Source of the DNA: Planctomycetia bacterium
GTDB lineage: Bacteria; Planctomycetota; Planctomycetia; Pirellulales; UBA1268
Length of the DNA: 59,117 bases
Direction of reading: 5' to 3'
NCBI GenBank assembly: GCA_021414115.1
Contig: JAIOPD010000066.1
Location: 1-59,117, forward strand
Under the pieces are notes generated by a model. That model worked only from the letters and a program-made list of their open reading frames with translations. It did no database searches and had not been told where the DNA came from. The translations under genes and the position numbers were made by a program. Position 1 is the stretch's first letter, and each line of letters opens with the position of its first letter. Shown here piece after piece: positions 1-59,117 of the stretch.

Positions 1-102
1 GAGATCGAGGGCATCGGCCCGGCGAAGTTCCGCAGCCTCAAGCCGCTGCTGCGGATCGACGCGACCGAACCAGCGGAGCGTCCGGCTCCACCCACGCCCT
101 GA
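1..102 (+). CDS. C-terminal end of a ComEA-like helix-hairpin-helix protein (partial)
   Basis: The window opens inside a reading frame that runs 33 codons to a TGA at 100-102. The first residues read EIEGIGPAKFRSLKPLLRID, which fits the second hairpin of a ComEA-type helix-hairpin-helix pair (the I-x-GIGP-x-K core followed by a short terminal strand). In that family the domain binds double-stranded DNA without sequence specificity, often in DNA uptake. A short proline-rich tail (PAPPTP) follows. The start and any signal or membrane segment lie outside the window, so a helix-hairpin-helix tail on some other protein is also possible. Confidence 0.6.
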   Translation, partial: EIEGIGPAKFRSLKPLLRIDATEPAERPAPPTP

Positions 103-282
103 CCGGCAACGTCCTCGCGGTCGCTCCAGCCTACCTGATCCACGGAAAGCAACCTCGCCGCCGACCCCTTCACGCGAGGGGGCCGAGCCGGTCGAAAACC
201 CAACCTACACGGCACCCCCACCCCGGGTGGGCCTTGATCGCCGTCGGATCGATCGCGGATATGGGTTTCGAGGAGTATCCCC

Positions 283-1392
283 ATGGTTGCGGCGGGCGTT
301 CTCTGGCTCTTGATCCGGTTTCGGCGGGCGGGCCGCCGCCTGGCGGTGGCGATGGCCACGCTGCTCCTCATGCAGACCGGACGCGGCGAGGACATCATCC
401 TTCCGGCGTTCGATCCGGTGGTGGACGCCGCCGACGTGACCAACGTCGCCTTCCGTGGCGCGTTTCCCGCACCGCTCTGGACCAGTTACGCCCTCACCGA
501 CGCCCTCTTTTGGCAACGCGATAACCAGACCTCCAATCGGCCGCTGATCATCGCTGTCGACGGGGCCCCCACGACCGTGATCACGACCCGCGACCTTCAG
601 TTTCCAGTCAGCGAGGGCGTGCGGGCTTTCTATGGCCAACGCGATCCGAATCAAGGCGGCTGGGAGCTCGGCTACTGGGGCGTGTGGGGCCAGTCGGCGA
701 CGGCCTTCGCCGCCGCTACACCGCCCGACTTTCTCCAGATGCCCGATCCGCTCGGCGGCCTGATGACGATCGACGGCGAGACGGCGACGGTCAAATACAA
801 CTCGCTCATCAACAGCGCCGAAGCCAACCTCTTCACGTCATCGACAGAGTGGCGGGATCACTCGGGCAGCTGGATGACCGTCGATTGGCTGGCCGGCTTC
901 CGCTACGTGGGCGTGGAGGAGTCGGCGTCGATCACGACGGAATGCTGCTTCGCCGAAGGCACTTCGATCTCCGTGCCCTATGCGGTTCGCACCCGCAACA
1001 ACGGCTTCGGCGCTCAGATCGGCAACCGCACCCGTTGGACGTGGGAGCGCTGGGCCCTCGAGGGCTGGGCGAAGGCCGGTCTGCTCGGCAACGCCCAGGA
1101 GCAGATCCAGTCGCCGCTTATCGACTTCACGGGCACCCCGCAGCGGCAGGCCATCTCGACGACGGGCGGGCAGGTGAGCTTGATCGGCGACATCAACACG
1201 TCGCTCGTCTACCGGCTGACCGACGTCTGGGGTCTTCGCGTCGGCTACAACCTGATCTGGATCGATGGCCTCGCCCTCGCTCCCAACCAGTTCGACTTCT
1301 CCGTGGCGGAAATTAATAGCGGCACGAGGCTCGTATCGGGCGGCGGCATCTTCATGCACGGTGCCAACCTCGGCCTCGAGGCCCGCTGGTAG
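283..1392 (+). CDS. BBP7-family outer-membrane beta-barrel protein
   Basis: A 369-residue exported protein. The N-terminus is basic and hydrophobic (residues 1-33, ending MATLLLMQTGRGED), as in a signal peptide. The mature part has the alternating polar/aromatic strands of a barrel, including the segment DALFWQRDN typical of planctomycete BBP7 proteins, and it ends in an amphipathic strand GANLGLEARW with a terminal aromatic residue, as expected for assembly into an outer membrane. GAGGAG seven bases upstream supports the ATG at 283. Within the family the role is structural or porin-like and unproven. It stands alone, convergent with the giant DUF11 gene. Confidence 0.75.
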   Translation: MVAAGVLWLLIRFRRAGRRLAVAMATLLLMQTGRGEDIILPAFDPVVDAADVTNVAFRGAFPAPLWTSYALTDALFWQRDNQTSNRPLIIAVDGAPTTVITTRDLQFPVSEGVRAFYGQRDPNQGGWELGYWGVWGQSATAFAAATPPDFLQMPDPLGGLMTIDGETATVKYNSLINSAEANLFTSSTEWRDHSGSWMTVDWLAGFRYVGVEESASITTECCFAEGTSISVPYAVRTRNNGFGAQIGNRTRWTWERWALEGWAKAGLLGNAQEQIQSPLIDFTGTPQRQAISTTGGQVSLIGDINTSLVYRLTDVWGLRVGYNLIWIDGLALAPNQFDFSVAEINSGTRLVSGGGIFMHGANLGLEARW

Positions 1393-1707
1393 GCGGCATA
1401 CGGATCGCACTTGAGCCTCGCGCAATCGTGGAATGCCGTCTGGCTCGAGGGGTTGCCGCAGTGCCCCTCGGCGTTGCCCGCGGTCGGGAAGCCCCAAGCG
1501 CGAGCGCGGGGTAGACGCCCTCCACCCCGTCTCGTTCCGCGGTGCCCTCACGCTCAGCCACCCGGATACCCGTCGCTCGCGCTCCGGGCTTCCTGAGCGG
1601 GATGGCTCATTCGCGAAGGGGAGAGCAAGCGTTAACTCAGTCGGGCAGAAGTCCGTTCAATGTGTGCAACGCGATGGGGCACGCGAGAGGCTCAAGAGGG
1701 ATCCGCC
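1393..1707. other. Intergenic region between convergent genes, holding an interspersed element
   Basis: No gene is supported here. The stretch holds the 107-bp interspersed element at 1487-1593. Flanking tracts are shared with the copy at 22084: CACTTGAGCCTCGCGC near 1408 and again near 22003, and GCGATGGGGCACGCG near 1671 and 22195. The short reading frames across it, with SPKRERG-like peptides, come from the element and are not genes. Confidence 0.7.
1487..1593 (+). repeat. 107-bp interspersed element, copy A
   Basis: It starts with GGAAGCCCCAAGCGCGAGCG and ends with GTCGCTCGCGCTCCGGGCTTCC-type sequence; the two ends are imperfect inverted repeats of about 25 bp around a spacer of about 57 bp. 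Copies of exactly the same length are at 19173, 22084 and 44607, and a rearranged junction copy is at 10606. It lies between the convergent BBP7 and DUF11 genes. Confidence 0.85.
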
Positions 1708-4700
1708 TCAGGCATTGCGGAGTTTGATCGCGGCGATCCGCAGCGGCGGAGCGTTGACGATCGACTGCGGCAGCACGTTGGTCGCGGAGGTGGGCCGGTT
1801 GAACCGCCGCACGCCGCTCGTGCCGCCGGTGGCGTTGCGGCCCTGCACGCCGTAGACGTCGGTGGCGACCCCGTCGCCGTCGAGGTCGAGCATCGCGGCA
1901 AACACGGCTGCGTTCGGCCGGCCGAACGACGAGAAGGCGTTGATGTTCTGCCGCAGGTTCCAGTTCGCCCCGTTGTAGACCTGCACCCGCGACTCGCCGC
2001 CGACACCGGTGCCGATCATCACGTCGTCGATATCGTCGGCAGTGTAGCGGCCGGTGGAGAGCGACACGCCCCCCGTGAAGTTCGATGCGAAGGGGAGCAG
2101 CGTCTTCACCAGCACGGGGTTCACCGAAGAGGCGTCGTAGATCCGCACCTGCGCCCGGATGCCGGCGTTGGTGCCGACCACGATCTCCGAGCGGCCGTCG
2201 GGAGTGGACGACGTCTTCACGCCGCCTGAATAAGTCCCGAAATCACCCGCCGCCACCATCACGCCCAGGGCGTAGGGCGAGACGAATGGCCGGAATGAGC
2301 GGATCGGAACGTTGACGACCGGATCGGCGGCGGCAGGAGCCAACACCTGGAACACGTTCACGCGGCCCGCCCCTGTCGCCTGGCCCGCGATAATGTCGTT
2401 CCTGCCGTCGCGGTTGACGTCGCCGACCGCCACCTCCACGCCCCCCACCCACGTCGCGCCGAACGGCAGCGTGCGGTAGCGGGTGAGCTCCACCCCCTGC
2501 TGCGTGAACACCCGGATCTCGCCGACCCGGCCGCGACCGGGGGCGACGACGATCTCGGCGACGCCGTCCCCCGTCAGATCGCCCGTCGCCACGCGGACGC
2601 TGCCGCGAAACGTCGATTCGTAGGCCAGGAACTGCCGGATCAGGCCGCCGGTCGTGGGATTGATGATCTTGACCCACGGGGCCAAGAGGCAGCCGTCGTC
2701 GGTGCCGAGCACGAGGGCCGGCACATCGGCCGAGACATTGACGTCGGTCGCCGACACCCCGCCGCCGGACGTGCCCTCAGGCGGAGAGACGGTGACCGTG
2801 TTGACGAGGTTGCCCGACGCGGTCGACTTGATCGAGACGACGTACGTGAACGTGATCTTCCCGCCGGGAGCCAGGTCGATCAGGGCATTCAGGTCGCCGC
2901 TGCCGCCCGCCGGCGTCACCGACGATCCCGCCGTGGCAACGGCCGTCCAGGTGCCGCCGCTGGCCAGGGCCGGCAGCGGATCGCTCACCGTTCCGCCGAG
3001 GAGCGTGCTCGGGCCGGAGTTAGTGACCACGATCGTGTAGGTCGTGGACGTGCCCGGCACGTAGGTCGTCTTGCCGTCGGTCTTCGTGACGCCGAGGGAC
3101 ACCAGCGGGGTGTCGGCCGCCGGATCGATCACGAAGTTGTTGTCGAGATCGGGGTCGAACCAGCCCGGCGGCACCGCGACCGTGGCGGTGTTGATGAGTG
3201 GTCCACGGCGGTCGGGGTCGGTGATCACAGTGAGCTTGAAGACCTGCGTCGCCCCCGGATCCAGCCGGCCCACCGGAAACGTCACCGTCCGCGTGGCCGG
3301 GTCGTAGGTCGCTCCGCTGCTGGCCGACACGAACGTCGTCTTGGTCGGCAGCGGGTCGCTCGCCGTCGTGCCGAAGACCGTGCTCGGGCCGAAGTTGCCG
3401 ACGGTGATTGTGTAGGTCAGCGCGGTGCCCGGTGTGTAGGGCGCGTCACCGTTACGCTTCGTGACCCAGAGGTCGGAGACTGGATTGGCACCGGCTGGAT
3501 CGACGAAGATGTTGTTGGAGAGATCCGGGTCGAACACGTCCGCGGGCACGGCGACCGTCACTGTGTTCTCGAGCGGCCCGGTCCGGTCGGGATCGGTGAT
3601 CACCGTCAGCTTGAAGACCTGTGTCGCCCCGGGATCAAGCCGGCCCACCGGAAACGTCACCGTCCGCGTGATCGGATCGTAGGTCGCCCCGCTGCTGGCC
3701 GACACGAGCGTCGTCTTCTCCGGCAGCGGGTCGTTGACCGTCGTGCCGAAGACCGTGCTCGGGCCGTGGTTGCCGACGGTGATCGTGTAGGTGAGCGAGG
3801 TCCCCGGCGTATACGGCGCGTCGCCGTTACGCTTCGTCACCCAGAGGTCGGCGACGGCCACGACGGTGGTGGTGTCGCTCGCCGAGTTGTTGTCGAACGG
3901 GTCGGGCGTGTCGCTTTTCACGGTGGCCGTATTGGTGTACGGTCCCGGCAGCGTCGTCGATGGCACCGTGTAGGAGACCTGGAGCGTCACCTGCGCGCCC
4001 GCGGCCAGTGTGCCGATGCTCCAGGAGAAATTGCCGCTGCCCGATGGCGTCACCGTGCCCTGGCTCGGCAGGCCAAACGCCCCCTGCGTGAAGCCCGCGG
4101 GCCACGCATCGGTGAGGAGCACACCCTGTGCATCCGACACGCCGCCATTTCGAACGCGGATCAGATAGGTGTGCACGATGCCGCCGCCGGCCGTGACCGT
4201 CGTCGCGAAGTCAGTCTTGGCGACGATCAGATCGGCCGAGGCGACCACGGTGGTCGAATCGGTGGCGGTGTTGTTGGGATCCGGGTCGGGCGTGGAGCTC
4301 GTCACGCTGGCAGTGTTGGTGAAGACGCCGGGCAGGGTGCTGGCCGGCACCGTATAGGTAACCGTCAGCGCCGCCTCGGTGTCCTGCGCGAGCGTGCCGA
4401 GCGACCAGGTGAAGTTGCCTCCCACGCCCGGCGACACACTGCCCTGACTCGGCAGGCCGAAGGCCCCCTGCGTGAAGCCGTCGGGCCAGATGTCGGTGAC
4501 CACCACATCCTGCGCATCCGAGAACCCGAGACCGTTATTTTTCACGCGGATCGTGTAGGTCTGCGTGGTGCCCCCGCCCGCCGTGACGCTCGTCACGAGA
4601 TCGGTCTTCGTGATCGAGACATCGGCCAGCGCCGTCACCGTGGTCGAGTCGGTCGCGGTGTCGGTCGGATTGGAGTCGGGCGTCGAGGTCGTCACGGTGG

Positions 4701-7700
4701 CCGTGTTGACATACGCCCCCGGCAGCGTGGCCGCCGGCACGGTGTAGGTGACGGTCAGCGTCGCCTCGGCGGCGGCGGCGATCGTGCCGACCGCCCAACT
4801 GAAATCGCCGCCGGAGCCCGGCGTCACCGTGCCCTGGCTCGTCGTCGGCAAGCCGGCCGACGCGAAACCGGCCGGCCAGTCATCGGCGACCGTGACATTG
4901 CGGGCATCGGAGGCGCCGGTATTCCGCACCCGGATGGTGTAGGTCTGGGTCGTGCCGCCGCCGGCGAGCACGGTCGTGACGCCGTCGTCCTTCGTGATCA
5001 CGAGATTCGAGAGGGCCTTCACGGTGTTGGTGTCGGTGGCCGTGTTGTCGCCGACCGGATCGGGCGTCGTGCTCGTCACCGTCGCGGTGTTGGTGTAGGC
5101 GCCGGGCAGCGTGCTTGCCGGCACCGTGTAGGTGACCGCGAGCGTGGCGACACCCCCCTTCGCCAGCGTGCCGAGCGACCAGCCGAAGTCGCCGCCCGTG
5201 CCGGGCGTCAGCGTCCCCTGGCTCGGCAGGCCCAGGCCCGTCTGCACGAAGCCGGCCGGCCAGACGTCGCTCACCGCCACGTCGCGGGCGTCGGAGGCGC
5301 CGAGGTTCCGCACCGTCAGCGTGTAGGTCTGCGTCGTGCCGCCGCCGGCGAGCACGGTCGTGACGCCATCGTCCTTCGTGATCGTGAGATTGGCCGACGT
5401 GACGACGGTGGTCGTGTCGCTGATCGTGTTGTTGTTGAAGGGATCGGGTGTCTGGCTCGTCACGGTCGCCGTGTTGACGTAGTTGCCCGGCAGCGTGGAC
5501 GAGGGAACGACGTACGACACCTGGAGCGTCACCTGCACGCCGGCGGGCAGCGTGCCGATCGACCAGGTGAAGTCGCTGCCGGGGCCGGAAGCGACCGTGC
5601 CCTGGCTCGGAATGCCGATCGTCGTCTGGTCGAATCCCAGCGGCCAGACGTCGGTGAGCACCACGCCCTGGGCGTCGGACACCCCGCCGTTGCGGACGCG
5701 GATCAGGTAGGTCCGCACCACGCCGTCGCCGGCCGTGGCCGTCGTCGTGAAGTCGGTCTTGGCGACGATCAGGTCGGCCGACGTGAGCACGGTCGTGGTG
5801 TCGGTCGCGGTGTGGGACTCGGGATCGTCGGTGCTCGTCACCGTGGCGGTGTTGGTGCGCGGGCCGGGCAGCACGTTCGCCGCCACCGTGTAGGTGACCG
5901 TGAGCGTGGCGCTGCCGCCCGCCGGAAGCGTGCCGACCGACCAGATGAAGTCGCCCCCGACGCCGGTCGCCACGGAGCCCTGGCTCGGAGTGCCGAACGT
6001 GCCCGGCGTGAAGCCGGCCGGCCAGTCGTCGGTGGCGACGACACCCCGTGCGTCGGAGACGCCGCTGTTCCGCACCGTGATCGTGTAGGTCTGGACCGTG
6101 CCGCCGCCGGCGACGACCGTCGCCACGCCGTCGGTTTTCGTGATCGAGAGATCGGGCATCGCGATCACGGTCGTCGTGTCGGTCGCCGTGTTGTCGGGAT
6201 CGGGATCGAACGTCGAACTCGTCACCGTTGCCGTGTTCACATAGGGACCGGGGAGCGTGGCCGACGGCACGGTGTACGAGACGACGAGCGTCGCGACGCC
6301 TCCCGCGGGCAGGACGCCCAGCGACCACGAGAAGTCGCCCCCGACGCCCGGCGTCACCATGCCCTGACTCGGCACGCCGAAACCCGTCTGGGCGAACCCA
6401 TCCGGCCAGAGGTCGCTCACGGCCACGTTCTGAGCATCCGAGGCGCCGAGGTTCGTGACGGTAAGCAGGTAGTTGTGGGTGATGCCGTCGCCCGCCGTCA
6501 CGATCGTCGCCGAGTCGGTCTTCGTGATCCTGAGGTCCGCGGAGGTCGTCACGGTCGTCGTGTCGGTCGCCGTGTTGGCCGGATCGGGATCGGGCGTGCT
6601 GCTCGTCACGACGGCCGTGTTCGTGTAGCTGCCCGGCAGCGTGCTCGCCGGCACCGTGTAACTCACGGTGAGCGTGACCTCGGTGTTGGCGGCGAGGGTG
6701 CCGATCGACCAGGTGAAGTTGCTGCCCGGCCCCGACGCCACGCTGCCCTGAGTTGGGATCCCGAATGCCCCTCGCGTGAAGCCGGCTGGCCAGGTGTCGT
6801 TGACGACGACAGCCTGGGCGTCGGAGACGCCGTTGTTTCTGACCCGCAGCGTGTAGGTCTGGACGGTGCCGCCGCCGGCCAGCACGCTCGTGACGCCGTC
6901 GGTCTTCGTGATCGTGAGGTTCGCCGAGGCGATGACGTCGGTGAGATCGACGGCCGTGTTGTTCGGATCGGGGTCGGGCGTCGTGCTCGTCACCGTCGCG
7001 GTGTTGGTGTAGGTGCCGGCCAGCGTGCTCGCCGGCACCGTGTAGGCCACCTGCAGCGTGGCCACGCCCCCCGCGGACACCGTCCCGAGCGTCCACGCAA
7101 AGTTGCCGCCGCTGCCCGATGCCACCGTCCCTTGGCTCGGCGTGCCAAACGCCCCCTGTTGGAAGCCCGCGGGCCAGACGTCGTTGACGACCACGCTCTG
7201 CGCGTCGGACGCGCCGAGATTCCGCACCGTGAGCGTGTAGAGTTGCACCGTGCCGCCGCCCGCGGTCACCGTCGTCGTCGCGTCCGACTTCTCGATCGTG
7301 AGATTCGCCGCGGCCGTCACCGTCGTCGTGTCGCTGGCCGTGTTGTTGCCGGGCACGGGATCGGAAGTGCCGCTCGTGACCGTCGCGGTGTTGGTGTACA
7401 GTCCCGGCGCGGTGCTCGCCGGCACGGTGTAGGAAACCTGGAGCGTCGCCGTCCCGCCGGCTACGACCTTCCCGACCGACCAGACGAAGTTGCCGCCCAC
7501 GGCTGGCGTCACGCTCCCCTGGCTCGGCAACCCGAACGCGCCCTGGGTGAAGCCTGCGGGCCAGACGTCGTTGACGACGACGTTCTGGGCATTGGAGGCG
7601 CCGCTATTTTGCACCGCGAGGGTGTAGGTCTGGACCGTCCCGCCGCCGGCCAGCACCGTGCTCGTCAGGTCGGTCTTCGTGATCGTGAGGTTCGCCGACG

Positions 7701-9366
7701 TGATCACGTCGGTCGAGTCGGACGCCGTGTCGACGGGATTGGTGTCGGGCGTCGTGCTCGTCACCGTCGCGGTGTTGGTGTAGGTGCCGGGCAGCGTGCT
7801 CGCCGGCACCGTGTAGGTCACCGTCAGCGTCGCCTCGCCGCCGGCCACGAGCGTGCCGAGCGTCCAGGCGAAGTTGCCTCCACTGCCGGCACTCACGCTC
7901 CCCTGCGTCGGCGTGCCGAGCGTGCCCTGCTGGAAGCCGGCGGGCCAGGCGTCGTTGACCACGACGGTGCGGGCGTCGGAGAGGCCGTCGTTCCGCACCC
8001 GCAGCGTGTAGGTCTGGATCGTGCCGCCGCCAGCCAGCACCGTGCTCGTCTCGTCGGTCTTCGTGATCGTGAGGTTGGCCAGCGGTGTCGGCGTGTTGGT
8101 GTCGGAGGCGGTCACGGTGCTCCCCGACACCGTCGCCGTCACGGTGTTGGTCATGTCGCCGACCGCGCTCGAGAGGATCACCCCTTTGATCGTGATCGTC
8201 ACGACGCCGGTCAGGGGGGCGAGGTCGACGGTGCCGCCGATGTTGCCCGAACCATTCGCCGGCAGTGTGCCGCTGGCGTTGCTGTAGGAGACCGTCCAGG
8301 TCGTCGCCGCGGCGTTCAACTGCGGGGGCAGGATGTCGCTCACCACGACGCCCGACGCGGCTCCCGCGCCGGTGTTCGCGAGCACGATCGTGTAGGTCGT
8401 CATGCCGCCGGGGGTGTAGGTCGTCACACCGTCGTTCTTGGTCAGCGTCAGCCGCGGGGGAATCGGCGGAATCGTGGGAAACGGCGTGGCGTCGGGCTTG
8501 TGATGCTTCCAATCCTGCGCGCCGTCCTGCGTGAACTGGGTCGGCGACGTCAGCGTGGAGGTCGTCGACGGCCGCGTGATCAGAAACTCATACGTGCTCG
8601 TGAACGGCTGCTGGTTCACGAGGCCGGTGAGGCCGTCGTAGAAGAGCCCGTTGGGTGCCTGAGCGACGCCCGAGATCGTATGGCTCGTCGATCGTAGCTC
8701 GAACACGTCGGGCTCCCAACTTGTCGCCGAGGCCGGCGCGAAGAGCACGCGGTCGGCGCCGTTGCCGAGGCGGCCGGTGACCGAGAGCGTGAGCGTGTCG
8801 CCGATCTGGGGATTGGCCGGAGCGTAGGCGACCGTATCGACCTTGTTGGGCTCCGCCGCCAGCGTGTTGACGACGGTCGTGAGAGAGAACGGCTTCGTCA
8901 CGAGCAGCGATCCGCCGTTGCCCGGCTCGCCGCCATAGACCTCGATCGAATAGGGCACGGCCGCTGCGGAAAGTGCGTTGGCCGTGAAGTAGAGAAATGC
9001 CGTACCGGTGGTGCTCGGTGCCAGCGTACCAATGTGATAGAGGCCGTCCTCGTTGTTGTAGCCCGACCCGACGCCCACCGGGCTCCCTGTGGGAAACAAG
9101 GCCTTCACCCAGACGTCGGTCGCCGGGCCGCTCGCGTCGTTGGTGATCGTGTAGGCCGTGTACTCCGACGTCATGCCCACGCTGAAGTCGGTGAAGAAGT
9201 CGTCGGGCGTCGTCCGCTCGACGCCGCCGGCGAGGATCGCCAGCAGGTCGCGGCGTTCGAGCTGCTCGGCACGGTCGAGGCCCGGGCGGCGGGCGAAAGC
9301 CGTGCGGGCGGGCTTCCGAACGGGCCTCGACGAGCGGCGGGCGAAGGGGGTGGCGAGCGGGTTCAT
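1708..9366 (-). CDS. Giant secreted protein: planctomycete export motif, 15 DUF11 repeats, FG-GAP-like C-terminal propeller
   Basis: From the ATG at 9366 (MNPLATPF...) this encodes 2552 residues; an upstream ATG at 9561 is in frame but would read through the leader hairpin and add an unlike segment. The N-terminus is strongly basic and carries LERRDLLA, the planctomycete extracellular-protein motif. After a region of about 300 residues come 15 DUF11-type beta-sandwich repeats, each opening like NLTITKTD and continuing AGGGTVQTYT; eleven of them are about 128 residues apart. The last 350 or so residues contain FG-GAP/VCBS-like blades with calcium-loop patterns such as DLTGDGVAEIV and DVNRDGRNDII. 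DUF11 stalks are cell-surface or extracellular. A role in adhesion or matrix is inferred. Leader attenuation may control it. Confidence 0.85.
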   Translation of the reverse strand: MNPLATPFARRSSRPVRKPARTAFARRPGLDRAEQLERRDLLAILAGGVERTTPDDFFTDFSVGMTSEYTAYTITNDASGPATDVWVKALFPTGSPVGVGSGYNNEDGLYHIGTLAPSTTGTAFLYFTANALSAAAVPYSIEVYGGEPGNGGSLLVTKPFSLTTVVNTLAAEPNKVDTVAYAPANPQIGDTLTLSVTGRLGNGADRVLFAPASATSWEPDVFELRSTSHTISGVAQAPNGLFYDGLTGLVNQQPFTSTYEFLITRPSTTSTLTSPTQFTQDGAQDWKHHKPDATPFPTIPPIPPRLTLTKNDGVTTYTPGGMTTYTIVLANTGAGAASGVVVSDILPPQLNAAATTWTVSYSNASGTLPANGSGNIGGTVDLAPLTGVVTITIKGVILSSAVGDMTNTVTATVSGSTVTASDTNTPTPLANLTITKTDETSTVLAGGGTIQTYTLRVRNDGLSDARTVVVNDAWPAGFQQGTLGTPTQGSVSAGSGGNFAWTLGTLVAGGEATLTVTYTVPASTLPGTYTNTATVTSTTPDTNPVDTASDSTDVITSANLTITKTDLTSTVLAGGGTVQTYTLAVQNSGASNAQNVVVNDVWPAGFTQGAFGLPSQGSVTPAVGGNFVWSVGKVVAGGTATLQVSYTVPASTAPGLYTNTATVTSGTSDPVPGNNTASDTTTVTAAANLTIEKSDATTTVTAGGGTVQLYTLTVRNLGASDAQSVVVNDVWPAGFQQGAFGTPSQGTVASGSGGNFAWTLGTVSAGGVATLQVAYTVPASTLAGTYTNTATVTSTTPDPDPNNTAVDLTDVIASANLTITKTDGVTSVLAGGGTVQTYTLRVRNNGVSDAQAVVVNDTWPAGFTRGAFGIPTQGSVASGPGSNFTWSIGTLAANTEVTLTVSYTVPASTLPGSYTNTAVVTSSTPDPDPANTATDTTTVTTSADLRITKTDSATIVTAGDGITHNYLLTVTNLGASDAQNVAVSDLWPDGFAQTGFGVPSQGMVTPGVGGDFSWSLGVLPAGGVATLVVSYTVPSATLPGPYVNTATVTSSTFDPDPDNTATDTTTVIAMPDLSITKTDGVATVVAGGGTVQTYTITVRNSGVSDARGVVATDDWPAGFTPGTFGTPSQGSVATGVGGDFIWSVGTLPAGGSATLTVTYTVAANVLPGPRTNTATVTSTDDPESHTATDTTTVLTSADLIVAKTDFTTTATAGDGVVRTYLIRVRNGGVSDAQGVVLTDVWPLGFDQTTIGIPSQGTVASGPGSDFTWSIGTLPAGVQVTLQVSYVVPSSTLPGNYVNTATVTSQTPDPFNNNTISDTTTVVTSANLTITKDDGVTTVLAGGGTTQTYTLTVRNLGASDARDVAVSDVWPAGFVQTGLGLPSQGTLTPGTGGDFGWSLGTLAKGGVATLAVTYTVPASTLPGAYTNTATVTSTTPDPVGDNTATDTNTVKALSNLVITKDDGVTTVLAGGGTTQTYTIRVRNTGASDARNVTVADDWPAGFASAGLPTTSQGTVTPGSGGDFSWAVGTIAAAAEATLTVTYTVPAATLPGAYVNTATVTTSTPDSNPTDTATDSTTVTALADVSITKTDLVTSVTAGGGTTQTYTIRVKNNGLGFSDAQDVVVTDIWPDGFTQGAFGLPSQGSVSPGVGGNFTWSLGTLAQDTEAALTVTYTVPASTLPGVFTNTASVTSSTPDPDPNNTATDSTTVVASADLIVAKTDFATTVTAGGGIVHTYLIRVRNGGVSDAQGVLLTDAWPAGFTQGAFGLPSQGTVTPSGSGNFSWSIGTLAAGAQVTLQVSYTVPSTTLPGPYTNTATVKSDTPDPFDNNSASDTTTVVAVADLWVTKRNGDAPYTPGTSLTYTITVGNHGPSTVFGTTVNDPLPEKTTLVSASSGATYDPITRTVTFPVGRLDPGATQVFKLTVITDPDRTGPLENTVTVAVPADVFDPDLSNNIFVDPAGANPVSDLWVTKRNGDAPYTPGTALTYTITVGNFGPSTVFGTTASDPLPTKTTFVSASSGATYDPATRTVTFPVGRLDPGATQVFKLTVITDPDRRGPLINTATVAVPPGWFDPDLDNNFVIDPAADTPLVSLGVTKTDGKTTYVPGTSTTYTIVVTNSGPSTLLGGTVSDPLPALASGGTWTAVATAGSSVTPAGGSGDLNALIDLAPGGKITFTYVVSIKSTASGNLVNTVTVSPPEGTSGGGVSATDVNVSADVPALVLGTDDGCLLAPWVKIINPTTGGLIRQFLAYESTFRGSVRVATGDLTGDGVAEIVVAPGRGRVGEIRVFTQQGVELTRYRTLPFGATWVGGVEVAVGDVNRDGRNDIIAGQATGAGRVNVFQVLAPAAADPVVNVPIRSFRPFVSPYALGVMVAAGDFGTYSGGVKTSSTPDGRSEIVVGTNAGIRAQVRIYDASSVNPVLVKTLLPFASNFTGGVSLSTGRYTADDIDDVMIGTGVGGESRVQVYNGANWNLRQNINAFSSFGRPNAAVFAAMLDLDGDGVATDVYGVQGRNATGGTSGVRRFNRPTSATNVLPQSIVNAPPLRIAAIKLRNA
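4165..8050 (-). repeat. Tandem coding repeats of about 385 bp (DUF11 units)
   Basis: Equivalent positions, the codons for GTVQTYT, recur on the minus strand near 4170, 4555, 4935, 5325, 5707, 6085, 6470, 6855, 7235, 7625 and 8010, a period of 378-390 bp. Units are diverged enough to differ at many third positions but keep the same blocks. Four further DUF11 units (one N-terminal, three C-terminal) are more distant. Recombination between units could change the stalk length. Confidence 0.8.
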
Positions 9367-9392
9367 GGCAGGCCCCTCGTGCTCCAGGCAAC

Positions 9393-9442
9393 AAAAAAAG
9401 CCGGCGTGAACAGACGCCCTGAGGCATCCGCTCACGCCGGCT
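9393..9442 (-). terminator. Intrinsic terminator-like hairpin in the leader of the DUF11 gene
   Basis: Read on the minus strand: an 11-bp perfect outer stem (AGCCGGCGTGA at 9442-9432 with TCACGCCGGCT at 9409-9399), a 3x3 internal loop, a 6-bp inner stem (GATGCC/GGCGTC with one G-T pair) closed by TCAG, then seven T residues (9399-9393). The start codon is only 26 nt further, with GGAG and GAGGGG in between. No minus-strand gene lies upstream that it could terminate, so it is either an attenuator of the DUF11 gene or the end of a small RNA. Confidence 0.7.
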
Positions 9443-9727
9443 GACGCGGGGCGGGAGCACCCCGTCGCGGGGCATTCCCTCCACTCGTTTTCCGACTCGT
9501 GATCTGTGGTGTACGGCAGACGCGATTCCCGCCGGCGGTCATGCAACCGCCTGTGAGTCACCCGTCGATGGATTCATAGGGGGCCGCTTCGGCCGCAAGC
9601 AAATGGCCGCCCACATGCCGGTGCGGGCATCATGCGGAAGCCTGCGGAGATCGACTCGGGCCAGGTAGCCGACGGATGAGACACTTCCGCCCTGCGGCGG
9701 CTCACCGTAGATTGGGGCTCTTCATCA
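9443..9727. other. Leader and promoter region between the divergent DUF11 gene and a sulfotransferase gene
   Basis: On the minus strand, 9473-9443 contains CCCCG-CGA-CGGGG followed by GCCCCGCGTC. The central GGGG can pair with either CCCC tract, so two mutually exclusive hairpins are possible directly upstream of the terminator-like stem. This is the sort of arrangement used by transcription attenuators, but no known riboswitch class is recognised. On the plus strand no convincing promoter for the gene at 9728 is seen; a TAGATT hexamer near 9709 is the only weak candidate. Confidence 0.4.
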
Positions 9728-10558
9728 ATGCCCGCACTCGACTCCACCGACTCCGACCGTCCTCTCTTTCTCCTGGGCACCGGCAGGTGCGGATCGACGT
9801 TCTGGCAGACTCTCCTCTGCCGCACGGCCGACATCTGGATCTGGGGTGAGCATGCCGGCATGCTGAGGCCATTCGCCCGGGCTCGCGGGCTGCTCCGCAC
9901 CTGCGCGGCGTTCCAAATGCACGCCGGCAGGTCAGTGACGCCCGCCGATGTCGAAGAGCCGACGGCGGACAACACGCCCGGCCTTGCGTGGGCGAATGGG
10001 TTCGATGCCGCGGCCTTCGACGACCATCTCCGCGGATTCATCGTGGGGCTCATGCGGCCTAGGCTTCCACCCGGCAAGACTCGCTGGGGTTTCAAGGAGA
10101 TCCAGTACGGCTTCGAGGACCAAACGCCCGAACTCCTGCTCGACCTGTTTCCCGGCGGCACGATCATCCACACCCTCAGGCATCCCCGCACCACCCTCGA
10201 GAGCGCGATGCAGGCATGGTATGCCAGGGCGCTGGAGCAGGCCGCTGTGAACCCGGCCGATGCCGAGGCCGCCTACGCGGCGCAGGCCCAGCGCTGGCTC
10301 GGCACCACGAAGCGGCTTCTCGATCTCGCAGAGGCAACCAGTCGCGTTGTCAGCGTGAAGATCGAGGAAGTCGCCGAGGGCCGGGAGAAACTGCGGCAGA
10401 CGTTCGGCATCATGACCCCCGAGTCGCACCCGCGGGTGAATCGCGTGCCCGAGCCACCAGCCGGCGTTCCCACCTCGATCGAGGGACTGTTTGCACGACT
10501 CTGGGAGAAGTCGAAGGACAAGCTTCAGCCGGTTGCGTCGCGAGCCGGCTACGAGTGA
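9728..10558 (+). CDS. Sulfotransferase family protein
   Basis: A 276-residue cytoplasmic protein that would transfer sulfate from PAPS to a hydroxyl or amine acceptor. The 5'-phosphosulfate-binding loop is clear at about residues 17-26 (GTGRCGSTFW), following the strand PLFLL. A 3'-phosphate-binding-like segment, RHPRTTLESAMQAWY, lies at about residues 155-170. Length fits the family (250-320). It faces the minus-strand glycosyltransferase/methyltransferase/sulfotransferase operon across the junction repeat at 10606, suggesting a shared glycan pathway. The acceptor cannot be told from the sequence. Confidence 0.8.
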   Translation: MPALDSTDSDRPLFLLGTGRCGSTFWQTLLCRTADIWIWGEHAGMLRPFARARGLLRTCAAFQMHAGRSVTPADVEEPTADNTPGLAWANGFDAAAFDDHLRGFIVGLMRPRLPPGKTRWGFKEIQYGFEDQTPELLLDLFPGGTIIHTLRHPRTTLESAMQAWYARALEQAAVNPADAEAAYAAQAQRWLGTTKRLLDLAEATSRVVSVKIEEVAEGREKLRQTFGIMTPESHPRVNRVPEPPAGVPTSIEGLFARLWEKSKDKLQPVASRAGYE

Positions 10559-10605
10559 GCCACATCGCACGGCTCCCCGTCGTCAACACGGTCGTGGCGC
10601 GTCTA

Positions 10606-10665
10606 CCCGTCGCTCGCGCTCCGGGCTTCCCCTCCCGTCAGGAAGCCCCAAGCGCAAGCGCGGGG
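10606..10665. repeat. Inside-out junction copy (B) of the 107-bp element
   Basis: Here the right end (10606-10630, finishing GGGCTTCC) comes first and the left end (10641-10665, starting GGAAGCCCC) second, with only 10 bp between. The flanking bases match the interior of full copies: GTCTA before the right end as in copy D, and AATACGTCC after the left end as in copy C. It therefore looks like the junction of two tandem elements whose outer halves are lost. It forms a strong hairpin between the convergent genes ending at 10558 and 10703. Confidence 0.75.
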
Positions 10666-10702
10666 AATACGTCCGCCACGCCGCACGGCTCCCCGAGGCC
10701 TC

Positions 10703-11776
10703 TCAGGCGGCGTGGGCGTCGGCAGGTTGGGCCCGAACGGCCTCCGTTCGAGATTCCTCGAGGACACGCCGCTGCACGTAGGCGGCGAGTTCCTCACCGA
10801 CGTCCTGGACCTCGCGAAGCTTCCCCTGAATCGCTCGTTTTTCGAGGTCGAGCGCTGCGATCCTCGCTTCGGCTGCCCGGAGCGCCGCCCCCACGGCGGC
10901 GTGCTCGGCTTCGAGCCGGCGTCTGCCGTCCTCGGCGATCGCGCTCTGCGACCACTCTGCGATCGCGTGCTCGGCGATCGAGGCCGCGCCACTCGGCGGG
11001 TGGTAACGTGATGCCGCCGGCAGGCCCGCGAGCCGCCGCATCTCCGCGTAGAGGTCGATCGCCTCGGGGAGCAGGGCCTTGATGATGGCTTCCCGGCGGG
11101 CTCCGACGTCGCGGACGAGCAGTGGTTCCTCGTATCGGGGAGCGGGCTCGCCGACCGGCACGCCCAGCCGCTGGCGCACAGAGGCGAAGAGGGCGGCGGG
11201 ATCCGCGATGACCTGCGTCACTTCGGCGAGCAGGCAGCGTGACTGGCTCTGTCGGTAGAAGTCGACGATCCGGCGGTTGTAATACAGCCACACGCGGGCG
11301 GCCAACGCAGGGTTGGCGGTGAACGTCTGGTCGCCCCGGCGAAACAGCGAGTCGACGACCTCCCACGGGCTGCGGAACACGAACACGAACCGCCCTTCCG
11401 GAAGGATCCCGCCCCAGAAGTCGAGAAACAGCGAGGTTCGCGGATCCTTCCACCCCCAGCTCTCGCCCGCCGCCGCCTTCGTCGCGACGAGCGCTGCCGC
11501 TTCGTCCCGCATCGACGAGGGCACGCCAATCTCGTCGACGCATGCAAACCCCTCGGCACGCATCCCGTTGGCATCGAGCGCCCGCGCGTGAAACTCATAG
11601 AAGTCGAGGTCTTCGTAGTGGCCGCGGTCGTTGCCGCGGGAAGCGCCGATCAGTCGCGTGCCCAGCGACACGCCGGCACTGGCGAACAGCGATGCGAGCA
11701 GCGACGTGCCCGAACGGTGCATGCCGGTGATGATGACCGGGGGGCCACCGTCCGGCGCATGGAGGGACGACGTCAT
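10703..11776 (-). CDS. Sulfotransferase family protein with C-terminal coiled coil
   Basis: 357 residues from the ATG at 11776, which overlaps the stop of the upstream methyltransferase gene as ATGA, indicating translational coupling. The PAPS loop is GMHRSGTS at residues 18-25, and a second binding segment, FVFRSPWEVVDSLFRRGD, is near residue 130. The last 70 or so residues (AVGAALRAAEARIAALDLEKRA and onward) are alanine/glutamate/arginine rich with a heptad look and probably form a coiled coil for oligomerisation or for docking to other enzymes. It differs from the neighbouring sulfotransferase at 9728 in both motifs, so this is not a recent duplicate. A glycan or glycolipid acceptor is inferred from the operon. 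Confidence 0.8.
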   Translation of the reverse strand: MTSSLHAPDGGPPVIITGMHRSGTSLLASLFASAGVSLGTRLIGASRGNDRGHYEDLDFYEFHARALDANGMRAEGFACVDEIGVPSSMRDEAAALVATKAAAGESWGWKDPRTSLFLDFWGGILPEGRFVFVFRSPWEVVDSLFRRGDQTFTANPALAARVWLYYNRRIVDFYRQSQSRCLLAEVTQVIADPAALFASVRQRLGVPVGEPAPRYEEPLLVRDVGARREAIIKALLPEAIDLYAEMRRLAGLPAASRYHPPSGAASIAEHAIAEWSQSAIAEDGRRRLEAEHAAVGAALRAAEARIAALDLEKRAIQGKLREVQDVGEELAAYVQRRVLEESRTEAVRAQPADAHAA

Positions 11777-12555
11777 GCGGTCTCCTCGCCGAGGAAGCGG
11801 TTGCTCTCGTGCAGTTGGTACCCGGTCGGGCGATCCGCCCGGGCATGCTCGTCGAACGGCACGAACGTGCCCTTCTTCCTCAGAATGATGTCGAACGACA
11901 GCCGGTAGGGATACGTGTCGAGGTGCTCGAGATGGGCCACGCCGGCCCAGTGTCGTTCGTACAGTGTGCGCAGCAGTCGCGGCGTCGGGTTCCAGCGATG
12001 GCTCCACGGATGCCGGTCATTTCGGGCGTCCCATGTGTATCGCCAGTCGGGCACGACGATGCCCACGCCGCCACCCGGCTTGACGATGTCGAGCCAGTGC
12101 AGCACCGTCGCCGCCGGGTCGGGCTCGTGCTCGAGCACATGGAGGGCGACGAGAAAGTCGACCGATGCGGAACGGAACGGGAGGTCGTCCGCCCAGGCCC
12201 GCACGTGGGCGTGCGAGACATACGACTGCGCCGACCCGCCACCCATGACCCAGGCGCCCTTGTAGACATCGATGCCGAGCAGCGCGGGATGGATCGGCCT
12301 GTCACCGTAGCCGACGTTAAGACCGTTCAGATCCTCGATCAGCTGTCCGGGAGGCAGTGCCCGCAGCGCCGCGGTCTCCTCGGCGAGGCGGACGGCCGCC
12401 ACCTCGTCGCCGTAATACTGCACCATCGTGCCGGTGGCCAAAGCGATCGCCTCGCGGTCGACGAGCGACAGGCCACGCAGCAACGCCTGGACGTGCTGCT
12501 CGGAGAGATTGGCGGGAGTCACGCGCGGGCTCTCGGACACGTTCGCAGCGATCAT
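11773..12555 (-). CDS. Class I SAM-dependent methyltransferase (Methyltransf_11 type)
   Basis: 260 residues. The C-terminal two thirds fit a small-molecule methyltransferase: LLGIDVYKGAWV where the SAM-binding acidic strand is expected, DDLPFRSASVDFLVALHVLEH as the motif-II block, and LDIVKPGGGVGIVVPDWRY as motif III. The first 60 residues are a helical extension. It is the middle gene of a minus-strand operon, 24 bp after the glycosyltransferase gene and overlapping the sulfotransferase gene by 4 bp, so methylation of a sugar or of a glycan terminus is plausible. The substrate is not determined. A classic GxGxG loop is not seen, so SAM binding should be taken as likely rather than proven. 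Confidence 0.75.
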   Translation of the reverse strand: MIAANVSESPRVTPANLSEQHVQALLRGLSLVDREAIALATGTMVQYYGDEVAAVRLAEETAALRALPPGQLIEDLNGLNVGYGDRPIHPALLGIDVYKGAWVMGGGSAQSYVSHAHVRAWADDLPFRSASVDFLVALHVLEHEPDPAATVLHWLDIVKPGGGVGIVVPDWRYTWDARNDRHPWSHRWNPTPRLLRTLYERHWAGVAHLEHLDTYPYRLSFDIILRKKGTFVPFDEHARADRPTGYQLHESNRFLGEETA

Positions 12556-12579
12556 GTCGTTTTCCTTGGTGGTTCGCCG

Positions 12580-14670
12580 TTACACAGCCGCCGGCTCCCG
12601 GGACGGCGTGGCCGACTTCTGCCCCTCGAGCAACCCGCCGACGACGTGCCTCGCCTCACCCATGCCCGAAGCGATGCGGGCCTCGTGTTCGTAGCGCGGT
12701 GATTCGACGGCCGTGAAGTCGACAACCTGCATCTCGCCCCGACTCGCAGCCGCTGCGATGCCTGCAGGCAGATTGCCTCCGGCGATGATCTGGAGCAGGG
12801 CCGGCAGGGAACGCTCCCATGTCATCCGCTCGGCTGTTTCCCGCCCCGCAGCGCCGAGCCGAGCCCGCAAGGCCGCGTCGTCAACGAGCCGGCGCACCGC
12901 ACGGCGGGCTCCCTCGACGTCCGACACGATCAGGCAGTTCTCACCATCGACGGCGTATTCATCGAGGCCGGTGACCTGCCGCACGACGACGCCGCCACCC
13001 GTCGCCATCATCTCCAACGGCGGGTAGGAGAAACTCTCGACCCACGACATCTTCAGGAGGATGTCGCAACTGGCATAGATCGCCGCCATCTGAGCATGGG
13101 GAACGGCCTCGAAGAACCGGTCGCACCGCCAGCCGGGCTTGGGGCCGCCGGCCGCCGACACCATCCACACCTCGCAATCGTCGAAGTCCCGTAGCGCCTC
13201 CGCGGCGTCGTCCATACCCTTGAACGGGATCACGGTCGGCCCCTCCATCAGGATCCGCACCCGGCCCCGCCGGGGCTCGAGCGGCGCCGTCGCGTAGCGC
13301 TCGGAGACGATGCCGTTGCCAATGTAGCCGCAGTCGTGGCCAAACTCGTGCTTCAGCCACCGGCAGATCCAGCCGGCCATCGTCACGTATTCGATATCGT
13401 GGCGGAGGTAGGTGGCATGCACCTGCTTCTTGAACTCCGGGCAGTCGTCGAAGCGCCGCTCGTCCGACTGAATGAAATAGAGCTTCCGCCGCGCGGTGAA
13501 GTAATCGAGCATGGAGACGGTCGTCCAGCCGGTCGCCACGACGGTTTCAATGGAATCGAAGAGGTATCGGGAGGTGGTGTTGAAGGGGATCACCGGCACC
13601 TCGTTGCCCGGCCACCAGGGAATCGAGTCCTTGTCGTCCTGGCTGACCAACATCACGTCGCACCCGGCCTTGAGCAGCCGGTTGGCGTGCTCGAGGATCA
13701 CGGCGATGCCACCCGAGATGCCCGTCCCCGGAATGAGGTAGGCGATCGTCGGCACGAGCGACGCCTTGCGGCGGTGCTCCGCGTTGGCCTGGCGTTCCCA
13801 GTGGGCGTCGTCTGCCTTGAAGTTCATCTCGTTGTTGCCGCGATGCAGCCGAAGGTGCACGAGGTTGTCGCGGATCGCCCCGAACCGGTAGCCGAAGTGG
13901 GCCAGCCGCATCCAGAGCTCGTGGTCCTCGCGATAGCGCATGCCAGGCTTGAGTCCGCCGACATCGAGCAGGGCGGCCCGCCGCACCATCACCGTGCTCT
14001 GGCACGGCACGCAGACCTTGCGGAGCATGTCGAGGTCGCACGGTGGGCTCGTCACCTTCTGGCCGTCCCGAAGGTCGTCGAAGTGCCGCGTGCCATCGAG
14101 CTTCGCGGTCCACGCGCCATAGACGACGTCGTATCCACCGGCCTCCATCTCCCGCACCGACACCGCCAGCCGGTCGGGGGTAGCGATGTCGTCGCTGTCG
14201 AGGAAGGCGACGTATTCGCCGCGTGCCTCCTTGATGCCACGATTGCGGCCCCGGACCGCGGTGCCCGTGTTGTCGAGATACGTGAAGATGCGAACCTGTG
14301 GATGACCGCGATACGCCTCCACCACCGCGAGCGTCTCGGCTGGTGATCCGTCGGTCACCAGGAGCAACTCGAAGTTGGTGTGGGTCTGTGCCAACACCGA
14401 TTCAATGGCCTCGCGCAACTCGTGGGTCCGGTCGTAGATCGGGATGACCACCGAGACCATCCCCGACTGCGGAGCCGGACGGACGGTGGGCCCAACCGTC
14501 GTGACGAGATGCTCGCCGCCGTTTTGCGGGCGGACATACGGCACTGCGGCGGGCCAACGGCGTCGCGGTGTCGCGAGATACGGACGCAGGGCGTGGCGGA
14601 CCCGGGCGGGAAGCCTTCCCCGAACAGACTTCTCGAGGGTCCGCAGGTAGGAACGAATCGCACTCGACAT
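12580..14670 (-). CDS. Two-domain glycosyltransferase (GT2 followed by GT4)
   Basis: 696 residues from the ATG at 14670; an in-frame ATG at 14724 would add 18 residues. The first domain, about residues 70-300, is a GT-A fold family 2 enzyme: VSVVIPIYDRTHELREAIES at the nucleotide-binding strand and FLDSDD (about 157-162) as the metal-binding DxD. The second, about residues 325-660, looks like a GT-B family 4 enzyme: YLIPGTGISGGIAVILEH for the acceptor-side loop and ESFSYPPLEMMATGGGVV for the donor-binding E-x7-E region. Such fusions add two successive sugars in surface polysaccharide or repeat-unit synthesis. It is the first gene of the operon with a methyltransferase and a sulfotransferase. 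Confidence 0.85.
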   Translation of the reverse strand: MSSAIRSYLRTLEKSVRGRLPARVRHALRPYLATPRRRWPAAVPYVRPQNGGEHLVTTVGPTVRPAPQSGMVSVVIPIYDRTHELREAIESVLAQTHTNFELLLVTDGSPAETLAVVEAYRGHPQVRIFTYLDNTGTAVRGRNRGIKEARGEYVAFLDSDDIATPDRLAVSVREMEAGGYDVVYGAWTAKLDGTRHFDDLRDGQKVTSPPCDLDMLRKVCVPCQSTVMVRRAALLDVGGLKPGMRYREDHELWMRLAHFGYRFGAIRDNLVHLRLHRGNNEMNFKADDAHWERQANAEHRRKASLVPTIAYLIPGTGISGGIAVILEHANRLLKAGCDVMLVSQDDKDSIPWWPGNEVPVIPFNTTSRYLFDSIETVVATGWTTVSMLDYFTARRKLYFIQSDERRFDDCPEFKKQVHATYLRHDIEYVTMAGWICRWLKHEFGHDCGYIGNGIVSERYATAPLEPRRGRVRILMEGPTVIPFKGMDDAAEALRDFDDCEVWMVSAAGGPKPGWRCDRFFEAVPHAQMAAIYASCDILLKMSWVESFSYPPLEMMATGGGVVVRQVTGLDEYAVDGENCLIVSDVEGARRAVRRLVDDAALRARLGAAGRETAERMTWERSLPALLQIIAGGNLPAGIAAAASRGEMQVVDFTAVESPRYEHEARIASGMGEARHVVGGLLEGQKSATPSREPAAV

Positions 14671-14838
14671 GGCCTTCGATCTCCACGGATGACGGTGCCA
14701 CGAAGCCGCCTGGCCACCTGACATCGCAACGTCGGCTGACTGGGCACGCGGCGGGGACTATGGCAGATCGGCCCGCTGGGAGGGAGGCGAGTTTTGCCGC
14801 TGTTTTTCCGGTCTGAACCGCCGAAAACGACCGGCCGC

Positions 14839-16608
14839 TCAGGCCGCGGCTTCGGCTGGCCGGCCGGCCAGCGACCGCAGGGGCGAGGCGAGCTTGAAAA
14901 GCGCGAAGAGCTCTTCGGCGGTGAGGCCGCTCGACGCGGGCGCCTCGGCCTGCGAGAGAATCGTGTCGGAGAGATCGCGTTTGCGGCGGAGCACCTCGTC
15001 GATCCGCTCCTCGATCGTGTCGGCGGAGAGGAAGCGGGTGACGGTCACGGCCCCTGCCGCGCCGATCCGGTGGGCACGGTTGATGGCCTGATCCTCGACC
15101 GCGGGATTCCACCAGCGGTCGAAGAGAAAGACATACTGCGAAAACTGGAGGTTGAGCCCCACGGCGCCCGCTCCATAAGAAAGGAGCAGCACCGAATGCT
15201 TCTTCTCGTGACGGAACCGCCGGATCGCCTCGTCGCGGGCGACGGTGGACATCCCGCCGTGATACTGCAGCGCGCCGAATCGCGTGAGGCCCTCGTCGAG
15301 CCGGCCGAGCGTCTCGACCCACTGGCTGAAGACGAGTGCCTTGCGGCCGCTGGCCTGCACCTCCTCGAGCTCGGCCTGGAGGCATTCGAGCTTCGCGCTC
15401 TCACCCGTGGCCGTGTCGAAGTTGCAGATCTGCTTGAGGCGGAGGACGAGTTCGAAGACGTGCTGGATCGTCGCCTCGCGGCCCATGTCGGCCAGCCGCA
15501 ACACGCCCTCCTCTTCGGCCCGGCGGTAGGTCTCCCTCTGCTCCGCGGTGAGTTCGATCCGCTCGTCGCGGTTGAGCCGAGGCGGCATGTCCTTGAGCAC
15601 CTTCTCCTTCGTTCGCCGCAGGATATGGTCGGAGGCGGCCGCGCCCATCTCCTTGGGCGGCATCCGGTCACCGAGCGTCCCCGGAGACACGAATTCGAAG
15701 ATGCCGACCAGGTCGTCGGCGCTGTTTTCGATCGGCGTGCCGGTCAGGGCCCACGACCGGCGGCGGTCGATCGAGCGGATCGCCTGGCTCGTCTGGCTGG
15801 AGCGGTTCTTGATCCGCTGCGCCTCGTCGAGCACGACGAGATCGAAGGAGAGGCCAAGCTCCGCCACGAGGTCGCGATCGCGCACGACCACCTCGTAGTT
15901 GGCCACCTTCACCGGCACGTCAGCCAAGTTCCACTGCCACCGCCGCCGCTGCTGGTCGCCTTCGATCACGGCCACGACGAGTTCGGGAGCCCAGTCGGCC
16001 AGTTCGCGGGTCCAGTTGGAGACGAGCCCCTTCGGACAGACGACGAGCACACGGCGGGCCTCCCCCGACCGTACCAGCAGCCGGATCGAGGAAATGGCCT
16101 GCATCGACTTGCCGAGCCCCATCTCGTCGGCGAGCACGGCACCGTGCCGGGGCATGAGAAACGCCATGCCGTCGAGTTGAAAGGGAAACGGCTGCCGGGG
16201 AAACTCGAGTGCCGCCGCGCCGAGCATCGTCTGCAGATCGGGCTGCAGCAGGTAGAAAAACCGCTCCGAGAGTTTCACGACGTCGCGGGGCGGCGCGATC
16301 CGGGTGCGCCGGATCGTCGGAGACGCGGGGGGTGATTCGGAAGGCTCGTCGCACAACGCGACGGCGGCACGGGGCTGCTTCGCAGCGGACGGCGGCGCCG
16401 CGGCCGCCGGCACGAAGCGATAGCTCGTCACCGCTGGCCGGCCGGCCAACAGAGCGACCCGCACCACCGCCGGCGACTGCCCCGTGACCGGCAGCCGCAG
16501 CGCGGGGGGCCGCGGGAGCCGCATGTCAAAGGGCGACCGGGCCGCGGCAGGCCCCAGTGCGAGCTCGTCCGCGGTGAGTGAGCGAATGCGGCCGACGCGA
16601 TCGTTCAT
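14839..16608 (-). CDS. SNF2-family DEAD/DEAH-box helicase-like ATPase
   Basis: 589 residues from the ATG at 16608, the start nearest to conserved sequence; an in-frame start at 16776 would overlap the upstream gene. The core is a Swi2/Snf2 motor that translocates on double-stranded DNA using ATP: Walker A DEMGLGKS at 161-168, motif II DEAQ at 261-264, LTGTPIENS as motif III, and in the second RecA lobe DRWWNPAVEDQAINRAHRIG, the family signature around motifs V and VI. The N-terminal 130 residues are alanine/proline rich with no recognised domain. There is no SWIM zinc finger, so this is a short member. It is downstream of a small unknown gene, 49 bp away. Confidence 0.85.
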   Translation of the reverse strand: MNDRVGRIRSLTADELALGPAAARSPFDMRLPRPPALRLPVTGQSPAVVRVALLAGRPAVTSYRFVPAAAAPPSAAKQPRAAVALCDEPSESPPASPTIRRTRIAPPRDVVKLSERFFYLLQPDLQTMLGAAALEFPRQPFPFQLDGMAFLMPRHGAVLADEMGLGKSMQAISSIRLLVRSGEARRVLVVCPKGLVSNWTRELADWAPELVVAVIEGDQQRRRWQWNLADVPVKVANYEVVVRDRDLVAELGLSFDLVVLDEAQRIKNRSSQTSQAIRSIDRRRSWALTGTPIENSADDLVGIFEFVSPGTLGDRMPPKEMGAAASDHILRRTKEKVLKDMPPRLNRDERIELTAEQRETYRRAEEEGVLRLADMGREATIQHVFELVLRLKQICNFDTATGESAKLECLQAELEEVQASGRKALVFSQWVETLGRLDEGLTRFGALQYHGGMSTVARDEAIRRFRHEKKHSVLLLSYGAGAVGLNLQFSQYVFLFDRWWNPAVEDQAINRAHRIGAAGAVTVTRFLSADTIEERIDEVLRRKRDLSDTILSQAEAPASSGLTAEELFALFKLASPLRSLAGRPAEAAA

Positions 16609-16657
16609 CCGCGGTCCCTCGAGTTCGTGCCGTTGATCCGCCGCAGATTCCGTTCGT

Positions 16658-17170
16658 CTAATGCCGCTGTGCCTCGTCGATCGCGGCGCGAATCCGATCA
16701 AAGGGCTCGCGGAGGTCCACCGCCGCGGCGAGTTCGGCGAGCCGTTCGCGGATGGCCGGTTCGTCGGCCAGATCATTCGGATGCGGGCTCACGTGGGCGG
16801 CCCCCACCGTGAAGCCGGCGGCGACGGGCTCGCCGTCGAGTGCTCGCACCAGGGCGACCGCGAGTTTGGTATGCGGACGGACGTGCAGCATCGCGTCGTG
16901 GTCGGTGAGCACGATGGCCGGCGCTACCCTGCTTTCCGCAAGCAGGGCGCCGCCGATCTGCTGACCGTGAAGATGGCCGTGGAGCGTCGGCCCGTAGAGG
17001 ATCTGCTGCGCGCGAGTCACCTTCACGGGCGCCGTGCAGTGAAACTCGAGCGGCCGACCGAGGGCATCGACGACGAGATAGCCGCCGAAGAGGCCGTGCG
17101 TCGGCGAATCGACCGCCGTGAGAAACCCGAACAATGGCCCGTCGGCACGGGAGTCCGCCTGCTGCTGCAT
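16658..17170 (-). CDS. Conserved hypothetical protein, planctomycete type
   Basis: 170 residues from the ATG at 17170; an ATG at 17191 adds seven residues. No recognised domain. The segment FLTAVDSPTHGLFGGYLVV, then LGRPLEFHCTAPVKVTRAQQ and YGPTLHGHL, is well-formed globular sequence, and two histidine-containing stretches (LHGHLHGQ and TDHDAMLHVRPH) could bind metal or a nucleotide. There is no signal peptide or membrane segment. It is followed after 49 bp by the SNF2 helicase gene on the same strand, so co-transcription and a link to DNA metabolism are possible but not shown. Confidence 0.65.
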   Translation of the reverse strand: MQQQADSRADGPLFGFLTAVDSPTHGLFGGYLVVDALGRPLEFHCTAPVKVTRAQQILYGPTLHGHLHGQQIGGALLAESRVAPAIVLTDHDAMLHVRPHTKLAVALVRALDGEPVAAGFTVGAAHVSPHPNDLADEPAIRERLAELAAAVDLREPFDRIRAAIDEAQRH

Positions 17171-17423
17171 GCTGTTTCGACGCTCCCTCATCCGCCGCGG
17201 AGGCCTTCCCTGGCTCCGCTCCCGTCACCCCCTTGCATCGGGCGTCTCCGCCGGGCACTTGAGGCATGACTGCGATCGACAGAAATGTCGCGAAGCTGGG
17301 CAAACCTTGCCGATGCCGCCGGCTGTACGCCCTCGATCGTGGAAAAACCGGGCCGGCATGCCTACTATTATCGGTGGTTCGAGGCCATGATGCCCCGACC
17401 ACCACCCCAGGACGGGCGAGCCC

Positions 17424-17894
17424 ATGAGCGACGGTCCCCCGATCTTCACGCAGTTCGACATCTCGGCCGACACGGTTTCCTCAGGGAGCCGGCCGCAGGT
17501 GGCGGGCGACCTCGCCGAGACCAACCAACTGCTCCGCGAGCTCGTCGGCGCACAGCAACGGTCGTGCGAGCTGCTGACGGAACTGGTCAACCAGGTCTCA
17601 CTCCAGCAGCGGCAGCGGACGGCCGAACTCAAAGCCTGGAAGGAAGCCAATCCGCAGCTCGCGAAGGCCTGCCGCCAGGCCGCCGAGTCGCTCGCGAAGG
17701 TCCATACGGAGTTTCTCTCGGGCATCGCCCAGGAGGCGGCCGACAACGCCGACGATTTCTCCGACAGCGAATACGCCCTCGGCGAGTTCATCGATCGCTA
17801 CGGCCCGCGACTCGCCCACTTCAATGGCGTGCTGCAGCTCTTCGCGCAGCTCGGCGCGCCACTGCCGCAGACCGAGACACCCGCGGACAGCTGA
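17424..17894 (+). CDS. Small hypothetical protein with helical, coiled-coil-like centre
   Basis: 156 residues, acidic, no signal peptide. The middle (about residues 28-110) is almost entirely helical, with heptad-like spacing (ETNQLLRELVGAQQRSCELL, then LKAWKEANPQLAKACRQAAE). It ends in a short, less ordered tail (PLPQTETPADS). No known domain is recognised. It lies 58 bp upstream of the AMP-binding enzyme gene on the same strand and may be co-transcribed with it, with TACTAT at 17363-17368 and TGGAAA 17 bp before it as a weak promoter candidate. A scaffold or regulatory role is a guess only. Confidence 0.6.
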   Translation: MSDGPPIFTQFDISADTVSSGSRPQVAGDLAETNQLLRELVGAQQRSCELLTELVNQVSLQQRQRTAELKAWKEANPQLAKACRQAAESLAKVHTEFLSGIAQEAADNADDFSDSEYALGEFIDRYGPRLAHFNGVLQLFAQLGAPLPQTETPADS

Positions 17895-17952
17895 GCGTCC
17901 GCGGATCCACCGTCACCGAGTCCCCTGCCCCACCTCACGAGGATCGTCGTTC

Positions 17953-19095
17953 ATGGCCAAGGTTTCGTCGTCGGCATCGTTGTCCGGGAAACCCCCGGTG
18001 TTCGAGGTGGCGGGCGACGACGCGGTGAAGAAGGCCCGGGCCGAACTCGACGCGCACACCGTCGAGATGATGGCCTGGCACTTCCATCCCTCGACCGGCT
18101 GCCCGTTCTGGCTGGAGGAGGCGACGAAGCTTCCCTTCGACCCGCTCACCGACGTGCGGTGCTTCGACGACCTGAAGAAGTTCCCGCCGTTCGAAGACGA
18201 ATGGCTCCGCGGAGGCCCCGTGCGTCGCTGGGTGCCCAAGGGGCTGGCCGACCAGCCGGTCTTTGTGTTCGAGACCGGCGGTACGACGGGCGTCCCGAAG
18301 TCACGGTACAACTCCCGCGACTTTCGTACCGACTACGAACAGTTCTCGGCCACGTTGCCCGAGCAGTATTTTCCGAAGGGCGCCAACTGGCTCATGCTCG
18401 GCCCCTCGGGACCGCGGCGGCTGCGGCTCTCGATCGAGCACCTCGCACAGTTCCGCGGCGGCATCTGCTTCTGCGTCGATCTCGATCCCCGCTGGGTGAT
18501 CAAGCTGATCCAGAAGGGCTGGATGGAGCACCTCGAGGCCTACAAGCAGCACTGCATCGACCAGGCGATCACGATCCTCGAGGCGGGCCATGACATCCGC
18601 TGCATGTTCACGACGCCGAAACTCCTCGAGGCTCTCGCCTTGGCGCTCGAGAAGAAGGGGACCACCATCGGCAAGGTCGGGATCACCGGCATCTTTTCGG
18701 GGGGCACCGAGTTCACGCCTCAGTGGACCCGGTTCGCAGTCGAAGAACTCCTCGACGGCGCCTTCATGACGCCCACCTACGGCAACACGCTGATGGGTCT
18801 GGCGGCGAGCCGTCCCGTCGTCCCTGCCGACGGCTATACGATCGCCTACTACGCGCCGCAGCCCCGCGCGGTGATCGAGGTGGTGGACTTCGACAACCCG
18901 GACGAACGTGTTCCCTACGGCGGCACCGGCCGTGTCCGTCTCACGACTCTCACGAAGGAAACCTTCATCCCGGGGTTTCTCGAGCGGGACGAGGGCGAGC
19001 GGGAACTGCCCTACGCGAAGTATCCATGGGACGGCATCAGCGGCGTCCGCCCGTTCCGCAAACTGGCCGCCACCACGACCGTGGGGGTGTACTGA
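17953..19095 (+). CDS. AMP-binding (adenylate-forming) enzyme, short PaaK/LuxE-like form
   Basis: 380 residues from ATG 17953. It carries the phosphate-binding loop of adenylate-forming enzymes, FETGGTTGVPKSRYN (residues 90-105), and an A5-like segment, TPTYGNTLMGLA. It stops soon after GGTGRVRLTTLTKETFIPG, so the C-terminal lid domain with the usual catalytic lysine is missing, as in LuxE-type acyl-protein synthetases; but the LuxE cysteine near the C-terminus is also absent, so it is not a straightforward LuxE. The predicted role is activation of a carboxylic acid as the acyl adenylate and perhaps transfer to a thiol. The next two genes, an aldehyde dehydrogenase and an alcohol dehydrogenase, suggest that the activated acid is then reduced. 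The substrate is unknown. Confidence 0.7.
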   Translation: MAKVSSSASLSGKPPVFEVAGDDAVKKARAELDAHTVEMMAWHFHPSTGCPFWLEEATKLPFDPLTDVRCFDDLKKFPPFEDEWLRGGPVRRWVPKGLADQPVFVFETGGTTGVPKSRYNSRDFRTDYEQFSATLPEQYFPKGANWLMLGPSGPRRLRLSIEHLAQFRGGICFCVDLDPRWVIKLIQKGWMEHLEAYKQHCIDQAITILEAGHDIRCMFTTPKLLEALALALEKKGTTIGKVGITGIFSGGTEFTPQWTRFAVEELLDGAFMTPTYGNTLMGLAASRPVVPADGYTIAYYAPQPRAVIEVVDFDNPDERVPYGGTGRVRLTTLTKETFIPGFLERDEGERELPYAKYPWDGISGVRPFRKLAATTTVGVY

Positions 19096-19172
19096 ATACA
19101 CGCGAAGCCAAAGCCAAGGTTTGCCTTGCCGGGCAACGCGAGCCATCACGGCTCGCGAAACCTCTCCGATCG

Positions 19173-19279
19173 GGAAGCCCCAAGCGCCAGCGCGGGGAAT
19201 ACGTCCTCCACCCCAACCCGCTCCGCGCTCCCCTCACGGACAGCCACCCGTATACCCGTCGCTCGCGCTCCAGGCTTCC
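19173..19279 (+). repeat. 107-bp interspersed element, copy C
   Basis: Same length and ends as copy A (GGAAGCCCCAAGCGCCAGCG ... CCAGGCTTCC), with a partly matching interior (TCCACCCC, CTCCGCG, CCTCACG, CAGCCACCCG). It sits between two co-directional, functionally linked genes (AMP-binding enzyme and aldehyde dehydrogenase), so it would be part of their transcript if they form an operon. Confidence 0.85.
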
Positions 19280-19369
19280 CGAGCACCTGAGGCCACGGCT
19301 CGCCACATGCCGCTCGTGCTGGCAAGGTGGTATCATTCTTGCGTTAACGCACCGTGAGAGACCCCGCCC

Positions 19370-20797
19370 ATGCATCTTCCCGCCTGGCGTTTCGGCAAGC
19401 CCTATGAGTCGCTGGAGCGCGACACGCTCGTCCACTTCCTCACCGGCGAACCCGTCGCCGAGGTGAGCCAGATCGGCGGCGCGCTCGTCGGCCGCGACCT
19501 CCAGAAGGCGGCCCAGGCTCGGGCGGCCCTGCTCGCGATCGATCCCGAGACGATCGTCGAGCGGCTGCAGACCGCCGGGAATCTCTACGCCAACGGCACG
19601 GTGACGCTCGGCGACACGAAACAATCGCCCGAAGACTTCGTCAAGCAGCAGTCGGCTACGACAGGTTTGCCGGAAAGCCTCTGCCGGGCCAATATGCAGA
19701 AAAACATGTTCGTCCTCTCGAACATGGACCGGATCCTCGACGCCCTCTCCCGCGGACTCGACACGAAGATCCTCTGGCAGGGCCATGGCGTCGAGCACCG
19801 CGGTGTGACGGTGAGCTACCAGCCGCAGTCACCAGTGCTCGGCCTCGTGCTCCCCTCCAACTCCCCGGGCGTACACACGCTCTGGCTGCCGGTGATCGCC
19901 CTCGGCGTGGGCCTCGTGATGAAGCCGGGCAGCCAGGAGCCGTGGACTCCCTACCGCATGGCGGCCGCCATGGTGGAGGCGGGCATCCCCGCCGAGGCGA
20001 TCAGCCTCTATCCCGGCGCGACCGATGTCGGCGCGGGCATCCTCGCCGGCTGTCGCCGCTCCATGATCTTCGGCAGCGCCAAGACGGTGGATCAATATCG
20101 CGGCAACCCCGGCGTGCAGGTGCACGGCCCCGGCTTCTCCAAGATCATTCTCGGCGACGACTGCGTGGACGACTGGGAGCGGCACCTCGACATGATGTGC
20201 GAGAGCGTGGCCATCAACAGCGGCCGCGGCTGCATCAATGCGTCGGCGATCTACGCCAGCCGCCACACGAAGGCGATCGCCGAGGCGGTCGCCGCACGAC
20301 TCGGCCCGATCGATGTCAAGCCACCGGACGACCCCGAGGCGAAGCTCGCCGCGTTCACGATTCCCGGCGCCGCCAAGGCCATCTGGGGGCAGATCGAGGG
20401 GGGGCTGAAGGACCCCGGAGTGACGCACGCCACGGCCCCCTACGGCCCGCGGCTCGTCGAGGGTGAACGCTGTGGCTGGCTGCGGCCCACGGTCGCACAC
20501 TGCGCGAGCCCGGAGCCCGCGATCGCGAAGGGTGAATACATGTTTCCGTTCGTGAGCGTGGTCGAGTGCCCGCAGGAGCGGATGCTCGACGCGATCGGCC
20601 CGACGCTCGTCTGCTCCGCGATCACGCACGCTGCGGGCTTTCAGGACCGGCTCATGAGCTGCACGCACATCGACCGGCTCAACCTCGGCCCGATCCCGAC
20701 GACGAAGCTCGACTGGCTTCAGCCGCACGAGGGCAACATCATCGACTTCCTCTATCGGTCGCGGGCACTGCAACTGCCGGCCACTGCGTCGGCGTGA
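19370..20797 (+). CDS. Aldehyde dehydrogenase superfamily protein, probable acyl-thioester reductase
   Basis: 475 residues. The catalytic cysteine is C288 in NSGRGCINASAIY, and the cofactor-binding region LVLPSNSPGVHTLWLPVIAL ... VMKPGSQEPWTPY matches the superfamily. The position that normally holds the general-base glutamate (ELGG) reads VHGPG, so that glutamate is missing. This is typical of CoA-acylating aldehyde dehydrogenases and LuxC-type reductases, where a thioester is attacked instead of water. The simplest model is reduction of an acyl-CoA or acyl-enzyme made by the upstream AMP-binding enzyme to the aldehyde, or the reverse. Its stop overlaps a possible GTG start of the alcohol dehydrogenase gene (GTGA at 20794). 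Carbon chain specificity is unknown. Confidence 0.8.
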   Translation: MHLPAWRFGKPYESLERDTLVHFLTGEPVAEVSQIGGALVGRDLQKAAQARAALLAIDPETIVERLQTAGNLYANGTVTLGDTKQSPEDFVKQQSATTGLPESLCRANMQKNMFVLSNMDRILDALSRGLDTKILWQGHGVEHRGVTVSYQPQSPVLGLVLPSNSPGVHTLWLPVIALGVGLVMKPGSQEPWTPYRMAAAMVEAGIPAEAISLYPGATDVGAGILAGCRRSMIFGSAKTVDQYRGNPGVQVHGPGFSKIILGDDCVDDWERHLDMMCESVAINSGRGCINASAIYASRHTKAIAEAVAARLGPIDVKPPDDPEAKLAAFTIPGAAKAIWGQIEGGLKDPGVTHATAPYGPRLVEGERCGWLRPTVAHCASPEPAIAKGEYMFPFVSVVECPQERMLDAIGPTLVCSAITHAAGFQDRLMSCTHIDRLNLGPIPTTKLDWLQPHEGNIIDFLYRSRALQLPATASA

Positions 20798-20808
20798 CCT
20801 CCGCCACA

Positions 20809-21984
20809 ATGCCGGAATGCCTCGTGCCGCTGTCATCGGCTCCACCCCCGTTCGGCTTTCAGGCCCCGACGCGACTCGTCGTGGGGCCCGGGACGGTGTC
20901 GCGGCTCGGCGAACTCGCCCGTGAACTCGGCGCCAGCCGCGCGCTCGTGACGAGCGATCGGGGAATCGTGGCGGCGGGGCACGCTGCCGCGGGTGTCGCG
21001 TCGCTCGAGGCTGCGGGGGTCGCAACCGCCGTCTTTTCGGCATTCACCGAAAATCCCTCGTCGACCGAGGTCGAGGCGGGCACGGCCGTCGCCCGCGACT
21101 TTCGCCCCGACCTTCTCGTAGGACTCGGCGGCGGCAGTTCGATGGACTGCGCGAAGGGAATCAACTTCCTCGCCTCCTGCGGCGGCCGGATGCAGGACTA
21201 CCGTGGCCGGGCCACGGCCACCGGCGCGATGCTGCCGTCGATCGCCGTGCCGACGACCGCGGGCACGGGAAGCGAGACGCAGTCGTTCGCGCTCATCACC
21301 GACTCCGACTCCGGCGTGAAGATGGCCTGCGGCGATCCCCGGGCCGCGTTCCGCGTCGCGATCCTCGACGTGAATCTCACGCTCACGCAGCCGCGGTCGC
21401 TCGCCGCCCTCACCGGCATCGACGCGATGTCGCATGCCGTGGAGAGCCACGTCAGCACGGCGGCCACGCCGATCTCGCGGATGTTTTCCCGGGAGGCATG
21501 GCGACTGCTGGCCCGTAATCTTCCGGGTGTGCTCCTCGAGGACGGCGGCACCGCGGCCCGCTCGGCCGTGCAACTCGGCGCGGCAATGGCAGGGTTTGCG
21601 ATCGAAAACTCCATGCTCGGCGCCGCCCACGCACTCGCCAACCCGCTCACGGCAGTGCACGGCGTGATTCATGGGCAGGCCGTTGGCGTGATGCTGCCGC
21701 ACGTGGTGCGATTCAACGGCCCTGTCTGCGGTGCAGGCTACGGCGAACTGCTCGGCGACATCGGCATCGATGCCGAGGCGGCGGACGCGGGAGAGCGGCT
21801 TTCCGCATGGCTGGCCGATCTCCTGCGGGCGTCGCGACTGAAGACATCGCTTGCGGCCTGCGGCATTCGGTCGCCCGACTTCGGGTCGCTCGCCACGCTC
21901 GCGGCGTCGCAGTGGACGGGATCGTTCAACCCACGCCCCGTGACGGCCGCTGATCTGGCGATGCTCTACGAGGCGGCCCAATGA
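20809..21984 (+). CDS. Iron-containing alcohol dehydrogenase
   Basis: 391 residues from ATG 20809; a GTG at 20794 in the same frame overlaps the upstream stop and is an equally possible coupled start. The family is clear: GGGSSMDCAKGINFLA for NAD(P) binding, PTTAGTGSE, and metal ligands in LTGIDAMSHAVES (Asp and His), GAAHALANPL (His) and GVIHGQAVGV (His). It interconverts an aldehyde and an alcohol in the cytoplasm. Placed directly after an acyl-thioester-type aldehyde dehydrogenase and an adenylating enzyme, it would complete a carboxylate-aldehyde-alcohol route, or run it backwards for alcohol use. Confidence 0.88.
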   Translation: MPECLVPLSSAPPPFGFQAPTRLVVGPGTVSRLGELARELGASRALVTSDRGIVAAGHAAAGVASLEAAGVATAVFSAFTENPSSTEVEAGTAVARDFRPDLLVGLGGGSSMDCAKGINFLASCGGRMQDYRGRATATGAMLPSIAVPTTAGTGSETQSFALITDSDSGVKMACGDPRAAFRVAILDVNLTLTQPRSLAALTGIDAMSHAVESHVSTAATPISRMFSREAWRLLARNLPGVLLEDGGTAARSAVQLGAAMAGFAIENSMLGAAHALANPLTAVHGVIHGQAVGVMLPHVVRFNGPVCGAGYGELLGDIGIDAEAADAGERLSAWLADLLRASRLKTSLAACGIRSPDFGSLATLAASQWTGSFNPRPVTAADLAMLYEAAQ

Positions 21985-22083
21985 CCCGCCTTCTACGGCC
22001 CCCACTTGAGCCTCGCGCGATCGCGGGGAATACGGACTGCCTGGAGACGGTGACATAATGCCCCTCTGCGCTGCCTCCGGTCT

Positions 22084-22190
22084 GGAAGCCCCAAGCGCGA
22101 GCGCGGGGTTTACGGGTTGCCGTATCGATCGGTTCCGCGCTGCCAACGAGGTCGCCGCCCGTCTACCCGTCGCTCGCGCTCCGGGCTTCC
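22084..22190 (+). repeat. 107-bp interspersed element, copy D
   Basis: Same ends and length as copies A, C and E; the interior has diverged (ACGGGTTGCCGTATCGATCG). Similarity to copy A extends outside the element on both sides (see 1393-1707), so A and D derive from a longer unit of at least 200 bp. It lies between the alcohol dehydrogenase and the beta-propeller gene. Confidence 0.85.
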
Positions 22191-22243
22191 TGAGTGCGAT
22201 GGGGCACGCGCACGGCTCACGTGTGTCCCGTCTGAGGATATTG

Positions 22244-23455
22244 ATGTGGATATGGAACCTGGTGGCGTTGGTGGGCCTGCTGGGCGTGGCGGGTGCGTGT
22301 GCGGCCGGCGATGAACTCCCCGCCGACGCCGCCCCTGCCGACGCCTGGCCCATGGCCCGGGGATGCCTCGCCGGCACCGGTCGGTCGGCCGGCACGCTCC
22401 AGTTGCCCCTCGCCGAATCCTGGCACCGCGAGTTTGAAACCACGTCATTCGCGGCGGTGCCGGTGATCGCCGCCGGCACGCTCTTTGTCGGCGACCTCGA
22501 CGGCACGTTCCATGCGCTGGCGGTCAACACAGGCGAAGACCGCTGGTCGTTCAAGGCCGACGAGGCTGGGTTTCCGTCGGCCGCGGCAGTCGCAGGCGAC
22601 GGGCCGGACCGCATCGTCGTGGTGGGCGACGACACGGGTCTGGTCCGCGGCTTCGCGGCGATGACGGGCGAGGTCCGCTGGACGTACGAGACCGAAGGGG
22701 AGATCTCGGGCGGCCCCACCATCCTGCCGACCGCAGATGGCATCCGCGTGCTCGTCGGTTCACAGGATGCGTCGCTCTCCTGCCTGAATCTCGTCGATGG
22801 AAAACTCCTCTGGAAACATTCGATCGCCGACCAGATCCGCTGCTCGCCCACGGTCGCGCGAACGGCCGCCGGCGACCGGGTGTTTCTCGCCGGCTGCGAT
22901 GGCCGGCTCCATGTGATCGACGCGGCCACCGGCAACGAAACCGCCGCCGTGCCGATCGACGGGCCCACCGGCACGACGCCTGCCGTCGCCGGTGATCGCG
23001 TCTTCTTCGGCACCGAAGGAGGCGCGTTCTTCGCGATCGACTTCGCGAAGGGAGAAGTCGCCTGGCGGAAACAGCCCGCCGTGGCCGGACAGTCGTATCG
23101 TTCGAGCGCCGCGCTCGCGGACGACCTCGCGATCGTCGGCTTCCGGGGCAAGGCGGTCGAGGCGTTCGCGGTGTCGGATGGCGATCGCAGGTGGCGGCAG
23201 CCGATGCGCGGACGTGTCGAGGCCTCGCCCGTCGTCGTCTCGGCCAGCGGACCGGATGCCGCGGTAGCCCGCGACGTGGCTCTCGTCGCGGATGCCGCCG
23301 GCAGGATCGTCGCCCTCGACGCGGCGACGGGCGAGCCGGTGTGGGAGTTCGATGCCGGTGGCGGCTTCGGCGCGGGTGCCGCGGTGGCCGACGGCCGCGT
23401 CGTGATCGCATCGGACGACGGCACGATCTGGTGTTTTCAAAGCGGGAACCCCTAG
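22244..23455 (+). CDS. Exported PQQ-like beta-propeller protein
   Basis: 403 residues from ATG 22244, chosen because it gives a clean signal peptide (MWIWNLVALVGLLGVAGACA; the cysteine might also fit a lipobox, LLGVAGAC). A series of blades follows with the PQQ-enzyme-like pattern: GTLFVGDLDGTFHALAVNTG, RIVVVGDDTGLVRGFAAMTG, GDRVFLAGCDGRLHVIDAAT, and a final IVALDAATGEPVWEF. In planctomycetes such propellers are common and often non-enzymatic; no PQQ-binding residues can be assigned. The next gene begins one base after its stop, so the three genes 22244-25354 are one operon. Confidence 0.8.
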   Translation: MWIWNLVALVGLLGVAGACAAGDELPADAAPADAWPMARGCLAGTGRSAGTLQLPLAESWHREFETTSFAAVPVIAAGTLFVGDLDGTFHALAVNTGEDRWSFKADEAGFPSAAAVAGDGPDRIVVVGDDTGLVRGFAAMTGEVRWTYETEGEISGGPTILPTADGIRVLVGSQDASLSCLNLVDGKLLWKHSIADQIRCSPTVARTAAGDRVFLAGCDGRLHVIDAATGNETAAVPIDGPTGTTPAVAGDRVFFGTEGGAFFAIDFAKGEVAWRKQPAVAGQSYRSSAALADDLAIVGFRGKAVEAFAVSDGDRRWRQPMRGRVEASPVVVSASGPDAAVARDVALVADAAGRIVALDAATGEPVWEFDAGGGFGAGAAVADGRVVIASDDGTIWCFQSGNP

Positions 23456-23456
23456 C

Positions 23457-23879
23457 ATGGCCTGGTTCCAGACCGATCTGCGGTTGGCGTCGCGCCGCCG
23501 GGGCTTTCACCTGATCACGCCGGAGATCGAGGTGGCGTTGCGGGAGATGCCGTCCTTCCGCGTGGGACTGCTCCACGTCTTCATTCAGCACACGTCGGCA
23601 AGCCTCTCGATCAACGAGAATGCCGATCCGGACGTGCCCCGCGATCTGGAGATGGCGTTCAACGAGATCGCCCGCGAGGATTTTCCCTACGTCCATACCG
23701 CCGAAGGGCCCGACGACATGCCGGCGCATGTGAAGGCCGCGATGCTCGGCAGCGCGGTGACCGTGCCGATCACCGCTGGCCGGCTCCGCCTGGGCACCTG
23801 GCAGGGAATCTATCTCTGCGAGCACCGCGATCATGCCGGCCCCCGGCGGCTCGTTCTCACCGCGCAGGGCGATCCATGA
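23457..23879 (+). CDS. YjbQ family protein (UPF0047, secondary thiamine-phosphate synthase-like)
   Basis: 140 residues, full length for the family. Conserved parts are visible: LHVFIQHTSASLSINENADPD with the HTSASL motif, AHVKAAMLGSAVTVPITAGR and LGTWQGIYLCEHRDHAG. Homologues have weak thiamine phosphate synthase activity in vitro, and the physiological role is unsettled. The conserved His residues probably line a metal or phosphate site. It is the middle gene of a very tight operon, one base after the propeller gene and overlapping the decarboxylase gene by 4 bp (ATGA at 23876). The pairing with a PLP decarboxylase is suggestive of a pyridoxal- or thiamine-related context but proves nothing. 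Confidence 0.9.
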   Translation: MAWFQTDLRLASRRRGFHLITPEIEVALREMPSFRVGLLHVFIQHTSASLSINENADPDVPRDLEMAFNEIAREDFPYVHTAEGPDDMPAHVKAAMLGSAVTVPITAGRLRLGTWQGIYLCEHRDHAGPRRLVLTAQGDP

Positions 23880-25354
23880 ACGCCATGAGCGCCGGCGATC
23901 CTTCCCCGGAGCCAGACGGCCTGGCCGGACCGCCGTTCGATCCAGAACGCTTCCGCCGCGAGGGCCGGGCGGTGGTCGATTGGATCGCCGACTACTGGCA
24001 GTCGCTCGCCTCGCGGCCGGTGCGGTCGCAGGTGCCGCCTGGCTGGGTGCGGTCTGAGTTGTCGCCGCACGCGCCCGAGGATCCGGAACCGCTGACGGAC
24101 ATCGTTGCCGATCTCGACCGCGTGATCGTGCCGGGGCTTACGCACTGGCAGCATCCCTCGTTCTTCGCCTACTTTCCGGCGAGCGCCAGCGGCCCATCGA
24201 TCCTCGGGGAGCTGCTCACCGCCGGGCTCGGCGTGCAGGGAATGCTCTGGGCGACGTCGCCGGCCTGCACGGAACTCGAAACGCACGTGCTCGACTGGCT
24301 CCGCGACCTGCTCGGCCTGCCCGAGCGGTTCGGGAGCGGTTCGGCCGGCGGCGGCGTGATCCAGGATTCGGCCTCGAGCGGCGTGCTCTGCGCGCTCGTC
24401 GCGGCCCGCGAGCGGGCCACGTCGCTGGGCACGAACCGCACGGGGCTCTGCCAGGACGACCGGCCGCTCGTCGCCTACGCGAGTGCCGACGCCCACTCGA
24501 GCGTGGAGAAGGCCATGGGCATCGCCGGCATCGGGCGAGAATGGCTGCGAAGAATCCCTGTTGATGCCGGAGGACGAATGGATGCCACCGCGCTCGCGGC
24601 CGCGATGGATCAGGATGCCGCGGCCGGACGCAGGCCGTTCTTCGTCGTCGCCACCGTGGGCACCACGGCATCAGGCGGCATCGATCCCGTGCCGGCAGTC
24701 GCCGCGATCGCGGCGCGGCATTCCGCCTGGCTCCATGTGGATGCCGCGTGGGCCGGTGCCGCCGCGATCTGTCCCGAGTTTCGCGACGCCGTCGTGGCCG
24801 GCGCCGACCGAGCCGACAGCTGGGGCTTCAATCCGCACAAGTGGCTGCTGGTCAACTTCGACTGCCACGTCCTCTGGGTCGCCGACCGAGCGGCACTCGT
24901 GTCGGCCCTGTCGATGAAGCCCGAGTATCTGCGAAACGCGGCGAGCGACGGCGGAGCCGTGATCGACTACAGCGACTGGCAGGTGCCCCTCGGCCGTCGC
25001 TTCCGCGCCCTCAAGCTCTGGATGACGCTCCGCATGCTCGGCGCCGAGGCGCTGCGGACGCACATCCGCCGCCACGTCGACTGGGCCCGCGAGTTCGCCG
25101 GCTGGGTGGCGGCCGACCCTCGTTTTGAGCTCGCCACAGAACCGAGCCTCGCGCTCGTCTGCTTCGCCCTGCGGGCCGGTGACGACGCCTCGCGCCGGCT
25201 CCTCGACCGCGTCAACGCCTCGGGCCGCGGCTTCCTCAGCCATGCCCACGTCAACGGCCGCTTCGCCCTGCGTCTGGCGATCGGCGGGGCGACCACGACG
25301 CGGGATGACGTGGTCGCCATCTGGCACCTGCTCGCGGATTCCGCACCGGCGTAA
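23876..25354 (+). CDS. Group II PLP-dependent decarboxylase, aromatic amino acid type
   Basis: 492 residues. The PLP lysine is K322 in NPHKWLLVNFDC, the hallmark of the group II decarboxylases (aromatic amino acid, histidine and glutamate decarboxylases). WQHPSFFAYFPASASGPSIL near residue 90 matches the substrate-entry region of aromatic L-amino-acid decarboxylases, and FVVATVGTTASGGIDPV and VDAAWAGAA are the usual cofactor blocks. It would decarboxylate an aromatic amino acid to an amine (tyramine, tryptamine or similar). It is translationally coupled to yjbQ-like 23457. Length is typical (470-510). Confidence 0.88.
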   Translation: MNAMSAGDPSPEPDGLAGPPFDPERFRREGRAVVDWIADYWQSLASRPVRSQVPPGWVRSELSPHAPEDPEPLTDIVADLDRVIVPGLTHWQHPSFFAYFPASASGPSILGELLTAGLGVQGMLWATSPACTELETHVLDWLRDLLGLPERFGSGSAGGGVIQDSASSGVLCALVAARERATSLGTNRTGLCQDDRPLVAYASADAHSSVEKAMGIAGIGREWLRRIPVDAGGRMDATALAAAMDQDAAAGRRPFFVVATVGTTASGGIDPVPAVAAIAARHSAWLHVDAAWAGAAAICPEFRDAVVAGADRADSWGFNPHKWLLVNFDCHVLWVADRAALVSALSMKPEYLRNAASDGGAVIDYSDWQVPLGRRFRALKLWMTLRMLGAEALRTHIRRHVDWAREFAGWVAADPRFELATEPSLALVCFALRAGDDASRRLLDRVNASGRGFLSHAHVNGRFALRLAIGGATTTRDDVVAIWHLLADSAPA

Positions 25355-25472
25355 CGCGGCCCCGCGACTTTCCGACGGGAACCACGTGGTTGAAGGCCGC
25401 CGCGCGAGGCGCCGCGGTGGTATATTTTGGCTGTCGCAACGAAGCCCTGATCTCTCGCGGGAGCAGTCGCGA

Positions 25473-27629
25473 ATGGACGTCTGGCTGGGGTTGTTCGTGC
25501 TGCTTGCGGCTGCCATGGCAGAGGAGCCCGAGGCAACGTTCTCGCGGATCGCCGATATCCGGGCGCTGCCGATGGTCGAGGCTGCGGAAGCGAAGCCCGT
25601 GCGAGTGCGTGGAGTGGTCACGCTCGTCGAGGGCGACCAGATGCCCAAGAATTCGATGGTGGTTCAGGATGACACCGCGGGCATCTGGGTCACCATCAAG
25701 CCGCCCTTCGATGCGGCCGTTCTGTCGCTGGGCGATCATCTTGAAATCGATGGAGTGACCGACCGGGGCGGTTTCGCGCCCACGGTTCTTGCAAGCGACA
25801 TCCGGCGGATCGGCACCAAGCCCCTGCCGGTCGCCCAGCCTGTCGATGACGAGCGGTTTTTCACCGGGAGCGACACCTGCCGTCGCGTCGAGGCCACGGG
25901 CATCGTCCAGGGATTCCGAGATGAGGAGGGATATCGGCGGTTGATCATCGCACGTGCCGGACGGCGATTCATTGCGACCATGCCCCAGAAGCTGATCGAG
26001 GCTTCTCCGGATGAGTTGGTCGACGCTACCGTGCGGGTGACAGGCGTGACGACGTCACGGTTCAACACCCGGGGGGAGTTTCTCTCGCCACGACTTTCCC
26101 TCCATGCGAGCGAAGACCTGCTGATCACCAATCCACCCCCCTCCGAGCCGTTCACCGCGCCGAAGGTGTCTCTCGATTCGATCGCCCAGTTTCATCCGGA
26201 GCCGCTCGGCGGCCATCGGATCCGTACCGAGGGCACCGTGACCTTCTCCCTCCCCGGCGAATACTTTTACCTTCAGGAAGGGGCGGTGGGCGTGCGCGTG
26301 CAGACGCAGTCTCAGGAGCCGCTGGCCCCTGGGGATCGGGTCGAAGTAGCCGGCTTTCTCGAACGTGGCCGCAACATGGCCGGCGTCATCGAGGCTGTGG
26401 TGCGGCGGATCGAAAGCGGCCCACAGCCCACACCGGTGGACATCAGCCCGGACCGCATCATCGAGATCATCCAGCGGGCCCAGCGGTCCGGCCTGCTTGC
26501 CAAGCCGGGCAACTACGACGGCTGCCTGATCCGGTTTCCGGCGCGGCTCGTTGACATCGAGCAGACCCGCAACGGCGGCATGCTCACGCTTTCATCAGCC
26601 GGGCAGGCAAACCTCACGGCTGCGATCTTCGGCGATCAATTCACCGAACTCCGCCAGGTCGAGCCCGGCAGCGATCTCGAGGTGACGGGCATCATGCAGG
26701 TGGACCTGGCCGACAGCGAGTCGGAGCCATCTCGCTGGAGAAATCCCGACATCGACCGGCTCGGCCTGCTCCTGCGGTCGGCGGCCGACGTGGTCGTGGT
26801 ACAAAAACCGTCCTGGTGGACGCCCCCGCGGCTCGCGCTCGCGCTGGCGGCGGTGGGGGCGATCTTGGCCGGCTCGCTGGCGTGGGTCTGGTCGCTCCGG
26901 CGCGAACTGGCGGCCCAGGCGGCCCGCGTGGCGCAGGAGGTGCGCACGCGCCGTGAGGCGGCGGTCGAGTTTCAGGCCACGCTGCGGGAGCGCAACCGGC
27001 TTGCCGCCAACCTTCACGACACGCTCCTGCAGACGCTCGCCGGCATCCGTTTCCAGCTCGATGCCTGCCGCGTCGTGAGCCGTCAGGAGGGGGAAGATCC
27101 TTCGGAGCATTTCGCCGTGGCGCGAAAAATGGTCGACCATGCTGCGCAGGATCTCCGCGGCTCGGTCTGGGCGCTTCGCACGATGCCGATGCCGGGCCAA
27201 TCGTTTTCGGAATCGATCGCCGCCGTGATCAAGCAGTTTGCGAAGACGCATGATGCCGTGATCGACCTGCGGATCGTCGGCACGCCGGTCGAGGTGCCCA
27301 ACTTCGTGGCGGGCAACCTGCTGCTCGTCGCGCAGGAGGCGATCCACAATGCCGTCCAGCACGGAGCACCTGAAAAGGTCGACGTCACCGTCGCCTTCGA
27401 TGCCACCGCGGGCACCGTAGAGATCACGATTTCCGACGATGGGGAGGGATTTGAGCCAGGTACGCAGGTGGGCCCTGCCCAGGGGCACTTCGGCATCCAG
27501 GGCATGCGGGAACGCATCGAGAGGCTGGGCGGCGAGTTCGACGTCGAGAGCCGGTCTGGCCGCGGCACGACGGTGCGGGCGAAAGTGGAAAAGCGGGCCT
27601 ACGACACACAACTCGAGACGGTGCCATAG
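25473..27629 (+). CDS. Membrane histidine kinase with OB-fold-like sensor repeats (HisKA_3 type)
   Basis: 718 residues from ATG 25473. A short hydrophobic start (MDVWLGLFVLLAAAMA) is followed by about 420 residues outside the membrane, with repeated OB-like blocks: VRVRGVVTLVEGDQM ... MVVQDDTAGIWV, then EGTVTFSLPGEYFYLQEGAV ... LAPGDRVEVAGFLERG, and a third near residue 370. A single membrane helix (ALALAAVGAILAGSLAWVWS) leads to a dimerisation domain with phospho-acceptor H515 in NLHDTLLQT, and an ATPase domain (EAIHNAV, DDGEGFEP, GIQGMRERI). It should signal to a NarL-type regulator; one is encoded convergently 84 bp away. The ligand is unknown. Confidence 0.88.
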   Translation: MDVWLGLFVLLAAAMAEEPEATFSRIADIRALPMVEAAEAKPVRVRGVVTLVEGDQMPKNSMVVQDDTAGIWVTIKPPFDAAVLSLGDHLEIDGVTDRGGFAPTVLASDIRRIGTKPLPVAQPVDDERFFTGSDTCRRVEATGIVQGFRDEEGYRRLIIARAGRRFIATMPQKLIEASPDELVDATVRVTGVTTSRFNTRGEFLSPRLSLHASEDLLITNPPPSEPFTAPKVSLDSIAQFHPEPLGGHRIRTEGTVTFSLPGEYFYLQEGAVGVRVQTQSQEPLAPGDRVEVAGFLERGRNMAGVIEAVVRRIESGPQPTPVDISPDRIIEIIQRAQRSGLLAKPGNYDGCLIRFPARLVDIEQTRNGGMLTLSSAGQANLTAAIFGDQFTELRQVEPGSDLEVTGIMQVDLADSESEPSRWRNPDIDRLGLLLRSAADVVVVQKPSWWTPPRLALALAAVGAILAGSLAWVWSLRRELAAQAARVAQEVRTRREAAVEFQATLRERNRLAANLHDTLLQTLAGIRFQLDACRVVSRQEGEDPSEHFAVARKMVDHAAQDLRGSVWALRTMPMPGQSFSESIAAVIKQFAKTHDAVIDLRIVGTPVEVPNFVAGNLLLVAQEAIHNAVQHGAPEKVDVTVAFDATAGTVEITISDDGEGFEPGTQVGPAQGHFGIQGMRERIERLGGEFDVESRSGRGTTVRAKVEKRAYDTQLETVP

Positions 27630-27670
27630 ACGAAAGTCTGCTCAGTCGCAGAATCGACGTCATACGGCGA

Positions 27671-27699
27671 GTGATGTCGCTGGTGGCCAAGGACATCAC
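27671..27699. terminator. Perfect inverted repeat between convergent kinase and regulator genes
   Basis: GTGATGTC at 27671-27678 and GACATCAC at 27692-27699 form an 8-bp perfect stem with a 13-base loop, centred between the two stop codons. There is no T tract on either side, so it may be a weak bidirectional terminator or an mRNA-end hairpin. Confidence 0.35.
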
Positions 27700-27713
27700 G
27701 GAATGTGCCGCCT

Positions 27714-28397
27714 TTAGGGCCGCCGCGTCATCGGCCGCACCGGAGCGGTTTTCAGCAGTCCGAGATCGAAGCCACGGGCCACGGCCTGCGTGCGGTCGAT
27801 CACCTGCAACTTCTCGATGATCGCGGCGACATGCGCCTTGGCCGTTCGCGTCGAGGTGCCGATGAGCCGGCCGAGTTCGGTGTTGGTGAAGCCCTCGCGC
27901 ATCAGCCCGAGCACCTCGAGCTCGCGCGGCGTCAGGAGACTGCCTCCGCTGGTCGTGGGCTGCGAGTCGACCATGCACGGGTCGATCGCCTTGCCGCCCG
28001 CATGTACGCTGCGGATTGCCTGGACGAGTTCGTCGTGCTGCACGTTTTTCGTGAGGTAGCCCGCGGCGCCCGCCTTGAGCGACTGGGCCATGTCTTCCGG
28101 TGCCTCAGACGACGTGAGCATGAGCACGCGGGCGGCCGGAGCGACGGCCTTCAGGCGACGCAGCGTCTCGATCCCGTCGATGCCGTGCATCGTGACATCG
28201 AGCAGGCAGACATCGGGTCGATGCTGGTGCCAGAGCCGCAGGGCGGCTTCGCCGTCGTCGGCCTGGGCCACCACCTGGAAATCCTTTTCCAGCGACAGCA
28301 GGTTTGCCAGCCCCGCCCGCATCACCGGGTGGTCGTCCACGAGCAGGAGACGGATGCGAGCGGAAAGGGGCATGGTAGCCCTGCGCCGGCGAATCAT
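27714..28397 (-). CDS. NarL/FixJ-type response regulator with LuxR helix-turn-helix
   Basis: 227 residues from ATG 28397, preferred because GGAGGGGG lies at ideal spacing before it; ATG 28373 has a poorer site. The receiver domain shows the acidic pair in LLLVDDHPVMRAGL, phospho-acceptor D67 in CLLDVTMHG and the conserved lysine K117 in GYLTKN. The DNA-binding domain (about residues 155-205) has LTPRELEVLGLMREGFTNTE and a recognition-helix region TSTRTAKAHVAAI. It is convergent with the histidine kinase gene and divergent from the PEP-CTERM operon. A GGCCA-type motif 41 bp upstream of its start may be its own operator. Confidence 0.9.
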   Translation of the reverse strand: MIRRRRATMPLSARIRLLLVDDHPVMRAGLANLLSLEKDFQVVAQADDGEAALRLWHQHRPDVCLLDVTMHGIDGIETLRRLKAVAPAARVLMLTSSEAPEDMAQSLKAGAAGYLTKNVQHDELVQAIRSVHAGGKAIDPCMVDSQPTTSGGSLLTPRELEVLGLMREGFTNTELGRLIGTSTRTAKAHVAAIIEKLQVIDRTQAVARGFDLGLLKTAPVRPMTRRP

Positions 28398-28438
28398 TTG
28401 AATCCCCCTCCAGTATCGAACCGACCCCGAGTATCGCC

Positions 28439-28457
28439 TATTGGCCAAGTGGCCACG
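28439..28457 (-). promoter_or_regulatory. GGCCA-type motif, copy upstream of the response regulator
   Basis: TATTGGCCAAGTGGCCACG on the plus strand; on the minus strand, towards the regulator gene, it contains GGCCACTTGGCCAAT. With the copy at 28539-28557 it makes an inverted repeat with 17 of 19 positions paired. Each copy has two GGCCA-type half-sites 8 bp apart. Confidence 0.55.
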
Positions 28458-28538
28458 AGGGGGGAAGCGGGTTTCAGCGGTCACCCAGGCGGTTTCCGGC
28501 CGGGAGGAAGCGGTCCGGCAGAGGAAAGAAAGTAGCGT

Positions 28539-28557
28539 CGTGGCCATCTGGCCAATA
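28539..28557 (+). promoter_or_regulatory. GGCCA-type motif, copy upstream of the PEP-CTERM operon
   Basis: CGTGGCCATCTGGCCAATA, 120 bp before the start of the gene at 28677. The core GGCCATCTGGCCAAT differs at one of 15 positions from the copy before the heparinase-like gene (33935-33949), and the following 30 bases (GGAGG, CCCGA) are also partly alike. Confidence 0.55.
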
Positions 28558-28676
28558 GCGGAGGCCCGAGCTTGCCCCTAGGGTGAAGGGAATGGCGGGG
28601 TGATGTCTCCAATCGTGACGAGACGTATTTCCCTCGCCCGGGAATCTGCGGACTGGCCCGTACAGGATTAGGTGCC

Positions 28677-31600
28677 ATGCCACTTCACTCTCAGTTCTCG
28701 CTGACGCTCAGCCGCTGCGGCCCACGAGCCGCTGCGGCGTCGTTGATCGCCTTGGCCATCGCCGCGTCGATCGACGGCATGGACTCCGCCTCCGCGCAGG
28801 CGACGTGGAACTCGGCCGTGAGTGGCACCTGGGGCGATACAGCCAACTGGTCCACGGGCGTTGTGCCTGGCCTAGGAAACAACACGGCCGCCGTGCTGAC
28901 GAACACGTCGGCGTCCTACACCGTGACCTACGATACGACGATGACAGGGACGCTCGCATCGCTCGCGCTGACGAACATTACAAGCAATACGACAAGGCTC
29001 AATGTCGATTCGGGTGCGCTGCGAGCAGGAGCCACCACGCTCGCGGGCGCCACGATCACCGTTTCGAACGGCGCTTCGCTTTCGTTGGGTCAGGTGACGG
29101 GAACAACGAGCACAATTGCCGCAGGTCGTGCGAACATCATCGTGCAAGGAGGCCTGTATGCTTCGGGAGGAAACATCGGAAACAACGGCACAGTGAACCT
29201 CACGGTGACGTCCGGCAGCGTGTCCCACACGAGCGGCTTTTTCTTTCCGTCGCTGACGATGTCGGGCGGCCAGGTCACCGTTGCGAGCGGCGCACCCGTC
29301 GGCACGATCAGCGGCGGCACCTATACGGAGTCATCGTCCATGCAGGTGCGAAACGGCACGCTGACGCTCTCCGGCTCGGGTCAAATTCGGACGAACGGGT
29401 TCTATCTATCTGGTAACAACGAGACGATGCAGGTCAACGGTGGCTCGTTCGAGATCACAGGAACCTCCTTCACCCTCATGACAGGCACGACCTATGCCGC
29501 CACCAAAACTGCCACTTTCAATCAGACGAGCGGCACTGTGTCGATGGCGAACGCCGCCGGCCTTGTGGTCGGTAACGCATCGGGCACCGCCATCGCGAGC
29601 CCCAGCGTCAACGCCTATAACTTTTCGGGCGGCACTCTCACGCTGGAAAAGATCACGCTCGCAGCGCCTGGCTACTCGGGCGCCGGCACCAACCGATTCG
29701 CGATGAGCGGCGGCACGCTGAATCTTGGTTCCGGTGGGTTGGTCATTGGCACTGGTAGCGGTACGAAGGAGATCCTGCTTTCCGGTGGCACCGTCGCAGC
29801 CTCTGCCAATTGGTCGACCAGTGCGAACATGTCGTTGCGCACGAACACCGGTTCCGGCACGGCGACATTTCAGGCGGCGGACGCGAGCAACGTTGCCCGC
29901 AACATCACGCTCTCCGGCGTGTTGAGCGGCTCGGGCGCGCTGGCAAAAACCGGCGGCGGGGTTCTCGCCCTGCAGAATGCAAACACCTACTTGGGTGCCA
30001 CGACGATCGCGGCCGGCCGACTCCAGATCGATGCAGCTGGCAGCATCAACAGCACGAGCGGCATCACGATCAACGGCAGCGGCGCTGAGCTCAAGTACAA
30101 CTCGTCCACGGCGCTCTCGAGAACGTTGACGGTCACCCAGGGCACGATTTCCGGAACGGGCACGATCGGCACGGCCGTCACGGTGGGTACGGGTGGGATC
30201 CTCTCCCCCGGTAATTCGCCAGGCATTCAGGCATATACCAGCGGCCTTACGTGGGCGCCGGGCGGGCAGTACACGTGGGAGATCAACGACTGGACCGGGA
30301 CGGCCGGCACGAACTACGACCAGCTCGCAGTGTCGGGCAGCGCTCTGAATGTCACGGCCACGAGCGGCAGTACGTTCACCATCCAAGTCACGAGCCTTAC
30401 CGGCTTGAACGCCGCCGGTGCCGTGCCTGGTTTTGTGGGCAGTACGGGTACGGCGTTCACGATCGCCACGTCGGCCGTTCCGATCACTGGCTTCGACAAG
30501 ACGAAGTTTGCGATCGACTCATCGACGGCATTCGGAAATGTGAACTCCGTGCCGGCGAACGCTGGATTTTGGCTCACGACCAACGCGGGCAGCACGAGCC
30601 TGATCCTCAACTACGCCCCGTCGGCAACCTACGACCTCTCCACCGCCGCGAGCGCCACGGCGATCCGGGTGGGCGGCACCTCGACGATCACCGCCTCGAT
30701 TCTGAGCAGCACCGCCTCACTGACGAATCCCGACACTCTCGCCTACGGCGGGCTCGCTCTCTCGGGCGGCGTCGGTAGCCTCTCGTCCACGAGCGGCACA
30801 CTGGCTCCGGGTACGTCGCGGAGCGGCAACGCCCTGTTCACCGGCACCGCTCCCGGCGCATTCACGTTCACGCCGTCGGTCACGAGCGGCACGAACGTGA
30901 ACATCGGCACCGTCGCCAATACCGGCTCGACTTCGGGTGTGACGGTGTCGGTCTACACGCCGGCGGCGGCCGGCACGCTCGCGAGCCCGCTGGCCTTGGG
31001 CACCGTGCTGAAAGGCTCGTCACTGTCGCAGTCGCTCTCGATCACGAACACCGCTCCCAACGGCGGCTACTCGGAGCGGCTCGACGCGGCGTTCGGTCCG
31101 CTGGGCGGGGCGGCCACGACCAACTCGGGGTCGATCAACCTGCTCGCTCCGCAGAGCAGTTCAACGGCCATGGCAGTCGGTCTTTCGACGGCCACGGCCG
31201 GCCTCGTGTCGGGCACGGTTCAGATCAACTTCACGTCCAATGGCGAGGGCACGAGTGGACTGGGCACGCTTGCCCTCTCTCCGCAGGCAGTGAGCCTCTC
31301 GGCCACCGTGCTCGATTCAGCAGTTGCGAGTTTCACATCGGGCTCGACGACGACATCGCTCCTTCTGGATTTCGGCTCCGTGAACCAAAACGCGAGCGTG
31401 TCGCCGCTGGGGTTCGATCTCTTCAACCTTTTGCAGACGAGCGGCTACACCGCCGATCTCGCCCTCATCGACATCGTCTCAGGCACCGGAAATACCGGGG
31501 CGTTCACCACCACGCTCTCCTCGACGTTCAATAACCTCGCAGCCGGCGGTTCGCCATACGCCTACACAGCGTCGTTCGACACGAGCGGCCTCGGTGCGTT

Positions 31601-31796
31601 CCTCAACACCTACACGCTCCGGTTCAAGAGCGCGAACGGTGGCACGGTCTATAACGACGATACCGTCCAGAGCCTCTCGCTCACGGTGCAGGGCATCATC
31701 GTCGTTCCCGAGCCGGGAACGGCGGCCGCTGCGGGTATCGGGCTCGCGATCGTGGGATGGGCGCTGTGGAGGCGGCGACGCCATGCACACGACTGA
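28677..31796 (+). CDS. PEP-CTERM protein with autotransporter-type beta-strand repeats
   Basis: 1039 residues. A long signal peptide (residues 1-40, ending DSASAQA) leads to a beta-helical region opening [20 protein letters not shown], the usual start of autotransporter-associated repeat proteins. A passenger end, [13 protein letters not shown] ... [10 protein letters not shown], is at about 505-545, and a second half made of Ig-like, choice-of-anchor-type segments follows. The C-terminus is [12 protein letters not shown], a hydrophobic helix and WRRRRHAHD: a PEP-CTERM sorting signal for an exosortase (none in this window). A cell-surface or matrix role is inferred. It is the first gene of an operon with a DUF1559 protein and a lipoprotein. 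Confidence 0.88.
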
Positions 31797-32949
31797 AGCC
31801 CACGCACGCATGCCGACGAATCGTTTGAAGCGACGTCATGGCTTTACGCTCATCGAACTCTTGGCCACGATCGCGATCATCGGCCTGCTCGTCGGCCTGC
31901 TCCTGCCGGCAGTGCAAAGCGCCCGCGAGTCGGCTCGCCGGACGCACTGCGGCAACAATCTCAAGCAGCTCGGGATCGCGATGGAAGGCCACATGTCTTC
32001 GAATGGCTGCCTCCCCTATCTCCGCGGCGGGCCGCTGAGTACGAACATGACCAATCTCGGGACCGGCGTCGTCGGCGTGTACTCCGATACGTACGCCCGC
32101 ATCGGCGCGAGTACTTACGACGTCGGCGACACCCTTCCGAACGGCAAGGTCTATCCGGGGGCCGGTGGGTGGAGCGGCTATGTGCCGCTGCTGCCATTTC
32201 TCGGCGAGCAGCCACTGTACGACCAGGTGAATGCGCGGCCGGTGTGGGCGTGGGATACGAGCACGACGTCGCCATACCTACCTCAGGTCGCTGGCATCCT
32301 GTGCCCATCCGATAAGCCTCGCGCTAACCTCGTCGATCTCTCCGTATTTGGGCAGGCGGGACAATGCAACTATCTTTTCAACACCGGTGACCGTGGCGAG
32401 GACAACCTGGATCCAAAGTATGGCTCCAAGTTACTTCGCGGCCTGTTCGGGCTGAATACGGCGACAACAGCAGGCCACGTCAAGGACGGCATGTCGAGTA
32501 CGATCGCCATGTCGGAAACAACGCGACCCTCCTCGGGCGGATATCGTTCGGTTGCCAACAACGACGCCGACGCCTACGGCGCCGTCGCCGGCGTGTCGCC
32601 CGTCACCTGCACGGCCACATTCAACGGGAGCAGTTACTCAGGCGGCGTGAGCAACTCGGGACGTGCGCCGGGCTCGCTCTGGAGTCAGGGGCGAGCGACG
32701 TTCGTCGGCTTCGACACGCGGGTGCCCCCGAATGGTCCGATGTGCAGTGGCTATAACACGGCCCGCAGCCGCCACGCTGGCGGTGTGCAGGTGCTGATGG
32801 GTGACGGCTCGGTGCTCTTCGTGAGCGAATACATCGAAGCCGGCAACCAGGGAGCCACGGCGCCATCGACCGTGAACGCTCCGAGCCCGTACGGCGTATG
32901 GGGATCACTGGGAAGCCGTGCCGGCGGTGAAGTGCCGGTGATGCCATGA
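31783..32949 (+). CDS. DUF1559 protein with type II pseudopilin N-terminus
   Basis: 388 residues from ATG 31783, with GGAGG ten bases upstream; it overlaps the PEP-CTERM gene by 14 bp. ATG 31810 is an alternative. The N-terminus [20 protein letters not shown] is a prepilin-type cleavage and methylation signal plus membrane helix, followed by [20 protein letters not shown], typical of DUF1559. The C-terminal motif [19 protein letters not shown] matches the family's H-x9-DG block. Planctomycetes have many copies; they are thought to be pilin-like surface proteins of unknown function. The tight linkage to a PEP-CTERM gene and a lipoprotein gene suggests a shared surface structure. Confidence 0.88.
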
Positions 32950-33422
32950 TCCGGGGGTGGATCATCTCGGCGCTGATGGTCGTCCTGGGCGTCGCCGGGT
33001 GCTCCGGCCGAATGAACGACAAGTGGCGGCAGATGATGCCGCCGACGTTCCAGGCCAGCGGCTTCGTGGAATATCAAGGAAAACCGCTGACAAAAGCGAC
33101 TGTCGTGTTTCACCCACGAGGCGGCGACTCATCATCAGCCCGAGCAGCGGCAGGTGTCACGGACTCGGCCGGGCGATTCGTCCTCACGACATTAAAGGCG
33201 GGCGATGGCGGTGCAGCCGGACCGTATGCCGTGACCATTCATAAGTCGATACTCGTGACACGGGACGGCAGGGTGCCCAAGCCGAATGAATTTGGCGACA
33301 TCCTCGAACCAACGACTGAAAAACCGCTGATTCCTGAAAAATACTTCATGCCCGACACATCGGGCCTCTCCGCCGAGATCACGCCATCGGGTCGGAATGA
33401 GTTTTCATTCACGCTCCAATGA
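32946..33422 (+). CDS. Small lipoprotein with carboxypeptidase-regulatory-like fold
   Basis: 158 residues. A lipoprotein signal with lipobox VLGVAGC (Cys19) is clear. The mature part, [21 protein letters not shown] ... [14 protein letters not shown] ... [10 protein letters not shown], is the beta-sandwich seen in many planctomycete lipoproteins encoded beside DUF1559 genes. Its start overlaps the stop of the DUF1559 gene (ATGA at 32946), so the two are translationally coupled. It is probably anchored to a membrane, where it may support assembly of the DUF1559 protein. No catalytic residues are visible. Confidence 0.85.
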
Positions 33423-33426
33423 GCCT

Positions 33427-33605
33427 TCAATCGATGGGGTTGATGACAGCCTGAAAGCCGGCATAGAACTCAAACAGCACCTGATCGGCCAACATCCGAT
33501 CGTGGGGAGCGTCGAGGGCCTCACTGAGGAGCCGCAGGCGGCAGCATGCTCACGACAATCCTCGTCTGCAGCATACATAAGGACGTTCGTGTCGAGGCTC
33601 TTCAT
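33427..33605 (-). pseudogene. Frameshifted and truncated PIN-domain toxin (vapC remnant)
   Basis: Translation starts like a PIN toxin (MKSLDTNVLMYAADEDCREH) with the first catalytic aspartate. The next stretch makes sense only in another frame, where it reads LRLLSEALDAPHDRMLADQV followed by LFEFYAGFQAVINPID and a stop at 33427-33429. So one frameshift occurred near codon 22, and the remaining half or so of a normal toxin of about 130 residues, with the later acidic residues, is gone. The start overlaps the stop of the antitoxin gene (ATGA on the minus strand), as in intact vapBC operons. Confidence 0.8.
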
Positions 33606-33886
33606 TGATCCTGCCGCTTGGCTCTGTGTTCCAGCTTGTCAGGTTGCTCGTCGTTGCCATCGGACCCGTGCAGTAAATCCTTCAGCCGATCCGCGGAAAC
33701 CTGCACGCCGCCTCCCCGAAACGTGGGAAACCGTGCTGGCGCGGCTGCCGCAGGAGCCGGTGATTGCTCGAGTATTCGATCGACCGCTCGTCGCACAAGT
33801 TCACTCACGGGGCGGTCCTGGTGCCGAGCCACTGCCCGCAACCGCTCCATGACCGGATCGGGAAACAGGATCTGTATCTTTTGCAT
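33602..33886 (-). CDS. VapB-like ribbon-helix-helix antitoxin (orphaned)
   Basis: 94 residues. The N-terminal 45 residues, MQKIQILFPDPVMERLRAVA then VSELVRRAVDRIL, fit a ribbon-helix-helix DNA-binding domain. The C-terminal part, proline/alanine rich then charged, would be the toxin-binding tail. Its partner toxin gene downstream is broken, so it can no longer act as an addiction module but may still bind its own promoter region. That region also holds a GGCCA-type motif, and the heparinase-like gene is transcribed divergently from it. The reading frame is intact. Confidence 0.7.
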   Translation of the reverse strand: MQKIQILFPDPVMERLRAVARHQDRPVSELVRRAVDRILEQSPAPAAAAPARFPTFRGGGVQVSADRLKDLLHGSDGNDEQPDKLEHRAKRQDQ

Positions 33887-33932
33887 GGATCCACGTTATC
33901 GACATGGCGGGGTCGGTTCAAAGCAAGATCCA

Positions 33933-33949
33933 GCGGCCACCTGGCCAAT
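33933..33949 (+). promoter_or_regulatory. GGCCA-type motif, copy upstream of the heparinase-like gene
   Basis: GCGGCCACCTGGCCAAT, 70 bp before the start codon at 34020 and in the same relative orientation as the copies before the response regulator and PEP-CTERM genes. The downstream bases (GGAGG, CCCGA, CTTAGG) also partly follow those after 28557. It could instead serve the divergent antitoxin gene. Confidence 0.5.
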
Positions 33950-34019
33950 GGCCCGGAGGATGGGGCCCGACTTAGGCTCCAAAGTGTTTTCGTCCGGCTT
34001 CCCGCGAGACGTGCATCCC

Positions 34020-37000
34020 ATGATTTGTCGGCCTCATAGAGTGTTGGTTCTCGCTGCGGTGATCCTGCTCGCCATGCCAGCGTGGGCGGCTGATTCGGCG
34101 CCGCCGCCTGCCAATGCGGTCGAGTCGGTCGCGAGGGACTTTCTCGATCTGCTGATTCTCGACAAACGCGAACTCGCCCACAACGGTCTCCGTGGTCGCA
34201 AAGAGTTCGTCCGTGTCGCCGACCTCGCCGCCGAGAACAAGCACTCGGAGGCTCTCGATGCCTTCCAGAAGTATTTCCTTGGCAAGCTCCGTAATCCCGT
34301 GCGGTATGGCTTGAGCCCGAGCGATGTCAGCCCGCACGGGCAGGGAGTGGCCGGGCGGTGGATGTTTCCAGGGGCGCCGTTTAACGCACAGCCCGACATC
34401 AAGGCCGCCGATGCACTTCTCGAAGGCCGGATCGGCAATGCCGTCATCGGCAAGCCCGGTAGCGTGAACTGGCTGTACCCCTTCACGTCATGGGAGGAAC
34501 TCAAGCCGGCCGAACCCAAGGGGTTGCCGGCTGCAGCGCTCCTGGCTGGATCGGCCTTCACGCCGCTCGCGCAGGCGTTCGTCGCCACCGGCGAGGAGAA
34601 ATACCTGCGGGCCTACGTCGCCTTCATGGACGACTGGGCGCAGAACTCGGCCGTCACGGCCACCCACCCGCATCCCTGCCTCGTTCCAACCGGCTTTCGT
34701 GGCCATGCGGAACTGATTGATTTCGTGCGCACGCTCGGCGGCCTGGCAGCGGCGATCCCGGAGACGCGACAGGCGGAACTACTTCCGCCGGAGACGCTGG
34801 CCCGCGTGCTGGCGAAGTACTGGAACGAACTCGTCCTCTATCAGGCGCTCTATCTGCGGACCAACACGCATAACTGGACGCCTGGCTCCAGCTATCTGCT
34901 GCTGGCCCTCATGTTCGAAGAGTTCAAGGCGGCCCCCCATGTCTTTCGCCTTGGACGCCGTCGCAGCATCGAAGACAACGCCGTCACGCAGAACCTCCGC
35001 GACGGCAGCGAGAACCAGCAGTGCCCTTGGTACAACGACAACTACATCGCCGGCGTGCCACAGGTGTTTTCGCTCTTCGAGGCCCGGGGAACGCTCCCGT
35101 CACACGAGGAGCAGGCGTGGGTGCGGGAAGTGAAGGACGACCCCGACTGGTGCCAGGAGATCCGCGAGCACATGGCCGAGCGGATTGGCTACCAGCTGCG
35201 GCTGCGGTCGCCCCAGGGCTCGTGGCCGATCGGTGTCCGCGGTTCTGACAAGCGGGCAGGCTATGTCGGCGATTTTCTCGTGTCGCCGGAGGCTTTCGCG
35301 GATCCGGAGAACCGCCGGATTCGCGCGGCAATCCTCGATGCTTCGCAGCCCGACAATGCCCGCTCGCTCCACGGCGACGACGGCCTGCGGCCCACCTACC
35401 ACTCCGAGTGGTTTCCCTATGGGGGCTACAACCTCGTTCGCGAAGGCTGGGAACGTGACAGCGGCTATGGGGCGATGTTCTGCTCACCCCAGCCCGGGGC
35501 GTACGGCGGCCGCCGCAGCCGCAGCAACAACAATTTCTTCGGGCTCGCCGCCTTCGGCCAGGACCTCGTCGTCGAGGAAAAGTTCGACCGCTACGGGCTG
35601 ATGGAGTCGCCGATCACGGTCGACGGCCTGCAACAGGATTTTCATGCGGGGCTCGCGCGAGTGCCGGCAATCGCGGGCCACAAGATGATCCCGGCGGCTG
35701 CGTGGACAGAGCCGGCCGACTGGCGTTGGCACGCATCCGACCGGTTCAATCTCATGGAGGGGATCTACGAGGGCGCGTATGCGAAGACGAATACCGTCGC
35801 GCTCGCGGCTCCGCAGGTACCCGTGACCATGCAGCGGGGCAGCGTGCCCCTCGACCAAACGCTCCGCGGCATCCGCCATCAGCGGTGGGTGCACTTCGTC
35901 CGCGGGCCGCGGTTGTGGATCGTGACGGATCGGCTGCGGGGCGAGGGAGAACATGCCTTTCATCAGCATTGGCATCTGCCACTCGAGCCGAGCAGCGACC
36001 GGGCCTTTGCCGAGAACGAGATCGAGGTCGATGCCACGACCCGCCGGATCCGGACCACGGCCTCGAGCTCGACCGCGCTGCGGGGCGTGGCGGTGCCCAA
36101 GGCGAACGTCTCGCTGCACAGCTTCAGTGCCGCCGATCTCTCCTACGCCACGAAAGCCCAGCCGCAGCAGAGCGGCCATGCACCGTATGGCCAATACCGC
36201 GTCTCCATCGCTTGGAAGGCCGCCGACGAATCGACGGTCGTCACGGCGATCCAGCCGCATGCACCAGGCACAGGACTCGAGGCGGATCTCCAGCCACGGC
36301 AGCTCTCGGGGCCAGGTGGGGCGGTTGGCTTCGAGGCCGATCTGGCGGACGGTGGCCGGGTGAGGTACCTCGCCACGCCGGGCGATGCCCCGGCGGCGCT
36401 CTCCCTCGGGCCGGTCGCGATCGAGGGGGAATCGCTGCTCGTGATCGAGCGCGACGGCGGGGTGTCGGGTGTGGCGATGGGGTGTCTCCGGGCGGTGATC
36501 AATGGGCAGGCCATGGCCATCGCAGATCCAGACTTCGAATTCACAACTGCCGCCAACAGCGGGAAGCAGCCCGAGTTGGTTCCGATCCATCGGCCGATCA
36601 GCCCGGTCTCGATCGGTCCAGATCGCAATGTGTTCGTGGATGAGGTCGCGGTGACGATGGCGACCAAGACGCCTGGTGTCGAGATCCGTTACACGCTCGA
36701 CGGCGGCGAGCCGACGCCGCAGTCGGCGCTCTACGCCGGTCCCGTTACCATCAAGACAAGTGCGATCGTGAAGGCCCGGGCCTACCGGCCGGGCGTGACG
36801 GCCAACCCGCCGCAAAATAGTGGCACCGAGGCCACGGCGACGAGCCGGGCGGTGTTTGACAAGGCCGTCCCCGTGGTGGCCGTTGCCGCGACGTCGGTCC
36901 GCAGGCCAAAGCCCGGCCTGACGGCCCGCTACTTCGAGGACGACTGGCGCCGTCTCTGGCTACAGCTCGACTCGCTCGTGCCTCAGGCCGAGAAGCAGGG

Positions 37001-37487
37001 CATCGCCCCCTTTGATCTCTCCCTCGTGCCTGATTCCAATCCGCCGCTTGGCCAGGCGGCCGCACCGCGCGAGAAGTTTTTTGCGATCGAATACTCCGGC
37101 TTCATCGACGTGCCGGAGGCGGGCGTCTACACGCTGCACGCCCCGCGGGAATCCGTGATTCCCGACATCGACCCAGGCTACGAACTCCGCGTGTTTCTGG
37201 GCCAGCGCCGCGAGCCCTACGGTTACCGCACGGACGTAGTCGGGCTCAACGAGTGGTATCCCGCCACGCGGCTTCACGCCCAGGGCAACTGGAGCATCGC
37301 GCTCGAGAAGGGCCTGCATCCCATTCGGATCGTGCATCTCGACTATCGCACCGATGCACCTTCGCGGCTGAACCAGCCCGGGCTCCGCGACTATGTCTGG
37401 AGCGGCGTCACCCCCGACCTGAAGATCTCCGGCCCTTCCCTCGAGCCGCAGCCGATTCCGATCGCCTGGCTCTCCCATGGAGAATGA
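34020..37487 (+). CDS. Heparinase II/III-like exported protein with chitobiase-like and PA14-like C-terminal domains
   Basis: 1155 residues from ATG 34020, chosen for its signal peptide (VLVLAAVILLAMPAWA). Residues of about 40-420 are an alpha-toroid like that of heparinase/alginate lyases (LRTNTHNWTPGSSY, WYNDNYIAGVPQV). The following beta-sandwich has YGGYNLVREGWERDSGYGAM, but the metal-binding H-x-H-x-D block is replaced by GGRRSRSNNNFFGLAAFG. About residues 880-930 resemble a chitobiase C-terminal domain (VEIRYTLDGGEPTPQSALY). About 965-1130 resemble a PA14-type sugar-binding domain. It probably acts on, or binds, an acidic polysaccharide outside the cytoplasm. The missing histidines make classic lyase activity doubtful. 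Confidence 0.75.
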   Translation: MICRPHRVLVLAAVILLAMPAWAADSAPPPANAVESVARDFLDLLILDKRELAHNGLRGRKEFVRVADLAAENKHSEALDAFQKYFLGKLRNPVRYGLSPSDVSPHGQGVAGRWMFPGAPFNAQPDIKAADALLEGRIGNAVIGKPGSVNWLYPFTSWEELKPAEPKGLPAAALLAGSAFTPLAQAFVATGEEKYLRAYVAFMDDWAQNSAVTATHPHPCLVPTGFRGHAELIDFVRTLGGLAAAIPETRQAELLPPETLARVLAKYWNELVLYQALYLRTNTHNWTPGSSYLLLALMFEEFKAAPHVFRLGRRRSIEDNAVTQNLRDGSENQQCPWYNDNYIAGVPQVFSLFEARGTLPSHEEQAWVREVKDDPDWCQEIREHMAERIGYQLRLRSPQGSWPIGVRGSDKRAGYVGDFLVSPEAFADPENRRIRAAILDASQPDNARSLHGDDGLRPTYHSEWFPYGGYNLVREGWERDSGYGAMFCSPQPGAYGGRRSRSNNNFFGLAAFGQDLVVEEKFDRYGLMESPITVDGLQQDFHAGLARVPAIAGHKMIPAAAWTEPADWRWHASDRFNLMEGIYEGAYAKTNTVALAAPQVPVTMQRGSVPLDQTLRGIRHQRWVHFVRGPRLWIVTDRLRGEGEHAFHQHWHLPLEPSSDRAFAENEIEVDATTRRIRTTASSSTALRGVAVPKANVSLHSFSAADLSYATKAQPQQSGHAPYGQYRVSIAWKAADESTVVTAIQPHAPGTGLEADLQPRQLSGPGGAVGFEADLADGGRVRYLATPGDAPAALSLGPVAIEGESLLVIERDGGVSGVAMGCLRAVINGQAMAIADPDFEFTTAANSGKQPELVPIHRPISPVSIGPDRNVFVDEVAVTMATKTPGVEIRYTLDGGEPTPQSALYAGPVTIKTSAIVKARAYRPGVTANPPQNSGTEATATSRAVFDKAVPVVAVAATSVRRPKPGLTARYFEDDWRRLWLQLDSLVPQAEKQGIAPFDLSLVPDSNPPLGQAAAPREKFFAIEYSGFIDVPEAGVYTLHAPRESVIPDIDPGYELRVFLGQRREPYGYRTDVVGLNEWYPATRLHAQGNWSIALEKGLHPIRIVHLDYRTDAPSRLNQPGLRDYVWSGVTPDLKISGPSLEPQPIPIAWLSHGE

Positions 37488-37494
37488 TCTGACC

Positions 37495-39798
37495 ATGAGC
37501 ATGATTACGTTTCGACGGACGATCACTGCCGGTGCGGCCGCGCTGGCGGTCTGGCTGGCCATGGATTCCGTACGGGCTGACCTCACCGTGGCGGGCGTGT
37601 TCGGTGATCGGATGGTTGTGCAGCGGGATCGGCCGGTTCACGTCTGGGGCACGGCCGTGGCCGGCGAGACGGTGACGGTCGAGTTTGCCGGACAGACGAA
37701 GTCGGCCGCGACAGACGCCGCCGGCACGTGGCAGCTCACGCTTGATCCGCTCCCCGCGAACGCCGCCGGGCAGACGCTGACCGTGCGTATCGGCGACGCG
37801 AAGCCCGGCTCGAACCGGCGAGTGTTCACCGACGTGCTCGTCGGCGATGTCTGGCTGCTCGCCGGCGGGGCTGATGTTGGCCGCGCGGTGATGCACCTCT
37901 CGAATCCCGATGCCGCTGCGGCGGAGTTCACCCCCGCCGGCTTTACGCTTGCCCGCACATGCGTGCTTCCGCCAAAGACCGCCACGGATCCGGTTGACGA
38001 CATCAAGGGCACGTGGGCCGCGGTTGGCTCGGGAGATCCGAAGCGAATTCCGGTCGAGGCCATGCAGCTCGCGAAGGCGATCGGCGATGCGGTCGGCGAG
38101 TCTGGGGGCATGAAGATTCCGGTCGGCGTGATCGTGGCGTCGAACCCCAGGCCGGTCGAGTGCTGGATGAGTCCGGAGACGCTGGCTGCGACGCCGGCGG
38201 CCAAGCCGATCCTCGATTTCTATGCGAGCGACGCCTGGAAGACGTTTTCGACGGGCTCATTCGAAGACCGGATGAAGGCGTGGCTCGAATACAACCAGAA
38301 GTTGCCGCTCAATCCACTCCCGAAGCCGAAGCCGACCGACGACGTGAGCCGGCCGCAACAGGATCCGTCGTGTGTCTGGAATGGAATGATCGCGCCACTC
38401 GTGCAGCCCGCCGGCCTCAAGGATTGCTTCCTCGCGGTGCGCGGGATCGTCTGGCATCACGGGGAAGACTGGGCGACGCAGAGCCGGGCGATCCAACAGG
38501 GCCAACTCCTTGCGGCGCTCATCCCGGGGTGGCGGACGGCGTTTCATCAAGCCGACATGCCGTTTGTGATCGTGCAACTCCCGCCGCATCGCTACGCCGG
38601 CGGGATCGGCGGCATCGGTATCGATGGCCGCCTGGCCGCCGAACTCCGCGATGGTCAGGTCGACGCGGCGAAAGCAGCCAAGGCCACACTGGTGACCACG
38701 ATCGACCTGCCCGCCGACCCATCGCCGGCCGTTCTCGGCAATCGGATCGCAGACGTCGTCGCGGCCCATGTTTCCGGAAAGGGGCCGGGCGAAGTCACCG
38801 GTCCAACGCTCGCTTCCGCCGAAACAACCGGCGATAAGGTCGTGCTCTCGTTCACGAACACGAAGGGTAGTCTCACAGCCAAGGGAGGGAAACTCGAGGG
38901 GTTTGCGATCGCCGTCTCGCCAATGCGGTGGGTGTGGGCCGACGCCACGATCGATGGCGATACGGTCACCGTGTCTTCGCCCGTCGTATCCAAGCCCCAG
39001 GGCGTGCGGTATGCCTACGAGGACGTGCCTTCGCGGGGCGCCACGCTCTGTGATGCCCAAGGCAATCCGGCGAGCCCGTTTCGCACCGACACGCATCCAT
39101 CCGTGACCGCGGCGAACGTCGATCCGACAGCACCGATCCTGCGGTTCAGCCGGCGCACGAATCCCACGATCGAGGATGGGAGCCTGCCTCGCGTGCTCAT
39201 CATCGGCGACTCGATCTCGGGCCATTACCTGGAGCGGGTGAGGCTGCTGATGGAAGGCAAAGCCAACATCGTCGGCGAGGCGTCGATGGATCCAAAAAAG
39301 AACTCGTGGGCAGCGGTCGGTGCCCACTTCTATCGCACCGACACGGCCACCAAGGGCGACGACCTGAAAACGTTCCTCGCCGAGAGCGGCCCGTGGGACA
39401 TCGTCCACTTCAACATCGGCATCCACATGTTCGCCGGGGCGAAGCCGGGAGACGAGAAAGCGTATGCGGACAAGCTCCGGCAGGTCGTGCAGACGATCCG
39501 TGATTCCGGCGCCGTCTGCCTGTTCGCCAACTCGACCGGCACCGTGGCCGACAACACGATGCCGAGATTTCCCAACTACCTCACCAACTGCAAGGCGTTC
39601 AATGCCGCAGCAGAGGAGGTGATGCGGGAGATGGGCGTCCCGGTGACCGACATCTACGGAATGATTCAGCCGCGGATCAAGGAACTCATCAGCGGTGATC
39701 TGATCCACACGAGCGCCGAGGCCGATCAGATGATGGCGGAGCTGATCGCCAAGCGGCTCACGGAGACGATTGCCACGCTGCCGAAACGTCTCCATTGA
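37495..39798 (+). CDS. Two-domain esterase: degenerate sialate O-acetylesterase-like domain plus SGNH hydrolase
   Basis: 767 residues from ATG 37495; an in-frame ATG at 37477 overlaps the previous gene. A signal peptide is present (AGAAALAVWLAMDSVRA). Residues of about 25-420 follow sialate O-acetylesterases (VAGVFGDRMVVQRDRPVHVW, later GIVWHHGEDWATQSRAI), but the nucleophile motif GQSN reads GGAD at 124-127, so the serine is lost. Residues of about 560-765 are a separate SGNH hydrolase: S573 in IIGDSISG, N640 in FNIGIH, and D735/H738 in DLIH. Deacylation of a sugar or polysaccharide by the second domain is the likely activity. It follows the heparinase-like gene by 7 bp. Confidence 0.75.
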   Translation: MSMITFRRTITAGAAALAVWLAMDSVRADLTVAGVFGDRMVVQRDRPVHVWGTAVAGETVTVEFAGQTKSAATDAAGTWQLTLDPLPANAAGQTLTVRIGDAKPGSNRRVFTDVLVGDVWLLAGGADVGRAVMHLSNPDAAAAEFTPAGFTLARTCVLPPKTATDPVDDIKGTWAAVGSGDPKRIPVEAMQLAKAIGDAVGESGGMKIPVGVIVASNPRPVECWMSPETLAATPAAKPILDFYASDAWKTFSTGSFEDRMKAWLEYNQKLPLNPLPKPKPTDDVSRPQQDPSCVWNGMIAPLVQPAGLKDCFLAVRGIVWHHGEDWATQSRAIQQGQLLAALIPGWRTAFHQADMPFVIVQLPPHRYAGGIGGIGIDGRLAAELRDGQVDAAKAAKATLVTTIDLPADPSPAVLGNRIADVVAAHVSGKGPGEVTGPTLASAETTGDKVVLSFTNTKGSLTAKGGKLEGFAIAVSPMRWVWADATIDGDTVTVSSPVVSKPQGVRYAYEDVPSRGATLCDAQGNPASPFRTDTHPSVTAANVDPTAPILRFSRRTNPTIEDGSLPRVLIIGDSISGHYLERVRLLMEGKANIVGEASMDPKKNSWAAVGAHFYRTDTATKGDDLKTFLAESGPWDIVHFNIGIHMFAGAKPGDEKAYADKLRQVVQTIRDSGAVCLFANSTGTVADNTMPRFPNYLTNCKAFNAAAEEVMREMGVPVTDIYGMIQPRIKELISGDLIHTSAEADQMMAELIAKRLTETIATLPKRLH

Positions 39799-39840
39799 GC
39801 GTAGGATAGGGTGCGTTGCCGCCCTCTCCGGGAGAACGCC

Positions 39841-40485
39841 ATGTCTTTCCGTCGTCATGCCCTGCCGCTCGTGATCGCGTTCGCCGTGGGAGTGGCTTCC
39901 GTCGCCTTCGCCGCCGAGGAGGATGCCGTGCGCAAGCCGATGATGATCCCCGAGGCGAAGCTTCCCGCAGGCTTTCCGCCGCCGGGCCCCGTGGGCGAGG
40001 TGATCACGAAGACCTATCCCGCCCACCGGCTCGCCAGGGTCACGGCCGGCGACCGCGGAAACGACGGTTCCTTCATGAAGCTCTTCCGTCACATCAAACG
40101 AAACGAAATCGCGATGACCGCTCCCGTCGAGATGGTGCTGGACGAGGAAGGCGATGAAAAACAGGCCACGACCGAATCGATGGCGTTTCTCTACGGCGAT
40201 GCCGCGATCGGCGTCGTCGGGCCCGATCCGGCCGATCCGAGCGTGGTCGTGGAGGACGTGCCGGAGACGACGGTCGTCTCGCTCGGCGTCCGCGGATCGT
40301 ACGGCGAGGATCGCTTCGCGGGGTTCGTGGAGAAACTCCGCGACTGGCTGACTGCTCATCCGGAGTGGGTCGCCGCCGGGCCGCCCCGGACGCTCGCCTA
40401 CAACAGCCCCTTCGTGCCCGGCGTTTTGAAGTACGCCGAAGTCCAGATTCCCGTGGTGCCGGCTCCGAAACCGGTTCGGCCGTAA
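39841..40485 (+). CDS. SOUL-family heme-binding-like protein, exported
   Basis: 214 residues from ATG 39841 with signal peptide LVIAFAVGVASVAFA. The mature region follows the SOUL/HBP fold: FMKLFRHIKRNEIAMTAPVE, with the TAPV motif common to the family, then YGEDRFAGFVEKLRDWLTAH and the C-terminal YNSPFVPGVLKYAEVQIPV. SOUL proteins bind heme or porphyrins in some cases; in bacteria the role is unproven. It starts 42 bp after the esterase gene on the same strand and may belong to that operon. Confidence 0.85.
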   Translation: MSFRRHALPLVIAFAVGVASVAFAAEEDAVRKPMMIPEAKLPAGFPPPGPVGEVITKTYPAHRLARVTAGDRGNDGSFMKLFRHIKRNEIAMTAPVEMVLDEEGDEKQATTESMAFLYGDAAIGVVGPDPADPSVVVEDVPETTVVSLGVRGSYGEDRFAGFVEKLRDWLTAHPEWVAAGPPRTLAYNSPFVPGVLKYAEVQIPVVPAPKPVRP

Positions 40486-40657
40486 AGTCGCCCCCTCCTT
40501 CCCCAACTGTCAGGACCGCGTTTCACTGCATTTCCCGCACAAGTCCTGCCGATTCTCCTGGCATGAACCATCTTTCCCCAAGCCCCGTAGTATTGGCTGC
40601 GGCCGATCGTACAGCGGCCGGTTTTCCACCGCCCCGAAGGGGCAAGGAACGGCACCC

Positions 40658-41086
40658 ATGGCACGCAAAGACTCCCTCCTGAACCTGCGGTCGATCCTCG
40701 TCAAGCGGCGCGATGCCCTTCGCAGCGCGTTGGCCGGCGACCTCTCGCTCCTCAAGGAACTCCGCAGCGAGTCACCGGGCGACGTCGTCGACGCCGCCTA
40801 CGATTCGACTCAGGACGAAATCAGTTCGCAGCTGGCGGAGGTCGAGAGCCGCGAACTCGCGAGCATTGAAAACGCCCTGGAGCGGATGAAGGCCGGAAAA
40901 TACGGCCAGTGCGAGGTGTGCGGCGGCAGGATTCCGATGGCTCGCCTCAACGCACTGCCGTATGCCACGGTGTGCATCGAATGCCAGCGGGAGTTGGAGC
41001 GGTCGGGCTCCGGTGGATCCGCGCAGCGCGGGTTTGCCGAGGAGGAGGCCGGCGAGGAGACGGTGAGCGGCGAACTGGAACTCTGA
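40658..41086 (+). CDS. TraR/DksA-type zinc-finger protein
   Basis: 142 residues. A helical hairpin (about 20-85) is followed by a C4 zinc finger, C-x2-C-x17-C-x2-C, in YGQCEVCGGRIP and TVCIECQ, the hallmark of DksA/TraR proteins that insert into the RNA polymerase secondary channel. A glycine/acidic tail follows. The hairpin tip is not the canonical DxxDxA, so a stringent-response role like that of E. coli DksA is uncertain. In the 172-bp gap upstream, GCCCC-GAA-GGGGC sits just before the AAGGA ribosome binding site, and two GCGGCCG copies near 40600 could pair. Confidence 0.85.
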   Translation: MARKDSLLNLRSILVKRRDALRSALAGDLSLLKELRSESPGDVVDAAYDSTQDEISSQLAEVESRELASIENALERMKAGKYGQCEVCGGRIPMARLNALPYATVCIECQRELERSGSGGSAQRGFAEEEAGEETVSGELEL

Positions 41087-41141
41087 AACCCGCCCGGGAT
41101 ATGCTGAAGCCTTCGGGCCTCTCACTTCCTGCGAGTGTTTC

Positions 41142-42317
41142 ATGATTCCTCGTGGCTTCCCGCCGGCCGTCTTTTCCGTCTCCTTCCTGCTGGTCCTCGG
41201 CAGCGTCGGTGCCGACGAACCGCCGCTGACCCCGGTCGGCCCCGCCATCGATCGGCGCACCGAACGCGTCGACCCGATGCGGACGGTGCGGATGTCGGCG
41301 GCCGAGCGGGAGCGGCTCTACGAGCAGGCGGCCCGCGACGCTGAGGCGCTCGAGACGCAGGGCAGGCAGCTGCGACGGCTCACCGAGCTGCTCCGCCCTG
41401 CCGTCGTCCACATCGACGCCACCAAGCCTATGTCACGGCCACGTGCCGGCAGGACGACCGAGGACGAGGCCGGGTCGGGCGTGATCGCCCAGGTGGCGGG
41501 AGTGACGGCCGTGATCACCAACCGGCATGTGGTCAACCGCGCGGCCCTCGAGGACATTGCGATCCGACTCGACGACGGCCGCGAACTTCGTCCCAAGCGG
41601 CTCTGGTCCGACCCTGGCACCGATATCGCGGTGCTCGCCATCGAGGCTGACGATCTGCAACCCGCCCGCCTCGCCGAGGGCGACACCCTGCGGATCGGCG
41701 ACACGGTGCTCGCCATCGGCAGCCCGTTCGGTCTCTCCCACTCCGTGACGCTCGGCATCGTGTCGGCCAAGGGTCGACGCGACCTCGACCTCGGCGACGG
41801 CAACGTGAAGTTTCAGGACTTCATCCAGACCGACGCCGCGATCAATCCCGGAAACTCAGGCGGGCCGCTGGTCAATCTGCGGGGCGAGGTCGTGGGACTC
41901 AACACCGCGATCGCGAGCAACTCGGGAGGCAGCGAGGGGATCGGGTTTGCGATCCCGATCCCGATGGTGATGTTCGTGGCCCGGCAGCTCGTGGAACTCG
42001 GCACGGTGCCCCGCGCCTATCTGGGCGTCGCGCTCGACAAGAAGTTTGATCAGCAGGAAGCCGACCGCCTCGGCATGCTGCGGCCCGTGGGCAGCCGTGT
42101 CGAGACGGTGACCCGGGGCGCTCCAGCTGATCTCGCCGGGATCCGCCCCAACGACGTGATCCTGGAGTTCGAGGGGAAGCCGGTCGAGGATGACGACCAC
42201 CTCATGAGCCTCGTTGGCATGACGCCGCTCGACAGCACGGTCGAGCTCGTGATCTTCCGCGAACGCGAGCGAATCGCACTCCGGATGAAGGTCGCCAGCC
42301 GCAAGGACTTCGAGTAG
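41142..42317 (+). CDS. HtrA/DegP-like S1C serine protease with one PDZ domain
   Basis: 391 residues with signal peptide (AVFSVSFLLVLGSVGA). The trypsin-like triad is H129 (TNRHVV), D161 (PGTDIAVL) and S239 (GNSGGP). A PDZ domain occupies about residues 285-385, with YLGVALD at its start and APADLAGIRPNDVILEFEG in its core. It would act in the periplasm on damaged or misfolded proteins. A single PDZ is like DegS or cyanobacterial HhoA rather than DegP. Between signal and protease lies a charged helical segment of about 60 residues. It follows the DksA-type gene by 55 bp. Confidence 0.92.
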   Translation: MIPRGFPPAVFSVSFLLVLGSVGADEPPLTPVGPAIDRRTERVDPMRTVRMSAAERERLYEQAARDAEALETQGRQLRRLTELLRPAVVHIDATKPMSRPRAGRTTEDEAGSGVIAQVAGVTAVITNRHVVNRAALEDIAIRLDDGRELRPKRLWSDPGTDIAVLAIEADDLQPARLAEGDTLRIGDTVLAIGSPFGLSHSVTLGIVSAKGRRDLDLGDGNVKFQDFIQTDAAINPGNSGGPLVNLRGEVVGLNTAIASNSGGSEGIGFAIPIPMVMFVARQLVELGTVPRAYLGVALDKKFDQQEADRLGMLRPVGSRVETVTRGAPADLAGIRPNDVILEFEGKPVEDDDHLMSLVGMTPLDSTVELVIFRERERIALRMKVASRKDFE

Positions 42318-42350
42318 CCCCGCCGCTGAAGCGGCGGCATCAAGTCGCCA

Positions 42351-43298
42351 TCAGGTGGCATCCGCGGCGGCGGCAAATCCACGGAGCATGCAGTCGGTGA
42401 CGGCGGTGGCGTCGCAACCGACGAGCAGGTCGAGGTTGGGCCGTTCCGGGCGGTTCTGGCGGCGGTCGACGACGAGCATACCGGAGGTGATCTCGCCGGC
42501 AGTTTCCACGTCGGCGGCGACCGTCACCCGTTCGAAGAGCTCCGGGTTCGTGGCCGCCACCAGGGCGACCACGTCGTGCAGCCAGATGCCCTCGCTGCCC
42601 AGGATCTGCCGGTGCGCCCGAAAGGCGTGGGGCAGCATCTGCCGCAGCAGTTTGCCCGCCCGGGAAAACTCCCGCGGCAACTTCTCGAGCAGGTCGAATC
42701 CGAGCAGCACCTGCGACGACGTCTCCAGCGGCACGAGCGTCTTCGCGACCGGCTCGCGGATCACGTGGCGGGCCGCCTGCGGATCGCAGTAGAAGTTGAA
42801 GTCGGCCACGGGGCTCGCGTTGCCCGTCGCGTTGACGGTGCCGCCGGAGATCACGAGGCCGCCGACGAGCGCCACGATCGACGGATCCCGCTTGAAGACG
42901 CGGGCGATGTTCGTGAGGGGGCCGAGCGCGAGGATCGTGATCTCCCGCGGGTTGGCCTTGAGGCACTCCCAGATCACCTTCTCCGACGCGTGGCCGCCGT
43001 GCAGTTGCACCCGTGGCAGCTCGACGCCACCGAGGCCGTCGGGGCCGTGCAGGCTGTAGGGCTTTTCGGCCGGAGCGATATCGGTCGGAGCGATGCCGAA
43101 ACGGGGCAGCCGGGCCGGATCGAGAAACGACACCAGCGACTGGACGTTGGCCGTTGCCTGCTCAGATCCGACGCTGCCACCCACCGCCGTCACGGCCAGC
43201 ACCTCCAGGCGCGGATCGAATAACGCCAAAACCAGGGCCACGGCGTCGTCGATGCCGGGATCGCAGTCGATGATCACCTTGCGGGGCACGGGAGGCAC
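42351..43298 (-). CDS. Nucleoside hydrolase (inosine-uridine preferring type)
   Basis: 315 residues. The calcium-binding aspartate cluster is VIIDCDPGIDDAVAL near the N-terminus, and the family's other blocks follow: AVGGSVGSEQATANV, LALGPLTNIARVF and DFNFYCDPQAARHVI. It cleaves the N-glycosidic bond of ribonucleosides for salvage. The late His-containing segment LHDVVALVAATNP supplies the usual general-acid region. It is convergent with the HtrA-type gene (33 bp) and divergent from trpD (135 bp). Confidence 0.92.
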   Translation of the reverse strand: MPPVPRKVIIDCDPGIDDAVALVLALFDPRLEVLAVTAVGGSVGSEQATANVQSLVSFLDPARLPRFGIAPTDIAPAEKPYSLHGPDGLGGVELPRVQLHGGHASEKVIWECLKANPREITILALGPLTNIARVFKRDPSIVALVGGLVISGGTVNATGNASPVADFNFYCDPQAARHVIREPVAKTLVPLETSSQVLLGFDLLEKLPREFSRAGKLLRQMLPHAFRAHRQILGSEGIWLHDVVALVAATNPELFERVTVAADVETAGEITSGMLVVDRRQNRPERPNLDLLVGCDATAVTDCMLRGFAAAADAT

Positions 43299-43433
43299 GG
43301 CGAAACACTCTCCAAGACGGGCGTGGGGTAGGATGTCAGGATGCTGGGGACGGCTGACCGCCGGACCGGAAGCGGAATCTTATCGGAAAATGGTCGATCG
43401 AGCCGCCCTCCGAGGCGCTGAGGCTGCATTCCC

Positions 43434-44537
43434 GTGGCTCACGACAACGACACTGACTCCGGGCGGCCACTCGCCGACCTCGCCGCCTCGACCGCGATGC
43501 TCCGCGCGGGACACCATGCCACGCAGGCGGATGTCTGCCGGCTGATCGAGGGCGTGCTGGCGGGCGAGATCGAGCCCGCACCGTTCGGCGACTGGCTCGT
43601 GGCCCTTGCCGACCTCGGCGAATCCGCGGCCGAGATCGCCGGCGTGGCCATGGCCCTGCGGCAGCGCATGGTGCCCGTGCCGCGGCAGGGCCGCGCGGCG
43701 ATGGCTCCCGTCGTCGACACCTGCGGCACTGGCGGCGACGGCTCAGGATCGTTCAACATCTCGACGGCGGCGGGGATCGTGGTCGCCGCGACGGGACAGC
43801 CGGTGGCCAAGCACGGCAACCGTGCCGTCTCCAGCCGCACCGGGTCGGCCGACGTTCTCGAACGGCTCGGCGTGCGAGTCGACGCCGATGCGGCGACGAG
43901 CAGCCGCTGCCTCGCCGAACTCGGCCTCTGTTTCTGTCTCGCGCCGATCCATCATCCGGCGATGGCCACTGTCGGCCCGCTCCGCCGGTCATTGGCGCGG
44001 CCAACCGTCTTCAACCTCGTCGGCCCGCTCTGCAATCCCGCCGGGGCCACCGTGCAGGTGATCGGGGTGGGGCGGCCGTCGGCCCGCGAGCCGATGGCCG
44101 AAGCCGCCCGGCTCATCGGCGCGACGCGGGCGCTGGTCGTCTCCGGCCGCATCGGCACCGACGACTCGAAGGCTTTCGACGAAGTGAGCTTGTTCGGCCC
44201 GACCGACGTGATCGACGTGACGACGACCTCGACCTCGCGATCAAGATGGACCCCCGAGGACTTCGGCCTCAAGACACTCCCGGCATCGGCAACCGCCGAG
44301 CTCGACGTCGCCGGCCCCGAGGAGAGCGCCGCGGCGATCCGCGACGTGCTCGCCGGATCGCGCGGCCCGCGGCGCGACGTGGTCGTGCTCAACGCCGCCG
44401 CCGTGCTCTGGGCTGCGGGCCGGGCCGCCGACAAGCCCGCCGCCCGCGCGCTGGCCGAGGCGGCGATCGACTCGGCCGCCGCCGCCCGCCTGCTCGACCG
44501 ATTCGCCGCGATGTCGCACGAGACATCCCCGTCCTGA
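43434..44537 (+). CDS. trpD: Anthranilate phosphoribosyltransferase
   Basis: 367 residues with a GTG start at 43434 preceded by GAGG; ATG 43497 would shorten it by 21 residues. The PRPP-binding glycine loop DTCGTGGDGSGSFNIST and the following KHGNRAVSSRTGSADVLERL are diagnostic of TrpD, which makes N-phosphoribosylanthranilate in tryptophan synthesis. RPTVFNLVGPLCNPA and the DDSKAFDEVSL metal region are also present. Other trp genes are not nearby, so the pathway is scattered, as is common in planctomycetes. Length is a little above the usual 340. Confidence 0.93.
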   Translation: MAHDNDTDSGRPLADLAASTAMLRAGHHATQADVCRLIEGVLAGEIEPAPFGDWLVALADLGESAAEIAGVAMALRQRMVPVPRQGRAAMAPVVDTCGTGGDGSGSFNISTAAGIVVAATGQPVAKHGNRAVSSRTGSADVLERLGVRVDADAATSSRCLAELGLCFCLAPIHHPAMATVGPLRRSLARPTVFNLVGPLCNPAGATVQVIGVGRPSAREPMAEAARLIGATRALVVSGRIGTDDSKAFDEVSLFGPTDVIDVTTTSTSRSRWTPEDFGLKTLPASATAELDVAGPEESAAAIRDVLAGSRGPRRDVVVLNAAAVLWAAGRAADKPAARALAEAAIDSAAAARLLDRFAAMSHETSPS

Positions 44538-44606
44538 GCGCCAAACCCTGGAAACGAGGGGCTACCCGTGCCCCGTCGCCGGGTTCGGCGGTATCTCTCT
44601 CTGCCA

Positions 44607-44713
44607 GGAAGCCCCAAGCGCGAGCGCGGGGCATACGTTCTCCACCCCAAATCACTTCGTGGCGCCGTTTCGGGCGGCCACCTCTCTCCCCGTCGCTCGC
44701 GCTCCGGGCTTCC
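44607..44713 (+). repeat. 107-bp interspersed element, copy E
   Basis: Same length and ends as copies A, C and D (GGAAGCCCCAAGCGCGAGCG ... CTCCGGGCTTCC), lying between the convergent trpD and glpX genes. The bases after it (GATGCCACGGCTCGCG) resemble those after copy C (GGCCACGGCTCGCC). Confidence 0.85.
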
Positions 44714-44790
44714 CAGGCACCCGATGCCACGGCTCGCGATTCGTCCGACCGACGATCAGGAACGCGGCGAGTTCACGATCGGTGAGCCGA

Positions 44791-45846
44791 TCAGACCTTG
44801 CGTTCGGCCTGCGTGCTCCGCAGATGGATCGTCTTTCGCGAGAGGTCGTGATGGGCCTCGATGAACCGGACGGTGCCGCTCTTGGCTCGCATGAGCACCG
44901 AGTGGGTCGTGGCCACGGTGCCGCGAACGCTCACTCCGTCAAGCAGCGGGCTCGTGCTGATCCCCGTGGCCGCAAAGACGATCTGGTCGCCGCTGGCCAG
45001 ATCCCGCGACATGAACTGCGTGTCGAGCCGGTCACCCCAGCCGATGCTCACGAGGTGGCTTCGTTCGGCCTCGTCCCGCGGCCAGATCTTCGCCCGCATG
45101 CCGCCACCGAGGCACCGCAACCCGGCGGCCGAGAGCACCGCCTCGGGGGCGCCGCCGATGCCGAGGTAGAGGTCGATGTCGCTGGTCATCATGGCCGGGG
45201 CGACGGCCGCGGCGATGTCGCCGTCCTGGATCATGCGGAGCGCGGCTCCCTTGCGGCGGATCTCCTCGACGAGCGGCTGGTTGCGTTCCCGGTCGAGCAC
45301 GCAGACCACCACGTCGCGAACCTCCTTGCCGAGGATCCTGGCCGTGGCATCGATCAGCTCGTCGATCGGGGCATCGACGTCGATCGGCAGTTTCGGGTCA
45401 CGGATCCAGGCCTTCCGCACGGCCAGCGGATAGGCGAGCTTCTTCATGTAAAAGGCGGGAATGTCGAGCAGACACGGCGACGTGGCCCCGTCGGCATGAG
45501 CCGCGGCGATGCAGGAGAGCGAGTTGGGCATCCCCTTGGCGACGTTGGTGGTGCCGTCGATCGGGTCGAGCGCGATCTCGAATCGCGGGGCGCCCTCCCG
45601 CCAGGAACCGACCTTCTCTCCCTTGAAGAGCCCCGGCGCCTCGTCCTTGATTCCTTCGCCGATCGTGATCTCTCCTCTCATGTCGATGAGGTCGAACATG
45701 CCGCGGATCGCGTCGCAGGCGGCCGCATCGGCGAGTTCCTTCTGCCCCTTGCCGAGCCAGCGCAGCGTGTTGAGCGCCGCGATCTCGGTGGCACGCAGGA
45801 AATCGAACTCGATCTGCCGCTCGACGTCGGAATGTTGGTGATACAT
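44791..45846 (-). CDS. glpX: Class II fructose-1,6-bisphosphatase (GlpX type)
   Basis: 351 residues from ATG 45846. The Li-sensitive phosphatase signature ALDPIDGTTNVAKGMPNS and the earlier EITIGEGIKDEAP block identify the family, with LYLGIGGAPEAVLSAAGLRC further on. It removes the 1-phosphate from fructose bisphosphate in gluconeogenesis; some homologues also act on sedoheptulose bisphosphate. The start is only 25 bp from the divergent start at 45872, so both genes must share very compact promoter DNA. Confidence 0.93.
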   Translation of the reverse strand: MYHQHSDVERQIEFDFLRATEIAALNTLRWLGKGQKELADAAACDAIRGMFDLIDMRGEITIGEGIKDEAPGLFKGEKVGSWREGAPRFEIALDPIDGTTNVAKGMPNSLSCIAAAHADGATSPCLLDIPAFYMKKLAYPLAVRKAWIRDPKLPIDVDAPIDELIDATARILGKEVRDVVVCVLDRERNQPLVEEIRRKGAALRMIQDGDIAAAVAPAMMTSDIDLYLGIGGAPEAVLSAAGLRCLGGGMRAKIWPRDEAERSHLVSIGWGDRLDTQFMSRDLASGDQIVFAATGISTSPLLDGVSVRGTVATTHSVLMRAKSGTVRFIEAHHDLSRKTIHLRSTQAERKV

Positions 45847-45871
45847 GGCCGTCCACGATAGACTCCCGGCT

Positions 45872-46693
45872 ATGACCATCAAAGACCTGATCGTGAGATG
45901 TGCGGTCGCGATTGCGTGCATCGCGGCGACGGTTTTCTGCCATGCGACGGAACCGCAAAAGAACCTCGTCCTGCCGGGCGAGGTATTCACCGTCGCTGGA
46001 AGGACCGCCTTCATCTTGACGGCGGCCGATGCCGCAGGGCCGCCGTCGGCCGCAAAGCCCTGGATCCTCTATTCGCCCACGCTCCCCGCCTATCCCGACG
46101 CCGCCGAGAAGTGGATGCACGAGCAGTTCACGAAGGCGGGCGTCGCCGTCGCGGGCGTCGACACCGGCGAATCCTACGGCAGCCCCGCGTGGATCAAGGC
46201 CGCCGAAGCGCTGCATGCCGAGATGGTCCGTCGCGGCTACGCGAAGAAACCCGCCCTGCTCGGCCGGAGCCGCGGCGGGCTCGGGGCGAGCTCGTGGGCG
46301 ATCGCGCATCCCGAGCTGACGGCGGGAATCGGCGGCATCTATCCCGTCTACGACTGGCGGACCTATCCCGGCGTTGACAAAGCCGCAGCCGCCTACGGGC
46401 TCTCGCCCGATGACCTCCGGGCCCGAGCCGGAGAGCTCTGCCCGATCGAGCGGATCGAGCTGATAGCGAAGGCCGGAGTGCCGGTGTGCATTATCCACGG
46501 CGACGTGGACACGCTCGTGCCGCTCGGACCGAACTCGGCCGAACTGAAAAAGCGGTACGAGGCTGCGGGCAAGGGCGATCTGGTCACGTTGATCGTCGCC
46601 GAGGGCCAGGGCCATTCCTTCTGGGAGGGCTTTTTCCGCTGCCAGGAACTGGTCGACTTCCTCATCGCCCGGGCTCGGGCCGGTGCGGAGTAA
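45872..46693 (+). CDS. Exported alpha/beta hydrolase
   Basis: 273 residues from ATG 45872, with signal peptide IVRCAVAIACIAATVFCHA. The nucleophile elbow reads LLGRSRGGLGA, that is G-R-S-R-G, and the acid and base are probably in CIIHGDVDTLVP and EGQGHSFWEG. The fold is therefore alpha/beta hydrolase, with a small cap. The substrate is unknown; carbohydrate esters or small esters are usual for secreted members. An ATG at 45845 in the same frame would overlap the glpX start. It ends 9 bp before the convergent PhnP-like gene. Confidence 0.85.
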   Translation: MTIKDLIVRCAVAIACIAATVFCHATEPQKNLVLPGEVFTVAGRTAFILTAADAAGPPSAAKPWILYSPTLPAYPDAAEKWMHEQFTKAGVAVAGVDTGESYGSPAWIKAAEALHAEMVRRGYAKKPALLGRSRGGLGASSWAIAHPELTAGIGGIYPVYDWRTYPGVDKAAAAYGLSPDDLRARAGELCPIERIELIAKAGVPVCIIHGDVDTLVPLGPNSAELKKRYEAAGKGDLVTLIVAEGQGHSFWEGFFRCQELVDFLIARARAGAE

Positions 46694-46702
46694 ACCGCCG
46701 GC

Positions 46703-47545
46703 CTAGGTGAGCGGAATCTCGAGGCCGTCGTGGGCAAACGCCACGCCCGCCGGCAGCGTCACCGACGCGGCCGCATGCCGCACGTCGTGCGACATGTGGA
46801 TGAGGAAGGTCTGTTTCGCGGCCGAGCGGGCAGCCACGGCCAGGGCCTCCTCGATCGAAAAATGCGTGGGGTGTCGCGACGGGCGGAGGCAGTCGAGCAC
46901 CAGCACGTCGAGGCCCTCGAGCAGCGGCCAGGTCTCGTCGGGAATGCCGTTGGTATCGGTGCAGTAGGCGACGTTGCCGAACCGAAAGCCGAGCACGTCG
47001 AAGATGCCGTGCCGCAGCCGCAGCGGCACGACACTCGCTCCCAGCAGATCGAATGGCGCGGTGGAGATCCGCTCGAACACGATCTTGGGAACGCCGCCGC
47101 CCGGCGGTGGGGTCGCCGAAAATGCGTAGTCGAAGGCCCGCCGGATCCGAACCTCGACCCGTTCCTCGCAATGCAGCGGGATGGCCCGGCCGCTCGCGAA
47201 GCACAGCGGCCGCACGTCGTCGAGACCATAGACATGGTCGACGTGATCATGCGTGTAGAGCACCGCATCGATCTTGCCGATCCGCTCGCGGAGGAGTTGC
47301 GTGCGGAGGTCGGGCGTCGTGTCGATGAGCAGGTGCCCGCCCGGCAGCCCGAGCAATACGCTCGTCCGCGTGCGGCTGTCGCGTGGATCGTCGCTCGTGC
47401 AGGTATCGCAGCCGCAACCCACCACGGGCACGCCGACACTCGTGCCGGTGCCCAGAAAGAGCAGCCGGCCTGTCAGATCGCGGCCCTCCGCCGACAACCA
47501 ACCTGATCCGCCCTGACTTCCACTCGCCACGTGATCGCTCTCCAT
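46703..47545 (-). CDS. PhnP-like metallo-beta-lactamase-fold hydrolase
   Basis: 280 residues from ATG 47545. The metal site is THDHVDH (H99, H101, D103, H104), and three cysteines, C44, C46 and C49 in VGCGCDTCTS, match the structural zinc site of PhnP. LFLGTGTSVGVPVVGCGC is the family's N-terminal strand and loop. PhnP is a cyclic phosphodiesterase in phosphonate use; no phn genes are near, so the substrate may be a different cyclic phosphate or a lipoate-related ester. The last third, with FLIHMSHDVRHAA, supplies the remaining histidines. Confidence 0.87.
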   Translation of the reverse strand: MESDHVASGSQGGSGWLSAEGRDLTGRLLFLGTGTSVGVPVVGCGCDTCTSDDPRDSRTRTSVLLGLPGGHLLIDTTPDLRTQLLRERIGKIDAVLYTHDHVDHVYGLDDVRPLCFASGRAIPLHCEERVEVRIRRAFDYAFSATPPPGGGVPKIVFERISTAPFDLLGASVVPLRLRHGIFDVLGFRFGNVAYCTDTNGIPDETWPLLEGLDVLVLDCLRPSRHPTHFSIEEALAVAARSAAKQTFLIHMSHDVRHAAASVTLPAGVAFAHDGLEIPLT

Positions 47546-47867
47546 GGGGCTCGATAGGCTGGCCACGTTGCCGGCGGCACAGCCGCAAAGACTATCGGAT
47601 GCCCTGCGGGAACGGACGGCGCAAGATCGAGCACGGTACGAATCAGAGGGCCCTCGCCACGCTGGCCGCGTCTTTTCTGCCAAGACGGGCCGAGTCCTGC
47701 CCGATTCGTCCCTGCCAGAGCCTGATTCGTCAGATTTTTGACCAGGACTGTTGGCAATGGTTGACCGCCCGTTAGAGTTACCTCTTACGGGGGCTTCTCC
47801 GGCCCTCCCGGACCGACGATGTCGCTCCTGCGGCGTCGAGAGCGGAAATGCGAAAGGGGCGTGAGGC
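47546..47867. other. Divergent promoter region before the giant PEP-CTERM gene
   Basis: No gene is supported in these 322 bp. TTGACC occurs twice, at 47738-47743 and 47761-47766, exactly 23 bp apart, and might be a direct-repeat operator. A candidate promoter overlaps it (next entry). Confidence 0.45.
47751..47778 (+). promoter_or_regulatory. Candidate promoter of the giant PEP-CTERM gene
   Basis: TTGGCA at 47751-47756 and TAGAGT at 47773-47778 with a 16-bp spacer resemble a sigma-70 promoter (5/6 and 4/6 matches). It lies about 90 bp before the start codon, inside the TTGACC direct repeat. Confidence 0.35.
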
Positions 47868-50800
47868 ATGGTCGACTGGGGCGTTCGTTTGCTATCGCGG
47901 GGTCTGCCCCGCTTCTGTTGCGATGCCAGCCAAGACCGGCGCACCTTCCAGTCGCTCACCATTCTCCGAGCGCTCGCGTGCTCCTTGGCCATTCTCGCCA
48001 CGAACCACGCATCGGCAGCGACCTGGTATTGGGACACCAACGGAACAACCAGTGGATTCGGTACCGCCAGCGGCACATGGGGAGCCAGCACCTTTTTCAG
48101 CACCAGTTTCTCAGGCACGCTGACGACTGGCTCCTCGACGAACTCGACGACCGCCGACACGCTCTGGTTCGGCACAGACGCGCTCGGCCTCTCGTCCGGC
48201 ACGATCGCTGTCTCCGGCAGCCGAAGCATCGGCAGCATGATTTTTGGCGGCGCCAGCGGCACGCTTTCACTCACAACCGGCACGATCACGCTGGCGCCAT
48301 CCAGCACGATCACCGTCAACAACGCCTCCACGACGCTCTCCTCGCGACTGACAGGCAGCGGTGCCTCGTTGATCAAGACCGGCACGGGAACGTTGAACTT
48401 GTCCGGGACGAGCGACTATTCGGGCGGCACCACTCTCAAGGCGGGCCGGGTCGTCGTGGCCTCGTCTGGCGCGCTCGGATCAGGCAGTGGCAGCCTCACT
48501 CTTTCGGACGGCGTTCTGGAACTCAACACGGCATCATTGAGCGTGGGTACGTTGAGCGGATCTGCCTGGACCATGATCACCAGCGCCGCCACATCGGGCA
48601 CTCGAACACTCTCCACCACGATCTCATCCGGCTCGTCAACCTTCGCGGGATCGATCGTCAATTCGGGCTCGGGCGTCATGGCCCTCACGAAATCGGGGGC
48701 CGGCACCCTCGTTCTGGCCGGCAGCAGTTCGTATACGGGCGGTACCACTGTCTCCTCGGGCACTCTCGTTCTGGCAAATGGGTCAGCACTCGGGGCTGGC
48801 ACGGGCCGGCTGGCGATCAACAGTGGCCTGCTCGACATGGGCTCTTTCAACGTGACGACCGGAGGCATCTCCGGCGCTGGCGTCATCACCACCGGATCGA
48901 CCGCCGGCACGAGGGCGTTGACCGTCGCGGTCGACTCCGCGACCAGCTCCAGTTTTAGCGGCTCGCTTCGCAACAATGCCGCGGGGATCCTGGCTGTCGT
49001 CAAGTCTGGTAGCGGCGGCCTGACGCTTTCGGGAAGCAGCTCGTTTACCGGCGGCACGACGATCACCGGCGGCACGCTGACGACCGGGAATGTGGCCGCG
49101 CTTGGGAGCAGTTCGGGCAGGGTCGCCATCAATGCGGGCGTTCTCAACACGGGCACGGTCGGACTCACGATCGGCAGCCTGAGCGGTGGCTCCGGAGGCG
49201 TGATCACGACGGCGACGAATGCCGGCACCCGGACCGTGACGATCGTGGGATCGGCCGTCTCAACCTACAACGGCACGATCCGTGACAACGGCCTCGGAAT
49301 CGTCGCTGCGTCCGTCAACGGTGGTTCACTCACGCTCACCGGCTCCAACTCGTATTCAGGGGGCACGACGCTGTCCTCCGGTACGTTGACGATGGGCAAC
49401 CAGGCGGCGCTGGGGAGTGCCGTCGGACGGTTGACGGTCAACGGCGGCCGGCTCAGCACGGGTCTGTACAGTCCGACCGTCGGGACGTTGAGCGGATCGG
49501 GTGGCGTGATCACCACCGCTGCCGTGGCCGGCACGCGCTCGCTCACGACCAATATTTCCTTGGGAACTTCGACCTTCGCAGGCACGTTGGCCGACAGCGC
49601 GCCGGGCGTGCTCGCCCTCGTCAAGACCGGTCCAGGCACACTCACGATCAGCGGTTCAAACTCGTTCACCGGAGGCACGACGGTAGACGGCGGGGCCCTT
49701 CGGGTGGACGGCTGGGCGGGCGCGGGGGGCGTGTCGGTCAATGCCGGCGGCACCCTGTCGGGTCAAGGGACGACGGGCGCGGTAGCCATCGCCCAGGGCG
49801 GCATCATCAGCCCTGGCAGCGCGGTGGGGACACTGTCCGTCGGCGACGTCACCCTGGCCGGCGGGGGAATCTACAACTGGCAACTGTTCAATGCCGCTGG
49901 AGTGTCTGGCAGCGGATGGGATCTGCTGTCGGGCGGACCGCTCACCGTCAACGCGACCGTCGGCAATCCTTTCAGCATCAACCTGTGGACGGTCACGAGT
50001 GCCACCGCCGGCACCAGCGGCGTTGCTGCAAACTTCAATCAAGCAAACTCCTACAGCTGGACCATCGGCACGTTTGCGGGCGGCATCTCCGGTTTCTCGC
50101 CCGAGGTGTTCAGCCTCGTCACCGGGCCCGCAAACGGCGCTGGAGGATTTGCCAATCCCTTCACGGGCGCGTTCAGCCTGGCCTCGAATGGCACCGATCT
50201 GACCGTGGTCTACACCCCGGCCATAGGATCGGTACCCAATTACGTTGGCAGCACGGGCAACTGGAGCACGCCATCCAACTGGTCGCCTGCAATCGTCCCC
50301 AGTGGCACACCCGTCGTCATGTTCTCTGGCACGGCAGGAGGCATTTCGACCAATGACGGTGTGCTCGCGGCTGTCGCAGGCTTGAGGTTCAAGGACTCCG
50401 CCGGGGAATACACCGTCGCTGGAAGCGGCTTGGCTCTTGGCGCGGATGGCGTGGCGAACGATTCCGTGGCCACGCAAGCCGTCGGGGTCGATATGACGCT
50501 GTCCGCCGATTCACGGATCGATGCCGGCTCCGGCGACGTAACGGTTACCGGCGCGATCGACACGGATGGCCACTCACTGACCGTTCGTGGCTCGTTCGAC
50601 GCCACGCTAGCCGAGATCAAGGGAAGCGGCGGGCTTGTCAAAATCGGGCCGGGGCAGCTCACCCTGTCGGGCTCGAACTCGTTTACAGGAGGCACCACGC
50701 TCTCGACGGGAACGCTTCTCTTGGGTTCCGCGGCCGCACTCGGGGCGTCCTCGGGATCGCTGACCGTCAACGGCGGCGTCCTCGACGCTGCTGGATTCGA

Positions 50801-53800
50801 CTTCACGGTCGGCACCCTGAGCGGCTCCGGGTCGGGAATCATCACGAATTCTGCCGGTGCCAGCATGCTCACCACGACCGTCGCCTCGGGCAGCAGCGGT
50901 GCCGTCTACGCCGGCGGCCTTCGCGACGGCAGTGCGGGCACGATCGCCCTCGTCAAAGCGGGATCTGGTCGGCTCGTTCTTTCCGGGAGCAATGCTTATT
51001 CCGGAGGCACGACGATCACCTCCGGATCGCTGGTGGTGGGCAATGCGGCCGCCCTTGGCGTTACATCGGCACCGCTGGCCGTCAACGGCGGGACGCTCGA
51101 CACGGGTACGTTCAGCATCTCGGTAGGGGATTTGAGCGGCAACTCCAGTGGCATGATCACGACGAGTTCGCTCACGGGCACCAGAATCCTCACGGCGGAC
51201 GTGAGCTCCACCTCCATATTTGCCGGCACACTGACGGGGAGCGGAGCCGGCGTTCTCGCGCTGACCAAGACCGGAAACGGATCGCTCACGCTTTCAGGAT
51301 CCAACCGGCACACCGGGGGCACGACCATATCGGCGGGAACGCTGGTGGTCGGAAATGCGGCTGCGTTGGGCACTGGAACCGTCGGAGTCGTGCTCAATGG
51401 GGGCATGCTTGACACGGGGACTTTCAGTCCGTCGATCGGTGGGCTGGCAGGTGCTGCCGGCACGGTCGTCACCACCGCCTCGACCGCAGGCACGAGGGTG
51501 CTCACGACCAATATCATGAGCGGCACCTCGACGTTCGCGGGATCGTTCCGCGACAACGGCGTAGGAGTCCTCGGATTCACAAAGGCCGGCGCAGGGGTTC
51601 TGGCCTTGACTGGCAGCAGCGCCTACAGCGGCGTCACGACCGTCGCGGCCGGAACGTTGACGGTCGGCCATGCCGCTGCTCTGGGCGGCAGTGCAGCCCG
51701 CGTGGCCGTTACTGGCGGAACGCTCGACACCGGAACCTTTGACCTCTCCCTGGCCAGCCTGACCGGCTTCGGGGCCGTGACCACCGCAACGGCCGCCGGG
51801 ACACGAACGCTCACCGTCTCCAGCGGCTCGGCCGTGACGTTCAGCGGGTCGCTCCGCGACAACGGCTCCGGAAAACTTGCTCTGCTCAAGCAAGGAGTCG
51901 GCAGACTCACGCTCGCCGGGAGCAACAGCCTCTCTGGCGGCGTCACCGTGCAGGGCGGGACTCTTGCCGTGGGCGGGGGTGGAACCGCGGGTTCCTTGGG
52001 GGCGGGCTCCGTCGTCAACGATGCCGCGCTCGTCTTCGATCGCACCGACTCGTACGGCGGCGTTGTCGGCAACTCGATCAGCGGTTCGGGGGGCGTGACA
52101 CTCACTCGGGGTCTCCTGACGCTTTCGGGAAGCAACAGCTATTCCGGGGGTACGGTCATCTCCTCTGGGACGCTCGCTTTCGACAACCCGCATGCATTCG
52201 GAACGGGGGCTGTGACGGTGAGAAATAACGCCGCCCTGGCGGGAACGGGCACCATTCACATGGGAAGTCTCGTTCTAGGGTCGGCGACGGGTACTGGGCC
52301 GTCGCTGATCGCCATGTCCGTAAGCGGCGGGATGCCTGCCACCCGCCTGAATGTTCTTGGTGACATTACCACGGCCGGCACGAGCGCGGTCTTGTTTTCA
52401 TTCGGCAACGCGCTCTCCACTCTGTCGACCGGCACCTACACGCTTGCGGATTATGGCGGCTCTCTCAGCAGTTTCTCAGTGTTCGGTTATTCAGGTGTCG
52501 CTGGTGCGCGGCAGTCGTTGGAGCTGCTCGATGCTGCACACAAGATCGACCTGTTGGTGGCGAATGCCGACGTGATCTGGTCGGGAACCAATGGGAGCGA
52601 CTGGTCGACGGCAGACAACTGGAAATTGAGCACGGATGGTGCGCCGACGACGTTCCTTCCGTCCGACAATGTGGTTTTCGACGATTCGGGCTCGTCCGGT
52701 AGCGTGGTCATCACGAACCGCGAGGCGCCAAGCACGATCACGGTCACCGCAGGCACGAACGCCTACTGGCTCTCGAATTCCGGCAGCGGCGCGATCGTCG
52801 CCGGAGCCTTGGTCAAATCCGGGGCTGGTTTATTCGTTGTGACAGGCAGCAACTCGTTCGCGGGCGGCACCACTCTCACCGCCGGCGAACTCAGGGTGGG
52901 CGGCGGTTTCTCATTGGGATCCGGAGCGATCACGATCACGGGCGGCACGCTCGGCTCGGCTGACCAGTTCAGTAAGGCCCTCGCCAACCCCGTGTCGATG
53001 AGCGACGACGCCACGCTGGGCAGTTGGAGCTCCGGGGCGTTGACGTTCAGCGGAACCGTCGACCTCGAGGGCGGTTCTCGGCAGCTCACGATTCCGGGGC
53101 GGGTCACCATCAGCGGCAAGATCGTCGATGGCGGCCTGACGAAGAACGGAGGCGGCGTCCTCACGCTCTCAGGATCGAACACCTACTCCGGTGACACGCG
53201 GATCGCCTCCGGAACTCTCGCGATCGCCAGCACGGCGGCACTCGCCGGGTCGACGCTCGACATGGCTGCCGCCGACACGGGAAGCGTCGCGTTTACGGCC
53301 AGCGGTACGGGCACGCAAACCTACTCGCTCGGCGGCTTGAAGGGATCGCGGGACATCGCCCTCGGCGGCGATAGGCTGAGCATCGGTGGCAACGGCCAAA
53401 CGACGACTTATGCCGGTGTGCTGAGCGGGAGCGGCGGCATTCTGAAGGTGGGCGGCGGCACACTCACGCTCACCGGTGCCAACACCTACACGGGCACGAC
53501 GACGGTGGGCACCGGCAGGCTCGTCGGCACGACGACAAGCCTCCGCGGCGCCATCGTCGTGAGCAGTGGCACGCTGGAGTTCAGCCAGGCAGCAAGCGGC
53601 ACATTCGTCGGGGCGCTCACTGGCATCGGCGCGCTGGTCAAGTCAAACACCGGCACACTCACCCTCACGGGCACCAGTTCGTTCAGCGGCCCCACGTTGG
53701 TCAGCGAAGGGAGATTGAAGTGCAGCACATCGAGCCTTCGTGGCAACATCACGAACAGGGCCGAACTCGAGTTCGACCAGGCGGTGAGCGGCGGATTCTC

Positions 53801-55565
53801 CGGAACGATCAGCGGCAGCGGCACGTTGATCAAATCGGGGAGCGGTTCACTGAGCCTGACGCCGACCTCGGTCGTTGGAGACGTCCGAGTCACTGCCGGC
53901 GGCCTCTATGGAAGCACGGCGAACTTCCGCGGCAACATCGCCACCAGCGGAGTGGTGACCTTTTCCCAATCCACCAATGGCGAATACGCCGGCGTGTTGA
54001 GCGGGACCGGTAGCTTCGTGAAGAACGCAAATGGGACTGTCGTGCTCTCGGGAAACAATACGCTGACCGGCATCACGAACATCGGCTATGGACTCCTCGC
54101 CACTGCATCGGCTGAAAGGATCGCGGACGCCGCAACGGTCGCCGTGTCGACCATGGCAGGGTTACGGATTGGCGGCAACGAGACCATCGCTTCGCTGGTC
54201 GGGTCCGGCACGGTCGATGTGCAGTCGTATCAACTGACGATCGCAGGGAGCGGCAGTTCGATGTTCGGCGGCTCGATCATCGGTTCGGGCGGTCTCACGA
54301 AGGCAGGCATCGGCACCTTCACCCTGACAGGATCGAACGGCTTCCTGGGAAACACCAACTTGCTCTCGGGCATGCTCGTCCTCTCCAACTCGGCTGCGCT
54401 GAGCCCCTCCACGACATTGACCATCGGCACGGGTGGCACCCTCGTCCTGAACCGCACCGTCCGCGTCTTCTCCTACACGAACGCCGGCACCATCACTGGC
54501 ACAGGCTCCCTGCTCACCTCGGCGACCGCCGTCAGCAGCGGCACCATCTCGACACCGATCACCGACGTCACTGGCACCGACGGGTATGCCGTCGGTCTCG
54601 AGAAGAACACCGACGGCACGGTCGTCGTGTCGGCATCTAACACGTTCACCGGTGGCATCGTCGTATCGGCCGGTACGGTGCAACTCGAGGCGGGCGGTGC
54701 GTTCGCGGCGGGAAACTTTCTCGAGGTGCGCAGCGGGGCGGCCATCGATCTCAACGGACAATCCCAGACGTTCACCGACCTCCTCGGCGACGGCAGCGTC
54801 GCACTCGGCGGAGCGACGATGACCGTCGATGCAACCACGAGCACGAACTACTCGGGTGTGATCGCCAGCGGCACGATCGTCAAGTCGGGATCGAGCAGCC
54901 TCACGCTCTCCGGAACGACCACCCAGACCGACGCGACGGTGAAGTCAGGGCTCTTGGTAGTCAATGGCATGCTCGACGGGAGCGTCTCCGTCGATGCAGG
55001 GGGTGTTCTCGGCGGAGCCGGTACGATCGTTGGCGATCTGACGGTCAACGGCACGCAGAATCCGGGCAACTCACCGGGGATCGCGACTGTACAGGGCAGC
55101 GCCACCTACAACGAAGGCTCGACGATCGTCTGGGAACTGGCGGGCAACACCGAGTCCAATACTCCGGTGACGTTCGATCAGATCAACGTTGCGGGCGACC
55201 TTACCTTTGCGGGACCGACGGCTCTCCGGCTGTCCTTCTACGACAACGACCCTTCGAGCACATGGACGAGTGCCGTCGATTGGGCGGATTCGTTCTGGAA
55301 CAGCGACCACTCATGGATCGTCTTCGATGTCGGTGGAGTGACGAGCGGTTTTGACTACCTGTCTTTGACACCCGATGCGTGGCTCGACGGCACCGATCCG
55401 GGCGTGGCCTTCGCGACCGCCCGCCCGGATTCCGCCTTCACGCTGTCGTTGGCAGGAAACGACGTCGTCCTGTCGTATACCGCTGTACCCGAGCCGGCGA
55501 CGACTCTCGTGGTTGCTTCGGGCCTCCTATGCGCTGCGGTTGCCATGCGCCGCCGACGGCGCTGA
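47868..55565 (+). CDS. Giant PEP-CTERM protein of three fused autotransporter-repeat passengers
   Basis: 2565 residues. A long signal peptide ends ILATNHASA, and the mature part opens TWYWDTNGTTSG ... SGTWG. About 19-20 autotransporter-associated repeats follow, of the form LTLSGSNSYSGGTTLSSGTL, predicting a long right-handed beta-helix. Two internal restarts are seen: NYVGSTGNWSTPSNW near residue 790, after a passenger end VVYTPA, and VIWSGTNGSDWSTADNW near 1567, after LLDAAHKIDLLV. The C-terminus is AVPEPATTLVVASG, a hydrophobic helix and RRRRR, a PEP-CTERM signal for exosortase sorting. No outer-membrane barrel is present, so it is not a classic autotransporter. A surface adhesin or matrix role is inferred. 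Confidence 0.87.
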   Translation: MVDWGVRLLSRGLPRFCCDASQDRRTFQSLTILRALACSLAILATNHASAATWYWDTNGTTSGFGTASGTWGASTFFSTSFSGTLTTGSSTNSTTADTLWFGTDALGLSSGTIAVSGSRSIGSMIFGGASGTLSLTTGTITLAPSSTITVNNASTTLSSRLTGSGASLIKTGTGTLNLSGTSDYSGGTTLKAGRVVVASSGALGSGSGSLTLSDGVLELNTASLSVGTLSGSAWTMITSAATSGTRTLSTTISSGSSTFAGSIVNSGSGVMALTKSGAGTLVLAGSSSYTGGTTVSSGTLVLANGSALGAGTGRLAINSGLLDMGSFNVTTGGISGAGVITTGSTAGTRALTVAVDSATSSSFSGSLRNNAAGILAVVKSGSGGLTLSGSSSFTGGTTITGGTLTTGNVAALGSSSGRVAINAGVLNTGTVGLTIGSLSGGSGGVITTATNAGTRTVTIVGSAVSTYNGTIRDNGLGIVAASVNGGSLTLTGSNSYSGGTTLSSGTLTMGNQAALGSAVGRLTVNGGRLSTGLYSPTVGTLSGSGGVITTAAVAGTRSLTTNISLGTSTFAGTLADSAPGVLALVKTGPGTLTISGSNSFTGGTTVDGGALRVDGWAGAGGVSVNAGGTLSGQGTTGAVAIAQGGIISPGSAVGTLSVGDVTLAGGGIYNWQLFNAAGVSGSGWDLLSGGPLTVNATVGNPFSINLWTVTSATAGTSGVAANFNQANSYSWTIGTFAGGISGFSPEVFSLVTGPANGAGGFANPFTGAFSLASNGTDLTVVYTPAIGSVPNYVGSTGNWSTPSNWSPAIVPSGTPVVMFSGTAGGISTNDGVLAAVAGLRFKDSAGEYTVAGSGLALGADGVANDSVATQAVGVDMTLSADSRIDAGSGDVTVTGAIDTDGHSLTVRGSFDATLAEIKGSGGLVKIGPGQLTLSGSNSFTGGTTLSTGTLLLGSAAALGASSGSLTVNGGVLDAAGFDFTVGTLSGSGSGIITNSAGASMLTTTVASGSSGAVYAGGLRDGSAGTIALVKAGSGRLVLSGSNAYSGGTTITSGSLVVGNAAALGVTSAPLAVNGGTLDTGTFSISVGDLSGNSSGMITTSSLTGTRILTADVSSTSIFAGTLTGSGAGVLALTKTGNGSLTLSGSNRHTGGTTISAGTLVVGNAAALGTGTVGVVLNGGMLDTGTFSPSIGGLAGAAGTVVTTASTAGTRVLTTNIMSGTSTFAGSFRDNGVGVLGFTKAGAGVLALTGSSAYSGVTTVAAGTLTVGHAAALGGSAARVAVTGGTLDTGTFDLSLASLTGFGAVTTATAAGTRTLTVSSGSAVTFSGSLRDNGSGKLALLKQGVGRLTLAGSNSLSGGVTVQGGTLAVGGGGTAGSLGAGSVVNDAALVFDRTDSYGGVVGNSISGSGGVTLTRGLLTLSGSNSYSGGTVISSGTLAFDNPHAFGTGAVTVRNNAALAGTGTIHMGSLVLGSATGTGPSLIAMSVSGGMPATRLNVLGDITTAGTSAVLFSFGNALSTLSTGTYTLADYGGSLSSFSVFGYSGVAGARQSLELLDAAHKIDLLVANADVIWSGTNGSDWSTADNWKLSTDGAPTTFLPSDNVVFDDSGSSGSVVITNREAPSTITVTAGTNAYWLSNSGSGAIVAGALVKSGAGLFVVTGSNSFAGGTTLTAGELRVGGGFSLGSGAITITGGTLGSADQFSKALANPVSMSDDATLGSWSSGALTFSGTVDLEGGSRQLTIPGRVTISGKIVDGGLTKNGGGVLTLSGSNTYSGDTRIASGTLAIASTAALAGSTLDMAAADTGSVAFTASGTGTQTYSLGGLKGSRDIALGGDRLSIGGNGQTTTYAGVLSGSGGILKVGGGTLTLTGANTYTGTTTVGTGRLVGTTTSLRGAIVVSSGTLEFSQAASGTFVGALTGIGALVKSNTGTLTLTGTSSFSGPTLVSEGRLKCSTSSLRGNITNRAELEFDQAVSGGFSGTISGSGTLIKSGSGSLSLTPTSVVGDVRVTAGGLYGSTANFRGNIATSGVVTFSQSTNGEYAGVLSGTGSFVKNANGTVVLSGNNTLTGITNIGYGLLATASAERIADAATVAVSTMAGLRIGGNETIASLVGSGTVDVQSYQLTIAGSGSSMFGGSIIGSGGLTKAGIGTFTLTGSNGFLGNTNLLSGMLVLSNSAALSPSTTLTIGTGGTLVLNRTVRVFSYTNAGTITGTGSLLTSATAVSSGTISTPITDVTGTDGYAVGLEKNTDGTVVVSASNTFTGGIVVSAGTVQLEAGGAFAAGNFLEVRSGAAIDLNGQSQTFTDLLGDGSVALGGATMTVDATTSTNYSGVIASGTIVKSGSSSLTLSGTTTQTDATVKSGLLVVNGMLDGSVSVDAGGVLGGAGTIVGDLTVNGTQNPGNSPGIATVQGSATYNEGSTIVWELAGNTESNTPVTFDQINVAGDLTFAGPTALRLSFYDNDPSSTWTSAVDWADSFWNSDHSWIVFDVGGVTSGFDYLSLTPDAWLDGTDPGVAFATARPDSAFTLSLAGNDVVLSYTAVPEPATTLVVASGLLCAAVAMRRRRR
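48390..54960 (+). repeat. About 19-20 diverged autotransporter-type coding repeats
   Basis: Each unit encodes an S/T/G-rich block close to L-x-GSNSYSGGTT-x-SSGTL followed by N-AALGS. Units are unevenly spaced, from about 180 to 400 bp, and are interrupted at the two passenger junctions near 50230 and 52570. DNA identity between units is low apart from the SGGTT core, so they are old. Confidence 0.8.
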
Positions 55566-55572
55566 ACTTCCG

Positions 55573-55656
55573 GGCCGGGAAACCGGCCTCGACGCATCAG
55601 GCCCCCGTCGTGTCCCTCGGGCGGATCCGTTCGGTTTTTCGCTGATCGGCGAAAAA
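55573..55656 (+). terminator. Hairpins after the giant PEP-CTERM gene
   Basis: Two stems: GGCCGG-GAAA-CCGGCC at 55573-55588, seven bases after the stop codon and capped by a GAAA tetraloop, and TTTTTCGC-N6-GCGAAAAA at 55635-55656. The first is very stable but has no T tract. The second is symmetrical and might be a terminator in either direction or an operator. Confidence 0.4.
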
Positions 55657-55740
55657 TCGAGGGGCGGCTGTGACGGGACTCTTCGCTCGGCCGGCACGGG
55701 CGGACGACGGTCTCTCTGGCCGAAACCGGAGCGAATCGCC

Positions 55741-55770
55741 TTGACCCATACAACAGTGCCCCGCGAGAAT
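55741..55770 (+). promoter_or_regulatory. Candidate sigma-70 promoter of secA
   Basis: TTGACC at 55741-55746 and GAGAAT at 55765-55770 with an 18-bp spacer (5/6 and 4/6 matches), placing the start of transcription about 60 bp before the secA ATG. Confidence 0.4.
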
Positions 55771-55835
55771 CCTGTTTTCACCCCGCCCCACCCCATTTCC
55801 GCGGCCCGCCAGGCCTGCGCGGCATACGCATTCCT

Positions 55836-58800
55836 ATGGAACAGCTCGAACGCCTCTGGGAAACGATCTCGAACGGCGCCGCCGGAGCCGGCGCCCGCCT
55901 GGAGCGGTTTCTGACCGGCCTGTTCGGCTCCTCGAACGCCCGTTATCTGCGGCGGCTCGATCCCAAGATCGACGCCATCAACTCGCTCGAGCCCAAGTAC
56001 CAGGCGATGAGCGATGCGGAACTCCGCGGCCAAACGACGGAGTTTCGCCGCCGTCTCGCATCCGGTGAGACCCTCGACGACATCCTCGTCGAGGCCTTCG
56101 CCGTCTGCCGCGAGGGTGGCCGGCGGTTCCTCGGCATGCGGCACTACGACGTGCAGCTGATCGGCGGCATGGTGCTCCACTCCGGCGCGATCGCCGAGAT
56201 GATCACCGGCGAGGGCAAGACGCTCGTCGCGACGCTCCCTGCCTACCTCAACGCCCTCGATGGCAAGGGCGTGCACGTGGTCACCGTCAACGACTACCTC
56301 GCCCGCCGCGACATGGAATGGATGGGTCCGCTCTACATCGGCCTGGGACTCACCGTGGGCACGATCCAGTCGGGGATGGAATCGGGCGACCGGCAGAAGT
56401 CGTACGCCTGCGACATCACCTACGGCACGAACAACGAGTTTGGCTTCGACTACCTCCGCGACAACATGCGGATGGCCGCACGGGACGACGACCGCTTCCC
56501 CAAGCACCTGCAGCAGAGCCAGGGGCCGCTCAACTTCGCGATCGTCGACGAGGTGGACAACATCCTCATCGACGAGGCCCGGACGCCGCTAATCATCTCG
56601 GGCCCGGCCCACGACGACGTCTCGAAGTACGCGCGGGCCGACGAGATCGCGCGGCAGCTTCGGGCCGACGAGCACTTCGAGGTCAAGGAGAAGGAGCACA
56701 CCGTCGCGCTTACCGAGGAGGGGGTGCGGTTTGCGGAGAAACTCGCCGGCGTCGAGAGCTTCTACACCGCTGGCAACATGGAGTGGCCCCACCTGATCGA
56801 CAACTCGCTCAAGGCCCATCACCTTTACAAGCGGGACGTGAACTACGTCGTTCAAAACGGCGAGGTGGTGATCGTCGACGAGTTCACCGGGAGATTGATG
56901 CCCGGCCGGCAGTGGTCCGACGGGCTCCACCAGGCGGTTGAGGCCCGCGAAGGAGTGCGGATCAAGGAGGAGTCGCAGACGCTCGCGACCGTCACACTCC
57001 AGAACTTTTTCAAGCTCTATCGGAAGGTCGGCGGCATGACGGGCACCGCCATGACCGAGGCCCCCGAGTTCTGGAAAATCTATAAGCTCGACGTAGTGGC
57101 CATCCCCACCAACCGCGGCATGCAGCGCCGCGAATATGCGGACCTGATCTACCGCACCGAGAAGGAAAAATACGCCGCCATCGCCGACGAGATCGAGCAT
57201 CTGATCAAGTACGACGCCATCGAGATGTCCAAGGGCGAGGTGCGCCAAGGCACAATCGTCCGCGAGACACCCGACGCGATCGAGTTCCAGGCCCGCGAGT
57301 CGCGCGAAAAGGAATCGATCCCCCGCAGCCAGATCACCGAGATTCAAGGTCGCGGCCGGCCGGTTCTGGTCGGCACGGTGTCAATCGAAAAGAGCGAACG
57401 GCTCTCCTCGCTCTTGGACAAGCGGGGCATCAAGCACGAAGTGCTCAACGCCAAGCAACACAAGCGCGAGGCGGAAATCGTCGCCCAGGCCGGACGTCGC
57501 GGCGCGGTGACCATCGCCACGAACATGGCCGGCCGCGGCACCGACATCATCCTCGGCGGAAATCCAGAGACGATGGCCTGGGCCCAATTGCAGGATCAAT
57601 ACGCCTCGCGGCTCGAAGTTCCGCCCGAAGTATGGCGCGACCTGGTCGAGAAAGTCCGCGTCGATGAAGACATGGAGGCCGAAGGCCACGCGGTCCGCAA
57701 GCTGGGCGGCCTGCACATCGTCGGCACCGAACGGCACGAAGCCCGCCGCATCGACTTGCAGTTACGCGGCCGCAGCGGTCGGCAAGGCGATCCCGGCAGC
57801 AGCCGCTTTTACTTATCGCTCGAAGACGATCTGATGCGCATATTCGCCGGCGAATGGGTCAAGTCGATGCTCACGCGCCTGGGCATGCAGGAAGGGGAGG
57901 CCATCGAGAGCAAGATGGTCTCGCGCCGCATCGAAGGGGCCCAAAAGAAACGCGAAGAGCAGAACTTTGAAATCCGCAAAAACCTGCTCGAATACGACGA
58001 AGTCATGGACCAGCAGCGGAAGCGGGTCTATCAATATCGCCAGGACATTCTGGATGGCGCCAACTGCAAAGACCTGATCCTGCAGATGATTGCCGACCAG
58101 GTGGACCGGCACTTGGCCGAATTTCTTGATCGCGACTATGGCTGCGCCTCGTTCGCCGCCTGGGCAGGCAGCCGGCTGGGCGTGGAGTTCGACGCCCGCG
58201 ATTTCCGCGAGACCGACTTCCAGTCGGCCCAGGAGTACGCCCGCGATCAGGCCGAGCGGATGGCCGAGTCGCAAATCCGCGACGCCATGGACGAAAACAT
58301 TCCCGCGGAGGAAGACCCCGAGGAGTGGAGTTGGGAAGCGCTGGCCAAGTGGGCCAATACCCGCTGGCAACTTTCGCTCCGCGACCGCGACCTGAAAAAG
58401 CTGGGCCGCGAAGGGGCCGAGGAATTGCTGCTGGAGAGTGCCCGCGAAGCGATCCATAAGGTCGACCTCAGCGAAGGGGCCGCGCCGTTGCAGGAAGATT
58501 TCGGCCTCCGCAGCGCCTTGGGTTGGGTCTCGCAGAAGTTCGCCCTGGAACTGCCGATCGAGGAGTTCCGCGGCGTCGAGTTGGAGGTGTTCAAGCGCCG
58601 CGTGCGCGAGCGGGCGTCGGCCGCCTACGAGCAGCGCGAGGTGGAGTTCCCCGTGATGGCCGGGCTGGTGCATTTCACCACCCGCGACTCGGGAGGCCAG
58701 AAGCGTTACGACCGCGACAAGCTGGTCGTGTGGGCCCGCGAGCGGTTCGACGTCGACTTGGAACTGGAGCAACTCAAGAACCTGCAGCGAGACGAGATTC

Positions 58801-59117
58801 GCGACGTGCTGATCGAGCACAGCCGCAGCCGGCAGCAGCAAGGGCAGCAGTTGGTGGGCCAGTTGGCCGAACTGCTGTCGAAGTTCCCCGAAGATCCCAT
58901 CGCCCGCGCGGCGGTGCCAATGGCGCAGTACGACAGCCTCAGCACCTGGCTCCGCGACAACGCGAAGGCTGAGATCCCGGCCGCGGAGTTGGCCAAGCTC
59001 GACCACAAGAACCTGACGCGCCGCGCGTGGACGGCGTTTAACGATCACTACGCCCCCGAGCTGCGGCGGATGGAGCGCTCGCTGGTGCTGCACCTGCTGG
59101 ACTCCGCCTGGAAAGAC
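55836..59117 (+). CDS. secA: Preprotein translocase ATPase SecA (runs off the window)
   Basis: 1094 codons are present without a stop; the frame continues past the edge, ending LLDSAWKD where SecA proteins continue to DHL. SecA drives preproteins through SecYEG with ATP, which suits the many exported proteins here. Visible motifs: Walker A MITGEGKT near residue 130, [49 protein letters not shown] (DEVD), the preprotein-binding region after it, and [17 protein letters not shown] and [20 protein letters not shown] in the second motor lobe. Codon usage changes sharply between about 57100 and 57590: leucine goes from mostly CTC to CTG and TTG, yet the frame and protein stay intact. Confidence 0.95.

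Follow-up and report, generated by a model that had tools for sequence, protein, structure and literature searches.

A candidate planctomycete cis-regulatory RNA with a closing stem that overlaps a terminator-like hairpin lies in the leader of a giant DUF11 gene

Results

Features of the intergenic region

The window, by which we mean the whole stretch of 59,117 nucleotides that was analysed, contains on its minus strand a giant gene (1708-9366) for a DUF11 surface-type protein. The protein is 2552 aa long when read from the ATG at 9366-9364, and a Pfam search of the translation, scanned from 9363, matched DUF11 in 15 stretches. When its N-terminal 60 residues were used as query, one fair match besides the protein itself was obtained (G015:C41, E 7.9e-5), the others being at chance level. 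The upstream neighbour (9728-10558, plus strand) is a divergently oriented sulfotransferase gene (Sulfotransfer_3, Pfam E 3.5e-10), and the minus-strand ORF located opposite this gene (9574-10194) gave no Pfam match. As far as tested, this agrees with a previous sequence-only reading of this DNA, according to which no gene precedes the region on the minus strand. Since the upstream neighbour is divergent, the hairpin described below belongs to a leader and not to the 3' end of a gene.

A hairpin resembling an intrinsic terminator is present on the minus strand at 9442-9399, with a stem formed by 9442-9423 and 9418-9399 and a TCAG loop (9422-9419). The sequence-only reading had described it as a perfect 11-bp stem plus a 6-bp inner stem; the hairpin itself was borne out but its extent was not, as the stem consists of 20 consecutive pairs including G-U pairs, 13 of them being G-C. 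The loop, the run of seven Ts (9399-9393) and the 26 nt (9392-9367) between this run and the start codon can be read directly in the sequence, as had been stated. A Shine-Dalgarno-like GAGGGG (9378-9373) lies outside the hairpin. A pattern scan of the window gave 47 terminator-like sites (17+18+12, some of them overlapping), of which the 9442-9399 hairpin is the richest with 20 pairs, the next one having nine. RNA folding of 9450-9393 gave -41.9 kcal/mol (z -7.4), and folding of the whole leader (9561-9393) gave a z of -5.3; in both cases none of 200 shuffled sequences was equally stable. A G+C-rich stem followed by a U run, as expected for an attenuator, is thus located 5' of a coding sequence, and the giant gene is presumably the gene controlled by it.

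The leader contains a conserved rod-like domain

BLASTN searches with the intergenic region in 22 genomes of the genus resulted in better matches with E-values from 1.9e-15 to about 0.003 and identities of 69-83%, the rest going down to chance. The better matches span the hairpin, and several include about 50 nt 5' of it; they are located in other genomes and at two further places of the own genome. The matched loci have a common layout, in which a conserved domain is followed by a hairpin with a T run and then by a start codon, and in two other genomes of the genus (loci L022 and L023) similar leaders precede related genes. A covariance model based on 16 sequences (R1) gave matches outside its training set that scored from 77.5 down to about 39 bits, including a csrA leader and leaders of genes for PEP-CTERM-like proteins. 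The window contains a second giant ORF (47868-55565, plus strand, 2565 aa), and R1 found no copy of the element ahead of it.

The alignment of 36 cores with MAFFT (A5) shows a rod composed of stem P1 (UCGG/CCGR), internal loop 1 (ANG/ARG), stem P2 (ACG/CGU), a second internal loop that is often AGU/CAG, stem P3 and hairpin P4. In the window this aptamer-like core of 61 nt is located at 9495-9435 on the minus strand. It scored 52.9 bits with model R2, which contains P1-P3, and 47.7 bits with model R3, and region 9495-9393 scored 92.5 bits with R1; the training sets of all three models include the window copy. The P1 5' strand UCGG (9495-9492) pairs with CCGG (9440-9437), a strand that according to alignment and folding is common to the terminator 5' arm. 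Internal loop 1 has AAA (9491-9489) on its 5' side and CAG (9443-9441) opposite. P2 is formed by ACG (9488-9486) and CGT (9446-9444), the latter strand being supported by RNAalifold on alignment A7, and P3 by 9482-9476 and 9456-9450 with one A.G mismatch, its 3' strand being assigned by alignment and covariation. The P4 hairpin CCCCG-CGA-CGGGG (9472-9460) appears in the leader fold, and its pairs covary in the family.

Covariation was analysed in three alignments. In A5, changes on both sides were observed in 10 of the 14 named pairs, giving 37 cells with double changes against 15.1 in shuffles (0/500), which is also above the slid controls. Alignment A7 (94 sequences aligned to R2) contained 152 such cells against 47.4 in shuffles (0/500), and alignment A8 (111 elements from pattern-scan loci of named genomes) 90 against 18.5 (0/500); in A8 the evidence comes mainly from P3 and P4, because the scan pattern largely fixes P1 and P2. 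All seven P3 pairs have changes on both sides in A5 as well as in A7, and the third P2 pair switches in A7 between GC (59 sequences) and UA (33 sequences). RNAalifold on A7 recovered P1, P2 and P3 together with two pairs of P4, and 11 of the 15 predicted pairs show compensatory changes. P1 hardly varies: changes on both sides occur in two of its four pairs in A5, each in one sequence, and in none in A8, and 16 of 35 A5 rows do not form the outer pair. Because P1 varies so little, support for this stem comes mainly from its mutual exclusion with the terminator (see below). Together, the aligned sequences strongly support P2-P4 by covariation and weakly support P1. A conserved, covarying structured domain, such as is expected of a riboswitch, is present in what would be the transcribed 5' leader.

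Scans against Rfam 15 at the gathering threshold gave no match in the whole window, nor in sets of 16 and 13 loci. In E-value mode a scan of 15 loci yielded weak matches below threshold, as well as tRNA genes lying outside the element, and further scans gave sub-threshold matches only. These scans are in line with the initial impression that the leader is unlike any known riboswitch class.

The window copy deviates in internal loop 1

The window copy has A instead of G at position 7 of internal loop 1, and C instead of A at the opposite position 66. Among 91 A7 rows the combination at positions 7/66 is G/A in 87, A/G in two (L022 and L023), A/C in one (the window) and G/C in one (L157); one of the 111 A8 rows has A/A. 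All three A7 rows with A at position 7 sit before related DUF11-type genes, those of L022 and L023 being cut by contig ends and related to the window gene by BLAST. By sequence these three copies resemble a single variant lineage that may have altered sensing or may be decaying. Given its deviation in a conserved internal loop, the window copy may be degenerate or differently tuned.

Stem P1 and the terminator are mutually exclusive

The P1 3' strand CCGR coincides with bases 2 to 5 of the terminator 5' arm, and in the window P1 and the terminator share CCG. Because the closing stem P1 uses bases of this arm, P1 and the terminator cannot coexist. The 205 model matches of A7 and A8 correspond to 198 unique elements, and in 178 of these a terminator-like hairpin starts at the GCC of P1, as compared with 1162 of 23,896 GCCG control sites elsewhere in these loci. 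When overlapping terminators were defined more strictly, the numbers were 157/198 and 62/23,896, respectively. Folding of the 193 elements with enough downstream DNA gave a P1 probability above 0.5 for 192 cores alone and for five when 60 more nt were included; for the window copy the probability dropped from 0.99 to 5e-6. This folding result is partly built in, because the covariance models were trained with P1. By the shared bases and these foldings, the leader has the alternative pairing that excludes the terminator in an attenuator. The recurrence of domain and overlapping terminator at many loci before coding-like ORFs supports well the original designation of the leader as attenuator-like.

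The sequence-only reading had also proposed alternative folds based on a GGGG tract and two CCCC tracts. Pairing of 9463-9460 with either 9472-9469 or 9451-9448 is possible, but it does not constitute the conserved switch, the rivalry that recurs being that between P1 and the terminator 5' arm. We have dropped it as main switch; pairing with the first CCCC tract gives the ordinary P4.

By the test used, 20 of the 198 elements are without an overlapping terminator. The surface-protein-type copies L100, L107, L109, L114, L115 and L117 lack the terminator by that test, and L100, L107, L115 and L117 have a GCTGCRCCG-like stretch downstream whose potential pairing with the aptamer 3' strand may be a second read-out. 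This pairing was analysed at 22 surface-type loci out of 23 chosen, some of which carry a terminator-like hairpin after all. Six of them have 10-11-nt stretches that were reached by at most 2% of 50 shuffles, a seventh was at 4% and the other 15 were unremarkable, so that a second read-out mode is only suggestive.

Promoter-like sequences upstream of the element

A plain promoter consensus scan near the giant gene gave nothing, and promoter-like sites emerged only when many loci were compared. Among the 194 elements with enough upstream DNA, the sigma-70-like pattern TTGnnn-N16-19-TAnnnT was found upstream of 103, against nine for the reverse complement and 11 for shuffled sequences, and the ends of the pattern cluster about 60 nt before the element. 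In the window a -35 hexamer TTGCTT (9602-9597) and a -10 hexamer TATGAA (9578-9573) are predicted, with an 18-nt spacer, which would place the transcription start near 9566. This sequence (9602-9573) does not match the strict pattern. Its -10 ends 78 nt before the core, within the range of the other copies (-97 to -26) and towards its far side.

Distribution of the element

The own genome is counted in all the following figures. In the family, R2 detected the element in 45 of 72 genomes and 10 of 12 genera (E 0.1). In the order, R2 found it in 39 of 146 sampled genomes and 27 of 88 genera (E 0.01). With R3 it was detected in 48 of 248 sampled genomes and 33 of 130 genera of the class (E 0.001), where the richest genome has 17 copies, and in 6 of 246 sampled genomes across the phylum. 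The genome from which the window originates has eight copies at E 0.1 or better (R2). As judged by these models, the element is widespread and far from universal, being absent in most sampled genomes of order and class. Antisense matches, in which the hairpin is read backwards, were ignored.

A pattern scan of named genomes gave at least 119 stretches; among the 80 loci listed, 78 have planctomycete names, one is from an unspecified bacterium and one is from Zobellella (L269), a proteobacterium, at which R3 gave no match. The element is also present in records titled Candidatus Kuenenia stuttgartiensis (L216, L218, L253 and L273); provided that these titles are correct, its range would include anammox bacteria. 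The element pattern is found in addition on one IMG/VR viral contig (L329, 2873-2934, minus strand), which may be viral or host contamination.

Some intergenic regions contain two divergent copies, with a separate gene downstream of each. This is the case in the own genome (L101 on C87, 4589-4691 plus and 4075-4180 minus), and another divergent pair is present on G343:C20 (2139 minus, 2447 plus). Islands of several copies within a few kb were observed on G102:C262 (L167), G025:C43 (L166), G119:C3 (L174) and G346:C182, and in L166, L167 and L174 some of the copies precede small stress-type genes.

Genes located downstream of the element

ORFs of at least 40 aa follow 188 of the 198 elements, yet they also follow 582 of 588 random positions. 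Because such an ORF follows almost any position, a lone downstream ORF without family match is weak evidence. Downstream ORFs with a coding score above 20 were found for 153 of the 198 elements versus 255 of the 588 random positions, so that elements and random positions differ in this score alone.

Families of the first downstream ORF were determined in two sets. The pattern-scan set (A8) has 106 unique elements, 96 of them followed by an ORF of 45-1000 aa; 86 of these ORFs were scanned, 10 having been omitted by eye as probably spurious, overlapping or containing unknown bases. They included 24 MpsC, six CsbD, four sigma-70 region and three KaiC proteins. The A7 set has 92 elements, 85 of them with an ORF of that length, and 80 were scanned. 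The window's gene and that of L111 were too long for the set. Here we found 34 MpsC, seven PEP-CTERM, three response regulator and three CsrA proteins, with single cases of acetate kinase, CsbD, DUF1328 and the YflT heat-stress domain; these counts are not independent, as many copies are relatives from one family of genomes. Nine of the 80 elements are followed by exosortase-dependent surface proteins of the XDD4 type. In the L061 operon the leader precedes an MpsC/DUF2294 gene, which is followed by csrA, a second MpsC gene and a gene for a response regulator with a SpoIIE phosphatase domain. A recurrent short ORF starting with MIVKAVGLTSEEV or similar is found behind some leaders (L101, minus-strand gene; L108; L117).

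MpsC is present in 34 of 43 element-bearing versus 4 of 36 element-free genomes (Fisher p 9e-10, uncorrected for phylogeny). The 43 are part of the 53 found by R3 in the class and phylum samples, the 10 omitted being less complete or giving weak matches; the 36 were a non-random choice from the family, order, class and phylum searches and are free in the sense of giving no match under the stricter filters of Infernal. CsrA was found in every one of the 79 genomes tested, element-bearing and element-free alike, so that its co-occurrence is uninformative.

Discussion

The element recurs before the start codons of many genes, folds as a rod, overlaps a terminator-like hairpin and competes with it in folding. 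From these sequence comparisons we consider it probable that the leader of the giant DUF11 gene belongs to a planctomycete class of cis-regulatory RNAs that act by transcription antitermination. In the mechanism that we propose, a sigma-70-like promoter would start transcription some 50-75 nt 5' of the element. The nascent RNA would fold into the rod, with P1 (UCGG/CCGR), loop ANG/ARG, P2 (ACK/MGU), a second 3x3 internal loop, P3 and hairpin P4. As the polymerase advances, the terminator 5' arm, which holds the P1 3' strand, would gain a far more stable partner, P1 would open and transcription would stop. A signal, which may be a small molecule, an ion or an RNA-binding protein, would stabilise P1 and the purine-rich loops and delay this exchange so that the gene is reached, making the element an ON switch. 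Its location before MpsC/DUF2294, csrA, csbD, sigma factor, kaiC, regulator and exosortase-dependent surface genes suggests that it may serve as a shared switch for a stress or slow-growth regulon, a label that we infer from the downstream gene families, and the giant DUF11 gene would be one member of this regulon.

The attenuation step could also be set by a protein, the sensor being the only difference from the mechanism just described. An RNA-binding protein, CsrA and MpsC/DUF2294 being candidates because the leader precedes their genes, would act on the rod or on its opened 5' strand: binding of CsrA to the single-stranded GGA would keep P1 from forming and promote termination, and MpsC would be an autoregulator. 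We regard this as rather unlikely. The csrA gene is the first ORF in three of 80 loci and lies behind MpsC in the L061 operon, and a GGA is present within the first 9 nt in 87 of 91 A7 rows and in 110 of 111 A8 rows, the A8 selection pattern containing GGA itself. The GG is explained by the P1 pairing, however, and one GGA only is conserved, whereas typical CsrA targets have more than one, usually in hairpin loops. The ubiquity of CsrA in the genomes tested says nothing either way. For MpsC, the association with element-bearing genomes given above (again uncorrected for phylogeny) is in favour, but nine of the 43 gave no MpsC match, and to our knowledge MpsC is not known as an RNA-binding protein.

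The promoter-like sequence, the strong terminator and the presence of up to 17 copies in one genome would also fit a separate gene for a trans-acting small RNA that is merely located upstream of these genes. Such an RNA would have no need for the P1 strand that is common to the terminator in 178 of 198 copies, some terminator-less copies retain the core domain before surface-protein genes, and the downstream gene families repeat, which together make it improbable; that termination here would end a small RNA, as the sequence-only reading allowed, is less likely than attenuation. It is very improbable that the hairpin is a mere terminator shielding the giant gene from stray transcription without any sensing. 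A perfect hairpin with a T run suffices to terminate, but the divergent upstream neighbour leaves little to shield from on the minus strand, and the 61-nt domain 5' of the terminator is conserved and covaries. A further alternative concerns novelty and not mechanism: there is a small chance that the element is the Rhodopirellula-1 motif, noticed before as an ambiguous candidate. In Table 1 of a 2010 survey of 104 candidate RNAs this motif, which has no Rfam accession, is marked "y" for cis-regulatory and "?" for RNA, and is assigned to Proteobacteria and Planctomycetes (PMC2864571). As far as this table description goes, the present element shares the occurrence in Planctomycetes and the cis-regulatory assignment, and differs in that the 80 pattern-scan loci listed include a single proteobacterium, unmatched by R3, and in the ambiguous RNA status of the motif. 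In the open-licence literature searched, where Rhodopirellula-1 is known to us by that Table 1 description only, we found no description of this planctomycete leader RNA.

An antiterminating leader, the reading that we prefer, has several known counterparts. With terminator riboswitches it has in common the position in the 5' leader, a conserved covarying domain, a closing stem that overlaps the terminator, and the use of one element for unrelated genes; it differs from these in its fold, in which stacked 3x3 internal loops form a rod and not a multi-way junction, and in having no Rfam match in the scans described above. Protein-responsive attenuators such as ribosomal-protein leaders likewise combine an RNA rod, conserved purine-rich internal loops, a terminator and possible autoregulation, whereas the regulon considered here spans many unrelated genes. 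CsrA-controlled leaders are similar in that csrA belongs to the regulon and a GGA is conserved, and differ in that this single conserved site lies in a paired strand (P1 and its loop) and not in a hairpin loop. The yjbJ motif, described in PMC11109978 as a weak riboswitch candidate with 40 representatives, is a Streptococcus leader that precedes a csbD-like stress gene and whose second hairpin resembles a terminator. As far as that description goes, the logic is similar; the yjbJ motif is however reported from Streptococcus only (PMC11109978), whereas the element described here is planctomycete and precedes many gene families.

A bolder interpretation, which we advance tentatively and regard as somewhat less likely to be true than not, is that these elements form a planctomycete riboswitch class in which the RNA itself senses a stress or second-messenger signal and controls a stress and surface regulon of up to 17 loci per genome by antitermination, with a variant subclass (loop pair A/S for G/A) of altered specificity before DUF11-type surface genes. 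Planctomycetes form a large phylum in which gene regulation is poorly known. In many of its genera one RNA domain precedes MpsC, CsrA, CsbD, sigma-factor, KaiC, response-regulator and exosortase-dependent surface genes. With its conserved loops, its terminator read-out and a variant subclass, the element would lend itself to a direct in vitro search for a ligand or protein partner. Well-studied bacteria run their stress response via an alternative sigma factor; if direct sensing of a molecule by the element proves true, these planctomycetes would have a stress response that is run by RNA.
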